Of a stretch of DNA of 64,000 nt, positions 1-64,000 are shown in pieces. The notes under the pieces are model-generated. The model saw only the letters and a program-made list of their open reading frames with translations. It was not told the DNA's origin and did no database searches. The stretch covers positions 682,001 through 746,000 of the forward strand of contig NZ_CP101943.1 in assembly GCF_024508235.1 (NCBI RefSeq), given 5' to 3'. Made by a program: the position numbers and the translations under genes. Numbering within the stretch: position 1 is the first letter of the stretch; every line of letters starts with the position of its first letter. This DNA is from Halococcus qingdaonensis. Its GTDB lineage: Archaea > Halobacteriota > Halobacteria > Halobacteriales > Halococcaceae.

Positions 1-2
1 TC

Positions 3-101
3 GCGGTGCCGAAGTTCCGCGGCGGGCGTGCGCTCACCGAGACGCTCAAACTCACCCTCACCGATCGAGTCGCGGTCGACACCAGTCGCGATATCGCGTA
101 A
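3..101 (+). CDS. C-terminal end of an unidentified protein (cut by window start)
   Basis: An open frame enters from the left edge and stops with TAA at 99-101. The 32 residues visible contain FRGGRALTETLKLTLTDR and end VDTSRDIA. I do not recognise the family. Codon endings are strongly G/C, as in neighbouring genes, so it is probably coding. The next start-like ATG overlaps the stop at 101, but the promoter-spaced start at 161 is preferred for the following gene. Confidence 0.5.
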   Translation, partial: AVPKFRGGRALTETLKLTLTDRVAVDTSRDIA

Positions 102-160
102 TGAGACGGCGGCTGTCACCGGCGGAGCGTTTATGCGGTAGCCGGCCGACAGCGCCCGCA

Positions 161-487
161 ATGGCAACCGCAGAGTCGGCGTTCGACCTCCGACGCCTCG
201 CCGCCCAGATCGTGCTCGTCGGGCTGGTCGTCACGGTCGCGCTCAGCGACTTCGGCAACCCCGTCTTCGCCGTCGTCGGCTTCCTCAGCGGGCTGTTGCT
301 CGTGCTGGCGGCGGTCGATACGATCCGCGAACATCCGCTCTACCCGGTCGCGTTCGGCGTCGTCATCGTTCTCGCGGGTGTCGGAGGAATCCTGATCAAC
401 GGGTTCGGGTTCGTCGTCGCGCTGCTCGTTCTCGGCGGGCTCGTCTATCTCGGTGACTGGGGCTATCGGCAGTACGAGCGCGCCTAA
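161..487 (+). CDS. Small integral membrane protein, three to four helices
   Basis: This 108-residue protein has hydrophobic stretches at roughly 18-33, 38-56, 65-80 and 84-98, with short polar ends, so it should sit in the cytoplasmic membrane. No family motif is recognised. The ATG at 161 is chosen over an in-frame ATG at 101 because a TATA-like element (TTTATG, 130-136) lies about 26 bases upstream, which fits a leaderless transcript, and because the extra residues are Arg-rich and unlike the rest. It is convergent with the FKBP gene, whose stop lies 19 bases away. Confidence 0.7.
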   Translation: MATAESAFDLRRLAAQIVLVGLVVTVALSDFGNPVFAVVGFLSGLLLVLAAVDTIREHPLYPVAFGVVIVLAGVGGILINGFGFVVALLVLGGLVYLGDWGYRQYERA

Positions 488-505
488 CGGTTCGACGCGA
501 GGTCG

Positions 506-1459
506 TTACTCCTCGTCGAGTTCTTCGGTGATGTCGTCGACGTCCACGTCGGCATCCTCGAGCTCCTCCTCGATGGCGTCGAGATCGGCCTCGCCACCGC
601 CGCCGCCCATACCGCCCATCATGCCACCCATGCCGCCCATCATCCCGCCGGTGCCGTCGATGACCTCCTCGACGATCACGCGATCGAGGTCGAGCCGGTC
701 GATGAGATCGCCCAGGATCTGCTGTTTGCCCATCATCCACTGCTGGTCGAACTGGAGCTGGGGCGACTGCTCGATGTAGAGCGTCTCCTTCTCGACGACC
801 TCGGTCTCGAACTCGGGTTCGCTCTCCTCGTCGTCCTCGTCCTCGTCGGACTCCACCATCTGCTCTTCTTCGACTTCGTCCGTCTCGATGCGCATGTCGA
901 AGTCGGCGTCGAAGTACATGCCGAGCATCCCCTCGGCCTGTTCGAGGCGGTCGTCGACCGTGTCGAGCACCTCGTAGTCGTACTCGACGTCTTGGCCGGC
1001 GAGCGGGTGGTTGAAATCCACACGTGCGCGCCCGCCGATGATCGTCTCGACGTGGCCGTGCTCGCCGTCGATGTCGACGTGGCCGCCCGGATAGCGGTCG
1101 TCCTCCGGGATGCGGTCGGCGCTCACAGTACGAACTTCGTCCTCGTCGTACTCGCCGAAGGCCTCGTCGGCGGGCACCGTCACGGTGCCCGAATCGCCGG
1201 CCTCGCCGCCGGTGAAGTCCTCCTCGACGGTGTCGAAGAGGTGGCCGGCACCGACCGCGATGACGCGCGGCTCGAAGCTCTGCTGTTGGTCGTCGACGCC
1301 CTCCTCCTCGGCGACCTCCTCGTCGGTCGTGTCGACGAGCTGGTCGTTCTCGACCGACCGGGCGGTGTAGGCGAGACGGACGAAATCTCCCTCCTGAATC
1401 CCGCTTGCGGCTTCCTCGTCGGCGTCCGATGCGGACTGTTCGCTTGCTTCGTCGCTCAT
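506..1459 (-). CDS. FKBP-type (SlyD-like) peptidyl-prolyl cis-trans isomerase
   Basis: This 317-residue protein is probably a cytoplasmic folding factor that isomerises X-Pro bonds. The N-terminal third contains the FKBP core (GDFVRLAYTARSVENDQLVD, AVGAGHLFDTVEEDF) and a central insert-in-flap type segment with HVDIDGEHGHVETIIGGRA followed by DFNHPLAGQDVEYDYEVL, a hallmark of SlyD-like long archaeal FKBPs. A C-terminal extension of about 150 residues is acidic and ends in a Met/Gly-rich run (repeated GGMMGGMG) and a Glu/Asp tail. The extension is longer than in bacterial SlyD; its Met and Gly richness might bind metal, which is inference. Transcription is divergent from the amphi-Trp gene. 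Confidence 0.9.
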   Translation of the reverse strand: MSDEASEQSASDADEEAASGIQEGDFVRLAYTARSVENDQLVDTTDEEVAEEEGVDDQQQSFEPRVIAVGAGHLFDTVEEDFTGGEAGDSGTVTVPADEAFGEYDEDEVRTVSADRIPEDDRYPGGHVDIDGEHGHVETIIGGRARVDFNHPLAGQDVEYDYEVLDTVDDRLEQAEGMLGMYFDADFDMRIETDEVEEEQMVESDEDEDDEESEPEFETEVVEKETLYIEQSPQLQFDQQWMMGKQQILGDLIDRLDLDRVIVEEVIDGTGGMMGGMGGMMGGMGGGGGEADLDAIEEELEDADVDVDDITEELDEE

Positions 1460-1608
1460 ACCCCCTCAACTCCCGTTCGACGTTTAAGAACGTTGCTTCA
1501 CGTTCGCCTGCGGACGACGGATCGCGCTGCTCACGTACTGCAAGCGAGCGACGTCGTCGCCGTTCGTGCAGGGGACAGGTTTAGGAACCGGAACGTCCTC
1601 TGTCGGAT

Positions 1609-1851
1609 ATGGCAGACACGACCGAAGCGAGTCAGTCCCTCTCGCGCGACGAGGCCGCCGAAGCGCTCGAATCGCTCGCGAACGAGCTGCGCGGGGACGC
1701 CGAGATGACGGTCCTCGCCGGCAACAAGTCGGTCGCGCTCACGCCGCGCGACACCGTCGAGTACGACATCGAGGTGAGCGAGCGCGAGCCGATGCTCGGC
1801 GACAAACGCGAATCGATCAGCATCGACCTCAACTGGAAAGCCGAAGAGTAG
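1609..1851 (+). CDS. Amphi-Trp domain protein
   Basis: This 80-residue acidic protein is assigned to the amphi-Trp domain family (small haloarchaeal and bacterial proteins with a C-terminal Trp in an amphipathic strand) from the pattern VEYDIEVSEREPMLGDKRES and the closing LNWKAEE. The biochemical role of the family is unknown to me. It begins with ATG 1609, 33-40 bases after a TTTAGG element, and is followed 25 bases later by the CYTH gene on the same strand, so the two may be co-transcribed. Confidence 0.75.
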   Translation: MADTTEASQSLSRDEAAEALESLANELRGDAEMTVLAGNKSVALTPRDTVEYDIEVSEREPMLGDKRESISIDLNWKAEE

Positions 1852-1876
1852 TTTCCGTCCCGGACGAACGACCCTC

Positions 1877-2431
1877 GTGTACGAAGTCGAGTGTAAGGTC
1901 GCCAGCCCCCACGAACCGGTCCGCGAGCGGCTGTCGGCGCTCGATGCCGAGGCCACGGGCACCGTCGAGCAGGTCGATACGTACTACGACGCGCCACATC
2001 GGAGCTTTCCGGAGACCGACGAGGCGCTCAGGATCCGCCGCGAGGACGATGGGGTACGACTCACCTACAAGGGACCGCTTGTCGATTCGCGATCGAAAAC
2101 CCGTGCTGAACACGAGACGGCGATCGGAAGCGCCGAGGAGATGGCGAACGTCCTCGACGCGCTCGGGTTCGTCCCTGCCGCAACCGTCGAGAAGACCCGC
2201 GAGAGGTTCCGCTGTCGGGGCTACACCGTCGCGCTCGATTCGGTAGCGGGGCTCGGAACGTTCGTCGAGGTCGAAGACGAGGCCGAAACGGAAGACGAGA
2301 TCGAACGAGTGCGTGACGGCGCGCGCGACCTCTTGGCGGCGCTCGACTGTGATCCGGGAGAGCAGATCCGGACCTCCTATCTCGAACTGCTGTCCGCGGC
2401 CGAAACGGACGAACGACCGCCGAACGAATAA
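1877..2431 (+). CDS. CYTH-domain protein (class IV adenylate cyclase / CyaB-like)
   Basis: This 184-residue protein has the CYTH signature near the N-terminus (ExExK in YEVECKV), followed by the alternating charged strands of the triphosphate tunnel fold (RIRREDDGVRLTYKGP, EVEDEAETEDE). CYTH enzymes bind a triphosphate substrate with divalent metal; archaeal members are annotated as thiamine triphosphatase or CyaB-like cyclases. Which substrate applies here cannot be told from sequence. The start is a GTG at 1877; no upstream ATG keeps the frame. It is followed 68 bases later by the MAT gene. Confidence 0.85.
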   Translation: MYEVECKVASPHEPVRERLSALDAEATGTVEQVDTYYDAPHRSFPETDEALRIRREDDGVRLTYKGPLVDSRSKTRAEHETAIGSAEEMANVLDALGFVPAATVEKTRERFRCRGYTVALDSVAGLGTFVEVEDEAETEDEIERVRDGARDLLAALDCDPGEQIRTSYLELLSAAETDERPPNE

Positions 2432-2499
2432 CTACTGGTTATCTCCGGGCACGCGAAGGTTTCCGCAAGTTATAGGCCGGGCGGCGGCGAACCCACGGC

Positions 2500-3699
2500 A
2501 TGACCGAACGCAACATCCGCGTGGCGGCACTCGATCGGCCGGCCGCCGAGGACGAGCCAGTAGAGATCGTCGAGCGAAAGGGCATCGGCCATCCGGACTC
2601 GCTGTGTGACGGCATCGCCGAGAGCGTCTCGCGGGCGCTCGCGGCGGCCTATCTCGATCGCGTCGGACGAATTCTCCACTACAATACCGACGAGACTCAG
2701 CTGGTCGCCGGCAGCGCCGCCCCCGCCTTCGGTGGCGGCGAGGTCGTCGAACCGATCTACCTGCTCATCGTCGGGCGCGCGACCAGCGAGTACGAGGGGA
2801 CGACGATCCCCACCGAACCGATCGCGCTCCGAGCGGCCCGTCAGTATCTCGAAGCACACGTCCCCGAGCTCGACGTCGGCACCGACGTCGTGATCGACGT
2901 GAAACTTGGCGAGGGCAGCGGCGATCTCCGGGACGTCTTCGGCGAGGGCGGCGTGGCGATGGCCAACGACACCAGCTACGGCGTGGGTCACGCGCCGCTC
3001 TCCGAAACCGAGGAGATCGTGCTGAACGCCGAACGACGACTCACCGGCGAGTATGCCGCCGAGCATCCCGAGCTCGGCCCCGACGTGAAGGTGATGGGCA
3101 AGCGCGAGGGCGACGCAATCGATATTACTGTGGCGGCCGCGATGGTAGATACGTATATCGGGGACGTCGAGGAATACGCGGCGGCAGTCGAGGAAGTCCG
3201 TGAGTACGTCGCCGAGCTCGCCGGCGAGTACACCGATCGGGCGGTCTCGATCGACGTGAACACCGCCGACGACTACGATGCGGGCTCGATCTATCTCACC
3301 ACCACTGGCACCTCCGCCGAGCAGGGCGACGACGGCTCCGTCGGGCGGGGCAACCGCGCGAACGGGCTCATCACGCCGAACCGCTCGATGAGTATGGAGG
3401 CCACGTCGGGCAAGAACCCGGTCAACCACATCGGGAAGATCTACAACCTCCTCTCGACGGAGATCGCCGAGCGCGTCGTCGACGACGTGGCGGGCATCCG
3501 CGATCTCCGGGTCCGACTGCTGAGCCAGATCGGCCGACCCGTCGATCAGCCACACGTCGCCGACATCCACGTGAGCACCGAGGCGGGCATCGCCGTCGGC
3601 GACGTCGAGGACGAGATCCGCACGATCGTCGACCGCGAACTCGCCGACATCACCGGGCTGACAGAACGTGTCATCGAGGGCGACATCTCGACGTTCTGA
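2500..3699 (+). CDS. mat: Archaeal-type methionine adenosyltransferase (S-adenosylmethionine synthetase)
   Basis: This 399-residue protein makes S-adenosylmethionine from methionine and ATP in the cytoplasm. It is the archaeal MAT family rather than bacterial MetK: it carries [17 protein letters not shown] near residue 30, the [20 protein letters not shown] loop near 270-290 and the following [19 protein letters not shown]. The length matches the family (about 400). The ATG at 2500 has a TTATAG element about 30 bases upstream (2468-2474), consistent with a leaderless message. No catalytic residue appears missing. Confidence 0.97.
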
Positions 3700-3738
3700 C
3701 GCCGCGTTTCACTCGCTGTGTTGCGGATTCCGAAAGCC

Positions 3739-3745
3739 GTATAAC
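3739..3745 (+). promoter_or_regulatory. TATA box for the upstream-ORF/CARDB/RND operon
   Basis: GTATAAC lies 26 bases before the ATG at 3771. This is the usual haloarchaeal distance from TATA box to a leaderless start, so transcription would begin at or next to the short upstream ORF rather than at the CARDB protein gene. Confidence 0.55.
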
Positions 3746-3770
3746 TGTTAGCTGTGTGTATCGACGTAGT

Positions 3771-3869
3771 ATGAGTACCGTCAGTAGAAGAATACACACA
3801 AGAGGTGCGGACCGTCTCGATGGGCCGCGATCGACGAGCAGGCGGTCGCTGCGGAGGAGTGGTGAATGA
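3771..3869 (+). CDS. Short leaderless upstream ORF (32 aa), coupled to the surface protein gene
   Basis: ATG 3771 opens a 32-codon frame whose stop TGA (3867-3869) overlaps the ATG of the next gene in an ATGA arrangement. The peptide is basic (Arg-rich) and uses codons that are rare in this genome (AGA three times, ATA once, AGG twice). It starts at the position expected for a leaderless transcript from the TATA box at 3739. A GGAGG motif near 3855 lies inside it and would serve as ribosome binding site of the next gene. It may be a translational-coupling ORF rather than a functional protein; this is inference. Confidence 0.45.
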   Translation: MSTVSRRIHTRGADRLDGPRSTSRRSLRRSGE

Positions 3870-6613
3870 ACCGGGCCGCGCTCGCCGCCGTTCTCGTCGT
3901 TCTTCTCACGATCCAGGGAAGCGTCGTCGGCGTCCTCACGGGCGACGTCTTGCCGAACGAGAGCACGAACGACGGTCCCAACACGACCGTCGAACAGTCG
4001 ACGGAACTCACGACCGCTGGATCGCCAGGAACGAGTTCGACCTCGGTGATGGCGGCCAATAACGAGGACTCCCACGAGACGTCGGCACCCACGACGGATT
4101 CTTCGGAAACGTCGACGACGCCGACTACCACGGAGGAAACGACGACGCCGACCAGTACCGAATCAGAAACGTCGACCGAAAACGACACGACAACTCCCGA
4201 AAATCCCGAGAGCACGAACGACAACGAAACTTCGGATAAGACGGATCAATCGGACGACTCGGACGAGGAAACTTCCCCAAAACCAGAATCACCGACGCAG
4301 GCCCCAACATCGACCGATGGGGAGACTCCGTCGGGAGACAACGGCGGCAAAGCGCCGAGTGAGGGAACGCCCCCGTCCAGCGGCGCTGGCGAGGGTGGCG
4401 CACCGCAGGGTGATGCCGGAAGCGCCACGCCGCCAGCCAGCGGATCCGGTGGTGCCGGCGGGCCGTCGAGAAGCGGTGGAGCGAGCGCCCCGTCGGCCGA
4501 TGCCGGACAGCCTTCCGGTGGCTCGGGTGGGGCCGCGGGCCGTCCGGCTGGGGCAGCCGGTGCAGCACCGCCCGGAGCGGGTGCAGCGCCGTCCGGTGGC
4601 GCGCCGAACGGGGCCGCTGGCGGTGCGCCCCGTGCGGCGGCCGGTGGTGCGGGCGGCGCACCGAGCGGTGCAGCAGCCGGGGGTGCCCCGAGTGGCGCAC
4701 CCAGTGGAGCCGCTGGTAGCGCGCCAAGCGGGGCGGCCGGGGCGGCGCGTGCCCCGAGCGCAGCGGGCGCGAGCGGTGCGCCAGGCGGTGCAGCGGCCGG
4801 CGGTGCTACGGGCAGCACGGGTGCCTCGCCGGACGCCGAGTTCAACGTCACCGGGGTCTCCTCCGACGTGTCGGTCGGCGGGACGGGCAACGTCTCGGTG
4901 ACGATCGAGAACACCGGCGAGGACGCGACCGACGCGGTCGTCAGCCTCCAGTCACAGTCGAGCGATCTGGTCTTCGGCCAGTCGGCGGAGACGAGTCGGT
5001 ACGTCGGCGACTGGGACGAGGGCGAATCGCGGACGATCGAGGTGACGGCGCGCGCGATGCAGGGTGCCGACACGGACGACTACCCCGTCCAGGCGACGGT
5101 CTCGTACGACGATGACGACGGCAACGCTTCGCAGTCCGCGCCGCTGACCTTCGGCGTCAGCCCCGCCAGCGAACAGGGCTTCACCCTGAGTAGCGTCGAC
5201 GGCGATCTCGCGGCCGGATCGGAGGGCACGATCTCGGGCACGATCACCAACGATGGACCCGAACAGGCCACCGACGCGGTGATCACACTCTCGCCGAACG
5301 GGAGCCGCGCCATCGTCCCCCGGCAGTCGCAGTACGTTCTCGGCGGGCTCGATCCCGACGAATCGGAGGCGTTCGAGTATCCCGTGCTCGTCAACAGCAC
5401 CGCCGAACCCGGCGCGCGCCAGGTCTCGTTCGTTGTCCAGTATTACGACGCGGACGGCAACCCGCTCCAGAGCAAGCCGCTCAACGCACGGGTTGACATC
5501 GATGCCGAAAGCGATGACTTCGCGGTGGTCTCCTCCTCGTCCGACGTGCAGGTCGGCGACGAGGGGCCCGTGAGCGTCACGCTCGAAAACCAGGGCGAGA
5601 ACGTCTCCGAGGCGACCGTCTCGCTGCAGTCGCTGACCGGCGATATCCTGTTCGGACGGACGGCCAACGCCACGCAGTTCATCGGCGAGTGGCCCGCCGG
5701 TGCCCAGCGTACGGTCACGGTCAACGCGACCGCGAGCAATCAGTCCGAAACTCGAAGCTACCCGCTGCAGACGTCGATCTCGTACAAGGACAGCGACGGC
5801 GATCCGGGACGGTCGGGACCGTTCACGGTTGGGATCACGCCACAGTCCGAGCAGTCGTTCGCCCTCGGAAACACGTCCAGCACGCTCAACGTCGGTGACG
5901 AGGGCAACGTCACGGGAACCATCACGAACCGTGGCCCGCAGGACGCGGGGAACGCGGTCATCAAGCTGATCTCCCAGAGTCAGAACGTCAAACCGCAGTC
6001 GACGGAGGTCGCGCTCGGCAGCCTGCCGGCGAACGGATCGACGGCGTTCTCGGTCCCTGTCGAGGTGACCGACAGCGCCGAACCCGGCGGGCAGCAGTTC
6101 TCGTTCGTCGTCGAGTACGACAACCGAAACGGCGACACGCGCCGGAGCGGCACGCTCGACACGCAGGTCGACATCGGGCCACAGCGTGACGCGTTCGTTG
6201 TCGAGCGGGCGAACGCGAGCCTCGACGTCGGCGGCTCCGACACGGTGACGCTCAACGTGACCAACAACCGTGAGAGCACGGTCAGCAACGTCAACGCGAA
6301 GGCGTTCGTCGACGACCCGCTGTCGATATCGAGCGACGAGGCGTACATCTCTCGGCTGGAACCGAACGAAACCCAGCAGATCGCCTTCGACGCGAGCGCC
6401 GGTGGCGACGCGAGCGCTGGCGAATATCCGCTGTCGGTCGACTTCCAGTACGACTCGGGCGGCGAATCGAAGCTCTCGAACACCTACGAAGTGCCGGTCG
6501 AGCTCGTCGAAGTCGAGGACGGCGGCATCCTCTCGTCGCTGTCGATCATGTGGGCGCTCGGCGCGCTGCTCGTCGTGTTCGGCATCGGCTGGGTCTGGTC
6601 ACGACGGTCGTAG
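3866..6613 (+). CDS. Secreted/anchored CARDB-repeat surface protein with mucin-like region
   Basis: This 915-residue protein has a signal-like N-terminus (RAALAAVLVVLLTIQG), then a Ser/Thr/Glu/Asp-rich stretch (about 25-150), a Gly/Ala/Pro/Ser low-complexity stretch (about 150-320), five CARDB/COG1361-like beta domains (from about 323, 439, 551, 666 and 775) and a C-terminal membrane helix (LGALLVVFGIGWVW) ending RRS. The domains are arranged A-B-A-B-C: the first and third resemble each other (SVTIENTGEDA, SVTLENQGENV), as do the second and fourth (TITNDGPEQA, TITNRGPQDA). It should stand on the outer face of the membrane. The next gene, an RND exporter, begins directly after its stop, so the two probably work together. 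Confidence 0.85.
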   Translation: MNRAALAAVLVVLLTIQGSVVGVLTGDVLPNESTNDGPNTTVEQSTELTTAGSPGTSSTSVMAANNEDSHETSAPTTDSSETSTTPTTTEETTTPTSTESETSTENDTTTPENPESTNDNETSDKTDQSDDSDEETSPKPESPTQAPTSTDGETPSGDNGGKAPSEGTPPSSGAGEGGAPQGDAGSATPPASGSGGAGGPSRSGGASAPSADAGQPSGGSGGAAGRPAGAAGAAPPGAGAAPSGGAPNGAAGGAPRAAAGGAGGAPSGAAAGGAPSGAPSGAAGSAPSGAAGAARAPSAAGASGAPGGAAAGGATGSTGASPDAEFNVTGVSSDVSVGGTGNVSVTIENTGEDATDAVVSLQSQSSDLVFGQSAETSRYVGDWDEGESRTIEVTARAMQGADTDDYPVQATVSYDDDDGNASQSAPLTFGVSPASEQGFTLSSVDGDLAAGSEGTISGTITNDGPEQATDAVITLSPNGSRAIVPRQSQYVLGGLDPDESEAFEYPVLVNSTAEPGARQVSFVVQYYDADGNPLQSKPLNARVDIDAESDDFAVVSSSSDVQVGDEGPVSVTLENQGENVSEATVSLQSLTGDILFGRTANATQFIGEWPAGAQRTVTVNATASNQSETRSYPLQTSISYKDSDGDPGRSGPFTVGITPQSEQSFALGNTSSTLNVGDEGNVTGTITNRGPQDAGNAVIKLISQSQNVKPQSTEVALGSLPANGSTAFSVPVEVTDSAEPGGQQFSFVVEYDNRNGDTRRSGTLDTQVDIGPQRDAFVVERANASLDVGGSDTVTLNVTNNRESTVSNVNAKAFVDDPLSISSDEAYISRLEPNETQQIAFDASAGGDASAGEYPLSVDFQYDSGGESKLSNTYEVPVELVEVEDGGILSSLSIMWALGALLVVFGIGWVWSRRS

Positions 6614-9061
6614 ATGGTCGACTATCAGCGCTACATCGACTGGATCGACGAGTGGATCACCGAACGGCCGCGGACGGTGGTGATCGCGTTCGTCCTGCTC
6701 ACGCTCGTCTTCGCCGGCGGGCTGGCGAACATCTCGACGGACGCCGGGACGAGCCAGTTCACCGAGGACAGCCCCGCACAGGCCGCCCTCGACGATATCG
6801 ATCAGGAGTTCTCGCCGTCCTTTTCGAAGGGTAACGGGAGCACGCAGCTCATCCAGTCGGGATCGAACGTGCTCGCGAAGGACGAACTGCTGGCGATGCT
6901 CGAAGCCCAGCAGCGCCTCGAAGACCACGAGAGCCAGCGGGTAGTGTCGGCGTCGAGCGCCGCGGGCATCGTCGCCCAGACGATCGATCCGAACGCGACG
7001 ACCGTCGACGCACAGATCCGGACGCTCGACGGCGCGACACAGTCCGAGATCGAGAGTGCGATCCGGACGGCCGCTGCCGGGCCCGGCTTCACGGGACTGG
7101 TGAGCAACGACTTCGACCGGCAGTCGGTATCGGCCTCGGCGACGATCGGCACCGTCCAGCACGACGTCCTAGGTGGAGTCTCCTCGTCGTCGGCCGGAAC
7201 AGGAGGGTCGAGTCCGCTCATGGACATCCAGACGCGTGGACAGGAGATCGTCGGCTCCGTCGATAGCGACATCCGTGTGTTCGGAAGCGGCATCATCTCC
7301 GACGAGTTCACGAACATTATCTTCGACTCGCTCGTCATCGTCGTTCCCGCGGCGTCGCTGTTGATCCTCTTCTTCCTGGTCTTCGCCTATCGCGACCCGA
7401 TCGATCTGCTGCTCGGCGTGCTCGCGCTCGTGATGGCGATCATCTGGACGTTCGGGTTCACTGGTCTCGCGGGGCTGCCGTTCTCGCAGATGCTCATCGC
7501 CGTGCCGCCGCTGTTGCTCGCGGTCGGCATCGACTTCGGCATCCACGCGATCAACCGCTATCGCGAGGAGCGCGTCCAGGACGTCGGCATCAGCCAGTCG
7601 ATGCGGACCGCGACCGACCAGCTGCTGGTGGCGTTCTTCATCGTCACCGGTACCACTGTCGTGGGCTTTGCCGCCAACGGCATCAGCGGTCTCGGGCCGA
7701 TCCGGCAGTTCGGTCTCATCGCCGCCGTCGGCATCGTCTTCACGTTCCTGATCTTCGGGATCTTCCTGCCGGCGGCGAAGGTCTGGGGCGACCAGCTCCG
7801 CATCGAGTACGGCATTCCGGAGTTCGGCCTCTCGCCGCTCGGCGAGGAGGGGTCGATCCTCGGTCGGATTCTGCTGGTGGGTGTTGGCGCGGCGCGGCGT
7901 GCGCCTTACGTGATCCTCGCACTCACGGTCGTTCTGACGGTCGTCTCGGGGGCGTACGCGACCGGTGTCGACACCTCGTTCTCCCAGGACGACTTCCTGC
8001 CGCCCGAGGAGCTGCCGGGCTACGTCGAGGACCTGCCCGAACCGTTCGCGCCTGGCACCTACACCGTCACCGACACGACGAACTTCCTGGAGGATCGCTT
8101 CTCGACGACCCAGGGGAGTTCGGTGACGATCTTCGTCGAGGGACCGTTACGCGCCGACTCCGCACTCGAATCCATCCAGCGCGCGAACGACGACCCGCCG
8201 GATGCGTTCGTCGCGAGCAACCGGACGGCCGACGCCGATAGCATCGTCGGCGTCATCGATGACTACGCCGCACAGTCGCCAGAGTTCGCCCAGTTGGTCG
8301 CGCGCAACGACGTCGACGACGACGGCGTGCCCGATGACAACCTCGGCGAGATCTACGACGCGCTGCTCGACTCGCCGTTCCGCGCGCAGGCGCTTCAGTA
8401 TATCACCGAGGACTACCGCAGCGCCCAGGTGGTGTATTCGACCGAGAGCGACGCCTCGAACGACGAGATCGCGAGCGACGCACGGGCGCTCGCCGACCGG
8501 TATCGGTTCTCGGCGACCGCCACGGGCCAGACGCTCGTGCTCGAAGCCGTTTCGGGCACCATTCTGACCTCGGCGATCCGGAGTCTCGTCGCCGCGCTGA
8601 TCGTCACGGCGATCTTCCTCGTGCTCGTCTACTACGTCATCGAGGGACGGCCCTCGCTCGGCCTAGTGAATCTCGCGCCGATCGTCGTCTCGGTCGCGCT
8701 GCTCGCGGGCTCGATGCGACTGCTCGGTATCCCGTTCAACGCACTCACGGCGACGATCCTCTCGATCGCCATCGGGCTCGGCGTCGACTACTCGGCGCAC
8801 TTCGTCCATCGGTTCATCGACGAGTACCACGAGTTCGACGAGCAGCTGTTCCCCGCTCTGGAGGAGACCGTGCGGGGGACCGGCGGCGCGCTCACCGGGA
8901 GCATGCTCACGACGACGACCGGTATCGGTGTGCTCGCGCTCGCGATCACGCCGATCCTCGGCCAGTTCGGGCTGGTCGTCGCACTCTCGATCTTCTTCGC
9001 CTACCTCACGGCGATGCTCGTCACGCCGTCGGTGTTCGTCGCGTGGGAGGCGCTCACGTGA
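6614..9061 (+). CDS. RND superfamily (MMPL-type) exporter
   Basis: This 815-residue membrane protein has the RND two-fold layout: one helix near 15-35, a large external domain, five helices from about 230 to 400, a sixth near 430, a second external domain, and a final helix bundle from about 655 to the end. The duplicated transport-core motifs are visible as GIDFGIHAINRYREE near 305 and GVDYSAHFVHRFIDEY near 722. Such proteins use the ion gradient to export lipids or other hydrophobic molecules; the cargo is unknown. The ATG directly abuts the stop of the CARDB gene and the stop overlaps the TrmB start, so the three genes form one operon. Confidence 0.9.
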   Translation: MVDYQRYIDWIDEWITERPRTVVIAFVLLTLVFAGGLANISTDAGTSQFTEDSPAQAALDDIDQEFSPSFSKGNGSTQLIQSGSNVLAKDELLAMLEAQQRLEDHESQRVVSASSAAGIVAQTIDPNATTVDAQIRTLDGATQSEIESAIRTAAAGPGFTGLVSNDFDRQSVSASATIGTVQHDVLGGVSSSSAGTGGSSPLMDIQTRGQEIVGSVDSDIRVFGSGIISDEFTNIIFDSLVIVVPAASLLILFFLVFAYRDPIDLLLGVLALVMAIIWTFGFTGLAGLPFSQMLIAVPPLLLAVGIDFGIHAINRYREERVQDVGISQSMRTATDQLLVAFFIVTGTTVVGFAANGISGLGPIRQFGLIAAVGIVFTFLIFGIFLPAAKVWGDQLRIEYGIPEFGLSPLGEEGSILGRILLVGVGAARRAPYVILALTVVLTVVSGAYATGVDTSFSQDDFLPPEELPGYVEDLPEPFAPGTYTVTDTTNFLEDRFSTTQGSSVTIFVEGPLRADSALESIQRANDDPPDAFVASNRTADADSIVGVIDDYAAQSPEFAQLVARNDVDDDGVPDDNLGEIYDALLDSPFRAQALQYITEDYRSAQVVYSTESDASNDEIASDARALADRYRFSATATGQTLVLEAVSGTILTSAIRSLVAALIVTAIFLVLVYYVIEGRPSLGLVNLAPIVVSVALLAGSMRLLGIPFNALTATILSIAIGLGVDYSAHFVHRFIDEYHEFDEQLFPALEETVRGTGGALTGSMLTTTTGIGVLALAITPILGQFGLVVALSIFFAYLTAMLVTPSVFVAWEALT

Positions 9062-9822
9062 GCGAGCACGACGAGGCGGTCGCGGCGCTCAAGCGACTCG
9101 GACTGTCGAGCTACGAGGCGCAGGTGTTCATCGCGCTCCAGCGCCTCGACACCGCCACCGTCCGCGAGGTCGATCGGACGACCGAGGTGCCGCGCTCGCA
9201 GATCTACGGCGCGGCCGAGGACCTCGCCGAGCGCGGTCTGGTCGACATTCAACAGTCGACCCCGATCCAGTATCGCGCGGTCGATCTCGACGAGGCACGC
9301 ACGCGCCTCCGCGAGCGCCTCGACAGGGAGGAGGATCGCGCGTTCGACTACCTCGAATCCGCCCGCCGGGAACGCGCCGACGAGAACGAGGCGCAGGAAG
9401 ATATCTGGACGGTTCAAGGAACCGATACGATCGACGGTCGGGTCGTCACACTCATCGAGGACGCCGACGACCGGGTCGTCTTCGGCGCACGCGAGGAGGG
9501 GACGTTCGACGACGCCGTCGCCGACGCGCTGACGGCGTCGAGCGAGCGCGGCGTCGCGGTGACGATCGTCAATGGCGACCGAACACGCGAGCGCTTCGGC
9601 GAAGACGTCTCGTTCCGTGCGACGACCGATGCACCGAACGACGAACGGAGCGGGCGCGTGCTCGTCGTCGATGCCGACACGGTGCTCATCAGCGTCACCG
9701 GCGGCGACGGACTGCCGGCCGTCGATCACGAGGCGGCCATCTGGAGCGCCCACACGGGCTTCGCGACGGTGCTCGTCGGCCTGCTCGACGTCTGGTTCGA
9801 TCAGTATCTCGAAGACGGCTGA
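9058..9822 (+). CDS. TrmB-family transcriptional regulator
   Basis: This 254-residue protein has an N-terminal TrmB winged helix (LKRLGLSSYEAQVFIALQRL, then EVPRSQIYGAAEDLAERGLV) and a C-terminal effector domain of about 170 residues resembling the TrmB/PLD-like C domain. GTG 9058 is chosen because it overlaps the exporter stop (GTGA), typical of coupled genes; a GTG 15 bases upstream is possible. The regulator most likely controls its own operon with the exporter and surface protein, which is inference from position. Confidence 0.85.
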   Translation: MSEHDEAVAALKRLGLSSYEAQVFIALQRLDTATVREVDRTTEVPRSQIYGAAEDLAERGLVDIQQSTPIQYRAVDLDEARTRLRERLDREEDRAFDYLESARRERADENEAQEDIWTVQGTDTIDGRVVTLIEDADDRVVFGAREEGTFDDAVADALTASSERGVAVTIVNGDRTRERFGEDVSFRATTDAPNDERSGRVLVVDADTVLISVTGGDGLPAVDHEAAIWSAHTGFATVLVGLLDVWFDQYLEDG

Positions 9823-9839
9823 TCCACGCCTCGATCCGT

Positions 9840-9855
9840 ACCGTGATTTTTCCGT
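9840..9855. terminator. T-run between convergent genes
   Basis: GATTTTTCC at 9845-9853 contains five T residues in the 32-base gap between the convergent TrmB and eIF2B-like genes. Archaeal RNA polymerase stops at T-runs, so this may end the plus-strand operon. Confidence 0.3.
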
Positions 9856-11111
9856 CAGTCGTCCCACGTAGCCAGCCCGGCCAACCGCTCGGCGTACTCA
9901 CCGATCGTCGTCGGGCCGAGCGCTCCATTCTCGGTGACGACCGTGATCGCGTCGGCGGGCGTGCAGTCGAACGTCGGGTTCAGCACCTCGATGTCGGCAT
10001 CGCCATCGTAGACAGCCTCGGGATCGCCCGGCTCGAAGCGTGCGTCGGCGTCGGTGGCGATCTTGTCACCCGCGGCGACGGCGTGGACGGGAACGTCCTC
10101 GCGGGCGGCAGCGATGGCGACCGCACGCGTGCCGACCTTGTTCATGACGCTCCCGTCCGGGAGAATCGTGTCGGCTCCGACGAGCACGCTATCGATGGCG
10201 TGCTCGGCAAGAACGTGCGCAGCGGCCGCATCCACTACGAGTGTCACCCGTCGATCATCGTCACTCGCGAGCGCTTCGGCGACGCCGACACCCTCGCGTG
10301 CGGGCCGCGACTCGGCGATGATCACCCGCTCGACGGTCGCCTCGCGAAGCGCCTCCAGCACCGTCCCCGATCGCGAGAGCGTCAGGACGGTGCCCGAGAG
10401 CCGGGCTGCTGCTTCGCTGGCGGCCCGCGAATCGGCGTCGAGCACCCGCTGGATTCCCTGGTGTGCGGATTCCTCGATAGCCGCCGGCGTCCGTGCGTTT
10501 GCCTCCGCCATTACTCGATTGACTCGATTCTCAATGGCTGCCATGCTCGGTCGCACTGTCCGGAGATTCCGCGCGAGCGTCGCGAGGTCGTTCCAGCCGT
10601 TCGCCTCGTCTCCACCTGTCGTTGCGAGCACGCTGGCGCGATCCCTGAGCATCTCCAGTGCGCGCAGTGAGAGCCACGCCGAGCCGTGATCGCCGTCCTC
10701 ACGTATCGTCTCGATTGTCGGCGCGACGCGTGCGTAGGCTTTCCAGAGATCGGGGACCGTTTCGCGACGACGGATTTCGATCGGCGAGACCCACGCGAAC
10801 TCGGCGGTGGTCTCGTCGTTCGTCTCGACTGCCCGCGAGTCACAGTCGAACAGGTACGGATGGACCCGCCAGCGCGTTTCGCGGTCGGTGTCTTCGACGG
10901 TGAATGGCTTGCCAGCACGGACGAGCGAGACGGCATCGTCTACCCCCATCTGTTCACTGACCACCACGCGTGCGGCTTCGTCGGGATCGTCATCAGCGCC
11001 GTCGATGAGGCTGCTCCACCGATCGACGTTCGAGTCAATCCCGTCGCCGCCCCTGACCAAGAGTATCTCGCCGCGATTGCGGAGGAAACAGGTGACACGA
11101 GGTTCGTCCAT
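9855..11111 (-). CDS. Nudix-like domain fused to eIF2B/ribose-1,5-bisphosphate-isomerase-like domain
   Basis: This is a 418-residue fusion. Residues 1-150 resemble a Nudix hydrolase (VTCFLRNRGEILLVRGG; then the Nudix-box position GADDDPDEAARVVVSEQMGV), but the box lacks the Arg-Glu pair and one of the paired Glu residues, so hydrolase activity is doubtful. Residues 165-418 are an eIF2B-alpha/MtnA/R15P-isomerase Rossmann-like domain with VGADTILPDGSVMNKVGT. The isomerase catalytic Cys position appears as LSRSGT (Ser). The role may therefore be ligand binding or regulation rather than AMP-pathway isomerisation. It is convergent with the TrmB gene and divergent from cofE. Confidence 0.8.
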   Translation of the reverse strand: MDEPRVTCFLRNRGEILLVRGGDGIDSNVDRWSSLIDGADDDPDEAARVVVSEQMGVDDAVSLVRAGKPFTVEDTDRETRWRVHPYLFDCDSRAVETNDETTAEFAWVSPIEIRRRETVPDLWKAYARVAPTIETIREDGDHGSAWLSLRALEMLRDRASVLATTGGDEANGWNDLATLARNLRTVRPSMAAIENRVNRVMAEANARTPAAIEESAHQGIQRVLDADSRAASEAAARLSGTVLTLSRSGTVLEALREATVERVIIAESRPAREGVGVAEALASDDDRRVTLVVDAAAAHVLAEHAIDSVLVGADTILPDGSVMNKVGTRAVAIAAAREDVPVHAVAAGDKIATDADARFEPGDPEAVYDGDADIEVLNPTFDCTPADAITVVTENGALGPTTIGEYAERLAGLATWDD

Positions 11112-11230
11112 ACCAGTCGTAGCTACTCGCGGCGTTTCAAGATAGTGCGGAGAGGAGGAACCGGATTCGATCGGTCGCCAGTATTGGCACGACCCGAAGT
11201 ACGGAAGTGGCTACCCGGCGATTGCCGTGT

Positions 11231-11983
11231 ATGAACGTCTCACCCGTCACGGATCTCCCCGAAATCGGTGCCGGCGACGATCTCGCTGCGCTGATCGCCG
11301 AGCGGGCCGACGGCGACGCCGACGTGGTCTGCATGGCGAGCACCATCGTCTCGAAGGCCGAGGGCCGGGCGCGCGATCTCGCCGACTTCCCGGCCGGCCC
11401 GCGCGCACACGAGATCGCCGACCGACTGGCCGAGCTCTCCGGCGACGAGAAGGATCCCCGGTTCGCACAGGCCGTCCTGGAGGAGAGCACCGAACTCCTG
11501 ATGGACGAACCGTTCCTCCTGACCGAGACGCGGTTCGGACACGTTTCGGTGAACGCCGGCATCGACCGCTCGAACGTCCCCGACAACGATATCCTCCTCC
11601 TGCCGAAACGCCCGAGCGAGAGCGCGCGCCGGCTCAGCGACGAACTCGGCGTTCCGGTGATCGTCACCGACACCTGCGGGCGACCGTTCCGACACGGCCA
11701 GCGCGGCGTGGCCATCGGCTGGGCCGGCCTGCCCGCCAGCCGCGACTGGCGCGGCGAACACGACCGCGACGGCCGCGAACTCGGTGTCACCGTCGAGTCC
11801 GTGGTGGACGAACTCGCGGCGGCGGCGAACCTCGTGCTCGGCGAAGGCGCGGGCGGGAACCCCGTCGCCGTCGTGGATGGGTTCGACGTGGACGGGTTCG
11901 ACGGCAGCGACAACCTCTTTCGCGCCGTCGAGGGTGATTTCGTCCGGCAGGCGCTCCGGGGGTGGTCGTATGCAGGGCATTGA
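11231..11983 (+). CDS. cofE: Coenzyme F420-0:L-glutamate ligase
   Basis: This 250-residue enzyme adds glutamate residues to F420-0 with GTP, completing the redox cofactor F420. Family hallmarks are seen: SPVTDLPEIGAGDDLAALI at the N-terminus, VVCMASTIVSKAEG, and VIVTDTCGRPFRHGQRGVA with GWAGL. ATG 11231 fits the family length; an in-frame ATG at 11207 adds residues without family character. Its 3' end overlaps the Mer-like F420-dependent gene by 14 bases, linking cofactor maturation with a cofactor user. Confidence 0.95.
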   Translation: MNVSPVTDLPEIGAGDDLAALIAERADGDADVVCMASTIVSKAEGRARDLADFPAGPRAHEIADRLAELSGDEKDPRFAQAVLEESTELLMDEPFLLTETRFGHVSVNAGIDRSNVPDNDILLLPKRPSESARRLSDELGVPVIVTDTCGRPFRHGQRGVAIGWAGLPASRDWRGEHDRDGRELGVTVESVVDELAAAANLVLGEGAGGNPVAVVDGFDVDGFDGSDNLFRAVEGDFVRQALRGWSYAGH

Positions 11984-12950
11984 ACTCACCCCGGAACGAC
12001 CCACGCGACGCACCGTCGATCTCGGCGAGCGGGCCGCTCAGGCGGGGTTCGACACGATCTTCGCGAGCCACCACTACAACAACCGCGATCCCTTCGCAGC
12101 GCTCTCGCTGCTCGCCGATCGCACCGACGACGTCCGTCTCGGCCCGGGTGTGACGAACCCCTACGAGACCCACCCGGTGACGCTCGCCTCGCGCGTGGCG
12201 ACGCTTGACGAACTCTCGGACGGCCGAGCGGTCTTCGGCGTCGGACCGGGCGATCCCTCGACGCTCGAAAACCTCAGCCTCGGCGAGCGCCGTGGGCTCC
12301 GCTCCGTCCTCGAATCGTTCAAAACCGCACAGGAACTCTGGGCGGGCGAGCGCGTCGATCACGACGGCACGTTCGGCGCACACGACGCCGGCCTGAACTA
12401 CGAGGTCGGCGAGATTCCGGTCTACGTCGGTGGTGAGGGGCCACACATGTGCCGGATGGCGGCCAAACACGCCGATGGACTGCTGTTCAACGGTTCACAT
12501 CCCGACGACGTCGCGTGGGCGGCCGATCAGGTCGACCAGGGTCTCGACGAGCGACCCGACGAGTATGGAGAATTCGATTTCACGGCGTACGCGAGCGTGA
12601 GCATCGCCGAGGACGGCGAGGCCGCACGCGAGGCAGCCCGCCCGCCGGTGGCGTTTATCGCTGCCGGTGCGCCGCCGCCCGTCATCGAGCGCCACGGACT
12701 CGACGGCGAGCGCGCGGACGCGATCGGCGAGGCGATCTCGGCCGGCGAGTTCGATACTGCGTTCGAGCGTGTGAGCGACGCGATGATCGACGCGTTCTGT
12801 ATGGCCGGCACGCCCGAAACGGTCGAAAAACGGCTGTCGGCGGTGTTGGAACACGCCGACAGCATCGTGATCGGCTCGCCGCTCGGGCCCGACGTCGAGG
12901 AAGCTATCGACCTTGCTGGGGCGGTGTGCGACCGAAGCCGTCGGGAGTGA
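11970..12950 (+). CDS. mer: F420-dependent 5,10-methylene-tetrahydropterin reductase-like (Mer, luciferase-like family)
   Basis: This 326-residue TIM-barrel protein of the luciferase-like F420 family has ERAAQAGFDTIFASHHYNNR, LGPGVTNPYETHPVTLASR and LDELSDGRAVFGVGPGD, the pattern of methanogen Mer. In methanogens Mer reduces methylene-H4MPT with F420H2; haloarchaea are thought to use folates, so the likely substrate is methylene-tetrahydrofolate (inference). ATG 11970 lies inside the end of cofE, which indicates translational coupling. The 3' end overlaps a small membrane protein gene on the other strand by 47 bases. Confidence 0.85.
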   Translation: MQGIELTPERPTRRTVDLGERAAQAGFDTIFASHHYNNRDPFAALSLLADRTDDVRLGPGVTNPYETHPVTLASRVATLDELSDGRAVFGVGPGDPSTLENLSLGERRGLRSVLESFKTAQELWAGERVDHDGTFGAHDAGLNYEVGEIPVYVGGEGPHMCRMAAKHADGLLFNGSHPDDVAWAADQVDQGLDERPDEYGEFDFTAYASVSIAEDGEAAREAARPPVAFIAAGAPPPVIERHGLDGERADAIGEAISAGEFDTAFERVSDAMIDAFCMAGTPETVEKRLSAVLEHADSIVIGSPLGPDVEEAIDLAGAVCDRSRRE

Positions 12951-13125
12951 GTCCCGAGAGCAGTCCGCCGATGGCGAGATAGGCGAACAGCCCGAACGCG
13001 ACGATCCAGATGAGGGTGCTCGACAGGATCAGTGCTGCCGAGAGCGGGTCGCCGAGCGCGACGCCGGTCACGATGTTCGTCAGCTCGGCGAGATTGCCGA
13101 GCAGTTCGAAGACGACGTTTGCCAT
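12904..13125 (-). CDS. Small membrane protein (73 aa)
   Basis: The 73-residue frame from ATG 13125 contains two hydrophobic segments (about 10-25 and 28-50: LSAALILSSTLIWIVAFGLFAY) and a short polar tail ending TPPQQGR. No family is recognised. A longer frame from 13236 is Arg-rich and not credible. The last 47 bases overlap the end of the Mer-like gene tail to tail. Confidence 0.6.
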   Translation of the reverse strand: MANVVFELLGNLAELTNIVTGVALGDPLSAALILSSTLIWIVAFGLFAYLAIGGLLSGLTPDGFGRTPPQQGR

Positions 13126-13156
13126 ACCGTTCCGTTGCTGGCGAGGGTACTTGTGC

Positions 13157-13546
13157 CTACTGACCCGTCTTCCAGACGAGCCCCTCGAACCGTCCCTCCA
13201 GTACCGTCTCACCCGCACGACGGCAGACGACCGCACAGGCGATCTCGTATCTGTCTTCTCGCTCGTCGACGCTCTCGGTCGTCACTTCGCAGGTAATCGG
13301 TTCGCCTGTGTAGACCGGTTCGAGGAACTCGAACTCCATCGAGCGCGCGAGCACGCCGAGCTCGCCCCCGATCTTGGTCGGGAGCGTCGCCGTGAGCAAT
13401 CCCTGGACGACCAGCCGGCCTTCCGAATCGGGCTCGGTGTGGATCGCCTGCTGGTCGCCCGACACCTCGCCGAACTGTTCGACGTCCGCGTGCGTGAAGG
13501 TGCGCTCGAAGACGTGCACGTCGCCGTCCGCGGGCTCGCTCGCCAT
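13157..13546 (-). CDS. MaoC-like hot-dog fold (R)-specific enoyl-CoA hydratase
   Basis: This 129-residue protein carries the hydratase-2 signature (FGEVSGDQQAIHTEP, with the Asp and His of the catalytic pair) followed by IGGELGVLARSMEFEFLEPV. MaoC-type proteins hydrate trans-2-enoyl-CoA, but many archaeal members are uncharacterised acyl-thioester binders. ATG 13546 is preferred to an upstream GTG (13552). It is transcribed divergently from an enoyl-CoA hydratase gene 76 bases away, suggesting a shared role in fatty acyl-CoA metabolism. Confidence 0.8.
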   Translation of the reverse strand: MASEPADGDVHVFERTFTHADVEQFGEVSGDQQAIHTEPDSEGRLVVQGLLTATLPTKIGGELGVLARSMEFEFLEPVYTGEPITCEVTTESVDEREDRYEIACAVVCRRAGETVLEGRFEGLVWKTGQ

Positions 13547-13628
13547 GACCACCCGTCTCGGCCCGCGCGCATAACTCCCTCGCCATCGGGAGGCGAGCTA
13601 TTATACTCTCGCTGCCCGTCGTTGCGGT

Positions 13629-14396
13629 ATGACGTGGGAGACCGTCGATCTCGACCGAAACGAGGGCGTGGCGACCATCACCATCGACCGACCGGACGCG
13701 CTGAACGCGATGAACGTCGAGACGCTCGACGCGCTCTCCGAGGCGCTCGACGAGGCACGCGACGCCCGCGCGCTCGTGCTCACCGGGGCCGGCGACGACG
13801 CGTTCGTCGCGGGCGCGGACATCGGCTACATGGCTGAGCTCTCGGTGGCCGAAGCGCAGGCCTACGCCGAACTCGGCCATCGCGTCACCGACACGATCGA
13901 GACGTTTCCCGCGCCGGTGATCGCCGCTATCAATGGCTACGCCTTCGGCGGCGGCTGCGAATTCGCGCTCGCGGCCGATCTGCGGGTCGCCGCCGAAAAC
14001 GCTGTCCTCGGCCAGACCGAGATCGATCTCGGCATCGTCCCTGGCTGGGGCGGCACCCAGCGCCTCTCGCGACTCGTCGGCGACGAACGCGCCCGCCGGC
14101 TGGTCTTCTTCGGCGAGCGCGTCGACGCAGCGGAGGCTCGCGAGATCGGTCTGGTCGGCGAGGTCGTCGCCGATGGCGACCTCGACGATCACGTCGCCGA
14201 CATGGCCGCCGACCTCGCGGCGAAGCCCGCACACGCCCTCCAGGCGGCCAAGGAGTCGCTGAATCAGGTCCACGAATCCCACCTCTCGGCGGGACTGACC
14301 TACGAACGCCGCCTCTGGAGCGGCCTCTTCGGCACGCACGACCAGCGCGAGGGCATGACGGCGTTCGTCGAGGATCGCGAGCCCGACTTCGAGTAA
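13629..14396 (+). CDS. Enoyl-CoA hydratase/isomerase (crotonase family)
   Basis: This 255-residue crotonase has both catalytic glutamates in their usual context (FGGGCEFALAADLRVA and LGQTEIDLGIVPGWGGTQRL) and the oxyanion-hole segment AFVAGADIGYM. It should hydrate enoyl-CoA thioesters in the cytoplasm during beta-oxidation or related routes. ATG 13629 lies about 27 bases after TTATAC (13599-13604), consistent with a leaderless mRNA. No catalytic residue seems lost. Confidence 0.92.
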   Translation: MTWETVDLDRNEGVATITIDRPDALNAMNVETLDALSEALDEARDARALVLTGAGDDAFVAGADIGYMAELSVAEAQAYAELGHRVTDTIETFPAPVIAAINGYAFGGGCEFALAADLRVAAENAVLGQTEIDLGIVPGWGGTQRLSRLVGDERARRLVFFGERVDAAEAREIGLVGEVVADGDLDDHVADMAADLAAKPAHALQAAKESLNQVHESHLSAGLTYERRLWSGLFGTHDQREGMTAFVEDREPDFE

Positions 14397-14461
14397 CCCC
14401 GATCGTGTCGACAGCGGTCGATCCCGACGTTTAACTTCGACCGCACGCCTACCTACCGAGT

Positions 14462-14782
14462 ATGGAGTTCTGCGACGAGTGCGGCTCGATGATGAAGACC
14501 GACGACGGCGTGTGGGTCTGCGACAACTGTGGCTACACCAAACCGCGCGACGATGCGAAGGAGGCAGCGATGACGACCACACAAGGCCAGGAGGAGACCG
14601 AAATCATCGACGTCAGCGACGCCGAGGATCGGGGACTTCCCACGACCGAAGTCCACTGCTCCGAATGTGGCAACGACGAAGCCTACTGGTACATGCAACA
14701 GATCCGCTCGGCCGACGAATCCGAAACGCGATTCTTCGTCTGTACGGAGTGCGAACACCGCTGGCGCGAGGACGATCACTAA
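14462..14782 (+). CDS. tfs: Transcription elongation/cleavage factor TFS
   Basis: This 106-residue protein has an N-terminal zinc ribbon (CDEC...CDNC) and a C-terminal TFIIS-type zinc ribbon (CSEC...CTEC) with the acidic hairpin QIRSADESETRFFVC, whose Asp-Glu pair enters the RNA polymerase secondary channel to promote cleavage of backtracked RNA. The length is as expected. A GTTTAAC element 33 bases upstream (14429-14435) fits leaderless transcription. Confidence 0.96.
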   Translation: MEFCDECGSMMKTDDGVWVCDNCGYTKPRDDAKEAAMTTTQGQEETEIIDVSDAEDRGLPTTEVHCSECGNDEAYWYMQQIRSADESETRFFVCTECEHRWREDDH

Positions 14783-14783
14783 A

Positions 14784-14797
14784 CACCCACTTTTTTA
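14784..14797 (+). terminator. T-run terminator after tfs
   Basis: Six T residues at 14791-14796 follow the tfs stop by eight bases. T-runs are the archaeal termination signal, so this probably ends the tfs message. Confidence 0.5.
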
Positions 14798-15171
14798 GAC
14801 GGGGGAATCGCGCTCGCTCCCTTCGGTCGCTCGCGCTCAACCCCCAACCAAAAACCTGGACTAAAAACGTCTGCTCGTTCGCGCTTCGCGCTCACTCGCA
14901 GTGAACCGCGCTCACTGCGTTCGCGCGGACGATCTTCAACACAGCACCGCAACCGCCGACCGCACAGCACCGCAGAAGCCCTCACTCGCTCCCTCCGGAA
15001 GAGCGAAGCCCTTCCGTGCTCTCGTTCGCTTCGCTCACCAGAGCTCCGGTCGCTCGTTCGCCCTTCATCCACCAGGAGAGCCGTGCTCTCCTGAGTCTGC
15101 GGTCGCAGAGCGACCGCAGACGCCAGGCACCGCCAACCGCACAGCGGCCGCACCGCTGCCGCGCGGCGGCG
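14798..15171. repeat. Intergenic degenerate repeat region rich in short palindromes
   Basis: About 370 bases separate tfs from the aminotransferase gene. The stretch is dominated by imperfect inverted motifs such as GCTCGCTCCCTTCGGTCGCT, CTCGTTCGCTTCGCTCAC and CTGCGGTCGCAGAGCGACC. Open frames through it are low in acidic residues, so I see no gene. Similar palindromic runs are familiar as dispersed intergenic sequence in haloarchaeal genomes; a second one lies at 19745-19870. Confidence 0.5.
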
Positions 15172-16494
15172 TCACTCCATGGCGTCGAGCAGCATGCGCG
15201 CACCGAGATCGATCTCGCGCTCGGTGACGTCGAGCGGCGGGAGGATCCGGAGCGTCTTGTTCCCGCAGGCGAGCGTGAGCAGCCCGCTCTGGAAGGCGTT
15301 TTCGAGGACCGCATCGCGGGTGTCGGCGGTGTCGAACTCGATGGCGAGCATCAAGCCCTTCCCGCGCACGTCGACGACCGATTCGGGGGCCGCGTCGCGA
15401 AGATGTTGCTTGAACTGGCGACCGCGCGCGACGGCGTTGTCCATCAGGTCGTACTCCTGGATCGCGTCGATCGTGAGCGCACCCTGCATCGAGGCGATGA
15501 TGTCGCCGGCACCCCACGTCGAGGAGATCCGTCCCTTCTCCTCGGGGAAGACGTCCGAGCGCGAGATCGTCGCGCCGACGCGCAGTCCCTTCGCGGCCGT
15601 GATGACGTCGGGCTCGATTGGGTAGTGATCGGCACCCCACCACTCGCCCGTCCGGCCCATCCCGGCCTGGATCTCGTCGGCGATCAGCGTGATGTCGTAC
15701 TGCTCGCAGACGTCGGCGATCTCCTCCATGAAGGCGTCGCTCGGGAATCGATAGCCGCCCTCGCCCTGGATCGGCTCCATGACGAGGTAGGCGACTTCCT
15801 CGGGCGCGACCGACCCCTCGTCGCTCAGCATTCGGCGGAGCTGCGAGCCCTCGCCGGTGAAAAAGCCACACGAACAGTCTCCATCACTACAGGTTCGATC
15901 ACTGCAGAACGGCACATCGTGGATCCCCGCGATCTCGGGGTAGTCACGGCGATAGACCGACTTCGAGCGGTTGAGCGAGAGCGCGCCGAGTGTCCGACCG
16001 TGGAACGCTCCCTGGAAGGTGATACCGTAGGAGCCACCGCCGTCGTAGCAGATCTTGATGGCGTTCTCGATCGCTTCGGCTCCCGAGTTCGAGAGGAACA
16101 CCTTGTCCATGTCGTACGCGCTCGTCAGATCCGTGAGCCGCTCCATCAGCCCCGCCGGACCGGGGAAATCGGGATCGTCGGGCGAGCCAGCCCCCACATA
16201 GAAATCGTGGCCAGCGGTCTTCAGCGGGTCGACGAGATCGAACTCGGCCATCGGCTCGGTGATCTTCGGGTTGTTGTAGCCGAGCGGGGCGGCCCCGACG
16301 TGGCAGGTGAAATCCAGGAAGACGTTACCGTCGGCGTCGGTACAGAACGGTCCCTCGGCGGGTGCGGTCGGATCCCAGACGAACTCGTAGACGTAGGTGC
16401 TCGGAGCAGCGACGTCCTGCTGGCGCTCGACCCACTCACGGGCACGCGGGCCCGGTAGCTCACTGACACGGGGTGCTGTGGTATCCCGGTCCAT
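15172..16494 (-). CDS. Class III (omega) aminotransferase with Cys-rich insert
   Basis: This 440-residue PLP enzyme (from ATG 16494; an alternative start lies three codons upstream) has FLSNSGAEAIENAIKIC, FQGAFHGRTLGALSLNRSK, LIADEIQAGMGRTGEWWG and the PLP lysine in TAAKGLRVGA. It belongs with 4-aminobutyrate/acetylornithine-type aminotransferases and archaeal amino-acid racemase relatives; the substrate is not fixed by sequence. A short insert near 205-220 has four cysteines (CSDRTCSDGDCSCGF), unusual for the family. A PadR regulator gene lies directly upstream on the same strand. Confidence 0.88.
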   Translation of the reverse strand: MDRDTTAPRVSELPGPRAREWVERQQDVAAPSTYVYEFVWDPTAPAEGPFCTDADGNVFLDFTCHVGAAPLGYNNPKITEPMAEFDLVDPLKTAGHDFYVGAGSPDDPDFPGPAGLMERLTDLTSAYDMDKVFLSNSGAEAIENAIKICYDGGGSYGITFQGAFHGRTLGALSLNRSKSVYRRDYPEIAGIHDVPFCSDRTCSDGDCSCGFFTGEGSQLRRMLSDEGSVAPEEVAYLVMEPIQGEGGYRFPSDAFMEEIADVCEQYDITLIADEIQAGMGRTGEWWGADHYPIEPDVITAAKGLRVGATISRSDVFPEEKGRISSTWGAGDIIASMQGALTIDAIQEYDLMDNAVARGRQFKQHLRDAAPESVVDVRGKGLMLAIEFDTADTRDAVLENAFQSGLLTLACGNKTLRILPPLDVTEREIDLGARMLLDAME

Positions 16495-16551
16495 GCTCAA
16501 CACCGTCGGCCTGGCTTCTTAACTAATTCGTTTCGGTTGGTGCAATATTCA

Positions 16552-16827
16552 TCAGACGTCGACGTATTGGTCTTCCCACTCGCGACGGGCGTCGATCTCG
16601 CGCTGGCCACGACGGGTGATCTTGTAGTAATTCGTCCGTCTGTCGATCTGACCTTTCTCGACGAGCCCCTTGTCGACGAGCGTGTCGAGGTTCGGATACA
16701 GCCGTCCGTGATGTATTTCGGTCTCGTAGTACTCTTCGAGTTCGTCTTTGATCGCCAGCCCGTGGGGCTCTTCCTTGCCGGCAATGGCGTACAGCAGGTC
16801 GCGCTGGAATCCTGTCAGATCGTGCAT
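16552..16827 (-). CDS. PadR-family transcriptional regulator
   Basis: This 91-residue winged-helix protein matches small archaeal PadR regulators: LTGFQRDLLYAIAG, HGLAIKDELEEYY, HHGRLYPNLDTLVDKGLVEKG and the wing RRTNYYKITRRGQREID. It likely binds operator DNA as a dimer. AT-rich TATACTTATAC lies upstream on the minus strand (about 16858-16868) as promoter. It precedes the aminotransferase gene by 57 bases on the same strand and may be co-transcribed with it. Confidence 0.9.
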   Translation of the reverse strand: MHDLTGFQRDLLYAIAGKEEPHGLAIKDELEEYYETEIHHGRLYPNLDTLVDKGLVEKGQIDRRTNYYKITRRGQREIDARREWEDQYVDV

Positions 16828-17013
16828 CGTACTCCGTTACTGGTAAGTGGATGATTCGTATAAGTATATCGAAACTGTCTGCTCGCCGAAACGGTTGCGC
16901 CGGAAAAATGCAAGCGGGTTTCGCATCGCTGTCGCTCGTCAATCGAACCTGTCTCTCGACGATCGACCGCCACGGCGAGCCGGAGGCTGGCTATCGGTCG
17001 TGTATCAAGGAAA

Positions 17014-17101
17014 GCGCCCGCGCGGGAGAAAAGCCCGCGTCGGGCGCTCGCCGCCCTGAATTGGTCCCCGCTGACGCTTCGGCCCTCCAAGCGAAGCGTC
17101 A
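17014..17101. repeat. Two strong adjacent hairpins in an intergenic region
   Basis: In the 318-base gap 16828-17145, 17014-17026 pairs with 17034-17047 (13 bp with one bulge, loop AGAAAAG), and TGACGCTTCG (17072-17081) pairs perfectly with CGAAGCGTCA (17092-17101) over a 10-base loop. No protein gene is seen here. The elements could be a structured RNA, a terminator pair, or the remnant of a small transposable element end; I cannot tell which. Confidence 0.4.
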
Positions 17102-17145
17102 CTCGTATCCTGTGGACTGTGACACTTAACCTTATCGGCCGACCG

Positions 17146-17292
17146 TCACATGTGCTCCTCTTCGAGCGCCCAGCCGAGCGCGCGCCGGTAGTAGGTAAAC
17201 ATCTGCCTGACGCCCTCGTGGTTCATCTCCTCGTCGTCCAGTTCGTCCATGAGGAACTCGTACTGCTCACGGATTTCCTCCTCGTCACGCAT
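17146..17292 (-). CDS. Small acidic protein (48 aa)
   Basis: ATG 17292 opens a 48-codon frame that starts MRDEEEIREQYEFLMDELDD and ends ALGWALEEEHM before TGA. Nearly half of the residues are charged, and the distribution fits a helical haloarchaeal protein; I believe close relatives occur in other haloarchaea but cannot verify this. Function unknown. It is the first gene after the hairpin-rich gap. Confidence 0.65.
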   Translation of the reverse strand: MRDEEEIREQYEFLMDELDDEEMNHEGVRQMFTYYRRALGWALEEEHM

Positions 17293-17331
17293 ATCGGCTC
17301 GACGGGATCAACCCCCATGAACCTTCACCCG

Positions 17332-18255
17332 TCAGGCACGCTCGCGACCGGCGATTCCGTGCCAGATCGCGTTGACCAGTCGCGTCTCGCCGCTACCTTC
17401 CGCATCGTCCCATCCGCGGGCGAGCGCGTCCGCCAGCGTATCGAGATCGTGGTTCTCGAAGTTGTTCGCGTCCCGAAAATCGGCGAGCGCCGCGCGTTCG
17501 TCCTCGCCGAACTCGCCCGATGCTCCCTCGGCGAATCCTGCTTTGACGAGTGCTTCCGTGACTGCCTCGGCAGTCTCCCCGTCCAGTTCTCGAAATGTGT
17601 CAGGCGGTTCGCGTTCGAGAAGCGTCACGTCGTAGACGCGGAAGACCCGTTCGAGCTCGTCGATCGGGCTCTCGTGATCGTCGACGCGGACGTCGATCCA
17701 GCGATCGTTGCCCGCGTCGTAACCACCGTCGGGTTTCACGACGTAGAGCGCCGCCGACTGCTCGCCACGGGCGTCCCCACCGGCCTCGTTGCCCGCCTGC
17801 AGCGCGGCGATGAGCCGCTCGGGCAGGCCGCCCACGGTCGATTCGTACGTGTCGGCCATCGCCTCGATCGTCGCGCGGTTTTCGAGGATGTTACCCTGAA
17901 CAGTGTAGTTCTCGCCCTGGATGTCGCCGGCGAACTCGAAACAGTCCGCACCGGTGAACGCCGCAACCGAGCCGTCCCGCCCGACGACGCCGACCTGGCG
18001 CTCGGGGGCCTGATCGTCGGCGTCGGTGAGCGCTTCGACGACTTCGCTCGCCGACCTCCCCTCGCGGAGCAGGTCTAGCCCATCGGGACCGTAGGCGACG
18101 TTCGCGAAGCTCTGGGTGGCGATCGCGCCCGCGTTGGCGCTGGCGAAGGGGACGACCGAGCCGACGCTGACGAACTTCGACTGGACGGCGACGCCGATCG
18201 CGTCTTGCTCTGGGTCGCGCGCGACGATGGAAAACGTGCTCGGGCGTGGTGGCAT
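17332..18255 (-). CDS. DUF1028 (Ntn-hydrolase-like) protein
   Basis: This 307-residue protein has the DUF1028 core at residues 7-215: FSIVARDPEQDAIGVAVQSK, VGSVVPFASANAGAIATQS, and FTGADCFEFAGDIQG, plus an extra C-terminal domain (about 230-307) of the type found in longer members and described as peptidoglycan-binding-like. DUF1028 folds like N-terminal-nucleophile hydrolases, but the substrate is unknown. The gene lies between a small acidic protein and an HD hydrolase on the same strand. Confidence 0.85.
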   Translation of the reverse strand: MPPRPSTFSIVARDPEQDAIGVAVQSKFVSVGSVVPFASANAGAIATQSFANVAYGPDGLDLLREGRSASEVVEALTDADDQAPERQVGVVGRDGSVAAFTGADCFEFAGDIQGENYTVQGNILENRATIEAMADTYESTVGGLPERLIAALQAGNEAGGDARGEQSAALYVVKPDGGYDAGNDRWIDVRVDDHESPIDELERVFRVYDVTLLEREPPDTFRELDGETAEAVTEALVKAGFAEGASGEFGEDERAALADFRDANNFENHDLDTLADALARGWDDAEGSGETRLVNAIWHGIAGRERA

Positions 18256-18378
18256 ATCTCCGGGTGCACACGCGCCGGCAAAAAGCGTTCCTCGCTCACG
18301 AGAACTGATCGACGAGAGCCGGCTCCGCCCTCCCCTGAGACGTCTTTCATCGATAGCGATTACACCCCCGATCTCCGC

Positions 18379-19605
18379 TCACTCGGCAGCGAACTCGTCT
18401 AGCGTCGTGTTGACGCCGGCCCGGACGTCCGAGACGAGCGCGCCATCGATATCGAGCCCGAGCACCGAGACGGCCGCCGTCCCGACCTGTTCGGTGGCCT
18501 CGGCCGGTGCGTAGATTCCGAAACGCCACTGGTCGCGCTGAGTGGTTTTGAGCGCCTCGACGAGCGTCGACTGCCGGCCGAGTGGGCGGATCTCGCCGCT
18601 CACGACGACCCGCGAGGAAGATTCGGTCATGCGCGGGCGCGCTGACACGTCGAGGATCACACTTTCAGCGGCGACCGAGGCGCGCTCGGCGATCTCGCGT
18701 TCGTACTCGCGAATCGTCGTGTGATCGGCGTCGACGAGTTCGTCCGGCGTGTCGCGGAGCTCGGCCCACACCGCCCGTTTGTAGAGATTGCGCCGGCCGA
18801 GCCGTGCCGCGTCCGCTTCCGTGCGTTCGTCGTTTCGTAGCGTCACCAGCAGGTCGTGGTCGTCCATCCGGCGGAGGTCCGCCCCGCTCAGGTCACCGTC
18901 GAGCAGGCGCTCGGTCGCCCGCCGGAGCATCGCCTTGCCGATGCGCGCGACGGGATGGCTGTAGACGACGGGGTTCATCAGCGCGCGAGCGAGCAATAGC
19001 GCCTCGGCCGTCTGGACGTTCCCCTCGGCGAGGACGAGCTCGCCGTCGAGAAAGCGGAGCTCGCGGACGAGCCGCCCGTGGTCGATCGTGCCGTAGGGAA
19101 CGCCCGTGTGGAGGGCGTCGCGCACCAAGTAGTCCATCCGATCGACGTCGAGCTCGCCCGAGACGAGCTGGCCGAGTCGCCCCTCACCGGCCACCAGGTT
19201 CGCGATGTGCCCCGGATCGAGGTCGTGGGTGGCGAGAACGTCGGCGACCTCGCCGGTCGCGAGGAGTTCGTCGACGTCGTCGTGGTAGTTGCCGGTTCGA
19301 CGGTGGATCAGCGCTTCGAGGTTGTGGCTATACGGCCCGTGCCCGACGTCGTGGAGGATCGCGGCCGCGCGGACGCGTTCGGCTCGCACGCCTTCGATGC
19401 CGAGCTGTGAGAGCGCGCGATCGGCGAGGTGGTACACCCCCAGACTGTGCTCGAACCGGGTGTGATTGGCCGAGGGATAGACGAGATCGACGGTGCCGAG
19501 CTGGCGGACGTGGCGCAGGCGCTGGACGGCCGGGGTGTCGAGCAGAGCCTGCGCGACGCCCGAAATCTCGATGTGATCGTGGACGCTGTCCTTGATCGTC
19601 TTCAT
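18379..19605 (-). CDS. HD-domain phosphohydrolase
   Basis: This 408-residue protein has the metal-binding HD motif in RVRAAAILHDVGHGPYSHN, preceded by NHTRFEHSLGVYHLADRAL and followed by GQLVSGELDVDRMDYLVRDA, the layout of dGTPase/SAMHD1-like hydrolases of the COG1078 type. It probably hydrolyses nucleotides, though the substrate is unproven. ATG 19605 (MKTIKDSVHDHIEISG) fits family N-termini; the 21 codons upstream do not. It is divergent from cofD. Confidence 0.88.
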   Translation of the reverse strand: MKTIKDSVHDHIEISGVAQALLDTPAVQRLRHVRQLGTVDLVYPSANHTRFEHSLGVYHLADRALSQLGIEGVRAERVRAAAILHDVGHGPYSHNLEALIHRRTGNYHDDVDELLATGEVADVLATHDLDPGHIANLVAGEGRLGQLVSGELDVDRMDYLVRDALHTGVPYGTIDHGRLVRELRFLDGELVLAEGNVQTAEALLLARALMNPVVYSHPVARIGKAMLRRATERLLDGDLSGADLRRMDDHDLLVTLRNDERTEADAARLGRRNLYKRAVWAELRDTPDELVDADHTTIREYEREIAERASVAAESVILDVSARPRMTESSSRVVVSGEIRPLGRQSTLVEALKTTQRDQWRFGIYAPAEATEQVGTAAVSVLGLDIDGALVSDVRAGVNTTLDEFAAE

Positions 19606-19953
19606 TGGTTCTCCGTTCGACGTGTTCGGTGAAAAACTTCGGCCCTGCTCGTGTTTGGTGGTTCTCACGGCATGGCTTTTCTATTGTCATCGACTCGATG
19701 GTCACACGACTACTGCTGACGACAATGAGTGGCCGCAACGCCCCGCACGTCCCACATACCTCCCCAACCGACTGCGCTCCTCGCTCGTTTCACTCGCTGT
19801 GGTGCTCATCCCTCGCGCAGTGTTTGCGCTCGGTGCTCACTTTGTTCGCACACGAACGCAAGCGCGCGCCGACCGCTGCTGGTTTGTTTCTCAACTGATT
19901 CCGTCGGCTGCGGTGAGCACAAGCGTTTACTCCGCCCGTCGTGGAGTCGGCGT
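19606..19953. repeat. Intergenic region with dispersed-type repeat
   Basis: The 348 bases between the HD gene and cofD hold no credible gene. Bases 19745-19870 (ACCTCCCCAACCGACTGCGC onward, with CTCGCTCGTTTCACTCGCTG) match a degenerate motif I associate with dispersed intergenic sequence in haloarchaea, related to the tract at 14798-15171. A TTTACT box at 19925-19930 is the likely cofD promoter. Confidence 0.45.
19925..19930 (+). promoter_or_regulatory. Probable TATA box of the cofD operon
   Basis: TTTACT lies about 24 bases before the cofD ATG (19954), the spacing expected for leaderless transcription of the cofD, TIM-barrel, CitG-like and DUF447 genes. Confidence 0.4.
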
Positions 19954-20952
19954 ATGGTGACGTTTCTCTCCGGGGGCACCGGCACGCCGAAACTGCTGGC
20001 CGGAGCCAGAGAGGTCTTCGACCCCGCTGATCTCACGGTGGTCGGAAACACCGGCGACGATATCGAACTCGGCGGGCTGTTGATCTGTCCGGATCTCGAC
20101 ACCGTTCTGTTCGAGCGCGGTGGTGTCCTCGACCGCGAACGCTGGTGGGGCATCGAGGGCGACAGTACCACTACCCACGAGGAAGTCCGCGATCTCTCCG
20201 AGCGGGCAGGTTTCGAAACGGGACCGCGCTATCTCGGCGACGAGCGCCAGACCAGTGGTCGAACTCTCGCGCGCTGGCGACGCTTTTCCGGCGTGGGGGA
20301 GTTCATGACCATCGGCGATCGCGATAGAGCTGTGCACCTCCTGCGGACGAGTCTCCTCTCCGAGGGCCACACACTCACCGAGACCACGAACCGTCTCGCC
20401 GACGCCTTCTCGCTCGACGTTTCGCTGCTCCCGATGAGCGACGATCCGGTGGCGACGATGATCCACACGCCCAATGGCGAGATGCACTTTCAAGAGTTCT
20501 GGGTTGCCCACGGTGGCGAGCCAGTCGTCGAGGACGTCGAGTTCCGGGGTGCCGAGCGCGCCGACCCGACCTCCGAGGTGATCGACGCGCTCGCCGAGCC
20601 GGTGATCATCGGCCCGTCGAACCCCGTGACGAGCATCGGCCCGCTGCTCGCGCTTGACGGCGTCCCGGAAGCACTCGCCGAGACCACCGTGGTTGCCGTC
20701 TCGCCGTTCGTCGGCGACGATCTCTTCTCGGGGCCGGCGGCGAAGCTCATGGAGGCGACGGGCACCGAACCGAGCACTGCGGGGATGGCCGAATCGTACC
20801 CCTTCGCCGACGCGTTCGTCGTCGACGAGCGCGATCCCACCGAACTGGGTCGCCCGACGGTCACGACCGACATCGGTATCGACGGCTCGGAGGACTCCGA
20901 GCGTGTCGTGGAAGCGGTCGCCGACGCGCTCGCTCTCGTGGGGGCGACCTGA
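19954..20952 (+). CDS. cofD: 2-phospho-L-lactate transferase (F420 biosynthesis)
   Basis: This 332-residue enzyme transfers the phospholactyl-type group from its guanylyl-activated form to Fo, giving F420-0. Motifs are [15 protein letters not shown] at the N-terminus, [47 protein letters not shown] and [19 protein letters not shown]. The length agrees with methanogen CofD. ATG 19954 is favoured by its TATA spacing; longer frames start in repeat sequence. The stop overlaps the next start (TGATG). Confidence 0.95.
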
Positions 20953-21716
20953 TGTTCGAGCCACGACTCGCGCTGGCGAGTCTGAGCGGCGAGTCCGATG
21001 CCGCGTGGGCACGGAGCGCCGAAACACACGCTGGTGCGGCGTTTCTCGGTGGCATCGCCATCGACGAATCGTCGCGACGGGCCGCCCGACGGATGACCGA
21101 GCGCGACCGCGACGAGTTCCTCCCCGACGGCCCGCTGGCGTTCATCGAGCGTGAACTCGACGCGCTCGACGACGCCCCGCTCCGCGCCGGCGTCAACGTC
21201 CGCAGCAGTTCGCGCGCACCGATCCATGAAGTCGCCGAACTCTGTCGTGAGTACGACGCGATGCTCGAACTCAACGCCCATTGCCGCCAGGACGAACTCT
21301 GCGCCGTCGGCTGTGGCGAGACCCTGCTTCGCGACGCCCACCGTCTCTGCGAGCAGGTCGAGACCGCCGCCGACACGGGCGCAACAGTGAGCGTGAAGGT
21401 TCGGGCAGAGGTGCCCGGTGTCTCGCTCGCCGACACCGCGCGCTGGATCGAGGAGGCCGGCGCGGACGTGATCCACGTCGACGCGATGGACTCCGAGTCC
21501 GTGATCCGTGACGTCGCGGACGCGACCGAACTGTTCGTCGTCGCCAACAACGGCGTCCGCGACGGCGAGACTGCCAGAGAATACCTCGAATACGGTGCGG
21601 ACGCGGTGAGCGTCGGCCGTCCGAGCGACCGGCCTGCGATCCTCCAGCGCGTGCGCGAAGCGGTCGACGACTGGTTCGAGACGGAGACGGAACCGACTGC
21701 GGGGGCGGGTCGATGA
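20952..21716 (+). CDS. TIM-barrel protein, tRNA-dihydrouridine synthase-like
   Basis: This 254-residue alpha/beta-barrel protein has ELNAHCRQDELCAVGCGETLL, TVSVKVRAEVPGVSLADTARWIEEAGADVIHVD and FVVANNGVRDGETAREYLEYGADAVSVGR, resembling flavin-binding Dus/dihydroorotate-dehydrogenase relatives. It is shorter than true Dus enzymes and lacks their RNA-binding tail, so another role is likely. It overlaps cofD and the CitG-like gene by one and four bases, which places it in the same functional unit. Confidence 0.75.
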   Translation: MFEPRLALASLSGESDAAWARSAETHAGAAFLGGIAIDESSRRAARRMTERDRDEFLPDGPLAFIERELDALDDAPLRAGVNVRSSSRAPIHEVAELCREYDAMLELNAHCRQDELCAVGCGETLLRDAHRLCEQVETAADTGATVSVKVRAEVPGVSLADTARWIEEAGADVIHVDAMDSESVIRDVADATELFVVANNGVRDGETAREYLEYGADAVSVGRPSDRPAILQRVREAVDDWFETETEPTAGAGR

Positions 21717-22546
21717 GAACCCCCGCAGAGAACGCCCAGCTGGCGCTGCTGCTCGAAGTGGCCGCCACACCGAAACCCGGCAACGTCGATCGCGACCGTG
21801 AGTACCCCGACCTCCGCTTCGAGCACTTCATGACTGGTGCGGTCGGCGCGAGCGAGGGGCTTCGGATGGCCGGTGCGGGCGAACCAGTTGGGGAATCCTT
21901 CGAGTGCGCGATCGACGGAATGGCCGACCAGCGCGGCGGCAACACGCAGTTCGGCGCGCTGCTGCTCCTCGTCCCGCTCGTTCGGGCGAGCGCGACCGGC
22001 GAACTGACGCCCGAGCACGCGGCCGAAGTCGTCGAGGGGACGACCGTCGCGGATGCCGCCGGCTTCTATCGCGCCTTCGAGCACGTCGACGTCGGTATCG
22101 GCGACCCGCCGGACGAGATGGAAGCCCTCGACGTGCGCCGCGGTGCGGACGCGATTCCCGAACTCGAAGCGCGCGAGCTCACCCTCGAAGACGTACTCGC
22201 CGCGAGTGTCGAGCGCGACGGCGTGGCCCGCGAGTGGGTGTCGCGGTTCTCGCGGAGCTTCGAGATCGCCGAGCGCATTGCGAGCGGTGAAGGGAACGTC
22301 CCCGATCGCGCCGCACGGGCCTTCCTGGAAGCGCTCGCGAGCGAACCGGACACCTTCGTCGCGAAGCGCCACGACGAGGCGACCGCCCGCGAGGTCACCG
22401 AGGCCGCACGGGCGGCGCTGCGCGGCGACGCCGATCCCGACGCGCTCGCCGGAGAACTCGTCGATGCGGAAGTGAACCCCGGGACGACGGCCGATCTCGT
22501 CGCGGCCGGACTGTTCATCGCGCTCGAGGACGGACTTGCCGTATGA
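21713..22546 (+). CDS. Triphosphoribosyl-dephospho-CoA synthase-like (CitG family) protein
   Basis: This 277-residue protein has the CitG family pattern: AENAQLALLLEVAATPKPGNVDR, FEHFMTGAVGASEGLRMAG and GGNTQFGALLLLVPLVRA. Bacterial CitG joins dephospho-CoA to ATP ribose for citrate lyase, but no citrate lyase genes are nearby. Archaeal homologues co-occur with C1-carrier and F420 genes, so it may act on a nucleotide precursor in cofactor synthesis (inference). The start overlaps the TIM-barrel stop (ATGA), as does its own stop with the DUF447 start. Confidence 0.8.
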   Translation: MRTPAENAQLALLLEVAATPKPGNVDRDREYPDLRFEHFMTGAVGASEGLRMAGAGEPVGESFECAIDGMADQRGGNTQFGALLLLVPLVRASATGELTPEHAAEVVEGTTVADAAGFYRAFEHVDVGIGDPPDEMEALDVRRGADAIPELEARELTLEDVLAASVERDGVAREWVSRFSRSFEIAERIASGEGNVPDRAARAFLEALASEPDTFVAKRHDEATAREVTEAARAALRGDADPDALAGELVDAEVNPGTTADLVAAGLFIALEDGLAV

Positions 22547-23139
22547 CCGATTCGCAGGAGAGGATCGACTGGCCCATCGAGCTTCGGGGCGTGATCGAAT
22601 CCCTGGTGGCGACACTCGGCCCGAACGGAAGGTGGAATCTCGCGGCGCTCGGGCTTCACGCCGGCGAGCCGGTCACGGCGCGCACTTGGGGACGCACGCG
22701 GACGTGGCGGAACTTCCACGAGAAAGGGCAGGGTATCGTCCAGTTCCTGCACGATCCCCTGGTGTTCGCCGAGAGCGCACTCACGATCCAGGAACGCGGT
22801 TCACCCGTGCATCCAGCGGCGAACGCGTGGGTGCGCGTCGCGGTCGAATCGGTGGACGAGGGTGAATCGGGTGAGACGAAATGGGAAGAGTGGGAGCTCA
22901 CGCCGATCGAGGCCGCTATCGAGGACCGGATCGTGCCGACGACCAATCGTGGCTACGGCGCGGTCGTCGAGGCCACCGTCGCGGCCTCACGACTCGACGT
23001 CTCGGCCTACGACACCGACGAACTCCGCGAGCGACTCGACTACTTCGCCGACGTGGTCGAAACGTGTGGTGGTCCGCGCGAGCGAGCGGCGATGGAGCGG
23101 ATCGTCGAACACACCGCCTGGACCCCCGAGGACGGGTGA
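22543..23139 (+). CDS. DUF447 (flavin-reductase-like split barrel) protein
   Basis: This 198-residue protein matches DUF447: RGVIESLVATLGPNGRWNLA, followed by ARTWGRTRTWRNFHEKGQG and the ending TPEDG. DUF447 resembles FMN-binding split barrels and is found beside CitG-like genes in methanogens and other archaea. Function unproven; its tight coupling (ATGA) to the CitG-like gene suggests a shared pathway with F420 or pterin cofactors. Confidence 0.8.
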   Translation: MTDSQERIDWPIELRGVIESLVATLGPNGRWNLAALGLHAGEPVTARTWGRTRTWRNFHEKGQGIVQFLHDPLVFAESALTIQERGSPVHPAANAWVRVAVESVDEGESGETKWEEWELTPIEAAIEDRIVPTTNRGYGAVVEATVAASRLDVSAYDTDELRERLDYFADVVETCGGPRERAAMERIVEHTAWTPEDG

Positions 23140-23183
23140 AAGCAAGAGCGCGTCGTTTATAGGCCGGGCGAAAAAGAGATGGT

Positions 23184-23372
23184 ATGGCGATCAAACCGGC
23201 CTACATCAAGAAGACGGGCAATCTCCTGCTCGAACAGTATCCGGAAGCGTTCTCGACGGACTTCGAACACAACAAGGAGAGCGTCACCGCGCTGACGAAC
23301 GTCGAATCGAAGGGCGTTCGCAATCGCATCGCGGGCTACGTCTCGCGAAAACAGCAGGGCGCAGTCGCCTGA
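23184..23372 (+). CDS. rps17e: 30S ribosomal protein S17e
   Basis: This 62-residue protein is the archaeal/eukaryotic small-subunit protein S17e: AIKPAYIKKTGNLLLEQYP, then NKESVTALTNVESKGVRNRIAGYV. Length and the basic N-terminus are typical. TTTATAG at 23155-23161 lies 22-28 bases upstream of the ATG, a clear leaderless promoter. asd follows 55 bases downstream. Confidence 0.97.
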   Translation: MAIKPAYIKKTGNLLLEQYPEAFSTDFEHNKESVTALTNVESKGVRNRIAGYVSRKQQGAVA

Positions 23373-23427
23373 ATCGGACGTTGCGTCGACCAGAACAGTT
23401 TTCATCGGCATTGTCCTACGCCGAGCA

Positions 23428-24459
23428 ATGACACACGTTGGCGTTCTCGGTGCGACCGGTGCCGTCGGACAGCGACTGATCCAACTGCTCGATCCCCATC
23501 CCGAGTTCGAAATCGCCTGTCTCACGGCGAGCGACGACAGCGCGGGCCGTTCCTACCACGATGCCGCGAAGTGGCGCATCGAAACCCCGATCCCCGACGA
23601 CGTCGCCGAGCTCGACGTCCGCGAGACCGCTCCCGACGCGATCCCCGACGACATCGACCTGCTGTTCTCGTCGCTGCCCTCGTCGGTCGGCGAGCGCGTC
23701 GAACCCGACCTCTGCGAGGCGGGCTACGTCGTCTCGTCGAACTCGTCGAACGCGCGGATGGATAGTGATGTTCCGCTGACGATCCCCGAGCTCAACCACG
23801 ACCACCTCGATCTGCTCGAAGTCCAGCGCGACGAGCGTGGCTGGGACGGCGCGCTCGTGAAGAACCCGAACTGCTCGACGATCACCGCGGTGCCGACGCT
23901 CGCGGCGCTCGACACGTTCGGCTTGGAGACCGCCCACGTCGCCACGCTTCAGGCGGTCTCGGGTGGCGGCTACTCGGGCGTGACCTCGATGGAGATCATC
24001 GACAACGTCCTGCCCCACATCGGCGGCGAGGAGGAGAAAATCGAGACCGAATCGCGCAAACTCCTCGGAAACTTCGACGGCGCGAAACTCGACCACCACG
24101 ACGCCGACGTCGCCGCCTCCTGCAACCGCGTGCCGACGCTCGACGGCCATCTCGAAAACGTCTGGGCGGAAACCAGCGAGGGGATCACCGCCGAAGACGC
24201 CGCGACGGCCATGCGCGAGGCCCCATCACTCGATCTGCACAGCTCGCCCGACCAGTTCATCGAGGTCTTCGAGGAGCCGGACCGTCCCCAGCCCCGTCTC
24301 GACCGGATGGTCGGCGACGGGATGGGCGTCGCGGCCGGTGGCCTCCGTGAGACCTCCACTGGTGTGCAGTACAACTGTCTCGCCCACAACACCCTGCGCG
24401 GCGCGGCCGGCGCGAGCGTTCTGAACGGCGAACTGCTCGTCGAACAGGGCTGGGTCTGA
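23428..24459 (+). CDS. asd: Aspartate-semialdehyde dehydrogenase
   Basis: This 343-residue NADP-dependent enzyme reduces aspartyl phosphate to aspartate semialdehyde in lysine/threonine/methionine synthesis. It has the Rossmann start VGVLGATGAVGQRLIQLLD, the catalytic cysteine in LVKNPNCSTITAVPTL and the substrate segment LQAVSGGGYSGVTSMEIIDN, as in archaeal ASADH. The 3' end almost meets the convergent hydroxyacid dehydrogenase; CCTGATTTTTCAGG at 24471-24484 could act as a terminator there. Confidence 0.96.
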   Translation: MTHVGVLGATGAVGQRLIQLLDPHPEFEIACLTASDDSAGRSYHDAAKWRIETPIPDDVAELDVRETAPDAIPDDIDLLFSSLPSSVGERVEPDLCEAGYVVSSNSSNARMDSDVPLTIPELNHDHLDLLEVQRDERGWDGALVKNPNCSTITAVPTLAALDTFGLETAHVATLQAVSGGGYSGVTSMEIIDNVLPHIGGEEEKIETESRKLLGNFDGAKLDHHDADVAASCNRVPTLDGHLENVWAETSEGITAEDAATAMREAPSLDLHSSPDQFIEVFEEPDRPQPRLDRMVGDGMGVAAGGLRETSTGVQYNCLAHNTLRGAAGASVLNGELLVEQGWV

Positions 24460-24463
24460 GCGA

Positions 24464-25426
24464 CTACGCGACCTGATTTTTCAGGCCCTCGTATTCGCCG
24501 GTGTCGGCAACTCGTCGCAGGTTTTCGGCGAGGATGTCCGCGAGCCGCTCGTAGTATTCCGGCGTGTTGCCGGCGTTGTGCGGCGTGATCAGCACGTTCT
24601 CGAACCCCCAGAGCGGGTGGTCCTCGGGCAACGGTTCGGGATCGGTCACGTCGAGGGCCGCCCCACCGATGTCGTTGGAGCGCACCGCCGAGACGAGCGC
24701 CTCCGTGTCGACGACGGGCCCGCGCGCGACGTTGACGATCGTCGCATCGGGCGGCAGCGTCGTGAACTCGGCCTCGGCGATCATCCCCTCGGTCTCGTCG
24801 GTCAGCGGCACCGTGAGCACGAGGTGGTCGGTGCGGGCGAGCGCCTCGTGGAGGCGATCGGGGCCCACGACTTCGTCGGTCGGACCGCCCTTCTCGGGCG
24901 AGTGGCGAACCCCGATCGTGTCGACGTCGAATCCCTGGAGTCGCTCGACGACGGCGCTGCCGAGTGCGCCCAGTCCCGCGACCGTGACCGTCGAGCCGGC
25001 GAACTCGCGGGTCGGGTAGGCACGCCACTCCCGGTTCTGCTGGCGTCGCCAGCCCTCGTGGTGCCGGCGGGTGAGCGTGAGCAGGTGGCCGAGCACGTCC
25101 TCCGCGATGTTCGGCCCGTGGACGCCGGAGGCGGTCGTCACGCTGACCCCGTGGCTCTCGATGGCGTCCATCGGGAGATGGCCGTAGCCCGCGAACGAAC
25201 AGGCGAGCAGTTCGAGGTTCTCGGCGCGATCGAGCAGGTCCTCGTCGACGGTCTTGCCGGCGACGACGCGTGCGTTCGTGACGAGTTCGCGCTCCTCGGC
25301 GGGCGTGCGTGCCAGCCGGATGTCGTACTCCGGGAGGCGCTCGCGCAGCGCCGCCGCGTACTCGCTGGTCGGGATGCCGTGGACGCCCTCTCGGCGCACC
25401 AGAACGTCCGGTCCGTCGCCGCTCAT
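24464..25426 (-). CDS. D-2-hydroxyacid dehydrogenase
   Basis: This 320-residue NAD(P)-dependent enzyme has the nucleotide-binding GLGALGSAVVERL near residue 145, RGPVVDTEALVSA, and the catalytic His in ENVLITPHNAGNTPEYYERL. Substrates in this family include glycerate, 3-phosphoglycerate and other 2-keto acids; the ACT domain of SerA is absent, so it is not 3-phosphoglycerate dehydrogenase of the usual type. ATG 25426 (MSGDGPDVLV) is chosen; the longer frame upstream is shadow sequence. Confidence 0.88.
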   Translation of the reverse strand: MSGDGPDVLVRREGVHGIPTSEYAAALRERLPEYDIRLARTPAEERELVTNARVVAGKTVDEDLLDRAENLELLACSFAGYGHLPMDAIESHGVSVTTASGVHGPNIAEDVLGHLLTLTRRHHEGWRRQQNREWRAYPTREFAGSTVTVAGLGALGSAVVERLQGFDVDTIGVRHSPEKGGPTDEVVGPDRLHEALARTDHLVLTVPLTDETEGMIAEAEFTTLPPDATIVNVARGPVVDTEALVSAVRSNDIGGAALDVTDPEPLPEDHPLWGFENVLITPHNAGNTPEYYERLADILAENLRRVADTGEYEGLKNQVA

Positions 25427-25558
25427 CGCTCGTCCCTCGATCGGATCATGGGCGGCTGTTCGACGGCCACCGTCATTAACTTCACCCGTCGAGCGCTCCC
25501 CTGTCTGGCGGCGACCGCCGAGCGGGAGACCTTTATTCGCGGCGCTGGCCGGAACCGT

Positions 25559-26905
25559 ATGGAGCGGATTGACGTGGCGGTCGTCGGTGGCGGTCCGGCA
25601 GGCAGCTCGGCCGGGCAGGCGGCGGCCCGACAGGGTGCCGAGACGGTCGTGTTCGAGAAGGGTGTCCCACGCGAGGACCGTGCAGGGTTGGGGCCGGACT
25701 CGACCGACGCCGCGGGGATGCTCGACTACTGGGTCGATCTGATGGATCTTCCCGAAGCGATCCCCGACGACGTGATCCTTCGCGAACTGAACGGGGCGAC
25801 CTTCGCCGGCCCCACCGAACGCCTCACGATCCGGGACACCGGTATGGGCAGTTCGTATCCCGATTTCGGCTTCACCTTCCATCGTGCGCGCTTCGACGAC
25901 TGGCTACGCGAGCGCTGCGAGACCGCTGGCGCGGGCTATCGTGTCGGCACGAGCATCAGGGACGTCGACATCGGCCGTCGCGGAACCCACACGCTCACGC
26001 TACGCGACGGCACCGAGATCGAGACCGACTATCTGATCCTCGCCGACGGGCCACAGCGGACGGTCACTCGCGGGGTGCTCGGCGAGTTCGTCGCCGAGCA
26101 GCGACTGCAAAACCTCGCCTCGAACCGCGCGAACCACATCGCCTATCAGGAGTACCGCGAGTTCCCGCCCGAACTGTTCGACGAGGACCTCCTCAAATTC
26201 TGGTGGGGATCGATGCCCGGCCACACGGCCTACCCGTGGGTGTTCCCGAACGACGGCTGTGTGGCGCGCGTCGGCCTGACGATGCCCATCGGGCTCGATA
26301 TCGACGAGGTGCAAAATCCAGAGACTTATCGACTGCTCGAACCCGACGACGAGACCGTCCCATCAGGTAGAACGTACGTCGAGCGACTGCTTGCTACCGA
26401 GTATCCCGACTACGATCTCGACGACTTCCCTCTGGTCGAGGATCGGGGCAAGAGCGGCGGGACCGAGACCTACCCGATCTCCTCGACGCGCCCGATCGAC
26501 TCGCCGACCGGTGCGAACGTCGCCATCGTCGGCGGTGCGATGGGCGCGACCTCGGCCTTCCACGAGGGTGGCGACCACGTGGCCGTGCGCACCGGCAAGA
26601 TCGCCGGCTCGCTGGCTGGCGCGGGCACGCTCGACGCCTACAACCGCGAGTGGAAGCGCGCGGTCGGCGACGAGATCCTGCGGAACGTCTCGATGGCCGA
26701 CGTCGTTACCGGCTTCGAGCCCGACGACTGGGACGACGCCTTCCGATCGGTCGATCGGATGCTCGACGACGGTCGTCTCAGCGCACTCCGGATGCCGTTT
26801 TCCGGTCGCGCCGGGCTCTCGGTGCTCGCACGATACAGCAAGGCGAAGTTCGGCTACCGCAACGACGGCTACGTCCAGCTCCGCGAGTCGGAGTACGCCG
26901 TCTGA
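25559..26905 (+). CDS. Geranylgeranyl reductase-family flavoprotein
   Basis: This 448-residue FAD enzyme begins with the dinucleotide-binding fold VAVVGGGPAGSSAGQAAARQ and contains YLILADGPQRTVTRGVLGEF and VAIVGGAMGATSAFHEGGDH, the geranylgeranyl-reductase pattern. In archaea such enzymes saturate the isoprenoid chains of membrane lipids or menaquinone; which substrate applies is unknown. TTTATT at 25532-25537 is the likely TATA box, about 21-27 bases upstream of the ATG. Confidence 0.85.
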   Translation: MERIDVAVVGGGPAGSSAGQAAARQGAETVVFEKGVPREDRAGLGPDSTDAAGMLDYWVDLMDLPEAIPDDVILRELNGATFAGPTERLTIRDTGMGSSYPDFGFTFHRARFDDWLRERCETAGAGYRVGTSIRDVDIGRRGTHTLTLRDGTEIETDYLILADGPQRTVTRGVLGEFVAEQRLQNLASNRANHIAYQEYREFPPELFDEDLLKFWWGSMPGHTAYPWVFPNDGCVARVGLTMPIGLDIDEVQNPETYRLLEPDDETVPSGRTYVERLLATEYPDYDLDDFPLVEDRGKSGGTETYPISSTRPIDSPTGANVAIVGGAMGATSAFHEGGDHVAVRTGKIAGSLAGAGTLDAYNREWKRAVGDEILRNVSMADVVTGFEPDDWDDAFRSVDRMLDDGRLSALRMPFSGRAGLSVLARYSKAKFGYRNDGYVQLRESEYAV

Positions 26906-26917
26906 GTCACGGACGGT

Positions 26918-27226
26918 TTATACTCGCGGTCCGTATCGCGACCGCACGCCGTAGTCCTCGCCCGAGTACGTCCACACGGACGCGATGACGCGCGGCGAAC
27001 CCCGGCGTGCGACACAGGTCGTGTGATACACGACCGAACGTGGAGCCGGTGTCGACCGGCGACACGGGTTGCGCCATGCGCAACCGAACGCGAGGCCGGC
27101 ACACGCCGGCCGCGGATGGTCGCCGACGACCCGCCCGGCATAGGGTTTCCCGGCCGAGACGGCACACCGCCCGCGATGAGGCCGGCCGTTAGTGTTCCGG
27201 GCGACAGTCCACTCGATCGAGCCCAC
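26918..27226 (-). CDS. Doubtful ORF over the hairpin region (102 aa)
   Basis: A 102-codon frame reads across the hairpin cluster on the minus strand. It has five scattered Cys residues and a plausible-looking end (VIASVWTYSGEDYGVRSRYG), with about three quarters G/C at third positions. Against it, acidic residues are scarce, there is no TATA box or ribosome site upstream, and the 50-base hairpin period is not a multiple of three. It is listed only because the gap otherwise has no gene. Confidence 0.2.
   Translation of the reverse strand: MGSIEWTVARNTNGRPHRGRCAVSAGKPYAGRVVGDHPRPACAGLAFGCAWRNPCRRSTPAPRSVVYHTTCVARRGSPRVIASVWTYSGEDYGVRSRYGPRV
27017..27111. ncRNA. Tandem two-hairpin repeat, candidate structured RNA or operator array
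   Basis: Two copies of a two-hairpin unit follow each other with a 50-base period. Copy 1: GGTCGTGT/ACACGACC (27017-27035, loop GAT), linker GAACGTGGA, GCCGGT/ACCGGC (27045-27060, loop GTCG). Copy 2: GGTTGCGC/GCGCAACC (27067-27085, loop CAT), linker GAACGCGA, GGCCGGC/GCCGGCC (27094-27111, loop ACAC). The stems differ between copies at four base pairs and each change is matched on the other arm. This suggests that pairing is maintained. Whether it acts as RNA or DNA, and its strand, are unknown. Confidence 0.45.
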
Positions 27227-27471
27227 GCTCCGTGCAACGAGCGCAGCCTCAACGAGTCGGTGACGCTGACGGATGAGACGCCAACTGAAAACCCGTTTTC
27301 GTGCTGCCAGATCGACGGATTCGACCGTACAACCCCCGATCGACGAGCTACAGATCGGTATATCTGTGGGCTGTTTGCCGATTGGCGGATCGAGCGACAG
27401 AGGCGCTCTGTACGCTACTGATCGGGTGTACGGAGGTTTTAACCCTGTCCGACCCGACAGTTCATTTGCAA

Positions 27472-27717
27472 ATGCTCGACGAAATACGGCGTGCGAACCG
27501 GGACACGCGCGCTCAATACGCCCTCATGGCCGTCTTCGGCGCGCTGTGCATCCTCGCCGCGTTCGCACCGCTCCAGGAGTCGATTCGAATCACGACCGTC
27601 GGGACGCTCTTCGGGTTCACCGCCGGGCTCTGGGTCTCGCATCTGTTGCAGGTGGTCCAGAGCGCCGCCGAGGCGAACCGCAACGGAACCGATCCGTCGA
27701 CCCCGGAATCACAATGA
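27472..27717 (+). CDS. Small membrane protein (81 aa)
   Basis: The protein starts with a charged helix (MLDEIRRANRDTRAQYALMA), then has two membrane segments (about 18-34 and 40-60), ending polar. No family is recognised. ATG 27472 is chosen over a longer Arg-rich frame; GGTTTTAACC at 27436-27445 supplies a TATA-like box 27-36 bases upstream. The stop overlaps the next start (ATGA). Confidence 0.65.
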   Translation: MLDEIRRANRDTRAQYALMAVFGALCILAAFAPLQESIRITTVGTLFGFTAGLWVSHLLQVVQSAAEANRNGTDPSTPESQ

Positions 27718-27980
27718 GCGAGTCGGAACCCTCCCACGGCACCGACAGTGGCGGCGAACTGAACCGGTTCTCGGAGGACGTCGAGGCGCTGACCGGCCGG
27801 AACCCCAATATGGGATCGTTCCTCCTCACCGTCGGGAGCGTCACCTGTGTGTTCATCGCACTGTTCCAGTTCACGCTGCCGAGCTCGGTCGGCTTTCTCC
27901 TCACCGGCGGGGTGCTCATCATCACCGTTCTCAGCGGTGTCTTCGCGCTGATCCTCGACACGTTGGGCTACTTCGGATAG
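27714..27980 (+). CDS. Small membrane protein (88 aa)
   Basis: The first 30 residues are polar and acidic (SESEPSHGTDSGGELNRFSE), followed by two hydrophobic helices (about 34-52 and 58-85: FLLTVGSVTCVFIALFQFTL and GFLLTGGVLIITVLSGVFAL). Function unknown. It is coupled by ATGA overlap to the preceding small membrane protein, so the pair may form one membrane complex (inference). Confidence 0.65.
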   Translation: MSESEPSHGTDSGGELNRFSEDVEALTGRNPNMGSFLLTVGSVTCVFIALFQFTLPSSVGFLLTGGVLIITVLSGVFALILDTLGYFG

Positions 27981-28069
27981 TCGGTACGACGATGGCGGGG
28001 TGACGACCGTGAGCCGAGTAGCCCGGCCCTGTCGCGCATTTATGTTCGTAACCCCCATAGCACGGGTAC

Positions 28070-28282
28070 ATGGATCGCAACGGTTTCGTGAAACTCTCGC
28101 TTCTCGCCTTCGGGCTGATCCTGGTGAGTTTCCTGCTCCTCGGTTTCTCGCGGCTCGTCCTGCCCTACCGCACGGCGCGCGTTCTCGCCGCACCGACGAC
28201 CCTGCTTGGATTCGGGCTGGTCTGCTATCTCCTCGTGCGAGCTATGCTGTCGAAACTCCGTCTCGTCGAGATCGAGGACTGA
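28070..28282 (+). CDS. Small membrane protein (70 aa)
   Basis: This 70-residue protein has two membrane helices (FVKLSLLAFGLILVSFLLLG and APTTLLGFGLVCYLLVRAML) separated by a short basic loop and ending in an acidic tail VEIED. No family is recognised. ATTTATGT at 28037-28044 is a good TATA box, about 26 bases before the ATG, and hisD follows 42 bases downstream with its own TATA-like CGTTTTCG. Confidence 0.7.
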   Translation: MDRNGFVKLSLLAFGLILVSFLLLGFSRLVLPYRTARVLAAPTTLLGFGLVCYLLVRAMLSKLRLVEIED

Positions 28283-28324
28283 GAGACCACAAACCGTTTT
28301 CGCACCGGCCCCCGAGTCGCTCGC

Positions 28325-29605
28325 ATGGACGTCACCACCGTTGCGGATCTCCCGCCCGACCGGCGGCGGGCGCTGTTCCATCGTGATGCCGGCATCGACG
28401 CGATCGCCGGCGATGTCGCCGACATCGTCGAGCGCGTGCGCGAAGAGGGCGACGTGGCGCTGCGTGAGTACGCCGAGGAGTTCGACGACACGACCGTCGG
28501 CACGATCGACGTGACCGACACCGCCGAGCGCGCTTACGACGAGATCGACGACGATCTCAGAGAGGCCATCGAGACCGCCGCCGACAACATCGAGGAGTTC
28601 CACGAGCGCCAACTGCCCGACGACTGGCGGGAGGATTTCGACGGTCGCGAGCTCGGACGGCGCTACCGACCGATCGAGCGCGTCGGTGCGTACGTCCCCG
28701 GCGGCGGGGCGGCCTACCCCTCCAGCGCGCTGATGACGGTCGTTCCGGCCACCGTCGCCGGTGTCGAGCAGGTGGCGGTCGCGACGCCGCCGGCCGACGA
28801 GCTCAGCCCCGCGACGCTCGCGGCGCTGCACGTCGCCGGCGCGGATGCGATCCACCAGGTCGGGGGTGCACAGGCGATCGCCGCGCTCGCCTACGGCACC
28901 GAGACGGTCTCGCCGGTCGAGAAGATCGTCGGCCCCGGCAACCGGTGGGTGACGGCCGCCAAAGCCGCCGTCAGGAACGACTGCGCCATCGACTTCCTCG
29001 CGGGGCCGAGCGAGATCTGCGTGCTCGCCGACGACTCGGCCGATCCGCAATTCGTCGCGGCCGACCTCGTCGCGCAGGCCGAGCACGACCCCGCGGCGTC
29101 GGTCGTCGCCATCACCGACGACGAGGAACTCGCCGAGAACATCGTCACGGCCGTCGATCGACAGGCCGAGGGACGCGAGCGCGAGGAAACCATCCGCGAG
29201 GCGCTCGACAACGACGCCAGCGGCGTGTTCGTCGCCCGCTCGATGCCCGAGGCGGTCCTCTTCTGTGAGGAGTACGCCGCCGAGCACCTCTCGATTCAGG
29301 CTGCCGACGACGAAGCGCTGCTCGATCGGATCAGCAATGCGGGCAGCGTTTTCCTCGGTCCGTACAGTCCGGTGGCAGCGGGCGATTATGCCGCTGGACC
29401 GAATCACGTACTGCCGACCGAGGGCCACGCGCGCACCACGGGCGGGCTGTCGGTCGAGACGTTCCTCCGATCGACGACGGTCCAGCGGCTCTCGTCGGAT
29501 GCGCTCGATGCGCTCGGCGACACGGTGACGACGCTCGCCGAGGCCGAGGGGCTGGAGGCTCACGCCGAGAGCGTCCGGGTTCGCGATCGATCGGCGTCCG
29601 AGTAA
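28325..29605 (+). CDS. hisD: Histidinol dehydrogenase
   Basis: This 426-residue enzyme catalyses the last two oxidations of histidine synthesis (histidinol to histidine, NAD-dependent, zinc-bound). Seen are VGAYVPGGGAAYPSSALMTV, IVGPGNRWVTAAKAAV, the PSEICVLAD segment, QAEHDPAASV and the AEHLSIQ motif. The length matches the family. No other his genes are in the window, which is common in haloarchaea, where his genes are scattered. It lies directly before nuoJ1 but with a 128-base gap. Confidence 0.97.
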   Translation: MDVTTVADLPPDRRRALFHRDAGIDAIAGDVADIVERVREEGDVALREYAEEFDDTTVGTIDVTDTAERAYDEIDDDLREAIETAADNIEEFHERQLPDDWREDFDGRELGRRYRPIERVGAYVPGGGAAYPSSALMTVVPATVAGVEQVAVATPPADELSPATLAALHVAGADAIHQVGGAQAIAALAYGTETVSPVEKIVGPGNRWVTAAKAAVRNDCAIDFLAGPSEICVLADDSADPQFVAADLVAQAEHDPAASVVAITDDEELAENIVTAVDRQAEGREREETIREALDNDASGVFVARSMPEAVLFCEEYAAEHLSIQAADDEALLDRISNAGSVFLGPYSPVAAGDYAAGPNHVLPTEGHARTTGGLSVETFLRSTTVQRLSSDALDALGDTVTTLAEAEGLEAHAESVRVRDRSASE

Positions 29606-29733
29606 CGATCATGTTCGTTGCCGAGCGTTCGGGCCTGTTTGGACCGGAGCCAGCGGCTGCAGCCGGTACGGGCGTCGTCCGCTAACGGGCGGGTCTCGAA
29701 ACCTTCAAACACTATCCCATATGAGGTGGCACA

Positions 29734-30006
29734 ATGGCAGCATTACCGTACGAGACGGCCGCGTTTGCGCTGTTCGCGCTCGTCACCATCGCGGGTGCTT
29801 TCGGCGTCGTCCTCATGGAGGACGTCTGGCACTCGGCGCTCATGCTCGGGGTGACGCTGTTGAGCGTCGCCATCCACTACGTGATGATGAGTGCCGAGTT
29901 CCTCGCCGCGATGCAGATACTCGTCTACGTCGGCGGGGTGCTCATCCTCATCACCTTCGCCGTCATGCTGACACGGGTTGACGATCCGAAGGAGGCAGTG
30001 TCGTGA
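29734..30006 (+). CDS. nuoJ1: NADH-quinone-oxidoreductase-like subunit J, N-terminal half
   Basis: This 90-residue protein corresponds to the first half of NuoJ, a membrane subunit of complex I: FALFALVTIAGAFGVVLMED, VMMSAEFLAAMQILVYVGGVLILITFAVMLT. The split of NuoJ into two genes is usual in haloarchaea. A purine-rich GAGGTGG site lies six bases before ATG 29734, so this message has a ribosome binding site rather than being leaderless. The stop overlaps nuoJ2 (GTGA). Confidence 0.9.
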   Translation: MAALPYETAAFALFALVTIAGAFGVVLMEDVWHSALMLGVTLLSVAIHYVMMSAEFLAAMQILVYVGGVLILITFAVMLTRVDDPKEAVS

Positions 30007-30413
30007 CCACCCGTCCGCGCCTGCGGCTCGGCAGCCATCTCCTCCCCGGGCTCATCGCGGTTGCGCTGTTCGTCGTCTTCGCCGCCGTCTTCCTGACGAG
30101 TTCGTTCGACGCCCCCGCGGGCTTTCCCGGCGGCGGCTCGGTGACGGCGTCGATCGGCTACGCGCTGTTCAGTCTCGACGGCGGCGCGTATCCCAGCGAG
30201 GGCTTTCTGATCGCCTTCGAGATCATCGATCTGGCGCTCGTGGCGGCGCTCGCGGCCGCGGTGATGCTCGCGAAAACTGAAGAAAACGGTCATATCGCCG
30301 GTGCGCTGCGGTTCGTCTCGCCCGACCACGACGCCGACGACGAATCCGAAACCGACACCGAGACCGCTGCCAGGGCCGATGGTGGCCGTGACGTCGAGGA
30401 GGACGGTCGCTGA
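30003..30413 (+). CDS. nuoJ2: NADH-quinone-oxidoreductase-like subunit J, C-terminal half
   Basis: This 136-residue protein carries the second half of NuoJ: a helix at about 13-33, then SVTASIGYALFSLDGGAYPSEGF, then the last helix at about 72-92 (AFEIIDLALVAALAAAVML) and an acidic cytoplasmic tail of roughly 40 residues. GTG 30003 overlaps the nuoJ1 stop and TGA overlaps the nuoK start by one base. Confidence 0.88.
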   Translation: MTTRPRLRLGSHLLPGLIAVALFVVFAAVFLTSSFDAPAGFPGGGSVTASIGYALFSLDGGAYPSEGFLIAFEIIDLALVAALAAAVMLAKTEENGHIAGALRFVSPDHDADDESETDTETAARADGGRDVEEDGR

Positions 30414-30715
30414 TGGTCCCCGTCCAGTACTATCTTCTCCTGTCGGCAGGGCTGTTCTGCGTCGGTCTGTTCGGCATCCTCACCCGCCGCAACGCGCTCG
30501 TCTTCCTGATGAGCGTCGAGATCATGCTCACCGCCGCCAACATCAACTTCGTTGCCTTTTCGTTCCAGCACGGGAATCTCACCGGACAGGTGTTCAGTTT
30601 GTTCACGATCGCACTCGCCGCGGCGGAAGTCGCGGTCGGCATCGGCATCGTCCTCGTCCTCTACCGCAATTTCCGCGGCGTGGACGTGACTGAAGCAGCG
30701 ACAATGAGGTGGTAA
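30413..30715 (+). CDS. nuoK: NADH-quinone-oxidoreductase-like subunit K
   Basis: This 100-residue proton-channel subunit has three helices and the conserved glutamates in FLMSVEIMLTAANINFVAFS and AAAEVAVGIGIVLVLYR. The length is exactly that of bacterial NuoK. It sits between nuoJ2 and nuoL with almost no spacing, so one transcript is expected. Confidence 0.95.
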   Translation: MVPVQYYLLLSAGLFCVGLFGILTRRNALVFLMSVEIMLTAANINFVAFSFQHGNLTGQVFSLFTIALAAAEVAVGIGIVLVLYRNFRGVDVTEAATMRW

Positions 30716-30717
30716 CG

Positions 30718-32718
30718 ATGGTGGCATTCGACTACGCGCCGGCGATCGCGCTCCTGCCCTTCGCCTCGTTCGTTATCGCGCTCTTCGCGGGCAAGTACAT
30801 GCCCAAACGCGGCGCGTTCGCGGGCATCCTCGCCACCGGTGGCTCGCTCGTGCTCTCGATCTGGATGGCGTTCACGGTGGCCGGCGGCGAAACCTACAAC
30901 GAAGAACTCTACACGTTCGTCTCACCGGAAGCGTTCGATCTCCATCTCGGGATTCTCGTCGATCCGCTTGCAGCTCTCATGCTCGTCATCGTCTCGCTCG
31001 TGGCCTTCCTCGTCCACATTTTCAGCCTCGGCTATATGAACGACGAGGGCGAGACCGGCCTGCCGCGCTACTACGCCGGACTCGGGCTGTTCACCGCGAG
31101 CATGCTCGGCTTCGTCCTGGCCGACAACCTGTTCATGGCGTTCATGTTCTTCGAGATGGTCGGCCTCTGCTCGTGGCTGCTCATCGGCTTCTGGTTCCGT
31201 GACGACGCACCGCCGAGCGCCGCGAAGAAGGCCTTCCTGGTCACTCGTTTCGGCGACTACTTCTTCCTCGTCGGCGTCGTCGGGATCTTCGTCACGTTCT
31301 CGACGGCGACGTTCGCCGGCTCGGAGAGCTTCGTCACGCTCGCCGAGGAGGCGCTCGCCGGCAACGCGGGCGCGGTCAACACCTTCGGCTTCGAGCCGCA
31401 GACCTGGTTCGCGATCCTCGGGCTGCTCGTGCTCGGCGGCGTCATCGGTAAATCCGCCCAGTTCCCGCTGCACACGTGGCTGCCCGACGCGATGGAGGGC
31501 CCGACGCCCGTGTCGGCGCTCATCCACGCCGCGACGATGGTCGCCGCCGGTGTCTATCTCGTCGCACGTATGTACGGCTTCTACGCGCTCCTCCCCACCG
31601 TGCTCGCGATCATCGCGTTCATCGGCGGGTTCACCGCGCTGTTCGCCGCGACGATGGCGGTCGTCAAACGCGAGATCAAGCAGGTGCTCGCCTACTCGAC
31701 GATCAGCCAGTACGGTTACATGATGCTCGGGCTCGGCGTCGGCGGCTACGTCGCCGCGACCTTCCACCTGATGACCCACGCCTTCTTCAAGGCGCTGCTG
31801 TTCCTCGGTGCGGGGTCGGTCATCATCGCCATGCACCACAACGAGGACATGTGGGATATGGGCGGGCTAAAGGATCGGATGCCCGTCACCTACTACACCT
31901 TCCTCGCCGGCTCGCTCGCGCTCGCGGGCATCTTCCCGTTTGCGGGCTTCTGGTCGAAGGACGAGGTGCTCTACGAGGCGCTCGTCCACGGGCTCAACGA
32001 CCCGCTCCTGCTCGGCGCGTACGCGATGGGGCTGCTCGCCGTGCTCTTCACCGGGTTCTACACCTTCCGGATGGTCCTCCTGACCTTCCACGGCGAGCCA
32101 CGCAGCGACACCGCCAGAAACCCCCACGGCGTCGGCTGGAACGTCAAGCTTCCGCTGGCCGTGCTGGGTGTGCTTGCGGTCGTCGCCGGCTTCATCAACA
32201 TGGTGCCGGTGGCCGAGCTCACGGGGGCGAACATCGAGTTCCTCCACAAGTGGCTCGAACACGGTATCACGGGCGTCACCTCCGAACACTACGGTGAACT
32301 GCTCCACGACGTCGCGGGCTATCAGGCGGCCGAGCTCTCGCCGCTGCTCCCCGCCGTGGTCTCGCTGGGGCTCGCACTTGCCGGTGCGGGACTGGCGTAC
32401 ACGCTTTACAGCGGTGGCTCGCCGGAGCCACACACCGACCGACTCGGCAGCATCAAAACGCTACTCATGAGCAACTACTACCAAGACGAGTATCAAGTCT
32501 GGCTGGCGGACGCGACCACGCGGGTCGCGCGTGCGGCCGATACGTTCGACCAAGGAGTCATCGACGGCGTCGTCAACGGCGTTTCGAGCGTGAGCCTGTT
32601 CTCGGGCAGTCGCATCAAGCGCGTTCAAACTGGGGTCGTCACCAACTACGCGGCGCTGCTCTCGCTCGGGCTGGTCGCGCTGCTGGTGGTCTTCGGCCTG
32701 CTCGGGGGGTGGTTCTGA
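30718..32718 (+). CDS. nuoL: NADH-quinone-oxidoreductase-like subunit L
   Basis: This 666-residue antiporter-like subunit has about 16 helices. The proton-antiporter core is visible: LFMAFMFFEMVGLCSWLLIG, GKSAQFPLHTWLPDAMEGPT followed by PVSALIHAATMVAAGVYLVA, and LMTHAFFKALLFLGAGSVI with its conserved Lys and His. The long C-terminal amphipathic helix region expected for NuoL follows around 560-640. ATG 30718 lies two bases after the nuoK stop; an in-frame GTG three codons upstream is less likely. Confidence 0.95.
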   Translation: MVAFDYAPAIALLPFASFVIALFAGKYMPKRGAFAGILATGGSLVLSIWMAFTVAGGETYNEELYTFVSPEAFDLHLGILVDPLAALMLVIVSLVAFLVHIFSLGYMNDEGETGLPRYYAGLGLFTASMLGFVLADNLFMAFMFFEMVGLCSWLLIGFWFRDDAPPSAAKKAFLVTRFGDYFFLVGVVGIFVTFSTATFAGSESFVTLAEEALAGNAGAVNTFGFEPQTWFAILGLLVLGGVIGKSAQFPLHTWLPDAMEGPTPVSALIHAATMVAAGVYLVARMYGFYALLPTVLAIIAFIGGFTALFAATMAVVKREIKQVLAYSTISQYGYMMLGLGVGGYVAATFHLMTHAFFKALLFLGAGSVIIAMHHNEDMWDMGGLKDRMPVTYYTFLAGSLALAGIFPFAGFWSKDEVLYEALVHGLNDPLLLGAYAMGLLAVLFTGFYTFRMVLLTFHGEPRSDTARNPHGVGWNVKLPLAVLGVLAVVAGFINMVPVAELTGANIEFLHKWLEHGITGVTSEHYGELLHDVAGYQAAELSPLLPAVVSLGLALAGAGLAYTLYSGGSPEPHTDRLGSIKTLLMSNYYQDEYQVWLADATTRVARAADTFDQGVIDGVVNGVSSVSLFSGSRIKRVQTGVVTNYAALLSLGLVALLVVFGLLGGWF

Positions 32719-34242
32719 ATGATCATCGAACTCCTGCTCGCGTTCTGTCTCATCGGTGCGGTCGTGGTGTTCGTCCTGCCCGACGAGTACGCGCCGGTCG
32801 GCGCGCTCACCGCGAGCCTGTTCCCGCTCGTGACGAGTTTCGTCATGTGGTTCGGCTTCGACGGCTCGGGCAACGCCTTCCTCGAAGGCGGACAGCTCGC
32901 CTACGAGACGATGGTTCAGTGGATATCACTGGGTCCGTACGCCATCAACTGGCACGTCGGCGTCGACGGTATCAGCATGCCGCTGGTCGTTCTCGCCACG
33001 GTGCTGACGACGCTCGCGATCCTGACGGCGTGGACGCCGATCGACGAGCGGCGCTCGCAGTTCTACGGACTCATGCTGCTGCTCGAAGCGGGCCTGCTCG
33101 GCGTGTTCGTCGCGCTCGACTTCTTCGCGTGGCTCGTCTTCTGGGAGGTCGTGCTGGTCCCGATGTACATGCTCATCGGCGTCTGGGGCGGCCCGCGGCG
33201 CAAGTACGCCGCCGTGAAGTTCTTCGTCTACACCAACCTCGCGACGCTGGTGATGTTCCTCGGATTCATGGCGCTCGTGTTCGGGCTCGGTGACTCGGTG
33301 TCGACCCTCGACATGCCGGCGATCACACAGGCGATCCGCGCCGGCGAGCTCGGCTCGCTCGCGGGTATCGCGCCGGGGACGATCAAGAGCGTGGCCTTCG
33401 TCGCCATGTTCGCCGGCTTCGCGGTCAAGGTGCCGATCGTGCCGGTCCACACGTGGCTGCCCGACGCTCACGTCGAGGCCCCGACGCCAGCTTCGGTGAT
33501 GCTGGCTGGCGCACTCCTGAAGATGGGCACCTACGCACTGCTGCGATTCAACTTCACGATGCTGCCGGACGTCGCGGCCGATTTCGCCCCGTTCATCGCG
33601 CTGCTGGCGGTCGTCTCGGTCATCTACGGTGCGATGTTGGCGCTCGCCCAGCAGGACCTGAAACGGATCGTCGCCTACTCGTCGATCTCGTCGATGGGCT
33701 TCGTCATCCTGGGGCTGGTCGCCTACACCGAGTACGGCCTCGGCGGGGCGACCTTCCAGATGCTCTCACACGGCCTGCTCTCGGGCCTGCTGTTCGCCTG
33801 CGTCGGCGTCATCTACAACACGACGCACACGCGGATGGTCGGGGACATGTCCGGGCTCGCCGATCGCATGCCCGTCACCACCGGGATGTTCGTCGCCGGA
33901 TCGTTCGGCTACATGGGGCTGCCGTTCATGGCCGGCTTCATGGGTGAGTACTTCATCTTCCAGGGCTCGTTCGCCGCCGACTTCGCCGGCTCGATGGTGT
34001 TCACGGCGGTCGCGATGTTCGGCATCGTCATCGTCGCGGGCTACTTCCTCTACGCGATGCAGCGGACGCTGTTCGGCGAGTACCGCCTCGAAACCGACTA
34101 CACGGTCGGGCGGGCGGCCGTCCACGACATCGTGCCGCTGGCGGTGCTGGTCGTACTCGTCATCGTGCTCGGCACCGCGCCGAACATCTTCTTCGACATG
34201 ATCACCGATGCGGTCGGGCCGATGCTGGGAGGTGGGCTGTAG
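32719..34242 (+). CDS. nuoM: NADH-quinone-oxidoreductase-like subunit M
   Basis: This 507-residue subunit has the NuoM pattern FFAWLVFWEVVLVPMYMLIG, FAVKVPIVPVHTWLPDAHVE followed by APTPASVMLAGALLKMGTYA, and MLSHGLLSGLLFACVGVIY. It pumps protons as one of three antiporter-like modules in complex I. It starts directly after the nuoL stop and abuts nuoN. Confidence 0.95.
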   Translation: MIIELLLAFCLIGAVVVFVLPDEYAPVGALTASLFPLVTSFVMWFGFDGSGNAFLEGGQLAYETMVQWISLGPYAINWHVGVDGISMPLVVLATVLTTLAILTAWTPIDERRSQFYGLMLLLEAGLLGVFVALDFFAWLVFWEVVLVPMYMLIGVWGGPRRKYAAVKFFVYTNLATLVMFLGFMALVFGLGDSVSTLDMPAITQAIRAGELGSLAGIAPGTIKSVAFVAMFAGFAVKVPIVPVHTWLPDAHVEAPTPASVMLAGALLKMGTYALLRFNFTMLPDVAADFAPFIALLAVVSVIYGAMLALAQQDLKRIVAYSSISSMGFVILGLVAYTEYGLGGATFQMLSHGLLSGLLFACVGVIYNTTHTRMVGDMSGLADRMPVTTGMFVAGSFGYMGLPFMAGFMGEYFIFQGSFAADFAGSMVFTAVAMFGIVIVAGYFLYAMQRTLFGEYRLETDYTVGRAAVHDIVPLAVLVVLVIVLGTAPNIFFDMITDAVGPMLGGGL

Positions 34243-35718
34243 ATGGCACCCCTCCCCGATTGGACGGCGGCCGCACCGGCCATCCTGCTCGGGCTGACGG
34301 CGATCGCACTGCTGATCATCGACAGCATCAGTCCGCGCTCGAAGAACCGAAACCTGCTTGCGGGCACGACGCTCGTGGGGACGCTGGCGGCGCTCGCGGC
34401 GGCGGTCGGACTGCTCGTCACCGGGACGGGCACGAACGGTGGCGTCGCCATCTACGGCGGCCAGATCGTCGTCGACGGGATGAGCCTGTTCTTCACGATC
34501 ATCTTCACGAGCGTCGCGGCGCTCGTCACGCTCGCGAGCTACGACTACCTCGCCGGTGAGACCGAACAGGCCGAATACTACGCGCTCGTGATGCTCGCGA
34601 CGACCGGGATGGCGATGATGGCCTCTGCCGGCAGTCTCGCGCTCGTCTTCGTGAGTTTCGAGCTGCTTTCGCTGCCCTCCTACGCGCTCGTCGCGTTCCT
34701 GAAGGACAATCGTGGTAGCGTCGAGGCCAGTCTGAAATATCTCCTCGTCGGCGCGCTGTCGTCGGCGATCCTGCTCTACGGCATCAGCCTCATCTACGGC
34801 GTCACCGGCGGGCTGTCGTTCGAGACGATCGCCGCGAACATCCAGAACAGCGGTCTCACGGGTATGCTCGGCATCGGCGTGCTGATGGTGCTCGGCGGGT
34901 TCGCGTTCAAGACCGCGAGTGTGCCGTTCCACTTCTGGGCACCGGAGGCCTACGAGGGCGCTCCGGGACCGATCTCAGCGTTCCTCTCCTCGGCGTCGAA
35001 GGCCGCCGGGTTCGTCGTCGCCTTCCGCGTCTTCACCGTCGCGTTCGGGCTCGACATCGTCTCCAGCGTCGACTGGGTGCTCGCCTTCCAGGTGCTCGCG
35101 ATCGTCACGATGACGCTCGGTAACTTCGCCGCCGCGACACAGGACAACGTCAAGCGGATGCTCGCGTACTCCTCGGTCGGCCAGGCGGGCTACGTGCTCA
35201 TCGGACTGGCCGCCCTCGGTGGCGGGCAGGACGCGCTCGTGTTGGGCATGAGTATGACCCACCTGCTGGTCTACGGGTTCATGAACACCGGGGCCTTCCT
35301 GTTCATCGCGCTCGCCGAACACTGGGACATCGGCCGGACGTTCGCCGACTACAACGGACTCGGTTCGCAGGCACCGATCGCCTGTGCCGCGATGTCGGTG
35401 TTCATGCTGAGCCTCGCCGGCATCCCGCTCGGCGGCGGGTTCCTCTCGAAGTACTTCCTGTTCGGCGCGGCTGTCGGCGCGGGCTTCTGGTGGCTCGCGG
35501 CCATCGCGATCGTCAACAGCGTGCTCTCGCTGTACTACTATCTGCGCGTGGTGCGCGCGATGTGGTTCGAGGAGTCGAACGGCGATCGCACGATCGAGGG
35601 CTACCCGCTCGGTCTCTACACTGCCGTCATCGCCGCCGCAGTCGTCACGGTGCTGCTGATCCCGGCGTTCAACTTCGTCGCCGATCCGGCGGTCGACGCG
35701 GCTGCGGCACTGTTCTAA
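34243..35718 (+). CDS. nuoN: NADH-quinone-oxidoreductase-like subunit N
   Basis: This 491-residue third antiporter module has LVFVSFELLSLPSYALVAFL, GGFAFKTASVPFHFWAPEAY followed by EGAPGPISAFLSSASKAAGF, and RMLAYSSVGQAGYVLIGLAA. It is the last gene of the nuoJ-N cluster. The genes for the peripheral arm and the NuoA/H parts (A, B, CD, H, I) are not in the window. Confidence 0.95.
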   Translation: MAPLPDWTAAAPAILLGLTAIALLIIDSISPRSKNRNLLAGTTLVGTLAALAAAVGLLVTGTGTNGGVAIYGGQIVVDGMSLFFTIIFTSVAALVTLASYDYLAGETEQAEYYALVMLATTGMAMMASAGSLALVFVSFELLSLPSYALVAFLKDNRGSVEASLKYLLVGALSSAILLYGISLIYGVTGGLSFETIAANIQNSGLTGMLGIGVLMVLGGFAFKTASVPFHFWAPEAYEGAPGPISAFLSSASKAAGFVVAFRVFTVAFGLDIVSSVDWVLAFQVLAIVTMTLGNFAAATQDNVKRMLAYSSVGQAGYVLIGLAALGGGQDALVLGMSMTHLLVYGFMNTGAFLFIALAEHWDIGRTFADYNGLGSQAPIACAAMSVFMLSLAGIPLGGGFLSKYFLFGAAVGAGFWWLAAIAIVNSVLSLYYYLRVVRAMWFEESNGDRTIEGYPLGLYTAVIAAAVVTVLLIPAFNFVADPAVDAAAALF

Positions 35719-35862
35719 CTCGACTGCTGCTTTCGATTCGTTCTGTTCTCATCGTGTCACCAGCGGCGGCTGTGCGGTGCGGGCCTGGTGTCTCGACGAG
35801 TGAAACGAGTCGGCTCAGGAGAGTGGTTCGCCGGAGGCGAATCCGAGGAGCGAAAAAGCGAT

Positions 35863-36225
35863 TTACGTGCGGAAGGACTCCCCGCAGCCGCACTCGCTGA
35901 CGACGTTCGGGTTTTCGACGTGGAAGCCGGCACCCTGGAGGCCGCCTTCGAAGTCGAGCTGGCTGCCGCCGATGTAGTTCATGCTCGCGGGGTCGACGAA
36001 CACGCGGAGCTCGTGGTGTTCGTACACTTCGTCGTCGGGTTCGGGTTCGGTGTCGAAGCGCATTCCGTAGGAGAGACCGGCGCAGCCACCCTGTTGGACG
36101 AACAGGCGGAGGCCGGCGATATCGGTATCCATCCCTTCGCCGTCGAGGAGGTCGAGCGCCTGCTCGGCGGCGGTTTCCGAGACCTCGATTTCGGGTGTCG
36201 CGTCGGCGGTCTCTGCCGTGCTCAT
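35863..36225 (-). CDS. A-type iron-sulphur carrier (IscA/ErpA/HesB family)
   Basis: This 120-residue protein has the three conserved cysteines in FVQQGGCAGLSYGMRFD and VVSECGCGES, the iron-sulphur binding sites of A-type carriers, and the NYIGGSQLDFEGGLQGAGF segment. It should hand assembled Fe-S clusters to target enzymes, such as complex I, whose genes lie just upstream in convergent orientation. The N-terminal 12 residues are a Thr/Ala-rich haloarchaeal extension. Confidence 0.95.
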   Translation of the reverse strand: MSTAETADATPEIEVSETAAEQALDLLDGEGMDTDIAGLRLFVQQGGCAGLSYGMRFDTEPEPDDEVYEHHELRVFVDPASMNYIGGSQLDFEGGLQGAGFHVENPNVVSECGCGESFRT

Positions 36226-36316
36226 GCGTATGGATTCGTCGCCAGGTGGTTAACGGTGACGGCGATCCCGGTGAGTAGCGGTCGCAGTGAGTGGGGTGGC
36301 GGTTGCGGTGAGCGTG

Positions 36317-37213
36317 CTACAGCACGCGCTTGCCGAGCGCGCTCGCGGCGAGTTCGGTGGCGAGCTCGGCGGTCTCGTTGTGCGAGTCCAGGATCGGGTT
36401 CACTTCGACGACTTCGAGCGAGCGCAGCGCGTCGTCGTGGTCGGCGACCAGTTCCATCGCCGAGTGGGCTTCGCGGTAGGTGACGCCGCCTCTGACGGGG
36501 GTGCCCACGCCGGGTGCGTGTGAGGGGTCGAGCCAGTCCATGTCGAGGCTCACGTGGATGCCATCGACGCCGTCGGTGGCGACCGTGAGCGCTTCCTCGG
36601 TGACGTCGACGACGCCGCGCTCGTCGATATCGGACATCGTGTAGGCGGTCACGTCGCTGTCGCGGATGCGCTCGCGTTCGGGCTCGTCGACGCTGCGCAG
36701 GCCGACGAGCGCGACGTTCTCCTCGGAGAGCGTCGGAGATGTTGCCCACGGCATATCGCTGAAATCGCCGAAACCGAGCGCGGCCGCCAGCGGCATGCCG
36801 TGGACGTTGCCCGAGGGGGTTGTCGCAGGCGTGTTGATGTCGCTGTGGGCGTCGAACCAGACCGCGCCGATTTCCGCTTCGCGGGCGGCCCCGGCGAGCG
36901 TGCCGATGGCGATCGAGTGATCGCCGCCGAGGACGAGCGGGAGTGCGCCGTCGGCGAGTGTATCGTCGACCTCGTCGGCGAGTCGCGTACAGATCCCCTC
37001 GACCTCGGGGAGATATTTGGCGTTCGTCGCCGCCCGCTCGGGGTCTCGCTCCTCGGCGTGTGGCACCGTGAGGTCGCCCCTGTCGATCGTCGAGCGGTCG
37101 ATCTCGTCGAGCGTTGCCGACAGTCCCGCGTAGCGTATCGCCGACGGACCCATGTCGACACCGCGCCGGTCGGCACCGAGATCCATCGGGACGCCGATAG
37201 TCCGGATCGTCAT
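36317..37213 (-). CDS. rocF: Arginase
   Basis: This 298-residue Mn-dependent hydrolase has [32 protein letters not shown] with [13 protein letters not shown], and [20 protein letters not shown], the metal ligands and arginine-binding residues typical of arginase (RocF) rather than agmatinase. It converts arginine to ornithine and urea. The ureohydrolase family includes formiminoglutamase, but GNVHGMPL favours arginase. It precedes the epimerase gene on the same strand with a separate promoter region. Confidence 0.9.
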
Positions 37214-37255
37214 GGTGGGGGCTGCGAGGGGCCGATATAAAAGTCGCTGTATCGG

Positions 37256-38173
37256 CTACTGATACTGTTCGCAGACGCGCCGGAGTCCTTCCTCGAAGTC
37301 GATCGCGGGCTCCCAACCGGTTGCCTCCGTCATCTTCGTGGTGTCGGCCATCGTGTCGTGGACGTAGGCGTGCTCGGGGATCGGGTTCTCGACGTACTCC
37401 GGTTCGATCTCTGAGTCGAGTTCGTCGGTGAGGCGTTCGACGAGCGTGTTGATGGTGTGGCTCTCGCCCGTACCGAGATTGTAGATCCCGGTGAGGCGCT
37501 CCTCGGCGGCGCGTTCGAGCCCGCGAACGATGTCGTCGACGTGGGTGAAATCGCGCGTCTGTGTGCCGTCGCCGTAGATCACCGGCGACTCGCCGTTGGC
37601 GATGTCGTCGGCGAACTGCGCGATGAGGTTGGCGAACTCGCCTTTGTGCTCTTCGGCCCCGCCGTAGCCCTGATAGACCGAGAAGAAGCGGAGGCCGGCC
37701 ATGTCCATGTCGTAGTAGTGGGCGAAGTATTCACCGTAGCGCTCGCGGGCGAGCTTCGAGGCCTCGTAGCCGGTGCGGGCTTTCACGTCCATCTCCTCGG
37801 GCGACGGTTCGGTTCGGTCGCCGTAGATCGACGAGGTCGAGGCGTAGACGACCCGTTCGCAGCCGTCGCTGCGCGCCTGCTCGACGGTGTTGACGAACCC
37901 CTCGACGTTGACCCGAGCGCCCTTCTGGGGGTCGTCCTCGTGCATCGGGCCCGACGAGAGCGCCGCGAGGTGGAAGACGACGTCGACGTCGGTCGGGAGG
38001 TCGTCGTCGAGAACGCTCGCTTCGACGTACTCCACATCTGAGTCGAGGTTCTCGGGCGTGCCGAGATAGCCGTCGTCGAGGGCGACGACGTCGTTGTCCG
38101 CCGCGAGGTGGTTCGCGAGGTTCGAGCCGATAAAGCCCGCCCCGCCGGTGACGAGTACGCGATGTCCATCCAT
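37256..38173 (-). CDS. NAD-dependent sugar-nucleotide epimerase (GalE-like SDR)
   Basis: This 305-residue extended short-chain dehydrogenase begins RVLVTGGAGFIGSNLANHLA and has the catalytic YEASK (in ARTGYEASKLARERYGEY) and VVYASTSSIYGDRTEPSPEE. It resembles haloarchaeal UDP-glucose 4-epimerases that supply sugar nucleotides for surface glycans, but the substrate is inferred. The stop is 43 bases from the arginase start, on the same strand. Confidence 0.87.
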   Translation of the reverse strand: MDGHRVLVTGGAGFIGSNLANHLAADNDVVALDDGYLGTPENLDSDVEYVEASVLDDDLPTDVDVVFHLAALSSGPMHEDDPQKGARVNVEGFVNTVEQARSDGCERVVYASTSSIYGDRTEPSPEEMDVKARTGYEASKLARERYGEYFAHYYDMDMAGLRFFSVYQGYGGAEEHKGEFANLIAQFADDIANGESPVIYGDGTQTRDFTHVDDIVRGLERAAEERLTGIYNLGTGESHTINTLVERLTDELDSEIEPEYVENPIPEHAYVHDTMADTTKMTEATGWEPAIDFEEGLRRVCEQYQ

Positions 38174-38308
38174 GCGTCAACTGCGTGTGCGGGAGGTCAA
38201 GTTTGTATCGGAAGGCGAATGCGTTCATCGCGGTGGATTCGATCGGCTCGTCCGGGCTGGGAAGCGGCAGCCGTCGGGTTTAAGGTGCGCTGTGACGAAT
38301 AACACGAT

Positions 38309-38833
38309 ATGTCATCTATCGAACTCACCGATAGCCAGAAGAAGATCCTGCAGGAACTCGTCGACCTCTATCGCGAGAGCGAGAGCGCGGTCAAGGGCGA
38401 GGCCATCGCCGACATGGTCGACCGGAACCCGGGCACCATCCGCAACCAGATGCAGAGTCTGAAAGCACTCCAGCTCGTCGAGGGCGTCCCGGGGCCGAAG
38501 GGCGGCTACAAGCCCACGGCCAACGCCTACAGCGCGCTCGACATTCAGGAGATGGACGAGCCCGAATCCGTCCCGCTCAGTCACAACGGCGATATGGTCG
38601 AGAGCGCCAACGTACAGGAGATCGAGCTCCACAGCGTCCACCACCCCGAGAAATGTCGCGCGGAGATCCACATCCAGGGCTCCGTTCGGGATTTCCACGA
38701 GGGTGATACCGTCACCGTCGGCCCGACACCGAAATCGAGCCTCGCCATCACGGGCAAGGTCGATGGCGTGGTCGACACCGACAACACGATCATCCTCGAC
38801 ACGAAGACGATGGAAGCGCCCGCCGAGAACTGA
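38309..38833 (+). CDS. Winged-helix transcriptional regulator, Rrf2-like, with C-terminal beta domain
   Basis: This 174-residue protein has an N-terminal helix-turn-helix (SQKKILQELVDLYRESESAV, IADMVDRNPGTIRNQMQSLK, LVEGVPGPKGGYKPT) and a C-terminal domain of about 90 residues (IELHSVHHPEKCRAEIHIQG, TVGPTPKSSLAITGKVDG) that looks like an all-beta ligand or dimer domain. It appears to be an archaeal family often labelled Rrf2-like, but the Fe-S cysteines of IscR are absent. Targets unknown; it is divergent from the epimerase gene. Confidence 0.75.
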   Translation: MSSIELTDSQKKILQELVDLYRESESAVKGEAIADMVDRNPGTIRNQMQSLKALQLVEGVPGPKGGYKPTANAYSALDIQEMDEPESVPLSHNGDMVESANVQEIELHSVHHPEKCRAEIHIQGSVRDFHEGDTVTVGPTPKSSLAITGKVDGVVDTDNTIILDTKTMEAPAEN

Positions 38834-38871
38834 ACCGACCGCCAAGCAACTGGCCACGGCAAAACAGTCGG

Positions 38872-39384
38872 ATGACGACCGAGGACGACGCCCGTCGGGT
38901 GGTCGACACCGAACTCGATCGACTGCACGAGCGCTTCGGTGCGTTCGACGTCACAGAGACGGCCGTCGAGAACGATCCCGGTTTCTACGAGCATGGTCTC
39001 GATCACGTCCGGCGAACGGGGATGCTCGCCGATGCTGGAGCACTCGTCCGTGATCGACGGGATCGAACACTGCTCGTTCGCCATCCTGCTGCACCCGAGA
39101 CGTGGACGACACCGGGCGGTGGGTACGAAGCAGGAGACGGTTCGCTCGTAGCGACGGCGATCCGCGAAGTTCGAGAGGAAACCGCCGTTCGCTGTACGAT
39201 AATGGACATCCGCTCGGCACGGATCAAGACCATCGAACACCGCGACGAGCAGCGGTCCTATCAGATGCTCACGGTGGCGTTCGTCGCCCGCGGTGAGGGC
39301 TTGGCATCCGCCGCAGGGGACGAAGAAATTCTCGAAGCACAGTGGTTCGCCGACCCGCCGGATGAATTCGGGAACAACGATTAA
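38872..39384 (+). CDS. Nudix hydrolase
   Basis: This 170-residue protein has a near-canonical Nudix box (GGGYEAGDGSLVATAIREVR followed by EETAV): the Arg-Glu and paired Glu of the metal site are present, although the final Gly is replaced by Ala. It should cleave nucleoside-diphosphate-linked compounds; the substrate is unknown. The N-terminal 45 residues form a helical extension. The hydrolase gene follows 24 bases downstream on the same strand. Confidence 0.85.
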   Translation: MTTEDDARRVVDTELDRLHERFGAFDVTETAVENDPGFYEHGLDHVRRTGMLADAGALVRDRRDRTLLVRHPAAPETWTTPGGGYEAGDGSLVATAIREVREETAVRCTIMDIRSARIKTIEHRDEQRSYQMLTVAFVARGEGLASAAGDEEILEAQWFADPPDEFGNND

Positions 39385-39408
39385 CTGTTGCTCGTACGAC
39401 GTGAGATC

Positions 39409-40365
39409 ATGCAGAGCCCGCTCGCCACTCTCGTCGATCGTCTTTCCACGGGGCGTCGCACTGACGAACAGATCGACGCCGTCGAACGGACGATGCTCGA
39501 CGTGGCACGCGAAATCCGGAAGACTCCATACACCATCGACTGCCGCGACGGGCGAGTGCTCGGCTACGCCGACTGTGGCGACCCGGCCGGTGATCCGGTG
39601 ATCGTCTGCCACGGCTTCCCGAACTCACGGGTGTTCGGCGCGCTGTTCGATCGGATCGGCCGCGAGCGCGGGCTGCGGATCATCACTCCCGAGCGTCCCG
39701 GTCTCGGGCTCTCGGATCCACTGCCCGAGCGAACGGTCGCCGACTGGCCCGCCGACGTGGCCGATCTCGCCGATACCCTTGGACTCGATTCGTTCCCAGT
39801 GCTGGGTGTCTCCGGCGGTGCTCCCTACGCGGCCGCCTGCGCGGCGACACTCCCACGCGTCGATCGTGCGGCCATCGTCTGTGGGCTCGCACCGCTCGAA
39901 TCGGTCGGTTTCGGCGATCGCCTTCCCTTTCTGCTGGCCGAACACGCCCGACCGCTGGCGACGCTCTCGCTGTGGGCCGATGGCCGAGCAGCCCGACGCG
40001 ATCCCGAGGAGTACCTCGCCGCACAGGCAGACGAGACCGCCGACGTGGACGGCGAGCGCTGGCGCGGCGAGATGGGACGGGTGTTGCTCGAAAGCGGTCT
40101 GGAAGCGACGGCACACAATGGCTCCGGCCCGCTCGTCACCGATCTCGCTGTACCCGCTCGCGACTGGGGGTTCGATCCCGGAGCGATCGACGTGCCGACC
40201 TCGCTGTGGTACGGCAAGGCCGACCGGATCGTTTCGCTGTCGATGGCTATCCACTACACCGAATCGATCCCGACCGCCGAGGCTCACATCTACCCCGAGC
40301 AGGGCCATCTCTCGACCATCGACGAAAACGAGGAACGGATCTTCGACGCGCTCGCTGGCGATTAG
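39409..40365 (+). CDS. Alpha/beta hydrolase
   Basis: This 318-residue alpha/beta-hydrolase has VIVCHGFPNSRVFGALFDRI (oxyanion segment HGFPNS), the nucleophile elbow GVSGGAPYAAA (G-x-S-x-G), an acid in WYGKADRIVS and the catalytic His in YPEQGHLSTI. The substrate is unknown; the layout suits esterases or C-C hydrolases. ATG 39409 gives the family-like start. Its stop overlaps the 3' end of the epimerase gene mce by four bases, tail to tail. Confidence 0.85.
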   Translation: MQSPLATLVDRLSTGRRTDEQIDAVERTMLDVAREIRKTPYTIDCRDGRVLGYADCGDPAGDPVIVCHGFPNSRVFGALFDRIGRERGLRIITPERPGLGLSDPLPERTVADWPADVADLADTLGLDSFPVLGVSGGAPYAAACAATLPRVDRAAIVCGLAPLESVGFGDRLPFLLAEHARPLATLSLWADGRAARRDPEEYLAAQADETADVDGERWRGEMGRVLLESGLEATAHNGSGPLVTDLAVPARDWGFDPGAIDVPTSLWYGKADRIVSLSMAIHYTESIPTAEAHIYPEQGHLSTIDENEERIFDALAGD

Positions 40366-40745
40366 TGTTCGACCATCTCGACGAGTATACCACCAGTCGA
40401 CTTCGGATGGAGGAAGGCGACGTCGTGACCCCACGCGCCCGGTCGTGGCTCCTCGTCGATGAGTTCGACGCCTCGGTCGTCCATCCGGTCGAGCGCCTCT
40501 GCGATGTCGTCGGTCGCGAGCGCGAAGTGGTGGATGCCCGGTCCGTTCCGGTCGAGATAGCGCGCGATGGTACCCTCCTCGCGGGGTTCGAGCAACTCGA
40601 AGTAGCTCTCGCCGCAGTCGAGAAAGCGAACGGCCATCCCGTCGAAGCGCTCCTCGTGGACGACCGGCGTGTCGAACAGGTCGGCGTACAGTTCGGCGAG
40701 CCCGTCGGCGTCGTCGGTGGCGATGCCGGCGTGATCGAAGTTCAC
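40362..40745 (-). CDS. mce: Methylmalonyl-CoA epimerase
   Basis: This 127-residue VOC-fold protein has [40 protein letters not shown] with [13 protein letters not shown], and [15 protein letters not shown], the family signature with metal-binding His and Glu residues. It interconverts (R)- and (S)-methylmalonyl-CoA. Its start overlaps the stop of the mutase gene by four bases, so both steps of the propionyl-CoA to succinyl-CoA route are on one message. Confidence 0.95.
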
Positions 40746-42424
40746 AGCGCGGCCCCGCCTTGGTGCTCGCCGAAGACATCGCGCATCGCGTCGGCGATCT
40801 CGCCGGTCGTGGCCTCGGCTTTCACCGCGTCGACGATGTACGGCATCAGGTTGTCGTCGCCCTCGGCCGCGTCGTGCAGCGCCGCGAGCGCGTCCTCGAC
40901 CGGTCCGTCGTCGCGCTCGTCCTTGACGTCCTGGAGGCGCTCGCGCTGGCGCTGCTGGTCTTCTTCCGTGACTTCCTCGATATCGACTTCCGGCTCCTCG
41001 TCGACCTCGTACTCGTTGACGCCGACGATGACGCGCTCACCCTCGTCGATCTCGCGCTGGCGCTCGAAGGCGACGTCCTGGACCTCGCGCTGGACCCACT
41101 GATCCTCGATCGCCTGGAGCATCCCGCCCCGATCGTCGACCGAATCGAGGATGTCGAACGCTTCCTGTTCCAGCTCGTCGGTGAGGTTCTCGACGTAGTA
41201 GCTGCCCGCGAGCGGGTCGATCGTGTCGGCCGCGCCCGACTCGTGCGCGAGGATCTGCTGGGTGCGCAGCGCCGTGCGGACGCTCTCCTCGGTGGGGAGG
41301 GCGAGTGCCTCGTCCTTCCCGTTCGTGTGGAGGCTCTGGGTGCCGCCGAGAACGCCGGCGAGCGCCTGGTAGGCGACCCTGACGATGTTGTTGTCGATCT
41401 GCTGGGCGGTCAGCGTCGAGCCAGCAGTTTGTGTATGGAACTTGAGCTTCTTCGAGTCCGGATCGTCGGCGTCGAAGCGCTCGTCCATGATCTTCGCCCA
41501 CATCCGGCGGGCAGCTCGGAACTTGGCGGCCTCCTCGAAGATGTTGTTGTACGAGGCGAAGAAAAAGGAGAGCTGCGGGGCGAACTCGTCGACCGCGAGG
41601 CCGGCATCGAGCGCGCGCTCGACGTACTCGATGCCGTCGCCGAGCGTGAAGGCGATCTCCTGGGCCGCCGACGCGCCGGCTTCGCGGATGTGATAGCCCG
41701 AGATCGAGATCGTGTTGAAGTTCGGCACCTCCGCCGCACAGAACTCGAAGATGTCGGTGATAATTCGCATCGAAGGCTCTGGCGGGTAGATGTAGGTGTT
41801 GCGCGCGACGTACTCCTTCAGCACGTCGTTCTGGATCGTCCCCCTGAGATTCTCGCGATCGACGCCCTGGCGGTCGCCGACGGCGATGTACATCGCCAGC
41901 AGGATCGACGCCGGCGCGTTGATCGTCATGCTCGTCGAGACGTCGTCGAGCGAGATGCCATCGAAGACCGTCTCCATGTCGTGGATCGAGTCGATCGCGA
42001 CGCCCGACTTCCCGACCTCGCCGGCAGCCATCCCGTCGTCGGAGTCGTAGCCCATCTGTGTGGGGAGATCGAACGCCATCGAGAGCCCCGTCTGGCCCTC
42101 GTCGATGAGATAGCGGTAGCGCTCGTTGGTCTCCTCTGCGGTGCCCATGCCCGCGTACTGGCGCATCGTCCAGAGGCGACCGCGGTACATCGTCGGATAC
42201 ACCCCCCGGGTATAGGGCTCCTCGCCGGGAAAGCCGAACTCGTCGTCGTACTCGCGCTCGCCGACGTCGTCGGGCGTGTAGAGGCGGTCGACTTCGTGGC
42301 CGTCGGTGTCGGTAGTAAAGCTCTCCTTGCGTTCGCCGAAGCGATCGAGCGTCGGCCCGAGGGTGTCGTCCTCCCATTCCTCCTTCGCCGAGCGGATGTC
42401 GGCGAGATCGTCAGCATCGAACAT
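40742..42424 (-). CDS. mcmA1: Methylmalonyl-CoA mutase, catalytic large chain (N-terminal domain)
   Basis: This 560-residue protein forms the substrate-binding barrel of methylmalonyl-CoA mutase: [60 protein letters not shown] and [20 protein letters not shown]. It lacks the cobalamin-binding C-terminal domain, which archaea encode as a separate small subunit; that gene is not in this window. The mutase rearranges (R)-methylmalonyl-CoA to succinyl-CoA using adenosylcobalamin. The length is normal for split archaeal mutases. Confidence 0.96.
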
Positions 42425-42463
42425 GACTTCGCTGCGCGTCGAACGCCCTTAACCTTTGACGGC

Positions 42464-43042
42464 CTACCCCGTGTCGTACTTGTAGGTCGCGTTCTCGCTG
42501 TCGATACCGAAGTTCTCGGGCGTTTCCTCGGGTTCACCGTCGCCTTCCCCCACGGAGCTGGCGTGTTTGAACCGTTCACGCAGGGTTTCGGGCATCGAGA
42601 ACGCGTCGGTGGCGAGCGCGAGCGGGACGGCGTCGGGGACGCTGCCGTCGCGTTTCTCGTCGAGTCGCGTTTCGAGCTTCGCGGGGAGTTCCTCGCGGTC
42701 GATCCGGTCGAAGCCGAACCGATCGAGATAGCGGGGCTGATCGGTGAGCGAATAGACCGTGTCGAACCCCTCGTCGCTCGCGCGGTCGACGAGGCGCTCG
42801 ATGACGTGTGCACCGACGCCCTGGCCGCGCCAGCCCTCAAGGACGCCGATCCCGGTGAGTTCGCAGACGCGTTCGTCGGCACGATGGATGCGTATCCGAC
42901 CGAAGCCGACCTTCTCGTTCCCGGATTCGTCGATGGCGATGACGTAATCGCGCGAGCGGAAGGCGGCGGCGTCGAGACTCATCGCCTCGATATGGTCCAG
43001 AAGCCAGACCTCCTCACGGTTTCTCGCGTTCCGGACGTACAT
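42464..43042 (-). CDS. GNAT-family N-acetyltransferase
   Basis: This 192-residue protein shows the acetyl-CoA binding loop in LTGIGVLEGWRGQGVGAHVI (Q/R-x-x-G-x-G/A form), typical of GNAT enzymes, followed by YSLTDQPRYLDRFGFDRI. The acceptor is unknown; the pattern resembles ArgA/GNAT relatives. A 50-residue acidic tail is extra. It lies upstream of the mutase gene on the same strand, 40 bases away, and might be co-transcribed; protein acetylation of CoA-linked enzymes is a possibility but only inference. Confidence 0.8.
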   Translation of the reverse strand: MYVRNARNREEVWLLDHIEAMSLDAAAFRSRDYVIAIDESGNEKVGFGRIRIHRADERVCELTGIGVLEGWRGQGVGAHVIERLVDRASDEGFDTVYSLTDQPRYLDRFGFDRIDREELPAKLETRLDEKRDGSVPDAVPLALATDAFSMPETLRERFKHASSVGEGDGEPEETPENFGIDSENATYKYDTG

Positions 43043-43171
43043 ACGGGCGATAGCCGCGGCGGATACAAAAAGGGTCGCTTAGGAAGAGAATCGGATGGTG
43101 TACGGGATCTCCGATTTCGAGAAACAGGGCGCAAAGATTCTTGTGGAATCCGCAGAAATAGCCACACCACG

Positions 43172-45178
43172 ATGACAGCCGCTCCCGGCACCGACGAGAT
43201 CGTCCACGAACCGTCCGAGGAGTTCGTCGAATCGACGAACGTCCGGGCGTTCATGCAGGAGTACGACATCGACGACTACGACGAGCTGATCGCGCGGACC
43301 TGCAACGAGGTCGACGGCGTCGAGCAGTCGGGCATCGACTGGTTCTGGGACGAACTCGTCGACTACCTCGACATCGAGTTCGACGAGGACTACGACCGCG
43401 TCCGCGACGATTCCGACGGGCCACAGTTCTCGGAGTGGTATCCCGGCGGGAAAATAAACGTCGCCCACAACACGCTCGACCGGTACGCCGAGGGTGATAC
43501 GCGCGAGAAGACGGCGTGCCTCTGGGAGGGCGAACCGGGTGAGGTCCGCGAGATCAGTTTCGGCGAGTTGCACGCACAGGCGAATCGCGTCGCGAACGCC
43601 CTGGAGGAGCGCGGCATCGAGACCGGCGACACCGTCGGGCTGTACATGCCGATGGTACCCGAGGTGATCGCGATCCTGTACGGCTGTTTCAAGGTCGGTG
43701 CGATCGCCGTCCCGATCTTCTCGGGCTTCGGCGTCGACGCGACCGCCACACGGATCGCGGACGCCGAACCCACGGTGTTGTTCACCGGCGATGGGTTCTA
43801 TCGTCGCGGTAGCGAGGTCCATCTGAAGGAGGCGGCCGACGACGCCATCGACGCGGCGGGCCACGTCGAGCACACCGTCGTCTTCGATCGACTCGGACGC
43901 ATGCCGGATGACAGCGGGGAAGCGCCGTGGGACGACGCGCGCGACGAGACGTGGGACGAAGCGGTCGCGAGTCAGTCCGCCGAGTACGACACCAAGGAAC
44001 TCGACGCCTCACAGGAGTCGATACTGCTCTACTCCTCGGGAACGACGGGGACCCCGAAGGGGATCGTCCACACGCACGCGGGCATCCTCATGCAGTGCGC
44101 GAAGGAGATCCACTTCGGCTTCGACCAGCAGGACGATGACCGCTTCTTCTGGGTGTCGGATATCGGCTGGATGATGGGGCCGTGGACGCTGATCGGCAAC
44201 CACGCCTTCGGCGGGACGGTGGTGATGTACGAGGGCGCACCCGATCACCCCGAACCCGATCGGTTCTGGCGGATGATCGACGACCACGACGTCACGCAGT
44301 TCGGCATCTCGCCGACGGCCATCCGCGCGCTGCGCAAGCAGGGCGACGACTGGATCGACGGGCACGATCTCTCCAGTCTCAGACTGCTCGGCTCGACCGG
44401 CGAGCCCTGGGATCCCGAATCCTGGAACTGGTTCTACGAGAACGTCGGCAACGGCGAGACGCCGATCATCAACATCTCCGGCGGCACGGAGATCTGTGGC
44501 TGTTTCTTGATGCCGATGCCGATTCAGCCGCTCAAACCCTGTACGCTCGGCGGGCCCGGGATCGGCATGAACATCGACATCGTGAACGAGGAAGGCGAGA
44601 GCGTCGCCGACGAAAACGAACGCGGCTATCTCGTCGCGCGTGATTCGTGTCCCTCGATGACGAAATCGCTCTGGAGCGGCGACGACCGCTATCTCGACGA
44701 ATACTGGTCGACCTTCGAGGATCCACCGCTCTGGAACCACGGCGACTGGGCCCAGAAGGACGAGGACGGGCTCTGGTTCCTCCACGGCCGCGCCGACGAC
44801 GCGCTCAACGTCGCCGGCCGGAAAGTCGGGCCCGCCGAGGTCGAGGCCGCCGTCATCGACCACGACGACGCCAATCAGGCCGCCGCGGTCGGCGTCCCCG
44901 ACGACACGACCGGGACGGCGGTGGTCGCCTACGTCGTTCTCGAAGATCATGCGGAGCCGTCGGACGGACTGCGCGAGGAACTGCGCGAGCAGGTCGGCGC
45001 GGAGCTCGGCAAGCCGTTCAAACCCCGCGAGGTGCTGTTCGTCGACGAGTTCCCGAAGACCCAGTCGGGGAAGATCATCCGCCGCGCCATCGCGTCGGTC
45101 TACCGGGGCGAGGAGCTCGGCGATATGGACTCCATCGAGAACCCCGACGCGCTTGACGCCGTCGAGCAGGCACAGTAG
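43172..45178 (+). CDS. AMP-forming acyl-CoA synthetase (acetyl/propionyl-CoA synthetase-like)
   Basis: This 668-residue adenylate-forming enzyme has the P-loop-like LLYSSGTTGTPKGIVHTHAG, the A5 region INISGGTEICGCFL, the hinge WFLHGRADDALNVAGRKVGP and the catalytic lysine in PKTQSGKIIRRA. Its N-terminus (SEWYPGGKINVAHNTLDRYA) is of the acetyl-CoA synthetase type, but the classical WWQTE motif that limits the pocket to acetate is replaced by SGGTEICG, so propionate or another small acid is possible. The neighbouring methylmalonyl-CoA genes fit propionate use. ATG 43172 is chosen; the same open frame continues upstream antisense to other genes. Confidence 0.9.
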   Translation: MTAAPGTDEIVHEPSEEFVESTNVRAFMQEYDIDDYDELIARTCNEVDGVEQSGIDWFWDELVDYLDIEFDEDYDRVRDDSDGPQFSEWYPGGKINVAHNTLDRYAEGDTREKTACLWEGEPGEVREISFGELHAQANRVANALEERGIETGDTVGLYMPMVPEVIAILYGCFKVGAIAVPIFSGFGVDATATRIADAEPTVLFTGDGFYRRGSEVHLKEAADDAIDAAGHVEHTVVFDRLGRMPDDSGEAPWDDARDETWDEAVASQSAEYDTKELDASQESILLYSSGTTGTPKGIVHTHAGILMQCAKEIHFGFDQQDDDRFFWVSDIGWMMGPWTLIGNHAFGGTVVMYEGAPDHPEPDRFWRMIDDHDVTQFGISPTAIRALRKQGDDWIDGHDLSSLRLLGSTGEPWDPESWNWFYENVGNGETPIINISGGTEICGCFLMPMPIQPLKPCTLGGPGIGMNIDIVNEEGESVADENERGYLVARDSCPSMTKSLWSGDDRYLDEYWSTFEDPPLWNHGDWAQKDEDGLWFLHGRADDALNVAGRKVGPAEVEAAVIDHDDANQAAAVGVPDDTTGTAVVAYVVLEDHAEPSDGLREELREQVGAELGKPFKPREVLFVDEFPKTQSGKIIRRAIASVYRGEELGDMDSIENPDALDAVEQAQ

Positions 45179-45240
45179 CAGCCCATTGCGATCTGCCGTG
45201 GCGCGGAAAGCCTGATACCATCGCTCGCGCAATCGCACTC

Positions 45241-45666
45241 ATGAGCACGCGCCCATGGGAGGATCGCATCGTCGGCGACCGGATGACCGTCGATCAAGAG
45301 TTCACCGATACGGTCGAGAGTTCACAGTTCAGCCGCCAGCAATGGGGCCTCATCATGACGGCCGTCGAGTTCGATATCGAAAATCCGAGCGACGAGTCGG
45401 CCGCACTCGTCGCCGACACGGAGAAACTCCCGCACGTGATGGACGAGCTCGACGACATCGATGCGCGGAACCCGATGGCCGCGAGCGACGATTCGGGCGG
45501 TGGCATTCTCGACTCGCTCGGCGGACTGTTCGGCGGCGGTGACGACGATCACGACGAACAGCTCGCGGCGGCCGAGCGTCTCGCCGATCGCTATGCCGAG
45601 CAGTTACAGACCCATCTCGAAGAACAGGGCAAATGGGACGAGATCCGCGCTGCCGCGCGCGACTAG
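45241..45666 (+). CDS. Hypothetical acidic protein (DUF5799-like)
   Basis: This 141-residue protein starts MSTRPWEDRIVGDRMTVDQE and has a Gly-rich linker GGGILDSLGGLFGGGDDDHD between two helical parts, with an acidic, haloarchaeal composition. I believe it belongs to DUF5799, a haloarchaeal family of unknown function, but could not check. Its stop shares the bases CTAG with the stop of the next gene on the opposite strand. Confidence 0.65.
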   Translation: MSTRPWEDRIVGDRMTVDQEFTDTVESSQFSRQQWGLIMTAVEFDIENPSDESAALVADTEKLPHVMDELDDIDARNPMAASDDSGGGILDSLGGLFGGGDDDHDEQLAAAERLADRYAEQLQTHLEEQGKWDEIRAAARD

Positions 45667-45809
45667 GGGCTGCCGCCGCGAAAGAGCGTCCGTTCCTCGG
45701 TCTCGTAGATGTTGATCAGTTCGGAGACGATCTCGTCGTAGGATTCCTCGTCGACGCGGAGTCTGTCGAGGCGATCGATCGTCTCCTCGTCGAGTGCTAT
45801 CTCGGGCAT
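45663..45809 (-). CDS. Small acidic protein (48 aa), antitoxin-like
   Basis: ATG 45809 opens a 48-codon frame, MPEIALDEETIDRLDRLRVD onward, ending LFRGGSP. The pattern (short strand then two helices, ESYDEIVSELINIYE) resembles small haloarchaeal VapB/DUF-type proteins similar to ribbon-helix-helix antitoxins. No toxin gene lies next to it. Function unknown. It overlaps the stop of the preceding gene by four bases, tail to tail. Confidence 0.6.
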   Translation of the reverse strand: MPEIALDEETIDRLDRLRVDEESYDEIVSELINIYETEERTLFRGGSP

Positions 45810-45848
45810 TGATTCGTCGTGCGAGCGCGAACGGCTTAACCTCGGCGG

Positions 45849-46823
45849 TCAGAGCCGTGCTAGCAATCCACTCTCGATCTCCTCGGTGGTCGCCTCGCCA
45901 CCGAGATCCGGCGTGTGCGGGCCGTCGGCGAGAACCTCCATCACCGCCGTCCGGATCCGTTCGGCCTCGTTGGCTCTCCCCAAGAACTCACAGCACATCG
46001 CGGCGCTCAGCACCGTCGCGACCGGGTTGGCGATCCCCTCGCCGGCGATGTCCGGCGCGCTCCCGTGGACTGGTTCGAACAGCGCGCGCTCGGGGCCGAT
46101 GTTCGCGCTCGGCAGCAGTCCGAGTCCGCCGACGAGCCCGGCCGCCAGATCCGAGAGCACGTCGCCCGCGAGGTTGGGACAGATCACGACGCCGTAGTCA
46201 GCCGGGTTCATCACGAGATCGGTCGCCAACGCGTCCATCAGCTGGGTCTCGTGGTCGGCCGCCTTCTCCTCGGCCACCCGACCGGCAGTCTCGACGAACA
46301 GCCCGTCGGTCCGAGCCATCACGTTCGCCTTGTGCGCCACCGTCACGTCGTAGTCGTGCTCGGCGGCGTAGTCGAACCCGAACTCGGCGATCCGTCGCGA
46401 GGCGGGTTCGGTGATCACGCGGGTCAGCGTCCGCACCTCGTCGGTGAGATCGCTCTCGATGCCCGCGTAGACGCCCTCGGTGTTCTCGCGGACGAACACC
46501 AGGTCGGCATCGGGATGGAGTGCGTCGATGCCCGGATAGGCCCGCGCCGGGCGGACGTTCGCGAACGAGCCGACCGCGCTCCGGAGCGGGAGGATCACGT
46601 CCGCCGCGCTCTCGCCGGCCGCACCGAACAACGTCGCGTCGCTCGTCTCGGCCGCTCGTTTCGTCTCTCCTGGCAGCGGCTCGCCAGTTTCCTCCCGAAC
46701 TCGATCGCCGGCATCGTACTCGGTGAACGCGAACTCGCCGACCTCGTCGAGCACCGACACCGCGACCGGGACGACCTCCTGGCCGATCCCGTCGCCCGGG
46801 ATCACCGCGATCTCCTCAGTCAT
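45849..46823 (-). CDS. leuB: 3-isopropylmalate dehydrogenase
   Basis: This 324-residue enzyme oxidises and decarboxylates 3-isopropylmalate to 2-ketoisocaproate with NAD. Seen are [38 protein letters not shown], the metal/substrate segment [20 protein letters not shown] and [20 protein letters not shown]. The start codon lies eight bases inside leuD (ATGACTGA), indicating coupling. It is the last gene of the ilv-leu operon. Confidence 0.96.
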
Positions 46824-47427
46824 CGAGATAGGGGAGTCCGGCGGCCGTCTCTTCGACCGCACCCGAATTCGATTGCATCAATGCAGTCGTGTCCCAGACG
46901 CCGTCGACGAGCGCCCGGCGCTGGGCTTCGTCGACGGTGACGGTGGCCTCGTGATCGCCGTAGCGCACCGTCTCGTCGGCCACGTCGATCTCGATGTCGT
47001 CATCGGGGTTCGACTCGGTCCATGCCTGAATTTCGGAGACGGTCTCGTGATCGGCGGTCACGGTCGGGATCCCGAGCGCGAGACAGTTTCCGGCGAAGAT
47101 CTCGGCGAAGCTCTCGCCGATGAGTGCGTCGATCCCCCAGCGCATGAGTGCCTGGGGCGCGTGCTCGCGCGAGGAGCCACAGCCGAAGTTGGCGTTGACG
47201 ACCATCACCGAGGCGTCACGGAACCGCTCCTCGTTCATCGGATGGTCCTTCTCGTTGTCCTCGTCGTCGAACCGCTGGTCGAAGAAGGCGAACTCGCCGA
47301 GCCCGTCGAAGGTGATCACCTTCATGAACCGCGCCGGGATCACCTGATCGGTGTCGATGTCGTTGCCGCGAACCGGGATCCCGGTACCGGCGACGCGCTC
47401 GACGGTCTCGACGACCTCCTCGGTCAT
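46816..47427 (-). CDS. leuD: 3-isopropylmalate dehydratase, small subunit
   Basis: This 203-residue swivelling subunit pairs with LeuC to isomerise 2-isopropylmalate to 3-isopropylmalate. Seen are [40 protein letters not shown] and [18 protein letters not shown]. It overlaps leuC by four bases upstream and leuB by eight bases downstream. Confidence 0.96.
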
Positions 47428-48845
47428 TGGACCGCCACCTCCGGCAGCTCGCGCACGTCGGTGACCTTTCCTGTCACTGCCGCCGCGGCGACCATCACCG
47501 GACTCATCAGCACAGTTCTACCCTCTTTCGAGCCCTGCCGCCCGACGAAGTTCCGGTTCGACGAGGAGGCACAGGCTTGATCGCCTTCCAGTTGATCCTC
47601 GTTCATCCCGAGACACATCGAACAGCCCGCACCGCGCCACTCGAAGCCTGCCTCGGTGAAGATTTCGTCGAGCCCCTCCGCCTCGGCGGCCTCCTTGACG
47701 CGCTGGCTGCCCGGGACGACCATCGCGCGAACGCTCGCATCGACTTCCCGCCCGTCGACGACGTCGGCGGCGGCCCGGAGATCGGGCAGTCGGGCGTTCG
47801 TACACGAACCCAGAAACGCCACGTCGATGTCGTAGCCCTGCATCGTTTCTCCGGGCTCGACGCGCATGTGCTCCTGAGAGCCCCGTGCGGTCTCCTGTTT
47901 GTCCGCCGGGAGCGCGTCGGGTTCGGGGATCGCTTCGGTCACGCCGATCCCTTGGCCCGGCGTCGTCCCCCACGTCACGACGGGTTCGATCTCGTCGCCG
48001 TCGATCGTGACGACGTCGTCGTACTCGGCGTCCGCGTCCGACGTGATCGACTCCCAGTACTCCTTGTGCGCCTCGAACTTCTCGGGGTCGTCACGGAAGG
48101 CATCCGTCTCGCGAAGCCACTCGTAGGTGGTCTCGTCGGGGTTGACGTAGCCCGCTCGCGCGCCGCCCTCGATCGACATGTTGCAGATGCTCATCCGTCC
48201 CTCCATGTCGAGCGACTCGATCGCCTCGCCAGCGTACTCGTAGACGTAGCCGACGCCGCCGTCGACGCCGAGCTTCCGGATGATGGTGAGGATGACGTCC
48301 TTCGCGCCCACATGACTATCGAGCTCGCCCGTGACCTCGATCTTCCGGACCTTCTTCTTCTCCATCGCCACCGTCTGGGTGGCGAGCACGTCGCGGATCT
48401 GCGAGGTACCGATACCGAACGCGAGCGCGCCGAAGGCTCCGTGCGTCGAGGTGTGCGAATCGCCACAGACGATCGTCGCCCCGGGCTCGGTGAGTCCCTG
48501 CTCCGGGCCGATGACGTGGACGATGCCCTGGTCGCCGCTGCTGGGATCGTCGAACTCGATTCCGGAGTCACGGACGTTCGCCTCCAGTTCGCTCATCATC
48601 TCTTCGGCGGCGTCGTCGGCGAACGGCCGCGACTGGTCCGCGGTCGGCACGATGTGGTCCACCGTCGCGTGGGTCAGGTCGGGATAGGCGACCTCCATGT
48701 CGCGCTCGCCGAGCATGCCGAACGCCTGCGGGCTCGTCACCTCGTGGATGAGGTGGAGGCCCACGAACAGCTGTGTCTGGCCCGTGGGCAGTTCGGTGAC
48801 GGTGTGTTCGTCCCAGACCTTGTCGTAGAGCGTGCGCTCGCTCAT
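47424..48845 (-). CDS. leuC: 3-isopropylmalate dehydratase, large subunit
   Basis: This 473-residue aconitase-family subunit binds the 4Fe-4S cluster with the cysteines in [20 protein letters not shown] and [18 protein letters not shown]. Further motifs are [20 protein letters not shown] and [20 protein letters not shown]. The length fits LeuC. The start overlaps the stop of the small acidic orf by four bases. Confidence 0.96.
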
Positions 48846-49249
48846 CGGGCGTCGTCGCGGCCTTCGGTGCCACGCTCGAACACCCGATTGGGCTCGGCCT
48901 GCGTGGGCGGTTCGTGGTCGATGTCCTTCATCCGCTCCCCGTCGACCGGCTCGTCGGCATCGGCGTTTGCGTCCGTCTCCGCGTCTGTGGTCTCCTCGTG
49001 TCCGTCGCGCTCACTTCCGGAAGACGTTCCGTCTTCCGTCGTTCGAGAACCGTTGGTTCTCTCACCGCCGTCGGACCGCTCCGCGCTCCGACGAGGTTCG
49101 TGCTCACTTCGTTCGCTCTCACCGCCGTCGGCCGCGACGGTCGGCCCACGCCGATAGACCACGGCGTCGCCGAACGGTCGTCCGGTGTCGGGATGGGTGT
49201 GGTCGACCGTGCTCATCGTCGTCTCTCGTTCGTGTCGTGTTTCAGTCAT
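48842..49249 (-). CDS. Small disordered acidic protein between ilvC and leuC
   Basis: From ATG 49249 the frame encodes 135 residues (124 from a second ATG at 49216). It has a conserved-looking start ([20 protein letters not shown] with [11 protein letters not shown]), a long Ser/Glu/Arg/Thr/Asp low-complexity middle and a conserved-looking end ([20 protein letters not shown] then EGRDDAR). I recall a small protein at this position in other haloarchaeal ilv-leu operons, but its function is unknown to me. ATG 49249 overlaps the ilvC stop by eight bases in the same ATGACTGA form used at leuD-leuB, favouring the longer start. The low-complexity middle may be expanded in this strain. Confidence 0.65.
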
Positions 49250-50291
49250 CTGCTTGCACTCGTTCGGTTTCGTTTCGTTCCTCGTTCGATTCGGATTCCT
49301 CGGCCCACGCGAACAGATCGCGCAGGCGCTCGCCGACCTCCTCGATCTCGTGGTCTTTCTCGGCCTGCCGCAGCTGGCGATAGGCGGGTCGGTTGGCCTG
49401 GTTCTCCGCGATCCACTCGCGGGCGAACGCCCCGCTCTGCACGTCGTCGAGGACCTGCTCCATGTTCTCGCGGGCGTGCTCGTCGACCACGACGTCGCCC
49501 TTGGTGAGACCGCCGAACTCGGCCGTATCGGAGACCGAATCCCACATGCCGCCGAGCCCACCTTCGTACATCAGATCGACGATCAGCTTCATCTCGTTGA
49601 GACACTCGAAGTAGGCCATCTCGGGCGAGTAGCCCGCATCGACGAGCGTCTCGTAGGCCTGCTTGATCAGGCTCGTCACGCCACCGCAGAGCACCGCCTG
49701 CTCGCCGAACAGATCGGTCTCGGTCTCCTCGCGGAAACTGGTCTCGACGACGCCCGCACGGGTACAGCCGATCCCCTGCGCGTACGCGAGCGCTTCGTCG
49801 GCTGCCTCGCCCGTGGCGTCCTGGTAGACGGCCAGCAGCCCCGGCGTTCCCTCGCCGCGCTCGTAGTCCCGGCGGACGATGTGGCCCGGCCCCTTCGGTG
49901 CGACCATCGTCACGTCCACGTCGTCGGCCGGCTCGATCTGCCCGAAGTGGATGTTGAACCCGTGGGCGAACTGGAGGGTATCGCCGGCGTCGAGCTCCTC
50001 GGCGATGTCCTCGTACACTGCGGGCTGGACGGTATCGGGAACGAGCATCGAGACGACGTCCGCGCGTGCGGCGGCCTCGACGGGTGTTGCAACGTCGAGA
50101 CCGTCCTCGCGGACGGCGTCGCGCGAACTCGAATCCTCTCGGAGACCCACGACCACGTCGACCTCGCTGTCGGCGAGGTTCTGCGCGTGGGCGTGGCCCT
50201 GTGAGCCGTAGCCCATGACGGCTACAGTTTTGCCTTCGAGTGCGGTGCTGTCTGCATCGTCGTCGTAGTAGATCGTTGCGTGTTCTGTCAT
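49242..50291 (-). CDS. ilvC: Ketol-acid reductoisomerase
   Basis: This 349-residue class I enzyme converts 2-acetolactate or 2-aceto-2-hydroxybutyrate to dihydroxy acids with NAD(P)H and Mg. Seen are [40 protein letters not shown] with [20 protein letters not shown], and FSEEVETD-type metal region read here as [20 protein letters not shown]. Start ATG 50291 overlaps the ilvN stop. Confidence 0.96.
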
Positions 50292-50920
50292 TGTCGTACC
50301 TGCGTTCGTTCGTACCGCTCCTCTTCCGCGTGTGTCGTCCACTCTTCGCCGCGCGCGAGCGCCGTCTGACCGGTTCTGGCGAGCTCGCGGATGCCAAACT
50401 GCCGGAAGGCGTCGATCGCGTCGTCGATCTTCTGCTCGTCGCCGGTGATCTGCACCGTGATGGTGCGTGGGCCGGCGTCGAGCGTCTCGCCGCCGTACAT
50501 GTCTGTGATGGCGTTGACCTTGTCCGGCTCCTCGCCGTGGACCTTCAACACCACCAGCTCACGGCGGATTGCGTCGTCGCCGAGCTCGCGCACCGAGATG
50601 ACGTTGACGAGCTTTTCGAGCTGCTTTTCGACCTGGCGGATGCCCGGTTCGGGCTCCTCGATGACCAGCGTCACGCGCGAGGTCTCGGGATTGGTCGTCG
50701 TGCCGACAGTCAAGGATTCGATGTTGAACTGCCGGCGCGAGACCAGCCCCGAGATCTTCGCCAGAACACCCGGCTCGTTCTGGACGAGCGCCGATAGTGC
50801 CGTTCGCCGCGGGTCGTGGACGGCCTCCATCTCGGGATCGATCCGGATGCCCTGGGCGTTGCGCCGCCCCGACGGCTGGGGGCGCTCCTCGGGGGCCGGT
50901 CCCTGCAGACCCTCCGTCAT
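50288..50920 (-). CDS. ilvN: Acetolactate synthase, regulatory small subunit
   Basis: This 210-residue protein has an N-terminal ACT domain ([40 protein letters not shown]) and the C-terminal IlvN/IlvH domain ([20 protein letters not shown]), which together sense valine and activate IlvB. About 35 residues precede the ACT domain, and a polar tail of about 25 follows. It overlaps both neighbours by four bases. Confidence 0.94.
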
Positions 50921-52719
50921 AGCTGCTCCTCCGCCAGCACGAACTGGCCGTTGGCTCCCCCACTGGGGACCATCGGATAGACGTCCTCGGTCGGGTCGAT
51001 GAACGCGTCGACCACCGACGGACCGTCGTAAGCCAGCGCGTCCTCGATGACGTCGGCGACCTCATCGTGGCCCTCCATTCGGAACCCGCGCGCACCGAAC
51101 GCCTCAGCGAGCGCGGCGAAATCGGGCACCCACGGGTACTCCGAGGCCATCCGTCGGCCGCCGTGGAAGCTGTCCTGCCACTGACGCACCATGCCGACGG
51201 CCTCGTTGTTGAGGATGAACACGGTGATGTCGAGATTCTCGCGAACGGCGACCGCCAGCTCCTGCAGCGTCATCAGGAACGACCCGTCGCCGTCGAAACA
51301 GACGACCGACTGGTCGTCGTCGGCCGCGAACCGCGCGCCGATGGCCGACGGCAGCCCGTAGCCCATCGTGCCCAGTCCGTGCGAGGAGACCCACGTCCGT
51401 GGCTCGGTGTACGTCCAGTACTGGACCGCCCACATCTGGTGCTGGCCGACGCCCGTGGTGACGATGGTGTCGTCGTCGGTCGCCGTGTCCACGGTTTCGA
51501 CGACGAACTGCGGCTTCAGCGGATCGTCCTCGTCCATCGGGTAATCCATCGGGTAGTCGGTCTGCCACTGCTGGCACTGCTCGACCCATTCCTGGAACCG
51601 CTCGCCGGTGGCCGCCATGTCCGCCGCGCGCTCGTCGGCCATCGCCCCGTGCACCTGTTCGATGACGACGCTCGCCTCGCCCAAGAGTGGATAGTCGGCC
51701 GCGACGTTCTTCGAGATCTCCGCCGCATCGATGTCGGCGTGGATGATCTCGGCCTCCGGGGCGAACGTCTCGACGCCACCCGTCAGGCGATCGTCGAACC
51801 GCGTTCCGACCGCGAACATGGCGTCACAGTGGGTGATGGCCATGTTCGCGTAGCCCGTGCCGTGCATCCCCGCCATCTCCATCGCGAGCTCGTGATCCTC
51901 GGGGAACGCGCCCACCGCGGGCATCGTCGTCACCACCGGGATCCCGTACTCGGTGGCGAACTCCCTGAGCTCGGCACAGGCTTCGCCCTTGATGACGCCG
52001 CCGCCCGCGAGGATCACGGGCTTGTCGGCGCGCGCGAGCACGCCGGCGGCCGTCTCGACCGCCTCGCTATCGGCGCGCTCGGGTGGGTCGTACGTCTCGG
52101 GCGTCGTTCCCGCGGCCGGCTCACTGTCGGTCGACCCAGTTGTAATGTCCTTCGGGAGATCGACCAGCGTGGGGCCCTGTCGGCCGGCATCCGCGAGCGC
52201 GAACGCCTCACCGACCGTATCGCCGACCGAGTCGGCGTCGCCGGCGAAGTAGTTCTCCTTCGTCACCGGGTTCGTAACACCGGTGGTGTCGGTCTCCTGG
52301 AAGGCGTCGGTCCCGACCATTGTGGAGGGGACCTGACCGGTGAGCGCCACCAGTGGATCCGAATCCATCGAGGCGTCCGCGAGCCCGGTCACGAGGTTCG
52401 TCGCGCCCGGTCCCGAGGTCGCCAGACAGATGCCGGGTTCGCCCGAGACGATGCCGAAGGCGTCGGCCGCGTGGGCCGCGCCCTGTTCATGTGCCATCGT
52501 CACGTGGTCGAGCGGCGAGTCGTACAGCGCGTCGTAGACCGGCATGATGGCCCCGCCCTGGACGCCGAACAGCGTCTCGACGTCCGTCCGTTCGAGCGCC
52601 CGCGCCACCGACTCCGCACCGCTGGTCACGGGGCGCTCGCTGGCTTCGGTCGCCTCGGCCGTCTCCGGTTCGGCGCGCTCGGGCTCGCCCGTCCGTGGGG
52701 GCTGCTGGCCCTCGCTCAT
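50917..52719 (-). CDS. ilvB: Acetolactate synthase, catalytic large subunit
   Basis: This 600-residue thiamine diphosphate enzyme forms acetolactate (or acetohydroxybutyrate), the first common step of valine, leucine and isoleucine synthesis. Seen are DVETLFGVQGGAIMPVYDAL with the catalytic Glu in TMAHEQGAAHAADAFG, and the ThDP-binding CFDGDGSFLMTLQELAVAV through ILNNEAVGM. ATG 52719 is chosen because GGAGG lies eight bases upstream; the open frame runs on to an ATG at 52818 without a ribosome site. It overlaps a 25-codon upstream ORF by ATGA and lies downstream of the leader ORF at 52871-52954. Confidence 0.96.
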   Translation of the reverse strand: MSEGQQPPRTGEPERAEPETAEATEASERPVTSGAESVARALERTDVETLFGVQGGAIMPVYDALYDSPLDHVTMAHEQGAAHAADAFGIVSGEPGICLATSGPGATNLVTGLADASMDSDPLVALTGQVPSTMVGTDAFQETDTTGVTNPVTKENYFAGDADSVGDTVGEAFALADAGRQGPTLVDLPKDITTGSTDSEPAAGTTPETYDPPERADSEAVETAAGVLARADKPVILAGGGVIKGEACAELREFATEYGIPVVTTMPAVGAFPEDHELAMEMAGMHGTGYANMAITHCDAMFAVGTRFDDRLTGGVETFAPEAEIIHADIDAAEISKNVAADYPLLGEASVVIEQVHGAMADERAADMAATGERFQEWVEQCQQWQTDYPMDYPMDEDDPLKPQFVVETVDTATDDDTIVTTGVGQHQMWAVQYWTYTEPRTWVSSHGLGTMGYGLPSAIGARFAADDDQSVVCFDGDGSFLMTLQELAVAVRENLDITVFILNNEAVGMVRQWQDSFHGGRRMASEYPWVPDFAALAEAFGARGFRMEGHDEVADVIEDALAYDGPSVVDAFIDPTEDVYPMVPSGGANGQFVLAEEQL

Positions 52720-52793
52720 CGGTCGCCTCCGTCGTTCGTCGTCGATGCCGCTCGATTGTCGCGTGTGGTCGGTGCTGGGTCTCGTGTGCTCAT
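52716..52793 (-). CDS. Short upstream ORF (25 aa) overlapping the ilvB start
   Basis: ATG 52793 opens a 25-codon frame starting MSTRDPAPTTRDNRAASTTN whose TGA overlaps the ilvB ATG (ATGA). It contains no Leu, Ile or Val, so it cannot itself sense branched-chain amino acids. It includes the GGAGG site of ilvB, so ribosomes translating it would expose or deliver ribosomes to ilvB. Whether it is translated is unknown. Confidence 0.35.
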   Translation of the reverse strand: MSTRDPAPTTRDNRAASTTNDGGDR

Positions 52794-52862
52794 CGGTGTG
52801 TCGTCGGCTGTCGCGCATGCTGTTCGGCGGGCGAAACGCGTCGGGGTCGAAGGAAGTGGCTC

Positions 52863-52883
52863 TGTAGGGGCTAGACCCCTACA
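52863..52883 (-). promoter_or_regulatory. Perfect 8-bp hairpin at the end of the ilv leader ORF
   Basis: Read on the minus strand, TGTAGGGG (52883-52876) and CCCCTACA (52870-52863) pair perfectly around the five-base loop TCTAG, which contains the leader stop TAG. The upstream arm is formed by the last Val-Gly-Val region of the leader. A second possible partner for GGGGTC is GACCCC about 20 bases downstream, so two alternative structures can be drawn. There is no T-run after it. Confidence 0.6.
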
Positions 52884-52954
52884 ATAATGAGGCCGCGCGC
52901 GCCGAGTGCGCCGCTCCGAGTTCGCGTCCCTCGGGCGGTGGTCGGTCGCATCAT
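52871..52954 (-). CDS. Leaderless 27-residue leader peptide of the ilv-leu operon, ending GLIIVGV
   Basis: On the minus strand ATG-ATG at 52954-52949 opens a frame of 27 codons ending in GLIIVGV and TAG. Five of the last seven residues are Leu, Ile, Ile, Val and Val. The codons CTC-ATT-ATT-GTA include ATT and GTA, which are rare in this genome where ATC and GTC dominate. The TATA box at 52981-52986 lies 26 bases before the ATG, so a leaderless mRNA would begin here. The stop lies inside a hairpin loop. The arrangement matches an amino-acid-sensing leader peptide of the kind known for bacterial ilv and leu operons; translation in this organism is inferred. Confidence 0.65.
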   Translation of the reverse strand: MMRPTTARGTRTRSGALGARGLIIVGV

Positions 52955-52978
52955 CGTTATCGTCCCCACCAGGGGATC

Positions 52979-52988
52979 GGTTATAACC
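52979..52988 (-). promoter_or_regulatory. Promoter of the ilv leader and ilv-leu operon
   Basis: GGTTATAACC is a perfect palindrome containing the TATA element TTATAA 26 bases before the leader ATG, with a purine-rich GCAAAG (BRE-like) just upstream. Next to it TTTGC (52989-52993) and GCAAA (53001-53005) form an inverted repeat with a seven-base spacer, a possible operator for a transcription regulator. Confidence 0.6.
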
Positions 52989-53074
52989 TTTGCGCGCCGT
53001 GCAAACGTTGCCCCGAACGCGCGGTTCGGGCGCTACCTGTGGCTGGTGGGTGGAGGCGTGCGACGGGGTCATAC

Positions 53075-54311
<1,237 letters not shown>

Positions 54312-54643
54312 TGTACTCGGTCCGATGTCCATCCCACGGATAAACCTATCGCTCCGGAATTTCCGTTCGGGCGGATTCACCCGATGAAAACGACGGATCG
54401 GCAGCCATCGACGGCCTTGTCCCCTCGATAGTTCCTTATATTATACAATCACCGGCGGCGCAGTAGATGGCGCGATCGGCCCACGATCGCATTCGATCGG
54501 ACGGCGAATCGGCCGACCGCTGCTCGCGCGCACCCGATCGATGACGGACGGCTCACGTCCGAAGGTTTTTGCGCCGCTGTGGCGGACGGTAGCGGTATGT
54601 TTCCGCATGGCGGTCGACCGTCGCGAACCGATGGAGGATCGGC
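54312..54643. other. Divergent control region between leuA and the BASS transporter gene
   Basis: The 332 bases include the leuA TATA box, an AT-rich tract TTCCTTATATTATACAATC at 54432-54450 that stands out in this G+C-rich genome, GATCG-rich short palindromes around 54476-54510, and a 16-codon ORF at the right end. No protein gene larger than that is seen. Confidence 0.4.
54339..54344 (-). promoter_or_regulatory. TATA box of leuA
   Basis: On the minus strand TTTATC lies 27 bases before ATG 54311, the usual spacing for a leaderless haloarchaeal message. It supports 54311 as the true leuA start and hence the reality of the frame problem downstream. Confidence 0.5.
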
Positions 54644-54647
54644 GTGA
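54597..54647 (+). CDS. Short upstream ORF (16 aa) overlapping the BASS transporter start
   Basis: ATG 54597 opens a 16-codon frame (MFPHGGRPSRTDGGSA) whose TGA overlaps the GTG start of the transporter. TTTTTG at 54565-54570 lies 26 bases upstream, compatible with leaderless transcription, and GGAGG at 54633-54637 inside it would serve the transporter gene. Same architecture as at 3771 and 52716; translation is unproven. Confidence 0.3.
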   Translation: MFPHGGRPSRTDGGSA

Positions 54648-55630
54648 GCGGGCTCGACACGCTCGAACGGATCGGTAACGTCGCGAGCACCTACTTCGTG
54701 GTATGGGTGCTGCTGTTTTCGGGCGCGGCGCTCCTCACCCCGGAGACGTTCACCTGGATCTCGCCGTATATCACGCCGTTGCTCGGCGTCATCATGCTCG
54801 GGATGGGACTGACGCTGCGGCCCGACGACTTCCGACGTATCGTGGAGCGCCCGCGCGATGTGGCCATCGGTGCGCTCACCCAGTGGATCGTGATGCCGCT
54901 CGCCGCGTGGGCGATCACGGTCGCGCTCTCGCTGCCGCCCGCGCTCGCGATCGGGGTAGTGCTTCTGGGTGCCGCACCGGGCGGCACGGCCTCGAACGTG
55001 ATGACCTATCTCGGCAAGGGTGACGTCGCGCTCTCGGTGGCGATCACGACCGTGACGACGCTCGCCGCCCCGATCGTGATGCCCACGTGGGTCGTCGCGC
55101 TCGCCGGCGAACAGCTCCAGGTGACGTTCGCCGAGATGTTCACCTCCATCGTCCAGGTCGTCCTCATCCCCGTAATCGCGGGCTTCGTGCTCAGACTGGC
55201 CCTCGATCGCTCCGCACCGCGTCTCGCCGCGGCCGGGCTGAACGTCTTTCCGGCGGTCAGCGTCGTCGCCATCGTCGCCATCGTCGCGGCAGTCGTCGGC
55301 GCGAACGTCGAGAACATCCTGACCGCGGGCGCGGTGGTGTTGGTCGCTGTCGTCGCGCACAACGCCATCGGGCTCGCCACGGGCTACGGCGTCGGCCGTG
55401 CGAGCGGGATGTCGCCCGATCGGGTGCGGGCGTGTACCTTCGAGGTCGCCCTCCAGAACAGCGGGCTCGCGGTCGCGCTCGCGACGGCCTACTTCAGCCC
55501 GCTCGCGGCGCTCCCGCCCGCACTGTTCAGCGTCTGGCACAACGTCACCGGCCCAGCGCTCGCGACGTACTTCTCGCGGCAGTCGACGGGGACGACCGAC
55601 GCGAGGGCTGCGAGCACGAGCGACGACTGA
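54644..55630 (+). CDS. Bile acid:sodium symporter (BASS) family transporter
   Basis: This 328-residue protein has nine to ten membrane helices and the family motifs GVVLLGAAPGGTASNVMTYL and TFEVALQNSGLAVALA (conserved Glu and Asn of the sodium sites). BASS proteins move organic anions with sodium; known plant members carry 2-keto acids such as pyruvate or glucosinolate precursors. Lying next to leuA it might move a branched-chain 2-keto acid, which is only a guess from position. GTG 54644 follows a GGAGG site by six bases. Confidence 0.88.
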   Translation: MSGLDTLERIGNVASTYFVVWVLLFSGAALLTPETFTWISPYITPLLGVIMLGMGLTLRPDDFRRIVERPRDVAIGALTQWIVMPLAAWAITVALSLPPALAIGVVLLGAAPGGTASNVMTYLGKGDVALSVAITTVTTLAAPIVMPTWVVALAGEQLQVTFAEMFTSIVQVVLIPVIAGFVLRLALDRSAPRLAAAGLNVFPAVSVVAIVAIVAAVVGANVENILTAGAVVLVAVVAHNAIGLATGYGVGRASGMSPDRVRACTFEVALQNSGLAVALATAYFSPLAALPPALFSVWHNVTGPALATYFSRQSTGTTDARAASTSDD

Positions 55631-55728
55631 CAACGGAATGGTGAATCGACGAGGTGTTTGCGTCGCATCGAAGCAGTACGGATCATCATCATCACCGCTC
55701 CGAGGTCGTTCTCCGATGCTACAGGATT

Positions 55729-56118
55729 TCAGCCGAGGAGAACGACGAGCGCGACGACGGCGGCCGTGCCGAACCCGGCGAAGTACAGCACGTACTCCAG
55801 TTGTGTCGTCGGGACGATCGCTGCCATCTCGGCGGGATTTCTCGATGCACCACCGGCCTCTACCGGACTCGCCATCTGCATCCCGCCGGATTCGCCACCG
55901 GTACTGGATTGCATTTCGCCGACCGCAGGGCCCGGACCGATGCCGGGAGCCCCGAGCAACAAGACGAGTGCCAACGTCGCAATAGCGATCAACGCGAGCG
56001 CGACAGCACCGAGTGCGACGTCGAACAGGCTGGCGACAAGCATGACGACACCCGTCGTTACTGCTCCGGCTCCGAACCCGTACAGTGAGCCTCGTTGCAC
56101 CAACTTTTCCAGACCCAT
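55729..56118 (-). CDS. Membrane protein of unknown function (129 aa)
   Basis: ATG 56118 (MGLEKLVQRGSLYGFGAGAV) begins a protein with four hydrophobic segments (about 11-30, 32-52, and two at the end), separated by a Gly/Met/Ser-rich polar loop (GEMQSSTGGESGGMQMASP). No family is recognised. The upstream frame to 56172 is Arg-rich and rejected. Confidence 0.6.
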   Translation of the reverse strand: MGLEKLVQRGSLYGFGAGAVTTGVVMLVASLFDVALGAVALALIAIATLALVLLLGAPGIGPGPAVGEMQSSTGGESGGMQMASPVEAGGASRNPAEMAAIVPTTQLEYVLYFAGFGTAAVVALVVLLG

Positions 56119-56281
56119 AGCGCCATCCACTCTTCGACGAGATATATGCTTTCTGTGAGATGCGGCGTTCATCGAACAGCAACTCAGCCTGCGCTCTTGG
56201 ATCGCGATCCCACCTCACGACGGCAACCGCGACGACCGACAATGCAAAGGTTGATTCCTCGATTGTGGTGATCGAAGGACA

Positions 56282-56461
56282 ATGGCGGAGCAGAGCAACA
56301 TGTGGGTCGCGTTTCTGGTCGGCGGGCTGGCGGTCGTGCTCGTCGGTGTCGGACTGCTCGACGGTCTGGCGTGGTTCGTTCAGTACGGACTCGTAGCCAT
56401 CGGTCTGCTGTTGATCGGCTACGGCTACTATCGGGCGCGGTTGGAGTCCTTTCTCGACTGA
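56282..56461 (+). CDS. Small two-helix membrane protein (59 aa)
   Basis: ATG 56282 opens a 59-codon frame: MAEQSNMWVAFLVGGLAVVL, a turn, and VQYGLVAIGLLLIGYGYYRA with a basic-acidic end. Codon use is typical of the genome and hydrophobic segments are clear, so it is probably real. Function unknown. The TTGATT tract at 56249-56254 lies 27 bases upstream and could be the TATA region. Confidence 0.6.
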   Translation: MAEQSNMWVAFLVGGLAVVLVGVGLLDGLAWFVQYGLVAIGLLLIGYGYYRARLESFLD

Positions 56462-56561
56462 TTCGTCGGTCGTCCGGCCGGCGTTCGCACGGAACGATCG
56501 GTGTCCCGACCGTTCGCGCCCTAAAACGAGGATTTTTCTCCCGGCGCGATGAGAGTCGGCC

Positions 56562-56858
56562 ATGAGCGAGTTCGATCTCGACCTTCAGACCGTCGAAAAC
56601 GAAATCGAGGACGAGACCGGCGGGCGCACCCACCGGGTCGTTCTCGGCGTGCTCGACGGGCGAACGCCGAGCGAGGAATGGATCGCCGAAATCGCCGACG
56701 ACGCGGTGCTCGTCCTCGCCGTCGAGGGTGACCTGAACCGACTCGCGAGCGGGTTCGCGAGCGACGTCCGCGAGATGGACGGCGAACTGATCCATTTCCG
56801 GAAGTTCCTGCTGGTGACGCCACCGGGCGTCCACATCGACACCGACCGGCTCGACTAA
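56562..56858 (+). CDS. Hypothetical protein (DUF5779-like)
   Basis: This 98-residue soluble acidic protein reads FDLDLQTVENEIEDETGGRT, VVLGVLDGRTPSEEWIAEIA, and ends KFLLVTPPGVHIDTDRLD. I believe it matches DUF5779, a haloarchaeal family without known function. The stop overlaps the 3' end of the VOC protein gene by four bases, tail to tail. Confidence 0.65.
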   Translation: MSEFDLDLQTVENEIEDETGGRTHRVVLGVLDGRTPSEEWIAEIADDAVLVLAVEGDLNRLASGFASDVREMDGELIHFRKFLLVTPPGVHIDTDRLD

Positions 56859-57541
56859 CCCTCGACGAACGTCACGAAGTGGCCGTCGGGATCGCGAACC
56901 CTGATCCCGTCGTCGAGCCGTTCGACCGATCGCACCGATCCCACTACGGTGTCGAGCGCCGCGTCCGGATCCTCGACGGCGACGCCGAGGTCGACGTGGA
57001 CGCCGCCGCGGGCGTCGGCCAGTCCCAGATGGGGTTCCCAGAGTTCGAGGGCGAACCCGTCGGCCGCGAGCCGCGTCCGGCGGCGCTCGCTCCCCCGATC
57101 GACGATCTCCAGCCCGAGCTCGGTGTAGAACGATTCGGCCCGGGCGAGCTCCTCGACTTCGAGGACGACTTCGAACAGCCCGTGTACGCCCGACTCCTCC
57201 CCATCCGATTCGCCGAGTTCGACACAGTTCCCGTCGGGATCGTAGAAATACAGCGAGCGCGCGCTGCCGAAGGTGTGTTCGTCGAGATCGAACGACTCCG
57301 CAAGCTGGTCGTACCAGTCGTCGTACTCGCTCACGGGGATCGAGAGCGCGTAGTGAGTGTGGAGCCCCCCGCGCGGGATGGCCGACGGCCGGCGGAGCAC
57401 CAGGTCGGTCTCGCCGGCCGAGAGGACGACCTCGCTCTCGCTCTCACGCACGGTATCGAGGGCGAGCTGTTCGCGGTAGAACGCGCTCGCGTGATCGAGA
57501 CGTTTGACTTCGAGGGCGAGCCAGCGCAGCGCCGAAATCAT
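56855..57541 (-). CDS. Two-domain VOC-family protein (ring-cleaving dioxygenase-like)
   Basis: This 228-residue protein contains two vicinal-oxygen-chelate domains: residues 1-112 (LALEVKRLDHASAFYREQLA, YFYDPDGNCVELGE) and 118-228 (FEVVLEVEELARAESFYTEL, RVRDPDGHFVTFVEG). Each has a terminal Glu ligand position, though the second domain lacks an obvious one. Family members include extradiol dioxygenases and glyoxalase-like enzymes; the substrate is unknown. ATG 57541 is chosen. Confidence 0.8.
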   Translation of the reverse strand: MISALRWLALEVKRLDHASAFYREQLALDTVRESESEVVLSAGETDLVLRRPSAIPRGGLHTHYALSIPVSEYDDWYDQLAESFDLDEHTFGSARSLYFYDPDGNCVELGESDGEESGVHGLFEVVLEVEELARAESFYTELGLEIVDRGSERRRTRLAADGFALELWEPHLGLADARGGVHVDLGVAVEDPDAALDTVVGSVRSVERLDDGIRVRDPDGHFVTFVEG

Positions 57542-57614
57542 GCGTCCCAAACGGTCGCCGAGTATAAATATCCGCCACCGACGCGCTCATCCGCCGCCGC
57601 CCCGAGGGGTGGGT

Positions 57615-58292
57615 ATGCCGATGAAGGGCTCTGGCTCGGCGGAGTACGAGGAGATCGACCGCTTCGACGGCGGCGTCGGCTGGCTCGCCTACCCCGACGA
57701 GCGAATGCAGCGCGCGAGCCACGCGCTCGCGACCGACGAGGGTGTCTGGCTAGTCGATCCCGTCGACGCCGCGGGGATCGACGACCTGCTCGCCGAATTC
57801 GGCGACGTCGCCGGCGTCGTCGTCCTGCTGGACCGCCACAAACGTGACGCCGCCGCGTTCGCCGAGCGCCACGACGTCTCGGTGTACGTCCCATCGTGGA
57901 TGGACGGCGTCGCCGACGAGATCGACGCGCCGATCGAACGCTTCGATGGTACTCTCGGCGAGACGGGCTACCGGCTCCGGATGGTCGCCACGCCGCTATG
58001 GCAGGAGGGCGCGCTCTACCACGAGGACGATGGCACGCTCGTCGTCTCGGAGACGTTCGGGACGGCCGAGTACATGCGGACCGACAGCGAACGACTGGGT
58101 GTCCATCCGGCGCTGCGACTGCTCCCGCCACGACAGTCGTTCGAGGATTTTACGCCCGAGCGCGTGCTCGTGGGGCACGGCGCGGGCGTCCACGAACACG
58201 CGAACCCGGCGCTCGGTGCGGCGCTGTCGGGATCGCGCCGTCGTGCGCCGTCGCTCTATCTGAAAACCGCCCGGCTGTTCCTCGCGAACTGA
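57615..58292 (+). CDS. Metallo-beta-lactamase-fold-like protein with degenerate metal site
   Basis: This 225-residue protein has the layout of an MBL-fold hydrolase (EGVWLVDPVDAAGIDDLLAE, then VVVLLDRHKRDAAAFAERHD, LVVSETFGTAEYMRT, VLVGHGAGVHEHANPALGAA), but the HxHxDH motif is replaced by LDRHKRDA, so at most one His remains. A hydrolytic role is doubtful; it may be a structural or binding relative. ATG 57615 lies after a GAGGGGTGGG purine tract. The next gene follows 13 bases later. Confidence 0.65.
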   Translation: MPMKGSGSAEYEEIDRFDGGVGWLAYPDERMQRASHALATDEGVWLVDPVDAAGIDDLLAEFGDVAGVVVLLDRHKRDAAAFAERHDVSVYVPSWMDGVADEIDAPIERFDGTLGETGYRLRMVATPLWQEGALYHEDDGTLVVSETFGTAEYMRTDSERLGVHPALRLLPPRQSFEDFTPERVLVGHGAGVHEHANPALGAALSGSRRRAPSLYLKTARLFLAN

Positions 58293-58305
58293 GGCGACTG
58301 AACCC

Positions 58306-58758
58306 ATGTCTGCCGCTCACGACGCGACCGACGGCCGACCCGCGGTGTACGCGACCGCCGGACTGGTGGAGGCGCTGCTCGATCTCGCCCGCGAGGCCGA
58401 ACCCGAAGAGGCGACGATCGCGCTCGCGACGACACCGGCCGGCGAGTTCGCGGAATCGCTACCGCCAGAGACGCCGGTGTTCACCCATTTCTACTTTCCC
58501 GAGGCCGGTCGATCGCTGTCGGCGGTGTTCGGGATGGATCTCGGTACGCCCGCGGGCCAGACGCAGGGGCGATTCGTCTCACATCCACAGGGGCGGCTCG
58601 CACTCGCGCGGACCGACGATCTCCATGGTATCGTGTTCGTCGCGGTCCCGCCGTGGGGTCGGAATGACGTCGCGGTCTTCTCGCGTGACGGCATCGAGCG
58701 ATCGCTCGATCTCGTGGCTGCCGAACCGCCGACGGAGTCGCTCGATTACCCCAGATAG
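58306..58758 (+). CDS. Hypothetical protein (150 aa)
   Basis: This soluble 150-residue protein reads VYATAGLVEALLDLAREAEP, then TPAGEFAESLPPETPVFTHF, and RFVSHPQGRLALARTDDLHG with VVAEPP-like end LDYPR. It resembles a small alpha/beta conserved haloarchaeal protein, but I recognise no family and see no catalytic motif. It is tightly linked to the upstream MBL-like gene and its 3' end overlaps the ribbon-helix-helix gene by 13 bases. Confidence 0.6.
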   Translation: MSAAHDATDGRPAVYATAGLVEALLDLAREAEPEEATIALATTPAGEFAESLPPETPVFTHFYFPEAGRSLSAVFGMDLGTPAGQTQGRFVSHPQGRLALARTDDLHGIVFVAVPPWGRNDVAVFSRDGIERSLDLVAAEPPTESLDYPR

Positions 58759-58955
58759 CCCAGATCGCGGAGCTGCTCGGCGATCTCGTCGAACTGGGCC
58801 TCGGTGAGCTCGCCCTGTTTCTGGTGCTGGATGACGATGCTGCGGAGGAGAAAGCGCACGAGATCGGAGGTGCTCTGAAAGCTCGTCCCCTCGATCGTCT
58901 CCTCGACCCGATCGGCGAGGTCCTTCGGGATCGAGACGGTCGTATAGTCGGTCAT
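58746..58955 (-). CDS. Ribbon-helix-helix (CopG-like) DNA-binding protein
   Basis: This 69-residue protein begins DYTTVSIPKDLADRVEETIE (beta strand and first helix) and continues FQSTSDLVRFLLRSIVIQHQ, the ribbon-helix-helix pattern, then a short helix ending LRDLGYLG. It likely binds DNA as a dimer. No toxin partner gene is beside it. The target is unknown. Confidence 0.8.
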   Translation of the reverse strand: MTDYTTVSIPKDLADRVEETIEGTSFQSTSDLVRFLLRSIVIQHQKQGELTEAQFDEIAEQLRDLGYLG

Positions 58956-59078
58956 GGTGACGGGAGGGCAAGCGGTCGGATAGTCGTTGTGTTCGCTCCA
59001 GGAAATCGCCCGTTGGTGAGCGATCGAGCGCCGCTACCGACCGCTCCGGCGGGTCGATCCCTGTCGCGTCGTGCCCCA

Positions 59079-59612
59079 TCACGATTCGGTGTACGACAGC
59101 GCGACGACGCGACCGTCGCCGTAGACCGTGTACAGCTCCGCGGCCCGGTCGCCGTCGGTGTTCGCGACCGTCGGATGGACGTAGATCGGCACGTTGCGCT
59201 CGTACGACGCCCGGACGTCGCCGGAGTTCGGATCGACGACCGAGACGATCCCGTCGTTCGTCACGGCCACGATCTCGGGCTCGCCGTCGCCGTCGACATC
59301 GCCCATGCTCGGCGGGGGCGTCATCGGCACGTCCTCGGCGGTGAGCTGGGTGGTCCACTCGACGGTGCCGTCGCTCGCGTCGAGACTCCTGAGTTTACCG
59401 TCCTTGGCGGTCGCGTAGACTTCGGCGTCGCCATCGCCGTCACCGTCTCCGAAGGCGTGGACCGCTGCGAGATCCCCGAAGTTCTTTCGCCACTGGACCG
59501 TCCCGCGCTCGCCGTCGAGCGCGACGACCCGCCCGCCGAACGTCGCGGCGATAATCTCGATCGCCTCGTCGAACAGGACGTCGTCGTGAAAGAGCGCGAC
59601 GAGCGCAACCAC
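59079..59612 (-). pseudogene. FG-GAP/PQQ-repeat beta-propeller protein, apparently missing its N-terminal part
   Basis: The 177-codon frame has propeller repeats: IEIIAATFGGRVVALDGERG, FGDGDGDGDAEVYATAKDGK, MGDVDGDGEPEIVAVTNDGI and TDGDRAAELYTVYGDGRVVA, with calcium-type DGDGD loops. Complete family members are longer and carry a signal peptide; here the reading frame begins within a repeat from GTG 59612, where upstream residues lose the repeat character. I read it as a 5'-truncated gene. Two or three repeats alone would not close a propeller, so the product may be non-functional. Confidence 0.5.
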
Positions 59613-59747
59613 GTCACGCTCGCGCTCGTTCGGCCGACCGAGACGGCGCGACTGCTGCGGGAGGTCAGCCCTTCGTCGCCAGCGCGCATGGTCGATCGGT
59701 TCGTTCGCCTGACCGATCGACTGCTGGAGGACGCGGCCGGGGAATAA
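59550..59747 (+). pseudogene. C-terminal fragment of a winged-helix regulator
   Basis: On the plus strand the frame reads DNLDRLVEQDVVVKERDERN then HVTLALVRPTETARLL and ends MVDRFVRLTDRLLEDAAGE-stop. The first part is like the recognition helix and wing of a winged-helix regulator (LVEQDVVVKERDERN), and the end is an acidic helix. Upstream in this frame the sequence is the antisense of the propeller gene, so the regulator appears truncated where the two genes meet. The stop is one base from the end of the next minus-strand gene. Confidence 0.4.
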
Positions 59748-60929
59748 TCAGCTATCGCCGACGGTGAGCGTTCGCGACGGCATCTCCAGGAAGGCGGTCT
59801 CGTACCCCTCGTGGCGGGCGACCTGCGGCGGTGCGTCGGTCGTGATCTCGATCTTATCACCGGATTCGATGCTCTCGACGCCGGCTCCGTAGTGGTAGTT
59901 CAGTTCCGGATCGAGCGTCGCCTGGAGCGCGCCGTCGAAAACCGTCTCGTTGCCCCGTGTTACCGTCGCCGACAGCGACATCGCTGGCAGGACGTACCGA
60001 TTGTGTGGCGTCCGTGCCGAGACAGCAAGATACGTCTTTTCGGCTCCGCCGAATCGGGAGACGTCGTCGAGCGCCCGCACATCGAAGACGGCATCGCCGG
60101 TTCGGACCGTTCCGAGCGCGCGACCCGGGAGTTCGTTCGTCTTCGGCGCGAGCGCGAGCGGCATCTTCTTCATCTCCATCGGCTCGACCGCGCCGCGCGT
60201 GCCGGCCTTCTCGCCGAGTTCCTCGAACATGATGTCGCTCACTTTCTCGGGGTCGAACGTGAACGAGAACTCGACGGATCGCTGACTGTCGAACCGCCCC
60301 TCGAAGGAGCCGGTTCGCCGGACGGACGTCGGGGGGATATCGACTGCGACCGTGTAGTCGCCGGCACCGGGGAGCGAGAGGTTGTCGCCCGTGTGAAATC
60401 CCATGTTCTGTGAGAGCATCGTCCACGGTGAGAGCGTCGTCACCGAATCACCGTTCTGCGAGATTGTTATCGTCGGGTTCGTATCCAGCGGGAAGACGCC
60501 CGTCGCCGGATCCCAGACGCTCACCATGAGATGGAGCGAGTCGTTGTCCTCGATCGTGATCTTCTCGGTCTCCGTGCCGGTGACGGTCCAGAACCGGTGC
60601 GGGTAGCTGTACGTGAGCGCACACCGATAGCCTCCGGCCATCCCCGAATCGCCTCCCGACCCGTTCGAGTTGTTCGTTCCGCCGGAACCCGTCCCGTTCG
60701 TCGCGCTCGTCGCGTTCGCCCCGTTCCCGGCGATCGTCTCGACGCCAGCCATCTCCATCCCTTCGATATGCGAGGGGTAGTAGACGGCCGCGGGGCGGTT
60801 CTCGGGCAGCGGCGGCATCTGCTCTCGATATCCCGTCTGGACGGAGAACAGCCCGGAACAGCCGGCGAGAAGGCCGGCACCCGCCGCGCTCGCGGCCGTG
60901 CCGGCACGAAGAAACGTTCGTCGATCCAT
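59748..60929 (-). CDS. Tat-exported lipoprotein, P19/iron-transport-like
   Basis: This 393-residue protein begins with a twin-arginine signal and lipobox (RRTFLRAGTAASAAGAGLLA then GCSG), so it should be exported folded and lipid-anchored outside. A Gly/Asn/Ser linker (about 60-95) leads to a domain with YRCALTYSYPHRFWTVTGTE and Met/His positions (GMEMAGVET, EMKKMPLALA) reminiscent of P19-type iron proteins and haloarchaeal proteins annotated as iron transporters. The assignment is tentative. It follows the DyP-like gene on the same strand, 110 bases away. Confidence 0.6.
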   Translation of the reverse strand: MDRRTFLRAGTAASAAGAGLLAGCSGLFSVQTGYREQMPPLPENRPAAVYYPSHIEGMEMAGVETIAGNGANATSATNGTGSGGTNNSNGSGGDSGMAGGYRCALTYSYPHRFWTVTGTETEKITIEDNDSLHLMVSVWDPATGVFPLDTNPTITISQNGDSVTTLSPWTMLSQNMGFHTGDNLSLPGAGDYTVAVDIPPTSVRRTGSFEGRFDSQRSVEFSFTFDPEKVSDIMFEELGEKAGTRGAVEPMEMKKMPLALAPKTNELPGRALGTVRTGDAVFDVRALDDVSRFGGAEKTYLAVSARTPHNRYVLPAMSLSATVTRGNETVFDGALQATLDPELNYHYGAGVESIESGDKIEITTDAPPQVARHEGYETAFLEMPSRTLTVGDS

Positions 60930-61039
60930 TGCTTCCTCTATAACTGCTCGCTTCGAGTGCGTTCTGGTTCGGCAGTCGAAATCGCGCTCGGTAACTCGCA
61001 CGATAGGTGCGATGCTATCGATACGTGTCGAGGGCGCGG

Positions 61040-62320
61040 TCACTGTCGTGGCATGGCGGCGGGCAGGGCCCGTCGCTCACGCGGCGGGAGGAGGTAGTTA
61101 CCGCGGCGCGTCACGCTCATGTACTGGAGGATGCCGTTGTTGTTCTTCCGGCCGAGCGCGGACTCCTCGGCGAGATCGGTGCCGGTCATCGACTCGCGCG
61201 TGTCGGTGAAATCGGCGATTGCCTGCTGGAGCGAGAGGAAATGCAGCGTCGCCTCCTCGCCATCGGTCGAATCGAAATCCCGCCGGAGGATGATCGGCCG
61301 GTCGTTCTCGCGCGCACGAGCGGCCTTCTGTGAGTGACCGACCAGCCCCGATTCGCGGGCGGCCGTCTCGGCGGGCGGACAGTCGTCCATCTTGCTCGAA
61401 TCCCCGAGATTGTCGCCGACGCCCTCGACAGCGTCCGATTCGGCGTGAGCGGGACAGAACATCTTGCCGACGCGTTGCGAGCGACTGTCCTGGTCGTACC
61501 ACTGATCGAGATGGAGTTTGATCGTCGAGATCTGCTGGGTCGTTCCGCCCGCGAACGGGCCCGCGTCGATCGTCACGCCGTCCTCGGTCGCCTGGTTCTT
61601 GTCGAACCCAGATTTGAAACCCATGTACATCGGCGAGTCGTCGGGCACGGGTTCCGAATCGGGGATCCCCTGGACGTCCTGGTTGTCGGCGGGCAGGCCG
61701 TCGCCGACGAACCCCGTCCGCCGGTCGATCCGCTCGAACACTCCCGTGAGCGAGGCGTCGATATCGACGCCGTTCAGTTTCTCGGTGTCGCCAAGCAGCG
61801 CCTCCTCCGCGCCGAGGACGACCTGTCCGTGATCGCTTGCGAGATGGACGACCGCGTCCGGCCGGTCGAGTTCGGGGTCCTCGAACGGCGTGAGCGCTTT
61901 CGGCTGCTGGAGATCCACCGATTCCGGCAGCGACTCGTCGAAGCGGGCGAAATACGCCGGCGAGTAGCTCACCGTGAACAGCAGGCCGTCGTGCGAGTGA
62001 GGATAGGCCCGTTCGAGCGCCTGTAGCGCCCGTTCGGTCTGCCGACGATCGTCTCGCGTCGGCGGCCCCTCTTTTCCGTAGCGGAAATACAGCAGCACGC
62101 GGTGGCGCGGGCCGAGGTGGTTGTCGTTGTCGCCGAGCGCGAGGAACTCGTTCCAGGCGTGCTGGCGCGACGGCAGCGTCGAGAGGTCGTCGGGGCCCTG
62201 CGGGAGATCGGGGGCGCTCTCACGGGCGAGACAGGCCGACAGCGCCGCCGAGCCGCCGATCGCGACGGCGGCCTTCACGAACGCGCGCCGGGAGAGACCG
62301 CGTTCGGTGCCGTGTGGCAT
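61040..62320 (-). CDS. Tat-exported DyP-type peroxidase-like protein
   Basis: This 426-residue protein has a twin-arginine signal (LSRRAFVKAAVAIGGSAALS) followed by ACLA, a possible lipobox. The body resembles haloarchaeal DyP-like secreted proteins: HRVLLYFRYGKEGPPTRDDR, GFVGDGLPADNQDVQG (in the place of the DyP GxxDG motif), MFCPAHAESDAVEGVGDNLG and GLVGHSQKAARARENDRPII followed by LRRDFDST and ATLHFLSLQQ. DyP peroxidases bind heme and use hydrogen peroxide; a heme His is likely in the GHSQ or PAHA segments but I cannot fix which. Neighbouring lipoprotein and regulator suggest an iron or peroxide function. Confidence 0.65.
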   Translation of the reverse strand: MPHGTERGLSRRAFVKAAVAIGGSAALSACLARESAPDLPQGPDDLSTLPSRQHAWNEFLALGDNDNHLGPRHRVLLYFRYGKEGPPTRDDRRQTERALQALERAYPHSHDGLLFTVSYSPAYFARFDESLPESVDLQQPKALTPFEDPELDRPDAVVHLASDHGQVVLGAEEALLGDTEKLNGVDIDASLTGVFERIDRRTGFVGDGLPADNQDVQGIPDSEPVPDDSPMYMGFKSGFDKNQATEDGVTIDAGPFAGGTTQQISTIKLHLDQWYDQDSRSQRVGKMFCPAHAESDAVEGVGDNLGDSSKMDDCPPAETAARESGLVGHSQKAARARENDRPIILRRDFDSTDGEEATLHFLSLQQAIADFTDTRESMTGTDLAEESALGRKNNNGILQYMSVTRRGNYLLPPRERRALPAAMPRQ

Positions 62321-62381
62321 GGTTGCTGAAGGTGCTACAGCGAAAAGCCGGTTCTGGTCCGTGTCTCGAAACCCCCGCTAC

Positions 62382-62786
62382 TCAGCCTTCGGCGGGTGCC
62401 GCCTCCGCGTCGGCGACGTCGTATTTCTCGCGGAACTCGCCGATGAGCTGCCCCATCTGTGCGTACCAGTCGTTCAGCATGCGCTGCATCTCGTCGGCGA
62501 TGGCGTCGGGGTCGGCCGGGCGAAAGACGTGGTAGTAGCCGCCCTGCTCGTAGTTGATCTGCTCCTTTCGGACGAACCCCGCCGTCAGTAGCCGCTGGAG
62601 CGAGCGGTAGACCGTCGATCGCTCGCGGTCGACCTCGGCGGCGACATCGTCGACCGTCAGCGCCGCGTCGCTCTCGACGACGACCGCGAAACACTCGCGG
62701 TCGAGAGCCGTGAGACCGTGGAAACATTCGAGCAACCCCTCACACTCCATGTCGGAGCGGAGATACTCGACCAGTGCATCGGGCAT
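62382..62786 (-). CDS. TrmB-like winged-helix regulator with conserved cysteines
   Basis: This 134-residue regulator has a haloarchaeal N-terminal pattern SDMECEGLLECFHGLTALDR with two cysteines, a winged helix (LTVDDVAAEVDRERSTVYRS, LLTAGFVRKEQINYEQGGYY) and a C-terminal helix. The paired Cys could sense oxidants or metal, which is inference. ATG 62786 is chosen over an upstream start. It lies before the DyP-like gene on the same strand, 61 bases away, and may control it. Confidence 0.8.
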   Translation of the reverse strand: MPDALVEYLRSDMECEGLLECFHGLTALDRECFAVVVESDAALTVDDVAAEVDRERSTVYRSLQRLLTAGFVRKEQINYEQGGYYHVFRPADPDAIADEMQRMLNDWYAQMGQLIGEFREKYDVADAEAAPAEG

Positions 62787-62967
62787 GGCGAAGGTAGGCG
62801 AACGACGGCTAAAGGAGTTGTGCATACCGCGCACGACTGTCCACGACCGCTAGCGGGCCCCATCCCCGATTTGACGCTGGCGTGGCCGTCCGCCATGGCG
62901 TGGCTGCCTGCCATATCGACACGGGGAGGCGAAACGCGTTTTGTCACGGGCTTCGAGGGAGCAATCG

Positions 62968-64000
62968 ATGGTATCAGTACTACTGCTCGTCGGCATCGCC
63001 GTGGCGGTGTTCGTTGGCTACAACATCGGTGGCTCCTCGACTGGCGTGGCGTTCGGCCCGGCCGTCGGGAGTCGGATCACCGGCAAGACGCTCGCTGCCG
63101 TCCTGTTCACCGGGTTCGCGCTACTCGGCGGCTGGACGGTCGGCCGCGAGGTCGTGACGACGATGGGCGGCGAGATCGTCCCGTCGAGCCAGTTCACGCT
63201 CGTCGCGAGCGTCGTCGTGCTCTTTTTCACCGGTCTCTCGCTGCTCATCTCCAACCTCTTCGGCGTTCCGGCTTCGACCTCGATGACCGCCGTCGGCGCG
63301 ATCGTCGGCCTCGGCGTCGTGACCGACTCGCTCAACGAAACCGTGATGTTCGGCATCGTCTCGGCGTGGATCGTCGCCCCGCTGGTCGCCTTCTGGGCGG
63401 GCGTCGTCATCGGTCGCTACATCTACCCACATCTCAACGCACGCATCTCCTTCGGCCGACTCGAAAACGGCCTGCTCAGGCTCGACCGTTCCGGAACGAT
63501 CCCCCGACCAGTGCTCCAGGAGGGGGCGACCACTCGCGATCTCGTCGGGGCCGCCGTTGTCCTGCTGGTCGCCTGCTACAACGCCTTCTCGGCCGGTGCG
63601 TCGAACGTCGCCAACGCGGTCGCGCCGCTGATCGGCAGCAACGCCATCACCGTCGAACAGGGCGTTCTCATCGCCGTGGGCGCGATGGCGATCGGTGCGT
63701 TCACGATCGCCCGGCGCACGCTCGATACGGTCGGCGACGGCATCACCGACCTGCCGATCCTGGCGGCGATCCTCGTCTCGCTCGTCGCCGCGACGATCAT
63801 CACGATCCTCTCGAATCTGGGCATCCCGGCGAGCCTCGCGGTGAGCATGACCTCCTGCATCATCGGTCTCGGCTGGGGTCGATCGAGCCGGTCCGTGACG
63901 CTCACCGACGCCGCCGGCTCGGCGATCGAGGGCGAGGGCAGACCGGACTTCTCGGTGAGCGCACTCGCCGCTGAAGGGGGCGACGACGGCGGACCACCGG
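62968..64000 (+). CDS. PiT-family inorganic phosphate permease (cut by window end)
   Basis: The frame from ATG 62968 stays open to the window edge (344 codons). It encodes a multi-helix membrane protein of the PiT family, with VFVGYNIGGSSTGVAFGPAV near the N-terminus and the second signature NAFSAGASNVANAVAPLIG near 215, both variants of GANDVANA, plus the LFGVPASTSMTAVGAIVGLG and SNLGIPASLAVSMTSCIIGL repeats that face the phosphate path. The family imports phosphate with cations. It ends beyond the window, so the C-terminus is unknown. Confidence 0.88.
   Translation, partial: MVSVLLLVGIAVAVFVGYNIGGSSTGVAFGPAVGSRITGKTLAAVLFTGFALLGGWTVGREVVTTMGGEIVPSSQFTLVASVVVLFFTGLSLLISNLFGVPASTSMTAVGAIVGLGVVTDSLNETVMFGIVSAWIVAPLVAFWAGVVIGRYIYPHLNARISFGRLENGLLRLDRSGTIPRPVLQEGATTRDLVGAAVVLLVACYNAFSAGASNVANAVAPLIGSNAITVEQGVLIAVGAMAIGAFTIARRTLDTVGDGITDLPILAAILVSLVAATIITILSNLGIPASLAVSMTSCIIGLGWGRSSRSVTLTDAAGSAIEGEGRPDFSVSALAAEGGDDGGPP

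Follow-up and report, generated by a model that had tools for sequence, protein, structure and literature searches.

The classical attenuators of Escherichia coli (ilvGMEDA, leu, trp, and his) carry codons for the end product of the operon, use a particular synonymous codon, and depend on a hairpin controlled by the ribosome (PMC1183508). Among actinobacteria, the ilvB leaders of Corynebacterium ilvBNC, the ilvB-II motif, Mycobacterium ilvB1, and Streptomyces contain an Ile/Val/Leu open reading frame (ORF) that overlaps a candidate terminator (PMC1262725; PMC10272879). The regulatory codons of Mycobacterium tuberculosis ilvB1 include GUA, its upstream ORF is translated, premature termination has been shown, and the effect of disrupting its terminator was as expected (PMC13236596). 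Altering the candidate codons of Streptomyces coelicolor had no effect (PMC1262725).

We analyzed a stretch of 64,000 nucleotides (the window) from the genome of the haloarchaeon Halococcus qingdaonensis (2.70 Mb, one contig), in which a candidate leader sits in the gap between leuA and ilvB, and ilvBNC is followed by leuC, leuD, and leuB, identified among the window ORFs from their own sequences. Like the actinobacterial ilvB leaders, this element has a short ORF with branched-chain amino acid (BCAA) codons that overlaps a hairpin before ilvB and would form a two-state switch without an antiterminator; we claim no sequence relation. The actinobacterial leaders act through bacterial RNA polymerase and poly-U terminators, and an antiterminator has also been proposed in M. 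tuberculosis, whereas the haloarchaeal element is subject to archaeal transcription and has neither a conserved antiterminator nor a uniform U-run. With the classical attenuators it shares end-product codons in the leader ORF, a particular synonymous codon, and a hairpin that would be governed by the ribosome, but in those systems terminator and antiterminator hairpins compete and the control codons form longer runs, in contrast to the single hairpin that directly overlaps the codons here. At E. coli tnaC, the position of the ribosome at the end of the leader ORF determines the use of an unstructured downstream tract for termination; tnaC senses free tryptophan through the nascent peptide and uses Rho, whereas the haloarchaeal element shows conserved codon choice and would have FttA/aCPSF1 as its factor. 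A literature search of partial coverage, with most subscription papers outside it, found no archaeal leader-peptide attenuator, and control of this type, known from bacteria, is as far as we found undescribed in archaea.

Read from the letters of the window, the minus strand at 52863-52993 comprises a TTATAA box, 26 bases, ATGATG, a short ORF, and a hairpin (Table 1); the original prediction had given the same TATA box, ATGATG, 27-codon ORF, and stem, and this description was borne out throughout. The ORF closes with CTC ATT ATT GTA GGG GTC TAG. Its last codons enter a perfect 8-bp stem (TGTAGGGG with CCCCTACA; 9 bp when the T-G pair is included), which folds at -13.7 kcal/mol with pair probabilities of 0.9 to 1.0 and dominates the leader ensemble. 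Rfam covariance models (T-box, ilvB-type motifs, riboswitches, and others) gave no match at E ≤ 1 in window positions 52600-53100.

Table 1. Features of the leuA-ilvB gap and flanking genes in the window
Feature	Position	Strand	Basis or remark
leuA reading frame, no canonical start codon in its own frame	53075..54259	-	Upstream of leader
TATA box TTATAA	52981..52986	-	32 nt 5' of first leader ATG; seen in sequence
Leader ORF, 27 codons, MMRPTTARGTRTRSGALGARGLIIVGV; first ATG 52954, stop TAG 52873-52871	52871..52954	-	Sequence and homologous leader ORFs
Presumed regulatory codons ATT ATT GTA (Ile Ile Val)	52880..52888	-	Rare codons kept at homologous positions
Hairpin 5' arm TGTAGGGG	52876..52883	-	Overlaps end of second Ile codon and GTA GGG G
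Hairpin loop TCTAG with stop codon inside; its T and G form closing U-G pair	52871..52875	-	Folding
Hairpin 3' arm CCCCTACA	52863..52870	-	Sequence and pairing counts
Post-hairpin tract GAGCCACTTCCTTCGACCCC, presumed termination site	52843..52862	-	Relatives: G-poor, pyrimidine-rich, T-runs
ilvB, acetolactate synthase large subunit, first controlled gene; start 52818 or 52719	50917..52818	-	TIGR00118 above cut-off
ilvN, acetolactate synthase small subunit	50288..50920	-	TIGR00119
ilvC, ketol-acid reductoisomerase; start GTG 50342 or ATG 50291	49242..50342	-	TIGR00465

The element is widely conserved. All but one of 391 Halobacteria genomes have ilvB (390), and among 136 haloarchaeal ilvB upstream regions sampled, 130 carry the element, with most families and about 80 genera represented. 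A strict peptide pattern, IVG(A/V) no more than two codons from the stop of an ORF starting with ATG or GTG, accounts for 114 of the 136, and reading the rest by eye brought the count to 130. Reduction of the element-bearing set to less than 90% identity over 120 nt left 107 relatives, to which the counts below refer. The common layout is a short ORF ending Ile-Val-Gly-(Ala/Val), the last codons of which are the 5' arm of a G-rich hairpin, with a stop codon that sits in the loop or overlaps it in 101 of 107. When the core ATYGTAGGGG was sought 5' of ilvB with no ORF required, 115 of its 121 occurrences had an in-frame stop as codon 4 or 5; the remaining 6, all Natrialbaceae-like, have the stop just past the hairpin rather than in the loop. 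Most Halobacteria genomes (375 of 391) contain the pattern ATYGTAGGGGN(3-12)CCCC, as a rule in a single copy, and the reversed control pattern is rare; outside the class, in the rest of the phylum, the pattern was found in 22 of about 204 genomes, near the background of the reversed pattern. Conservation in 130 of 136 regions and 375 of 391 genomes excludes chance. Ahead of their ends, the leader peptides differ nearly everywhere (for example, MQTTTALGPAVSDSDAVVARELIIVGV, MTVRASLSARVRTVDTSALAPIRIVGAF, and MRRHTALPTTVDVAGAVAPIIVGV). The central claim of the original prediction, a leader-peptide control element before an archaeal ilv-leu operon that uses leaderless translation, thus gains support from sequence conservation: relatives keep both the Ile-Val run and the hairpin, with covariation, while the remaining peptide and intergenic DNA drift.

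Inspection of the leuA-ilvB gap showed the element to be absent from one region (L131, genus g53) and from the four genomes that represented families f6 and f11 in the sample; in the sixth region lacking it (L046), the contig ends early. A search of existing annotation for annotated copies on haloarchaeal plasmids found none. One genome (G200) has two ilvB copies (L149 and L169), each with its own leader, that of L149 being Ile-rich (SIIAIIAIIGVS, then stop).

We propose that the element is a ribosome-mediated attenuator that senses charged Ile and Val tRNA, a reading to which we assign a probability of about 0.72. The transcript would begin at the leader ATG, and a ribosome would load on the 5' end and translate at once. 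With Ile and Val tRNAs charged, the ribosome would cross ATT-(ATT)-GTA, reach the stop, and depart, leaving both arms free, and the freed GGGG/CCCC hairpin together with the G-poor pyrimidine tract would end transcription ahead of ilvB. Under a shortage of charged Ile or Val tRNA, the ribosome would stall once ATT or GTA occupies the A site, over the 5' arm and loop; the stalled ribosome would block the hairpin, and polymerase would continue into ilvBNC-leuCDB. Such a two-state switch would need no antiterminator. The conserved leader ORF, selected rare codons, covarying hairpin, promoter spacing, and tract are well supported by the sequence comparison; from them we infer leader translation, stalling on uncharged tRNA, an amino acid signal, and termination as the output, either intrinsic or through FttA/aCPSF1.

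The promoter of the leader is placed accordingly in most relatives. A TATA-like hexamer (at least 5 of 6 positions) lies 29 to 33 nt 5' of the leader start in 80 of 107 (mode, 32) compared with 0.5% of 430 other ATGs from these regions, a comparison that favors leaders somewhat, although not by two orders of magnitude, because the best-scoring in-frame start was taken as the leader start. A TATA box 32 nt before the ATG, the spacing of leaderless mRNAs, puts the transcription start at or next to the ATG, and the conserved short ORF is probably leaderless. Past the hairpin, G makes up 7.6% of the first 20 nt versus 34% of the ORF body. Within 45 nt, 54 of 107 relatives have a T-run of at least 3, versus 2 of 107 for a control stretch; a pyrimidine run of at least 8 is present in 51 of 107, versus none for the control. 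Intergenic termination sites of Haloferax volcanii have T stretches with a TC, hairpins lie no more than 10 nt upstream of 503 termination sites, and one tested hairpin gave 59% termination (PMC7237163). It is reasonable to see in the haloarchaeal hairpin and tract a plausible archaeal terminator.

The original prediction had noted that no T-run follows the hairpin and had looked to translation or RNA stability as the point of control. The lack of a T-run directly 3' of the hairpin holds for the window and for some genomes only, and the relatives show a G-poor, pyrimidine-rich tract with T-runs, which makes transcription termination the likelier output. Post-transcriptional action, in which stalling or termination at the stop alters mRNA stability or access to ilvB for translation with no premature termination, accordingly seems unlikely to us: the window tract agrees with it, ilvB begins about 50 to 150 nt 3' of the hairpin behind an untranslated stretch, and the identical geometry of ribosome and hairpin would serve it, but the class-wide G-poor, T-containing tract resembles H. 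volcanii termination sites (PMC7237163), and a search for a conserved downstream partner of the 5' arm found none.

The pairing of the hairpin is conserved. MAFFT alignment with RNAalifold in ungapped 40-nt windows returned no consensus structure because loop lengths differ, and pairing was then counted per spacer class. Three rearranged stems apart, the spacer between the G and C runs is 5 to 13 nt, with peaks at 5, 6, and 8. The conserved hairpin consists of four G-C pairs and a closing pair; no member of the three main spacer classes lacks the GGGG:CCCC pairing, and the closing pair varies among C-G, U-A, and G-U, with 21 of 21 members of the short-spacer class paired there by three pair types. 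C or T on one side is associated with G or A on the other (Fisher P = 1.7e-5, uncorrected for relatedness). On the IlvB tree, the double change from C-G to U-A falls on one branch five independent times, with more cases via U-G, and L163, L024, L072, and others have rearranged stems whose arms match. Since the four core G-C pairs barely vary, covariation comes from the closing pair together with the few stems that are rearranged. The GTA codon falls within the 5' arm or immediately beside it, a position from which a ribosome on the regulatory codons would exclude the hairpin. The original prediction had also pointed to an alternative pairing of GGGGTC with GACCCC; it exists in the window but is not conserved, being available in 7 of 107 relatives versus 5.7 expected by shuffling. 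This downstream complement of the arm is what a mutually exclusive antiterminator pairing would need, and with it at the shuffle level, we do not file the element as a classical multihairpin attenuator.

The presumed regulatory codons are under selection. As predicted from the window, both are rare: in ilvB of the 107 relatives, ATT accounts for 5.9% of Ile codons and GTA for 0.6% of Val codons. In the leaders, the Ile codon is ATT in 76 (71%) and the Val codon is GTA in 105. GTA is retained also in the approximately one third of genomes whose GTA has an A lacking a pairing partner, so pairing alone is insufficient to explain it. BCAA residues occupy 48% of the last ten leader positions versus 12% elsewhere. 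Divergent leaders have changed letters and kept BCAA codons: L149, before the second ilvB, ends SIIAIIAIIGVS (ORF, MQWSTIPGRSSVGSGASIIAIIAIIGVS), and L072 ends AAVVAIVAIIGVHA (ORF, MSRPLVPDSSAWLSPRRSSVSSGAAVVAIVAIIGVHA), each followed by a stop. Such retention supports a signal based on amino acids rather than on letters. The leaders carry just two to four BCAA codons, sometimes as an Ile-Val pair after another residue (IRIVGA), and models associate few control codons with lower sensitivity (PMC1183508).

These data also bear on a protein-binding site, by which the inverted repeat GTAGGGG-N-CCCCTAC would be a DNA operator or a regulator-bound RNA hairpin and the ORF incidental. The letters GTAGGGG are almost invariant, beyond what pairing or peptide alone requires, and the repeat is symmetric in many genomes. 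However, the variable spacer departs from the fixed half-site spacing of a rigid operator, L149 and L072 keep the frame, the position of the stop, and BCAA codons despite their changed letters, and the ORF start is tied to the promoter by the TATA spacing, all of which makes this reading very improbable. An arrest peptide, the nascent IVG(A/V) end of which would stall the ribosome at the stop on a small molecule such as free valine, much as TnaC responds to tryptophan, would suit conservation limited to the last four or five residues, beside the peptidyl transferase center, but can hardly be credited when synonymous choice is constrained at GTA, which a peptide sensor does not need, when the residues preceding Ile-Val vary freely, and when Ile replaces Val (L149) or other residues replace Ile (L137 and L061).

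Were tRNA-sensing attenuation confirmed, this form of control would not be peculiar to bacteria; as archaeal RNA polymerase and termination differ from their bacterial counterparts, the same logic would operate on leaderless archaeal mRNAs. It would also mean that haloarchaeal transcription and translation are coupled tightly enough for a ribosome to set the fate of polymerase within about 100 nt. Haloferax is among the genera of the class that have the element, and the genetic tractability of some of these makes coupling, stalling, and termination in archaea directly testable.

The start of the neighboring leuA is unusual. Ahead of the catalytic FDTTLRDGEQ, the leuA frame of the window has no ATG, GTG, or TTG, and neither do 24 of the 45 relatives whose upstream DNA was long enough; some relatives have an in-frame GTG. 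All 45 have a leaderless-looking ATG in the reading frame that lies one base earlier, 43 of them with a TATA box, and in the window this out-of-frame ORF (MSHNDTDTEDSSVTPADRVLPGHPGRDD, then stop; 54312-54229, minus strand) lies ahead of the leuA frame from 54259. The out-of-frame peptide ends R-V-L at CGA GTT CTT C (CTC in a few), with LeuA then in the +1 frame, as if LeuA arose from a +1 ribosomal frameshift at the rare Leu codon; it could also arise from a non-AUG start. Substitution counts gave no clear separation of the two frames. Pfeiffer and Dyall-Smith noted the start codon problem in HVO_1510 and speculated on slippage under leucine shortage (PMC8305020). Tentatively, and with some doubt, we suggest that ribosomes sense at more than one point, combining a first archaeal Ile/Val attenuator before ilvB, acting through the archaeal termination machinery, with a LeuA that would be made only if ribosomes entering at the leaderless out-of-frame ATG shift by +1 where the conserved rare Leu codon lies (GTT CTT C).

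No short leaderless ORF precedes ilvD or trpC in the genus. cimA, encoding a LeuA paralog (source genome G000:C1 ~1800880-1800960; L184-L193 and L212), starts within an out-of-frame leaderless ORF that reads Met or Val, then AIMTGERFIRGLPRN, and runs on to a stop. Its hairpin in the genus is a perfect TTCGGGG-GCTC-CCCCGAA (or has a GCCT loop) and begins in an ATT codon; related hairpins occur in only a few other families. We did not count the cimA feature as an instance of the same element, because most other families lack it before cimA.

Between ilvC and leuC, the window encodes a small acidic protein (48842-49216, minus strand) with no Pfam or NCBIfam match, the tail of which recurs in other haloarchaea. 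Two genomes of genus g52 have a second complete element (TATA, a leaderless ORF ending LIVGV at its stop, and hairpin) that is not before ilvB. These copies (L170, ~1524-1544, minus strand; L171, ~1117-1135, plus strand) precede a tiny gene containing HTPPHEAPGANRVFERG (...ANRVFERG...), which resembles, by eye and with no score attached, the tail of the small ilvC-leuC ORF. With the copy beside a gene of this type, the leader appears to accompany a gene of the operon even when relocated.
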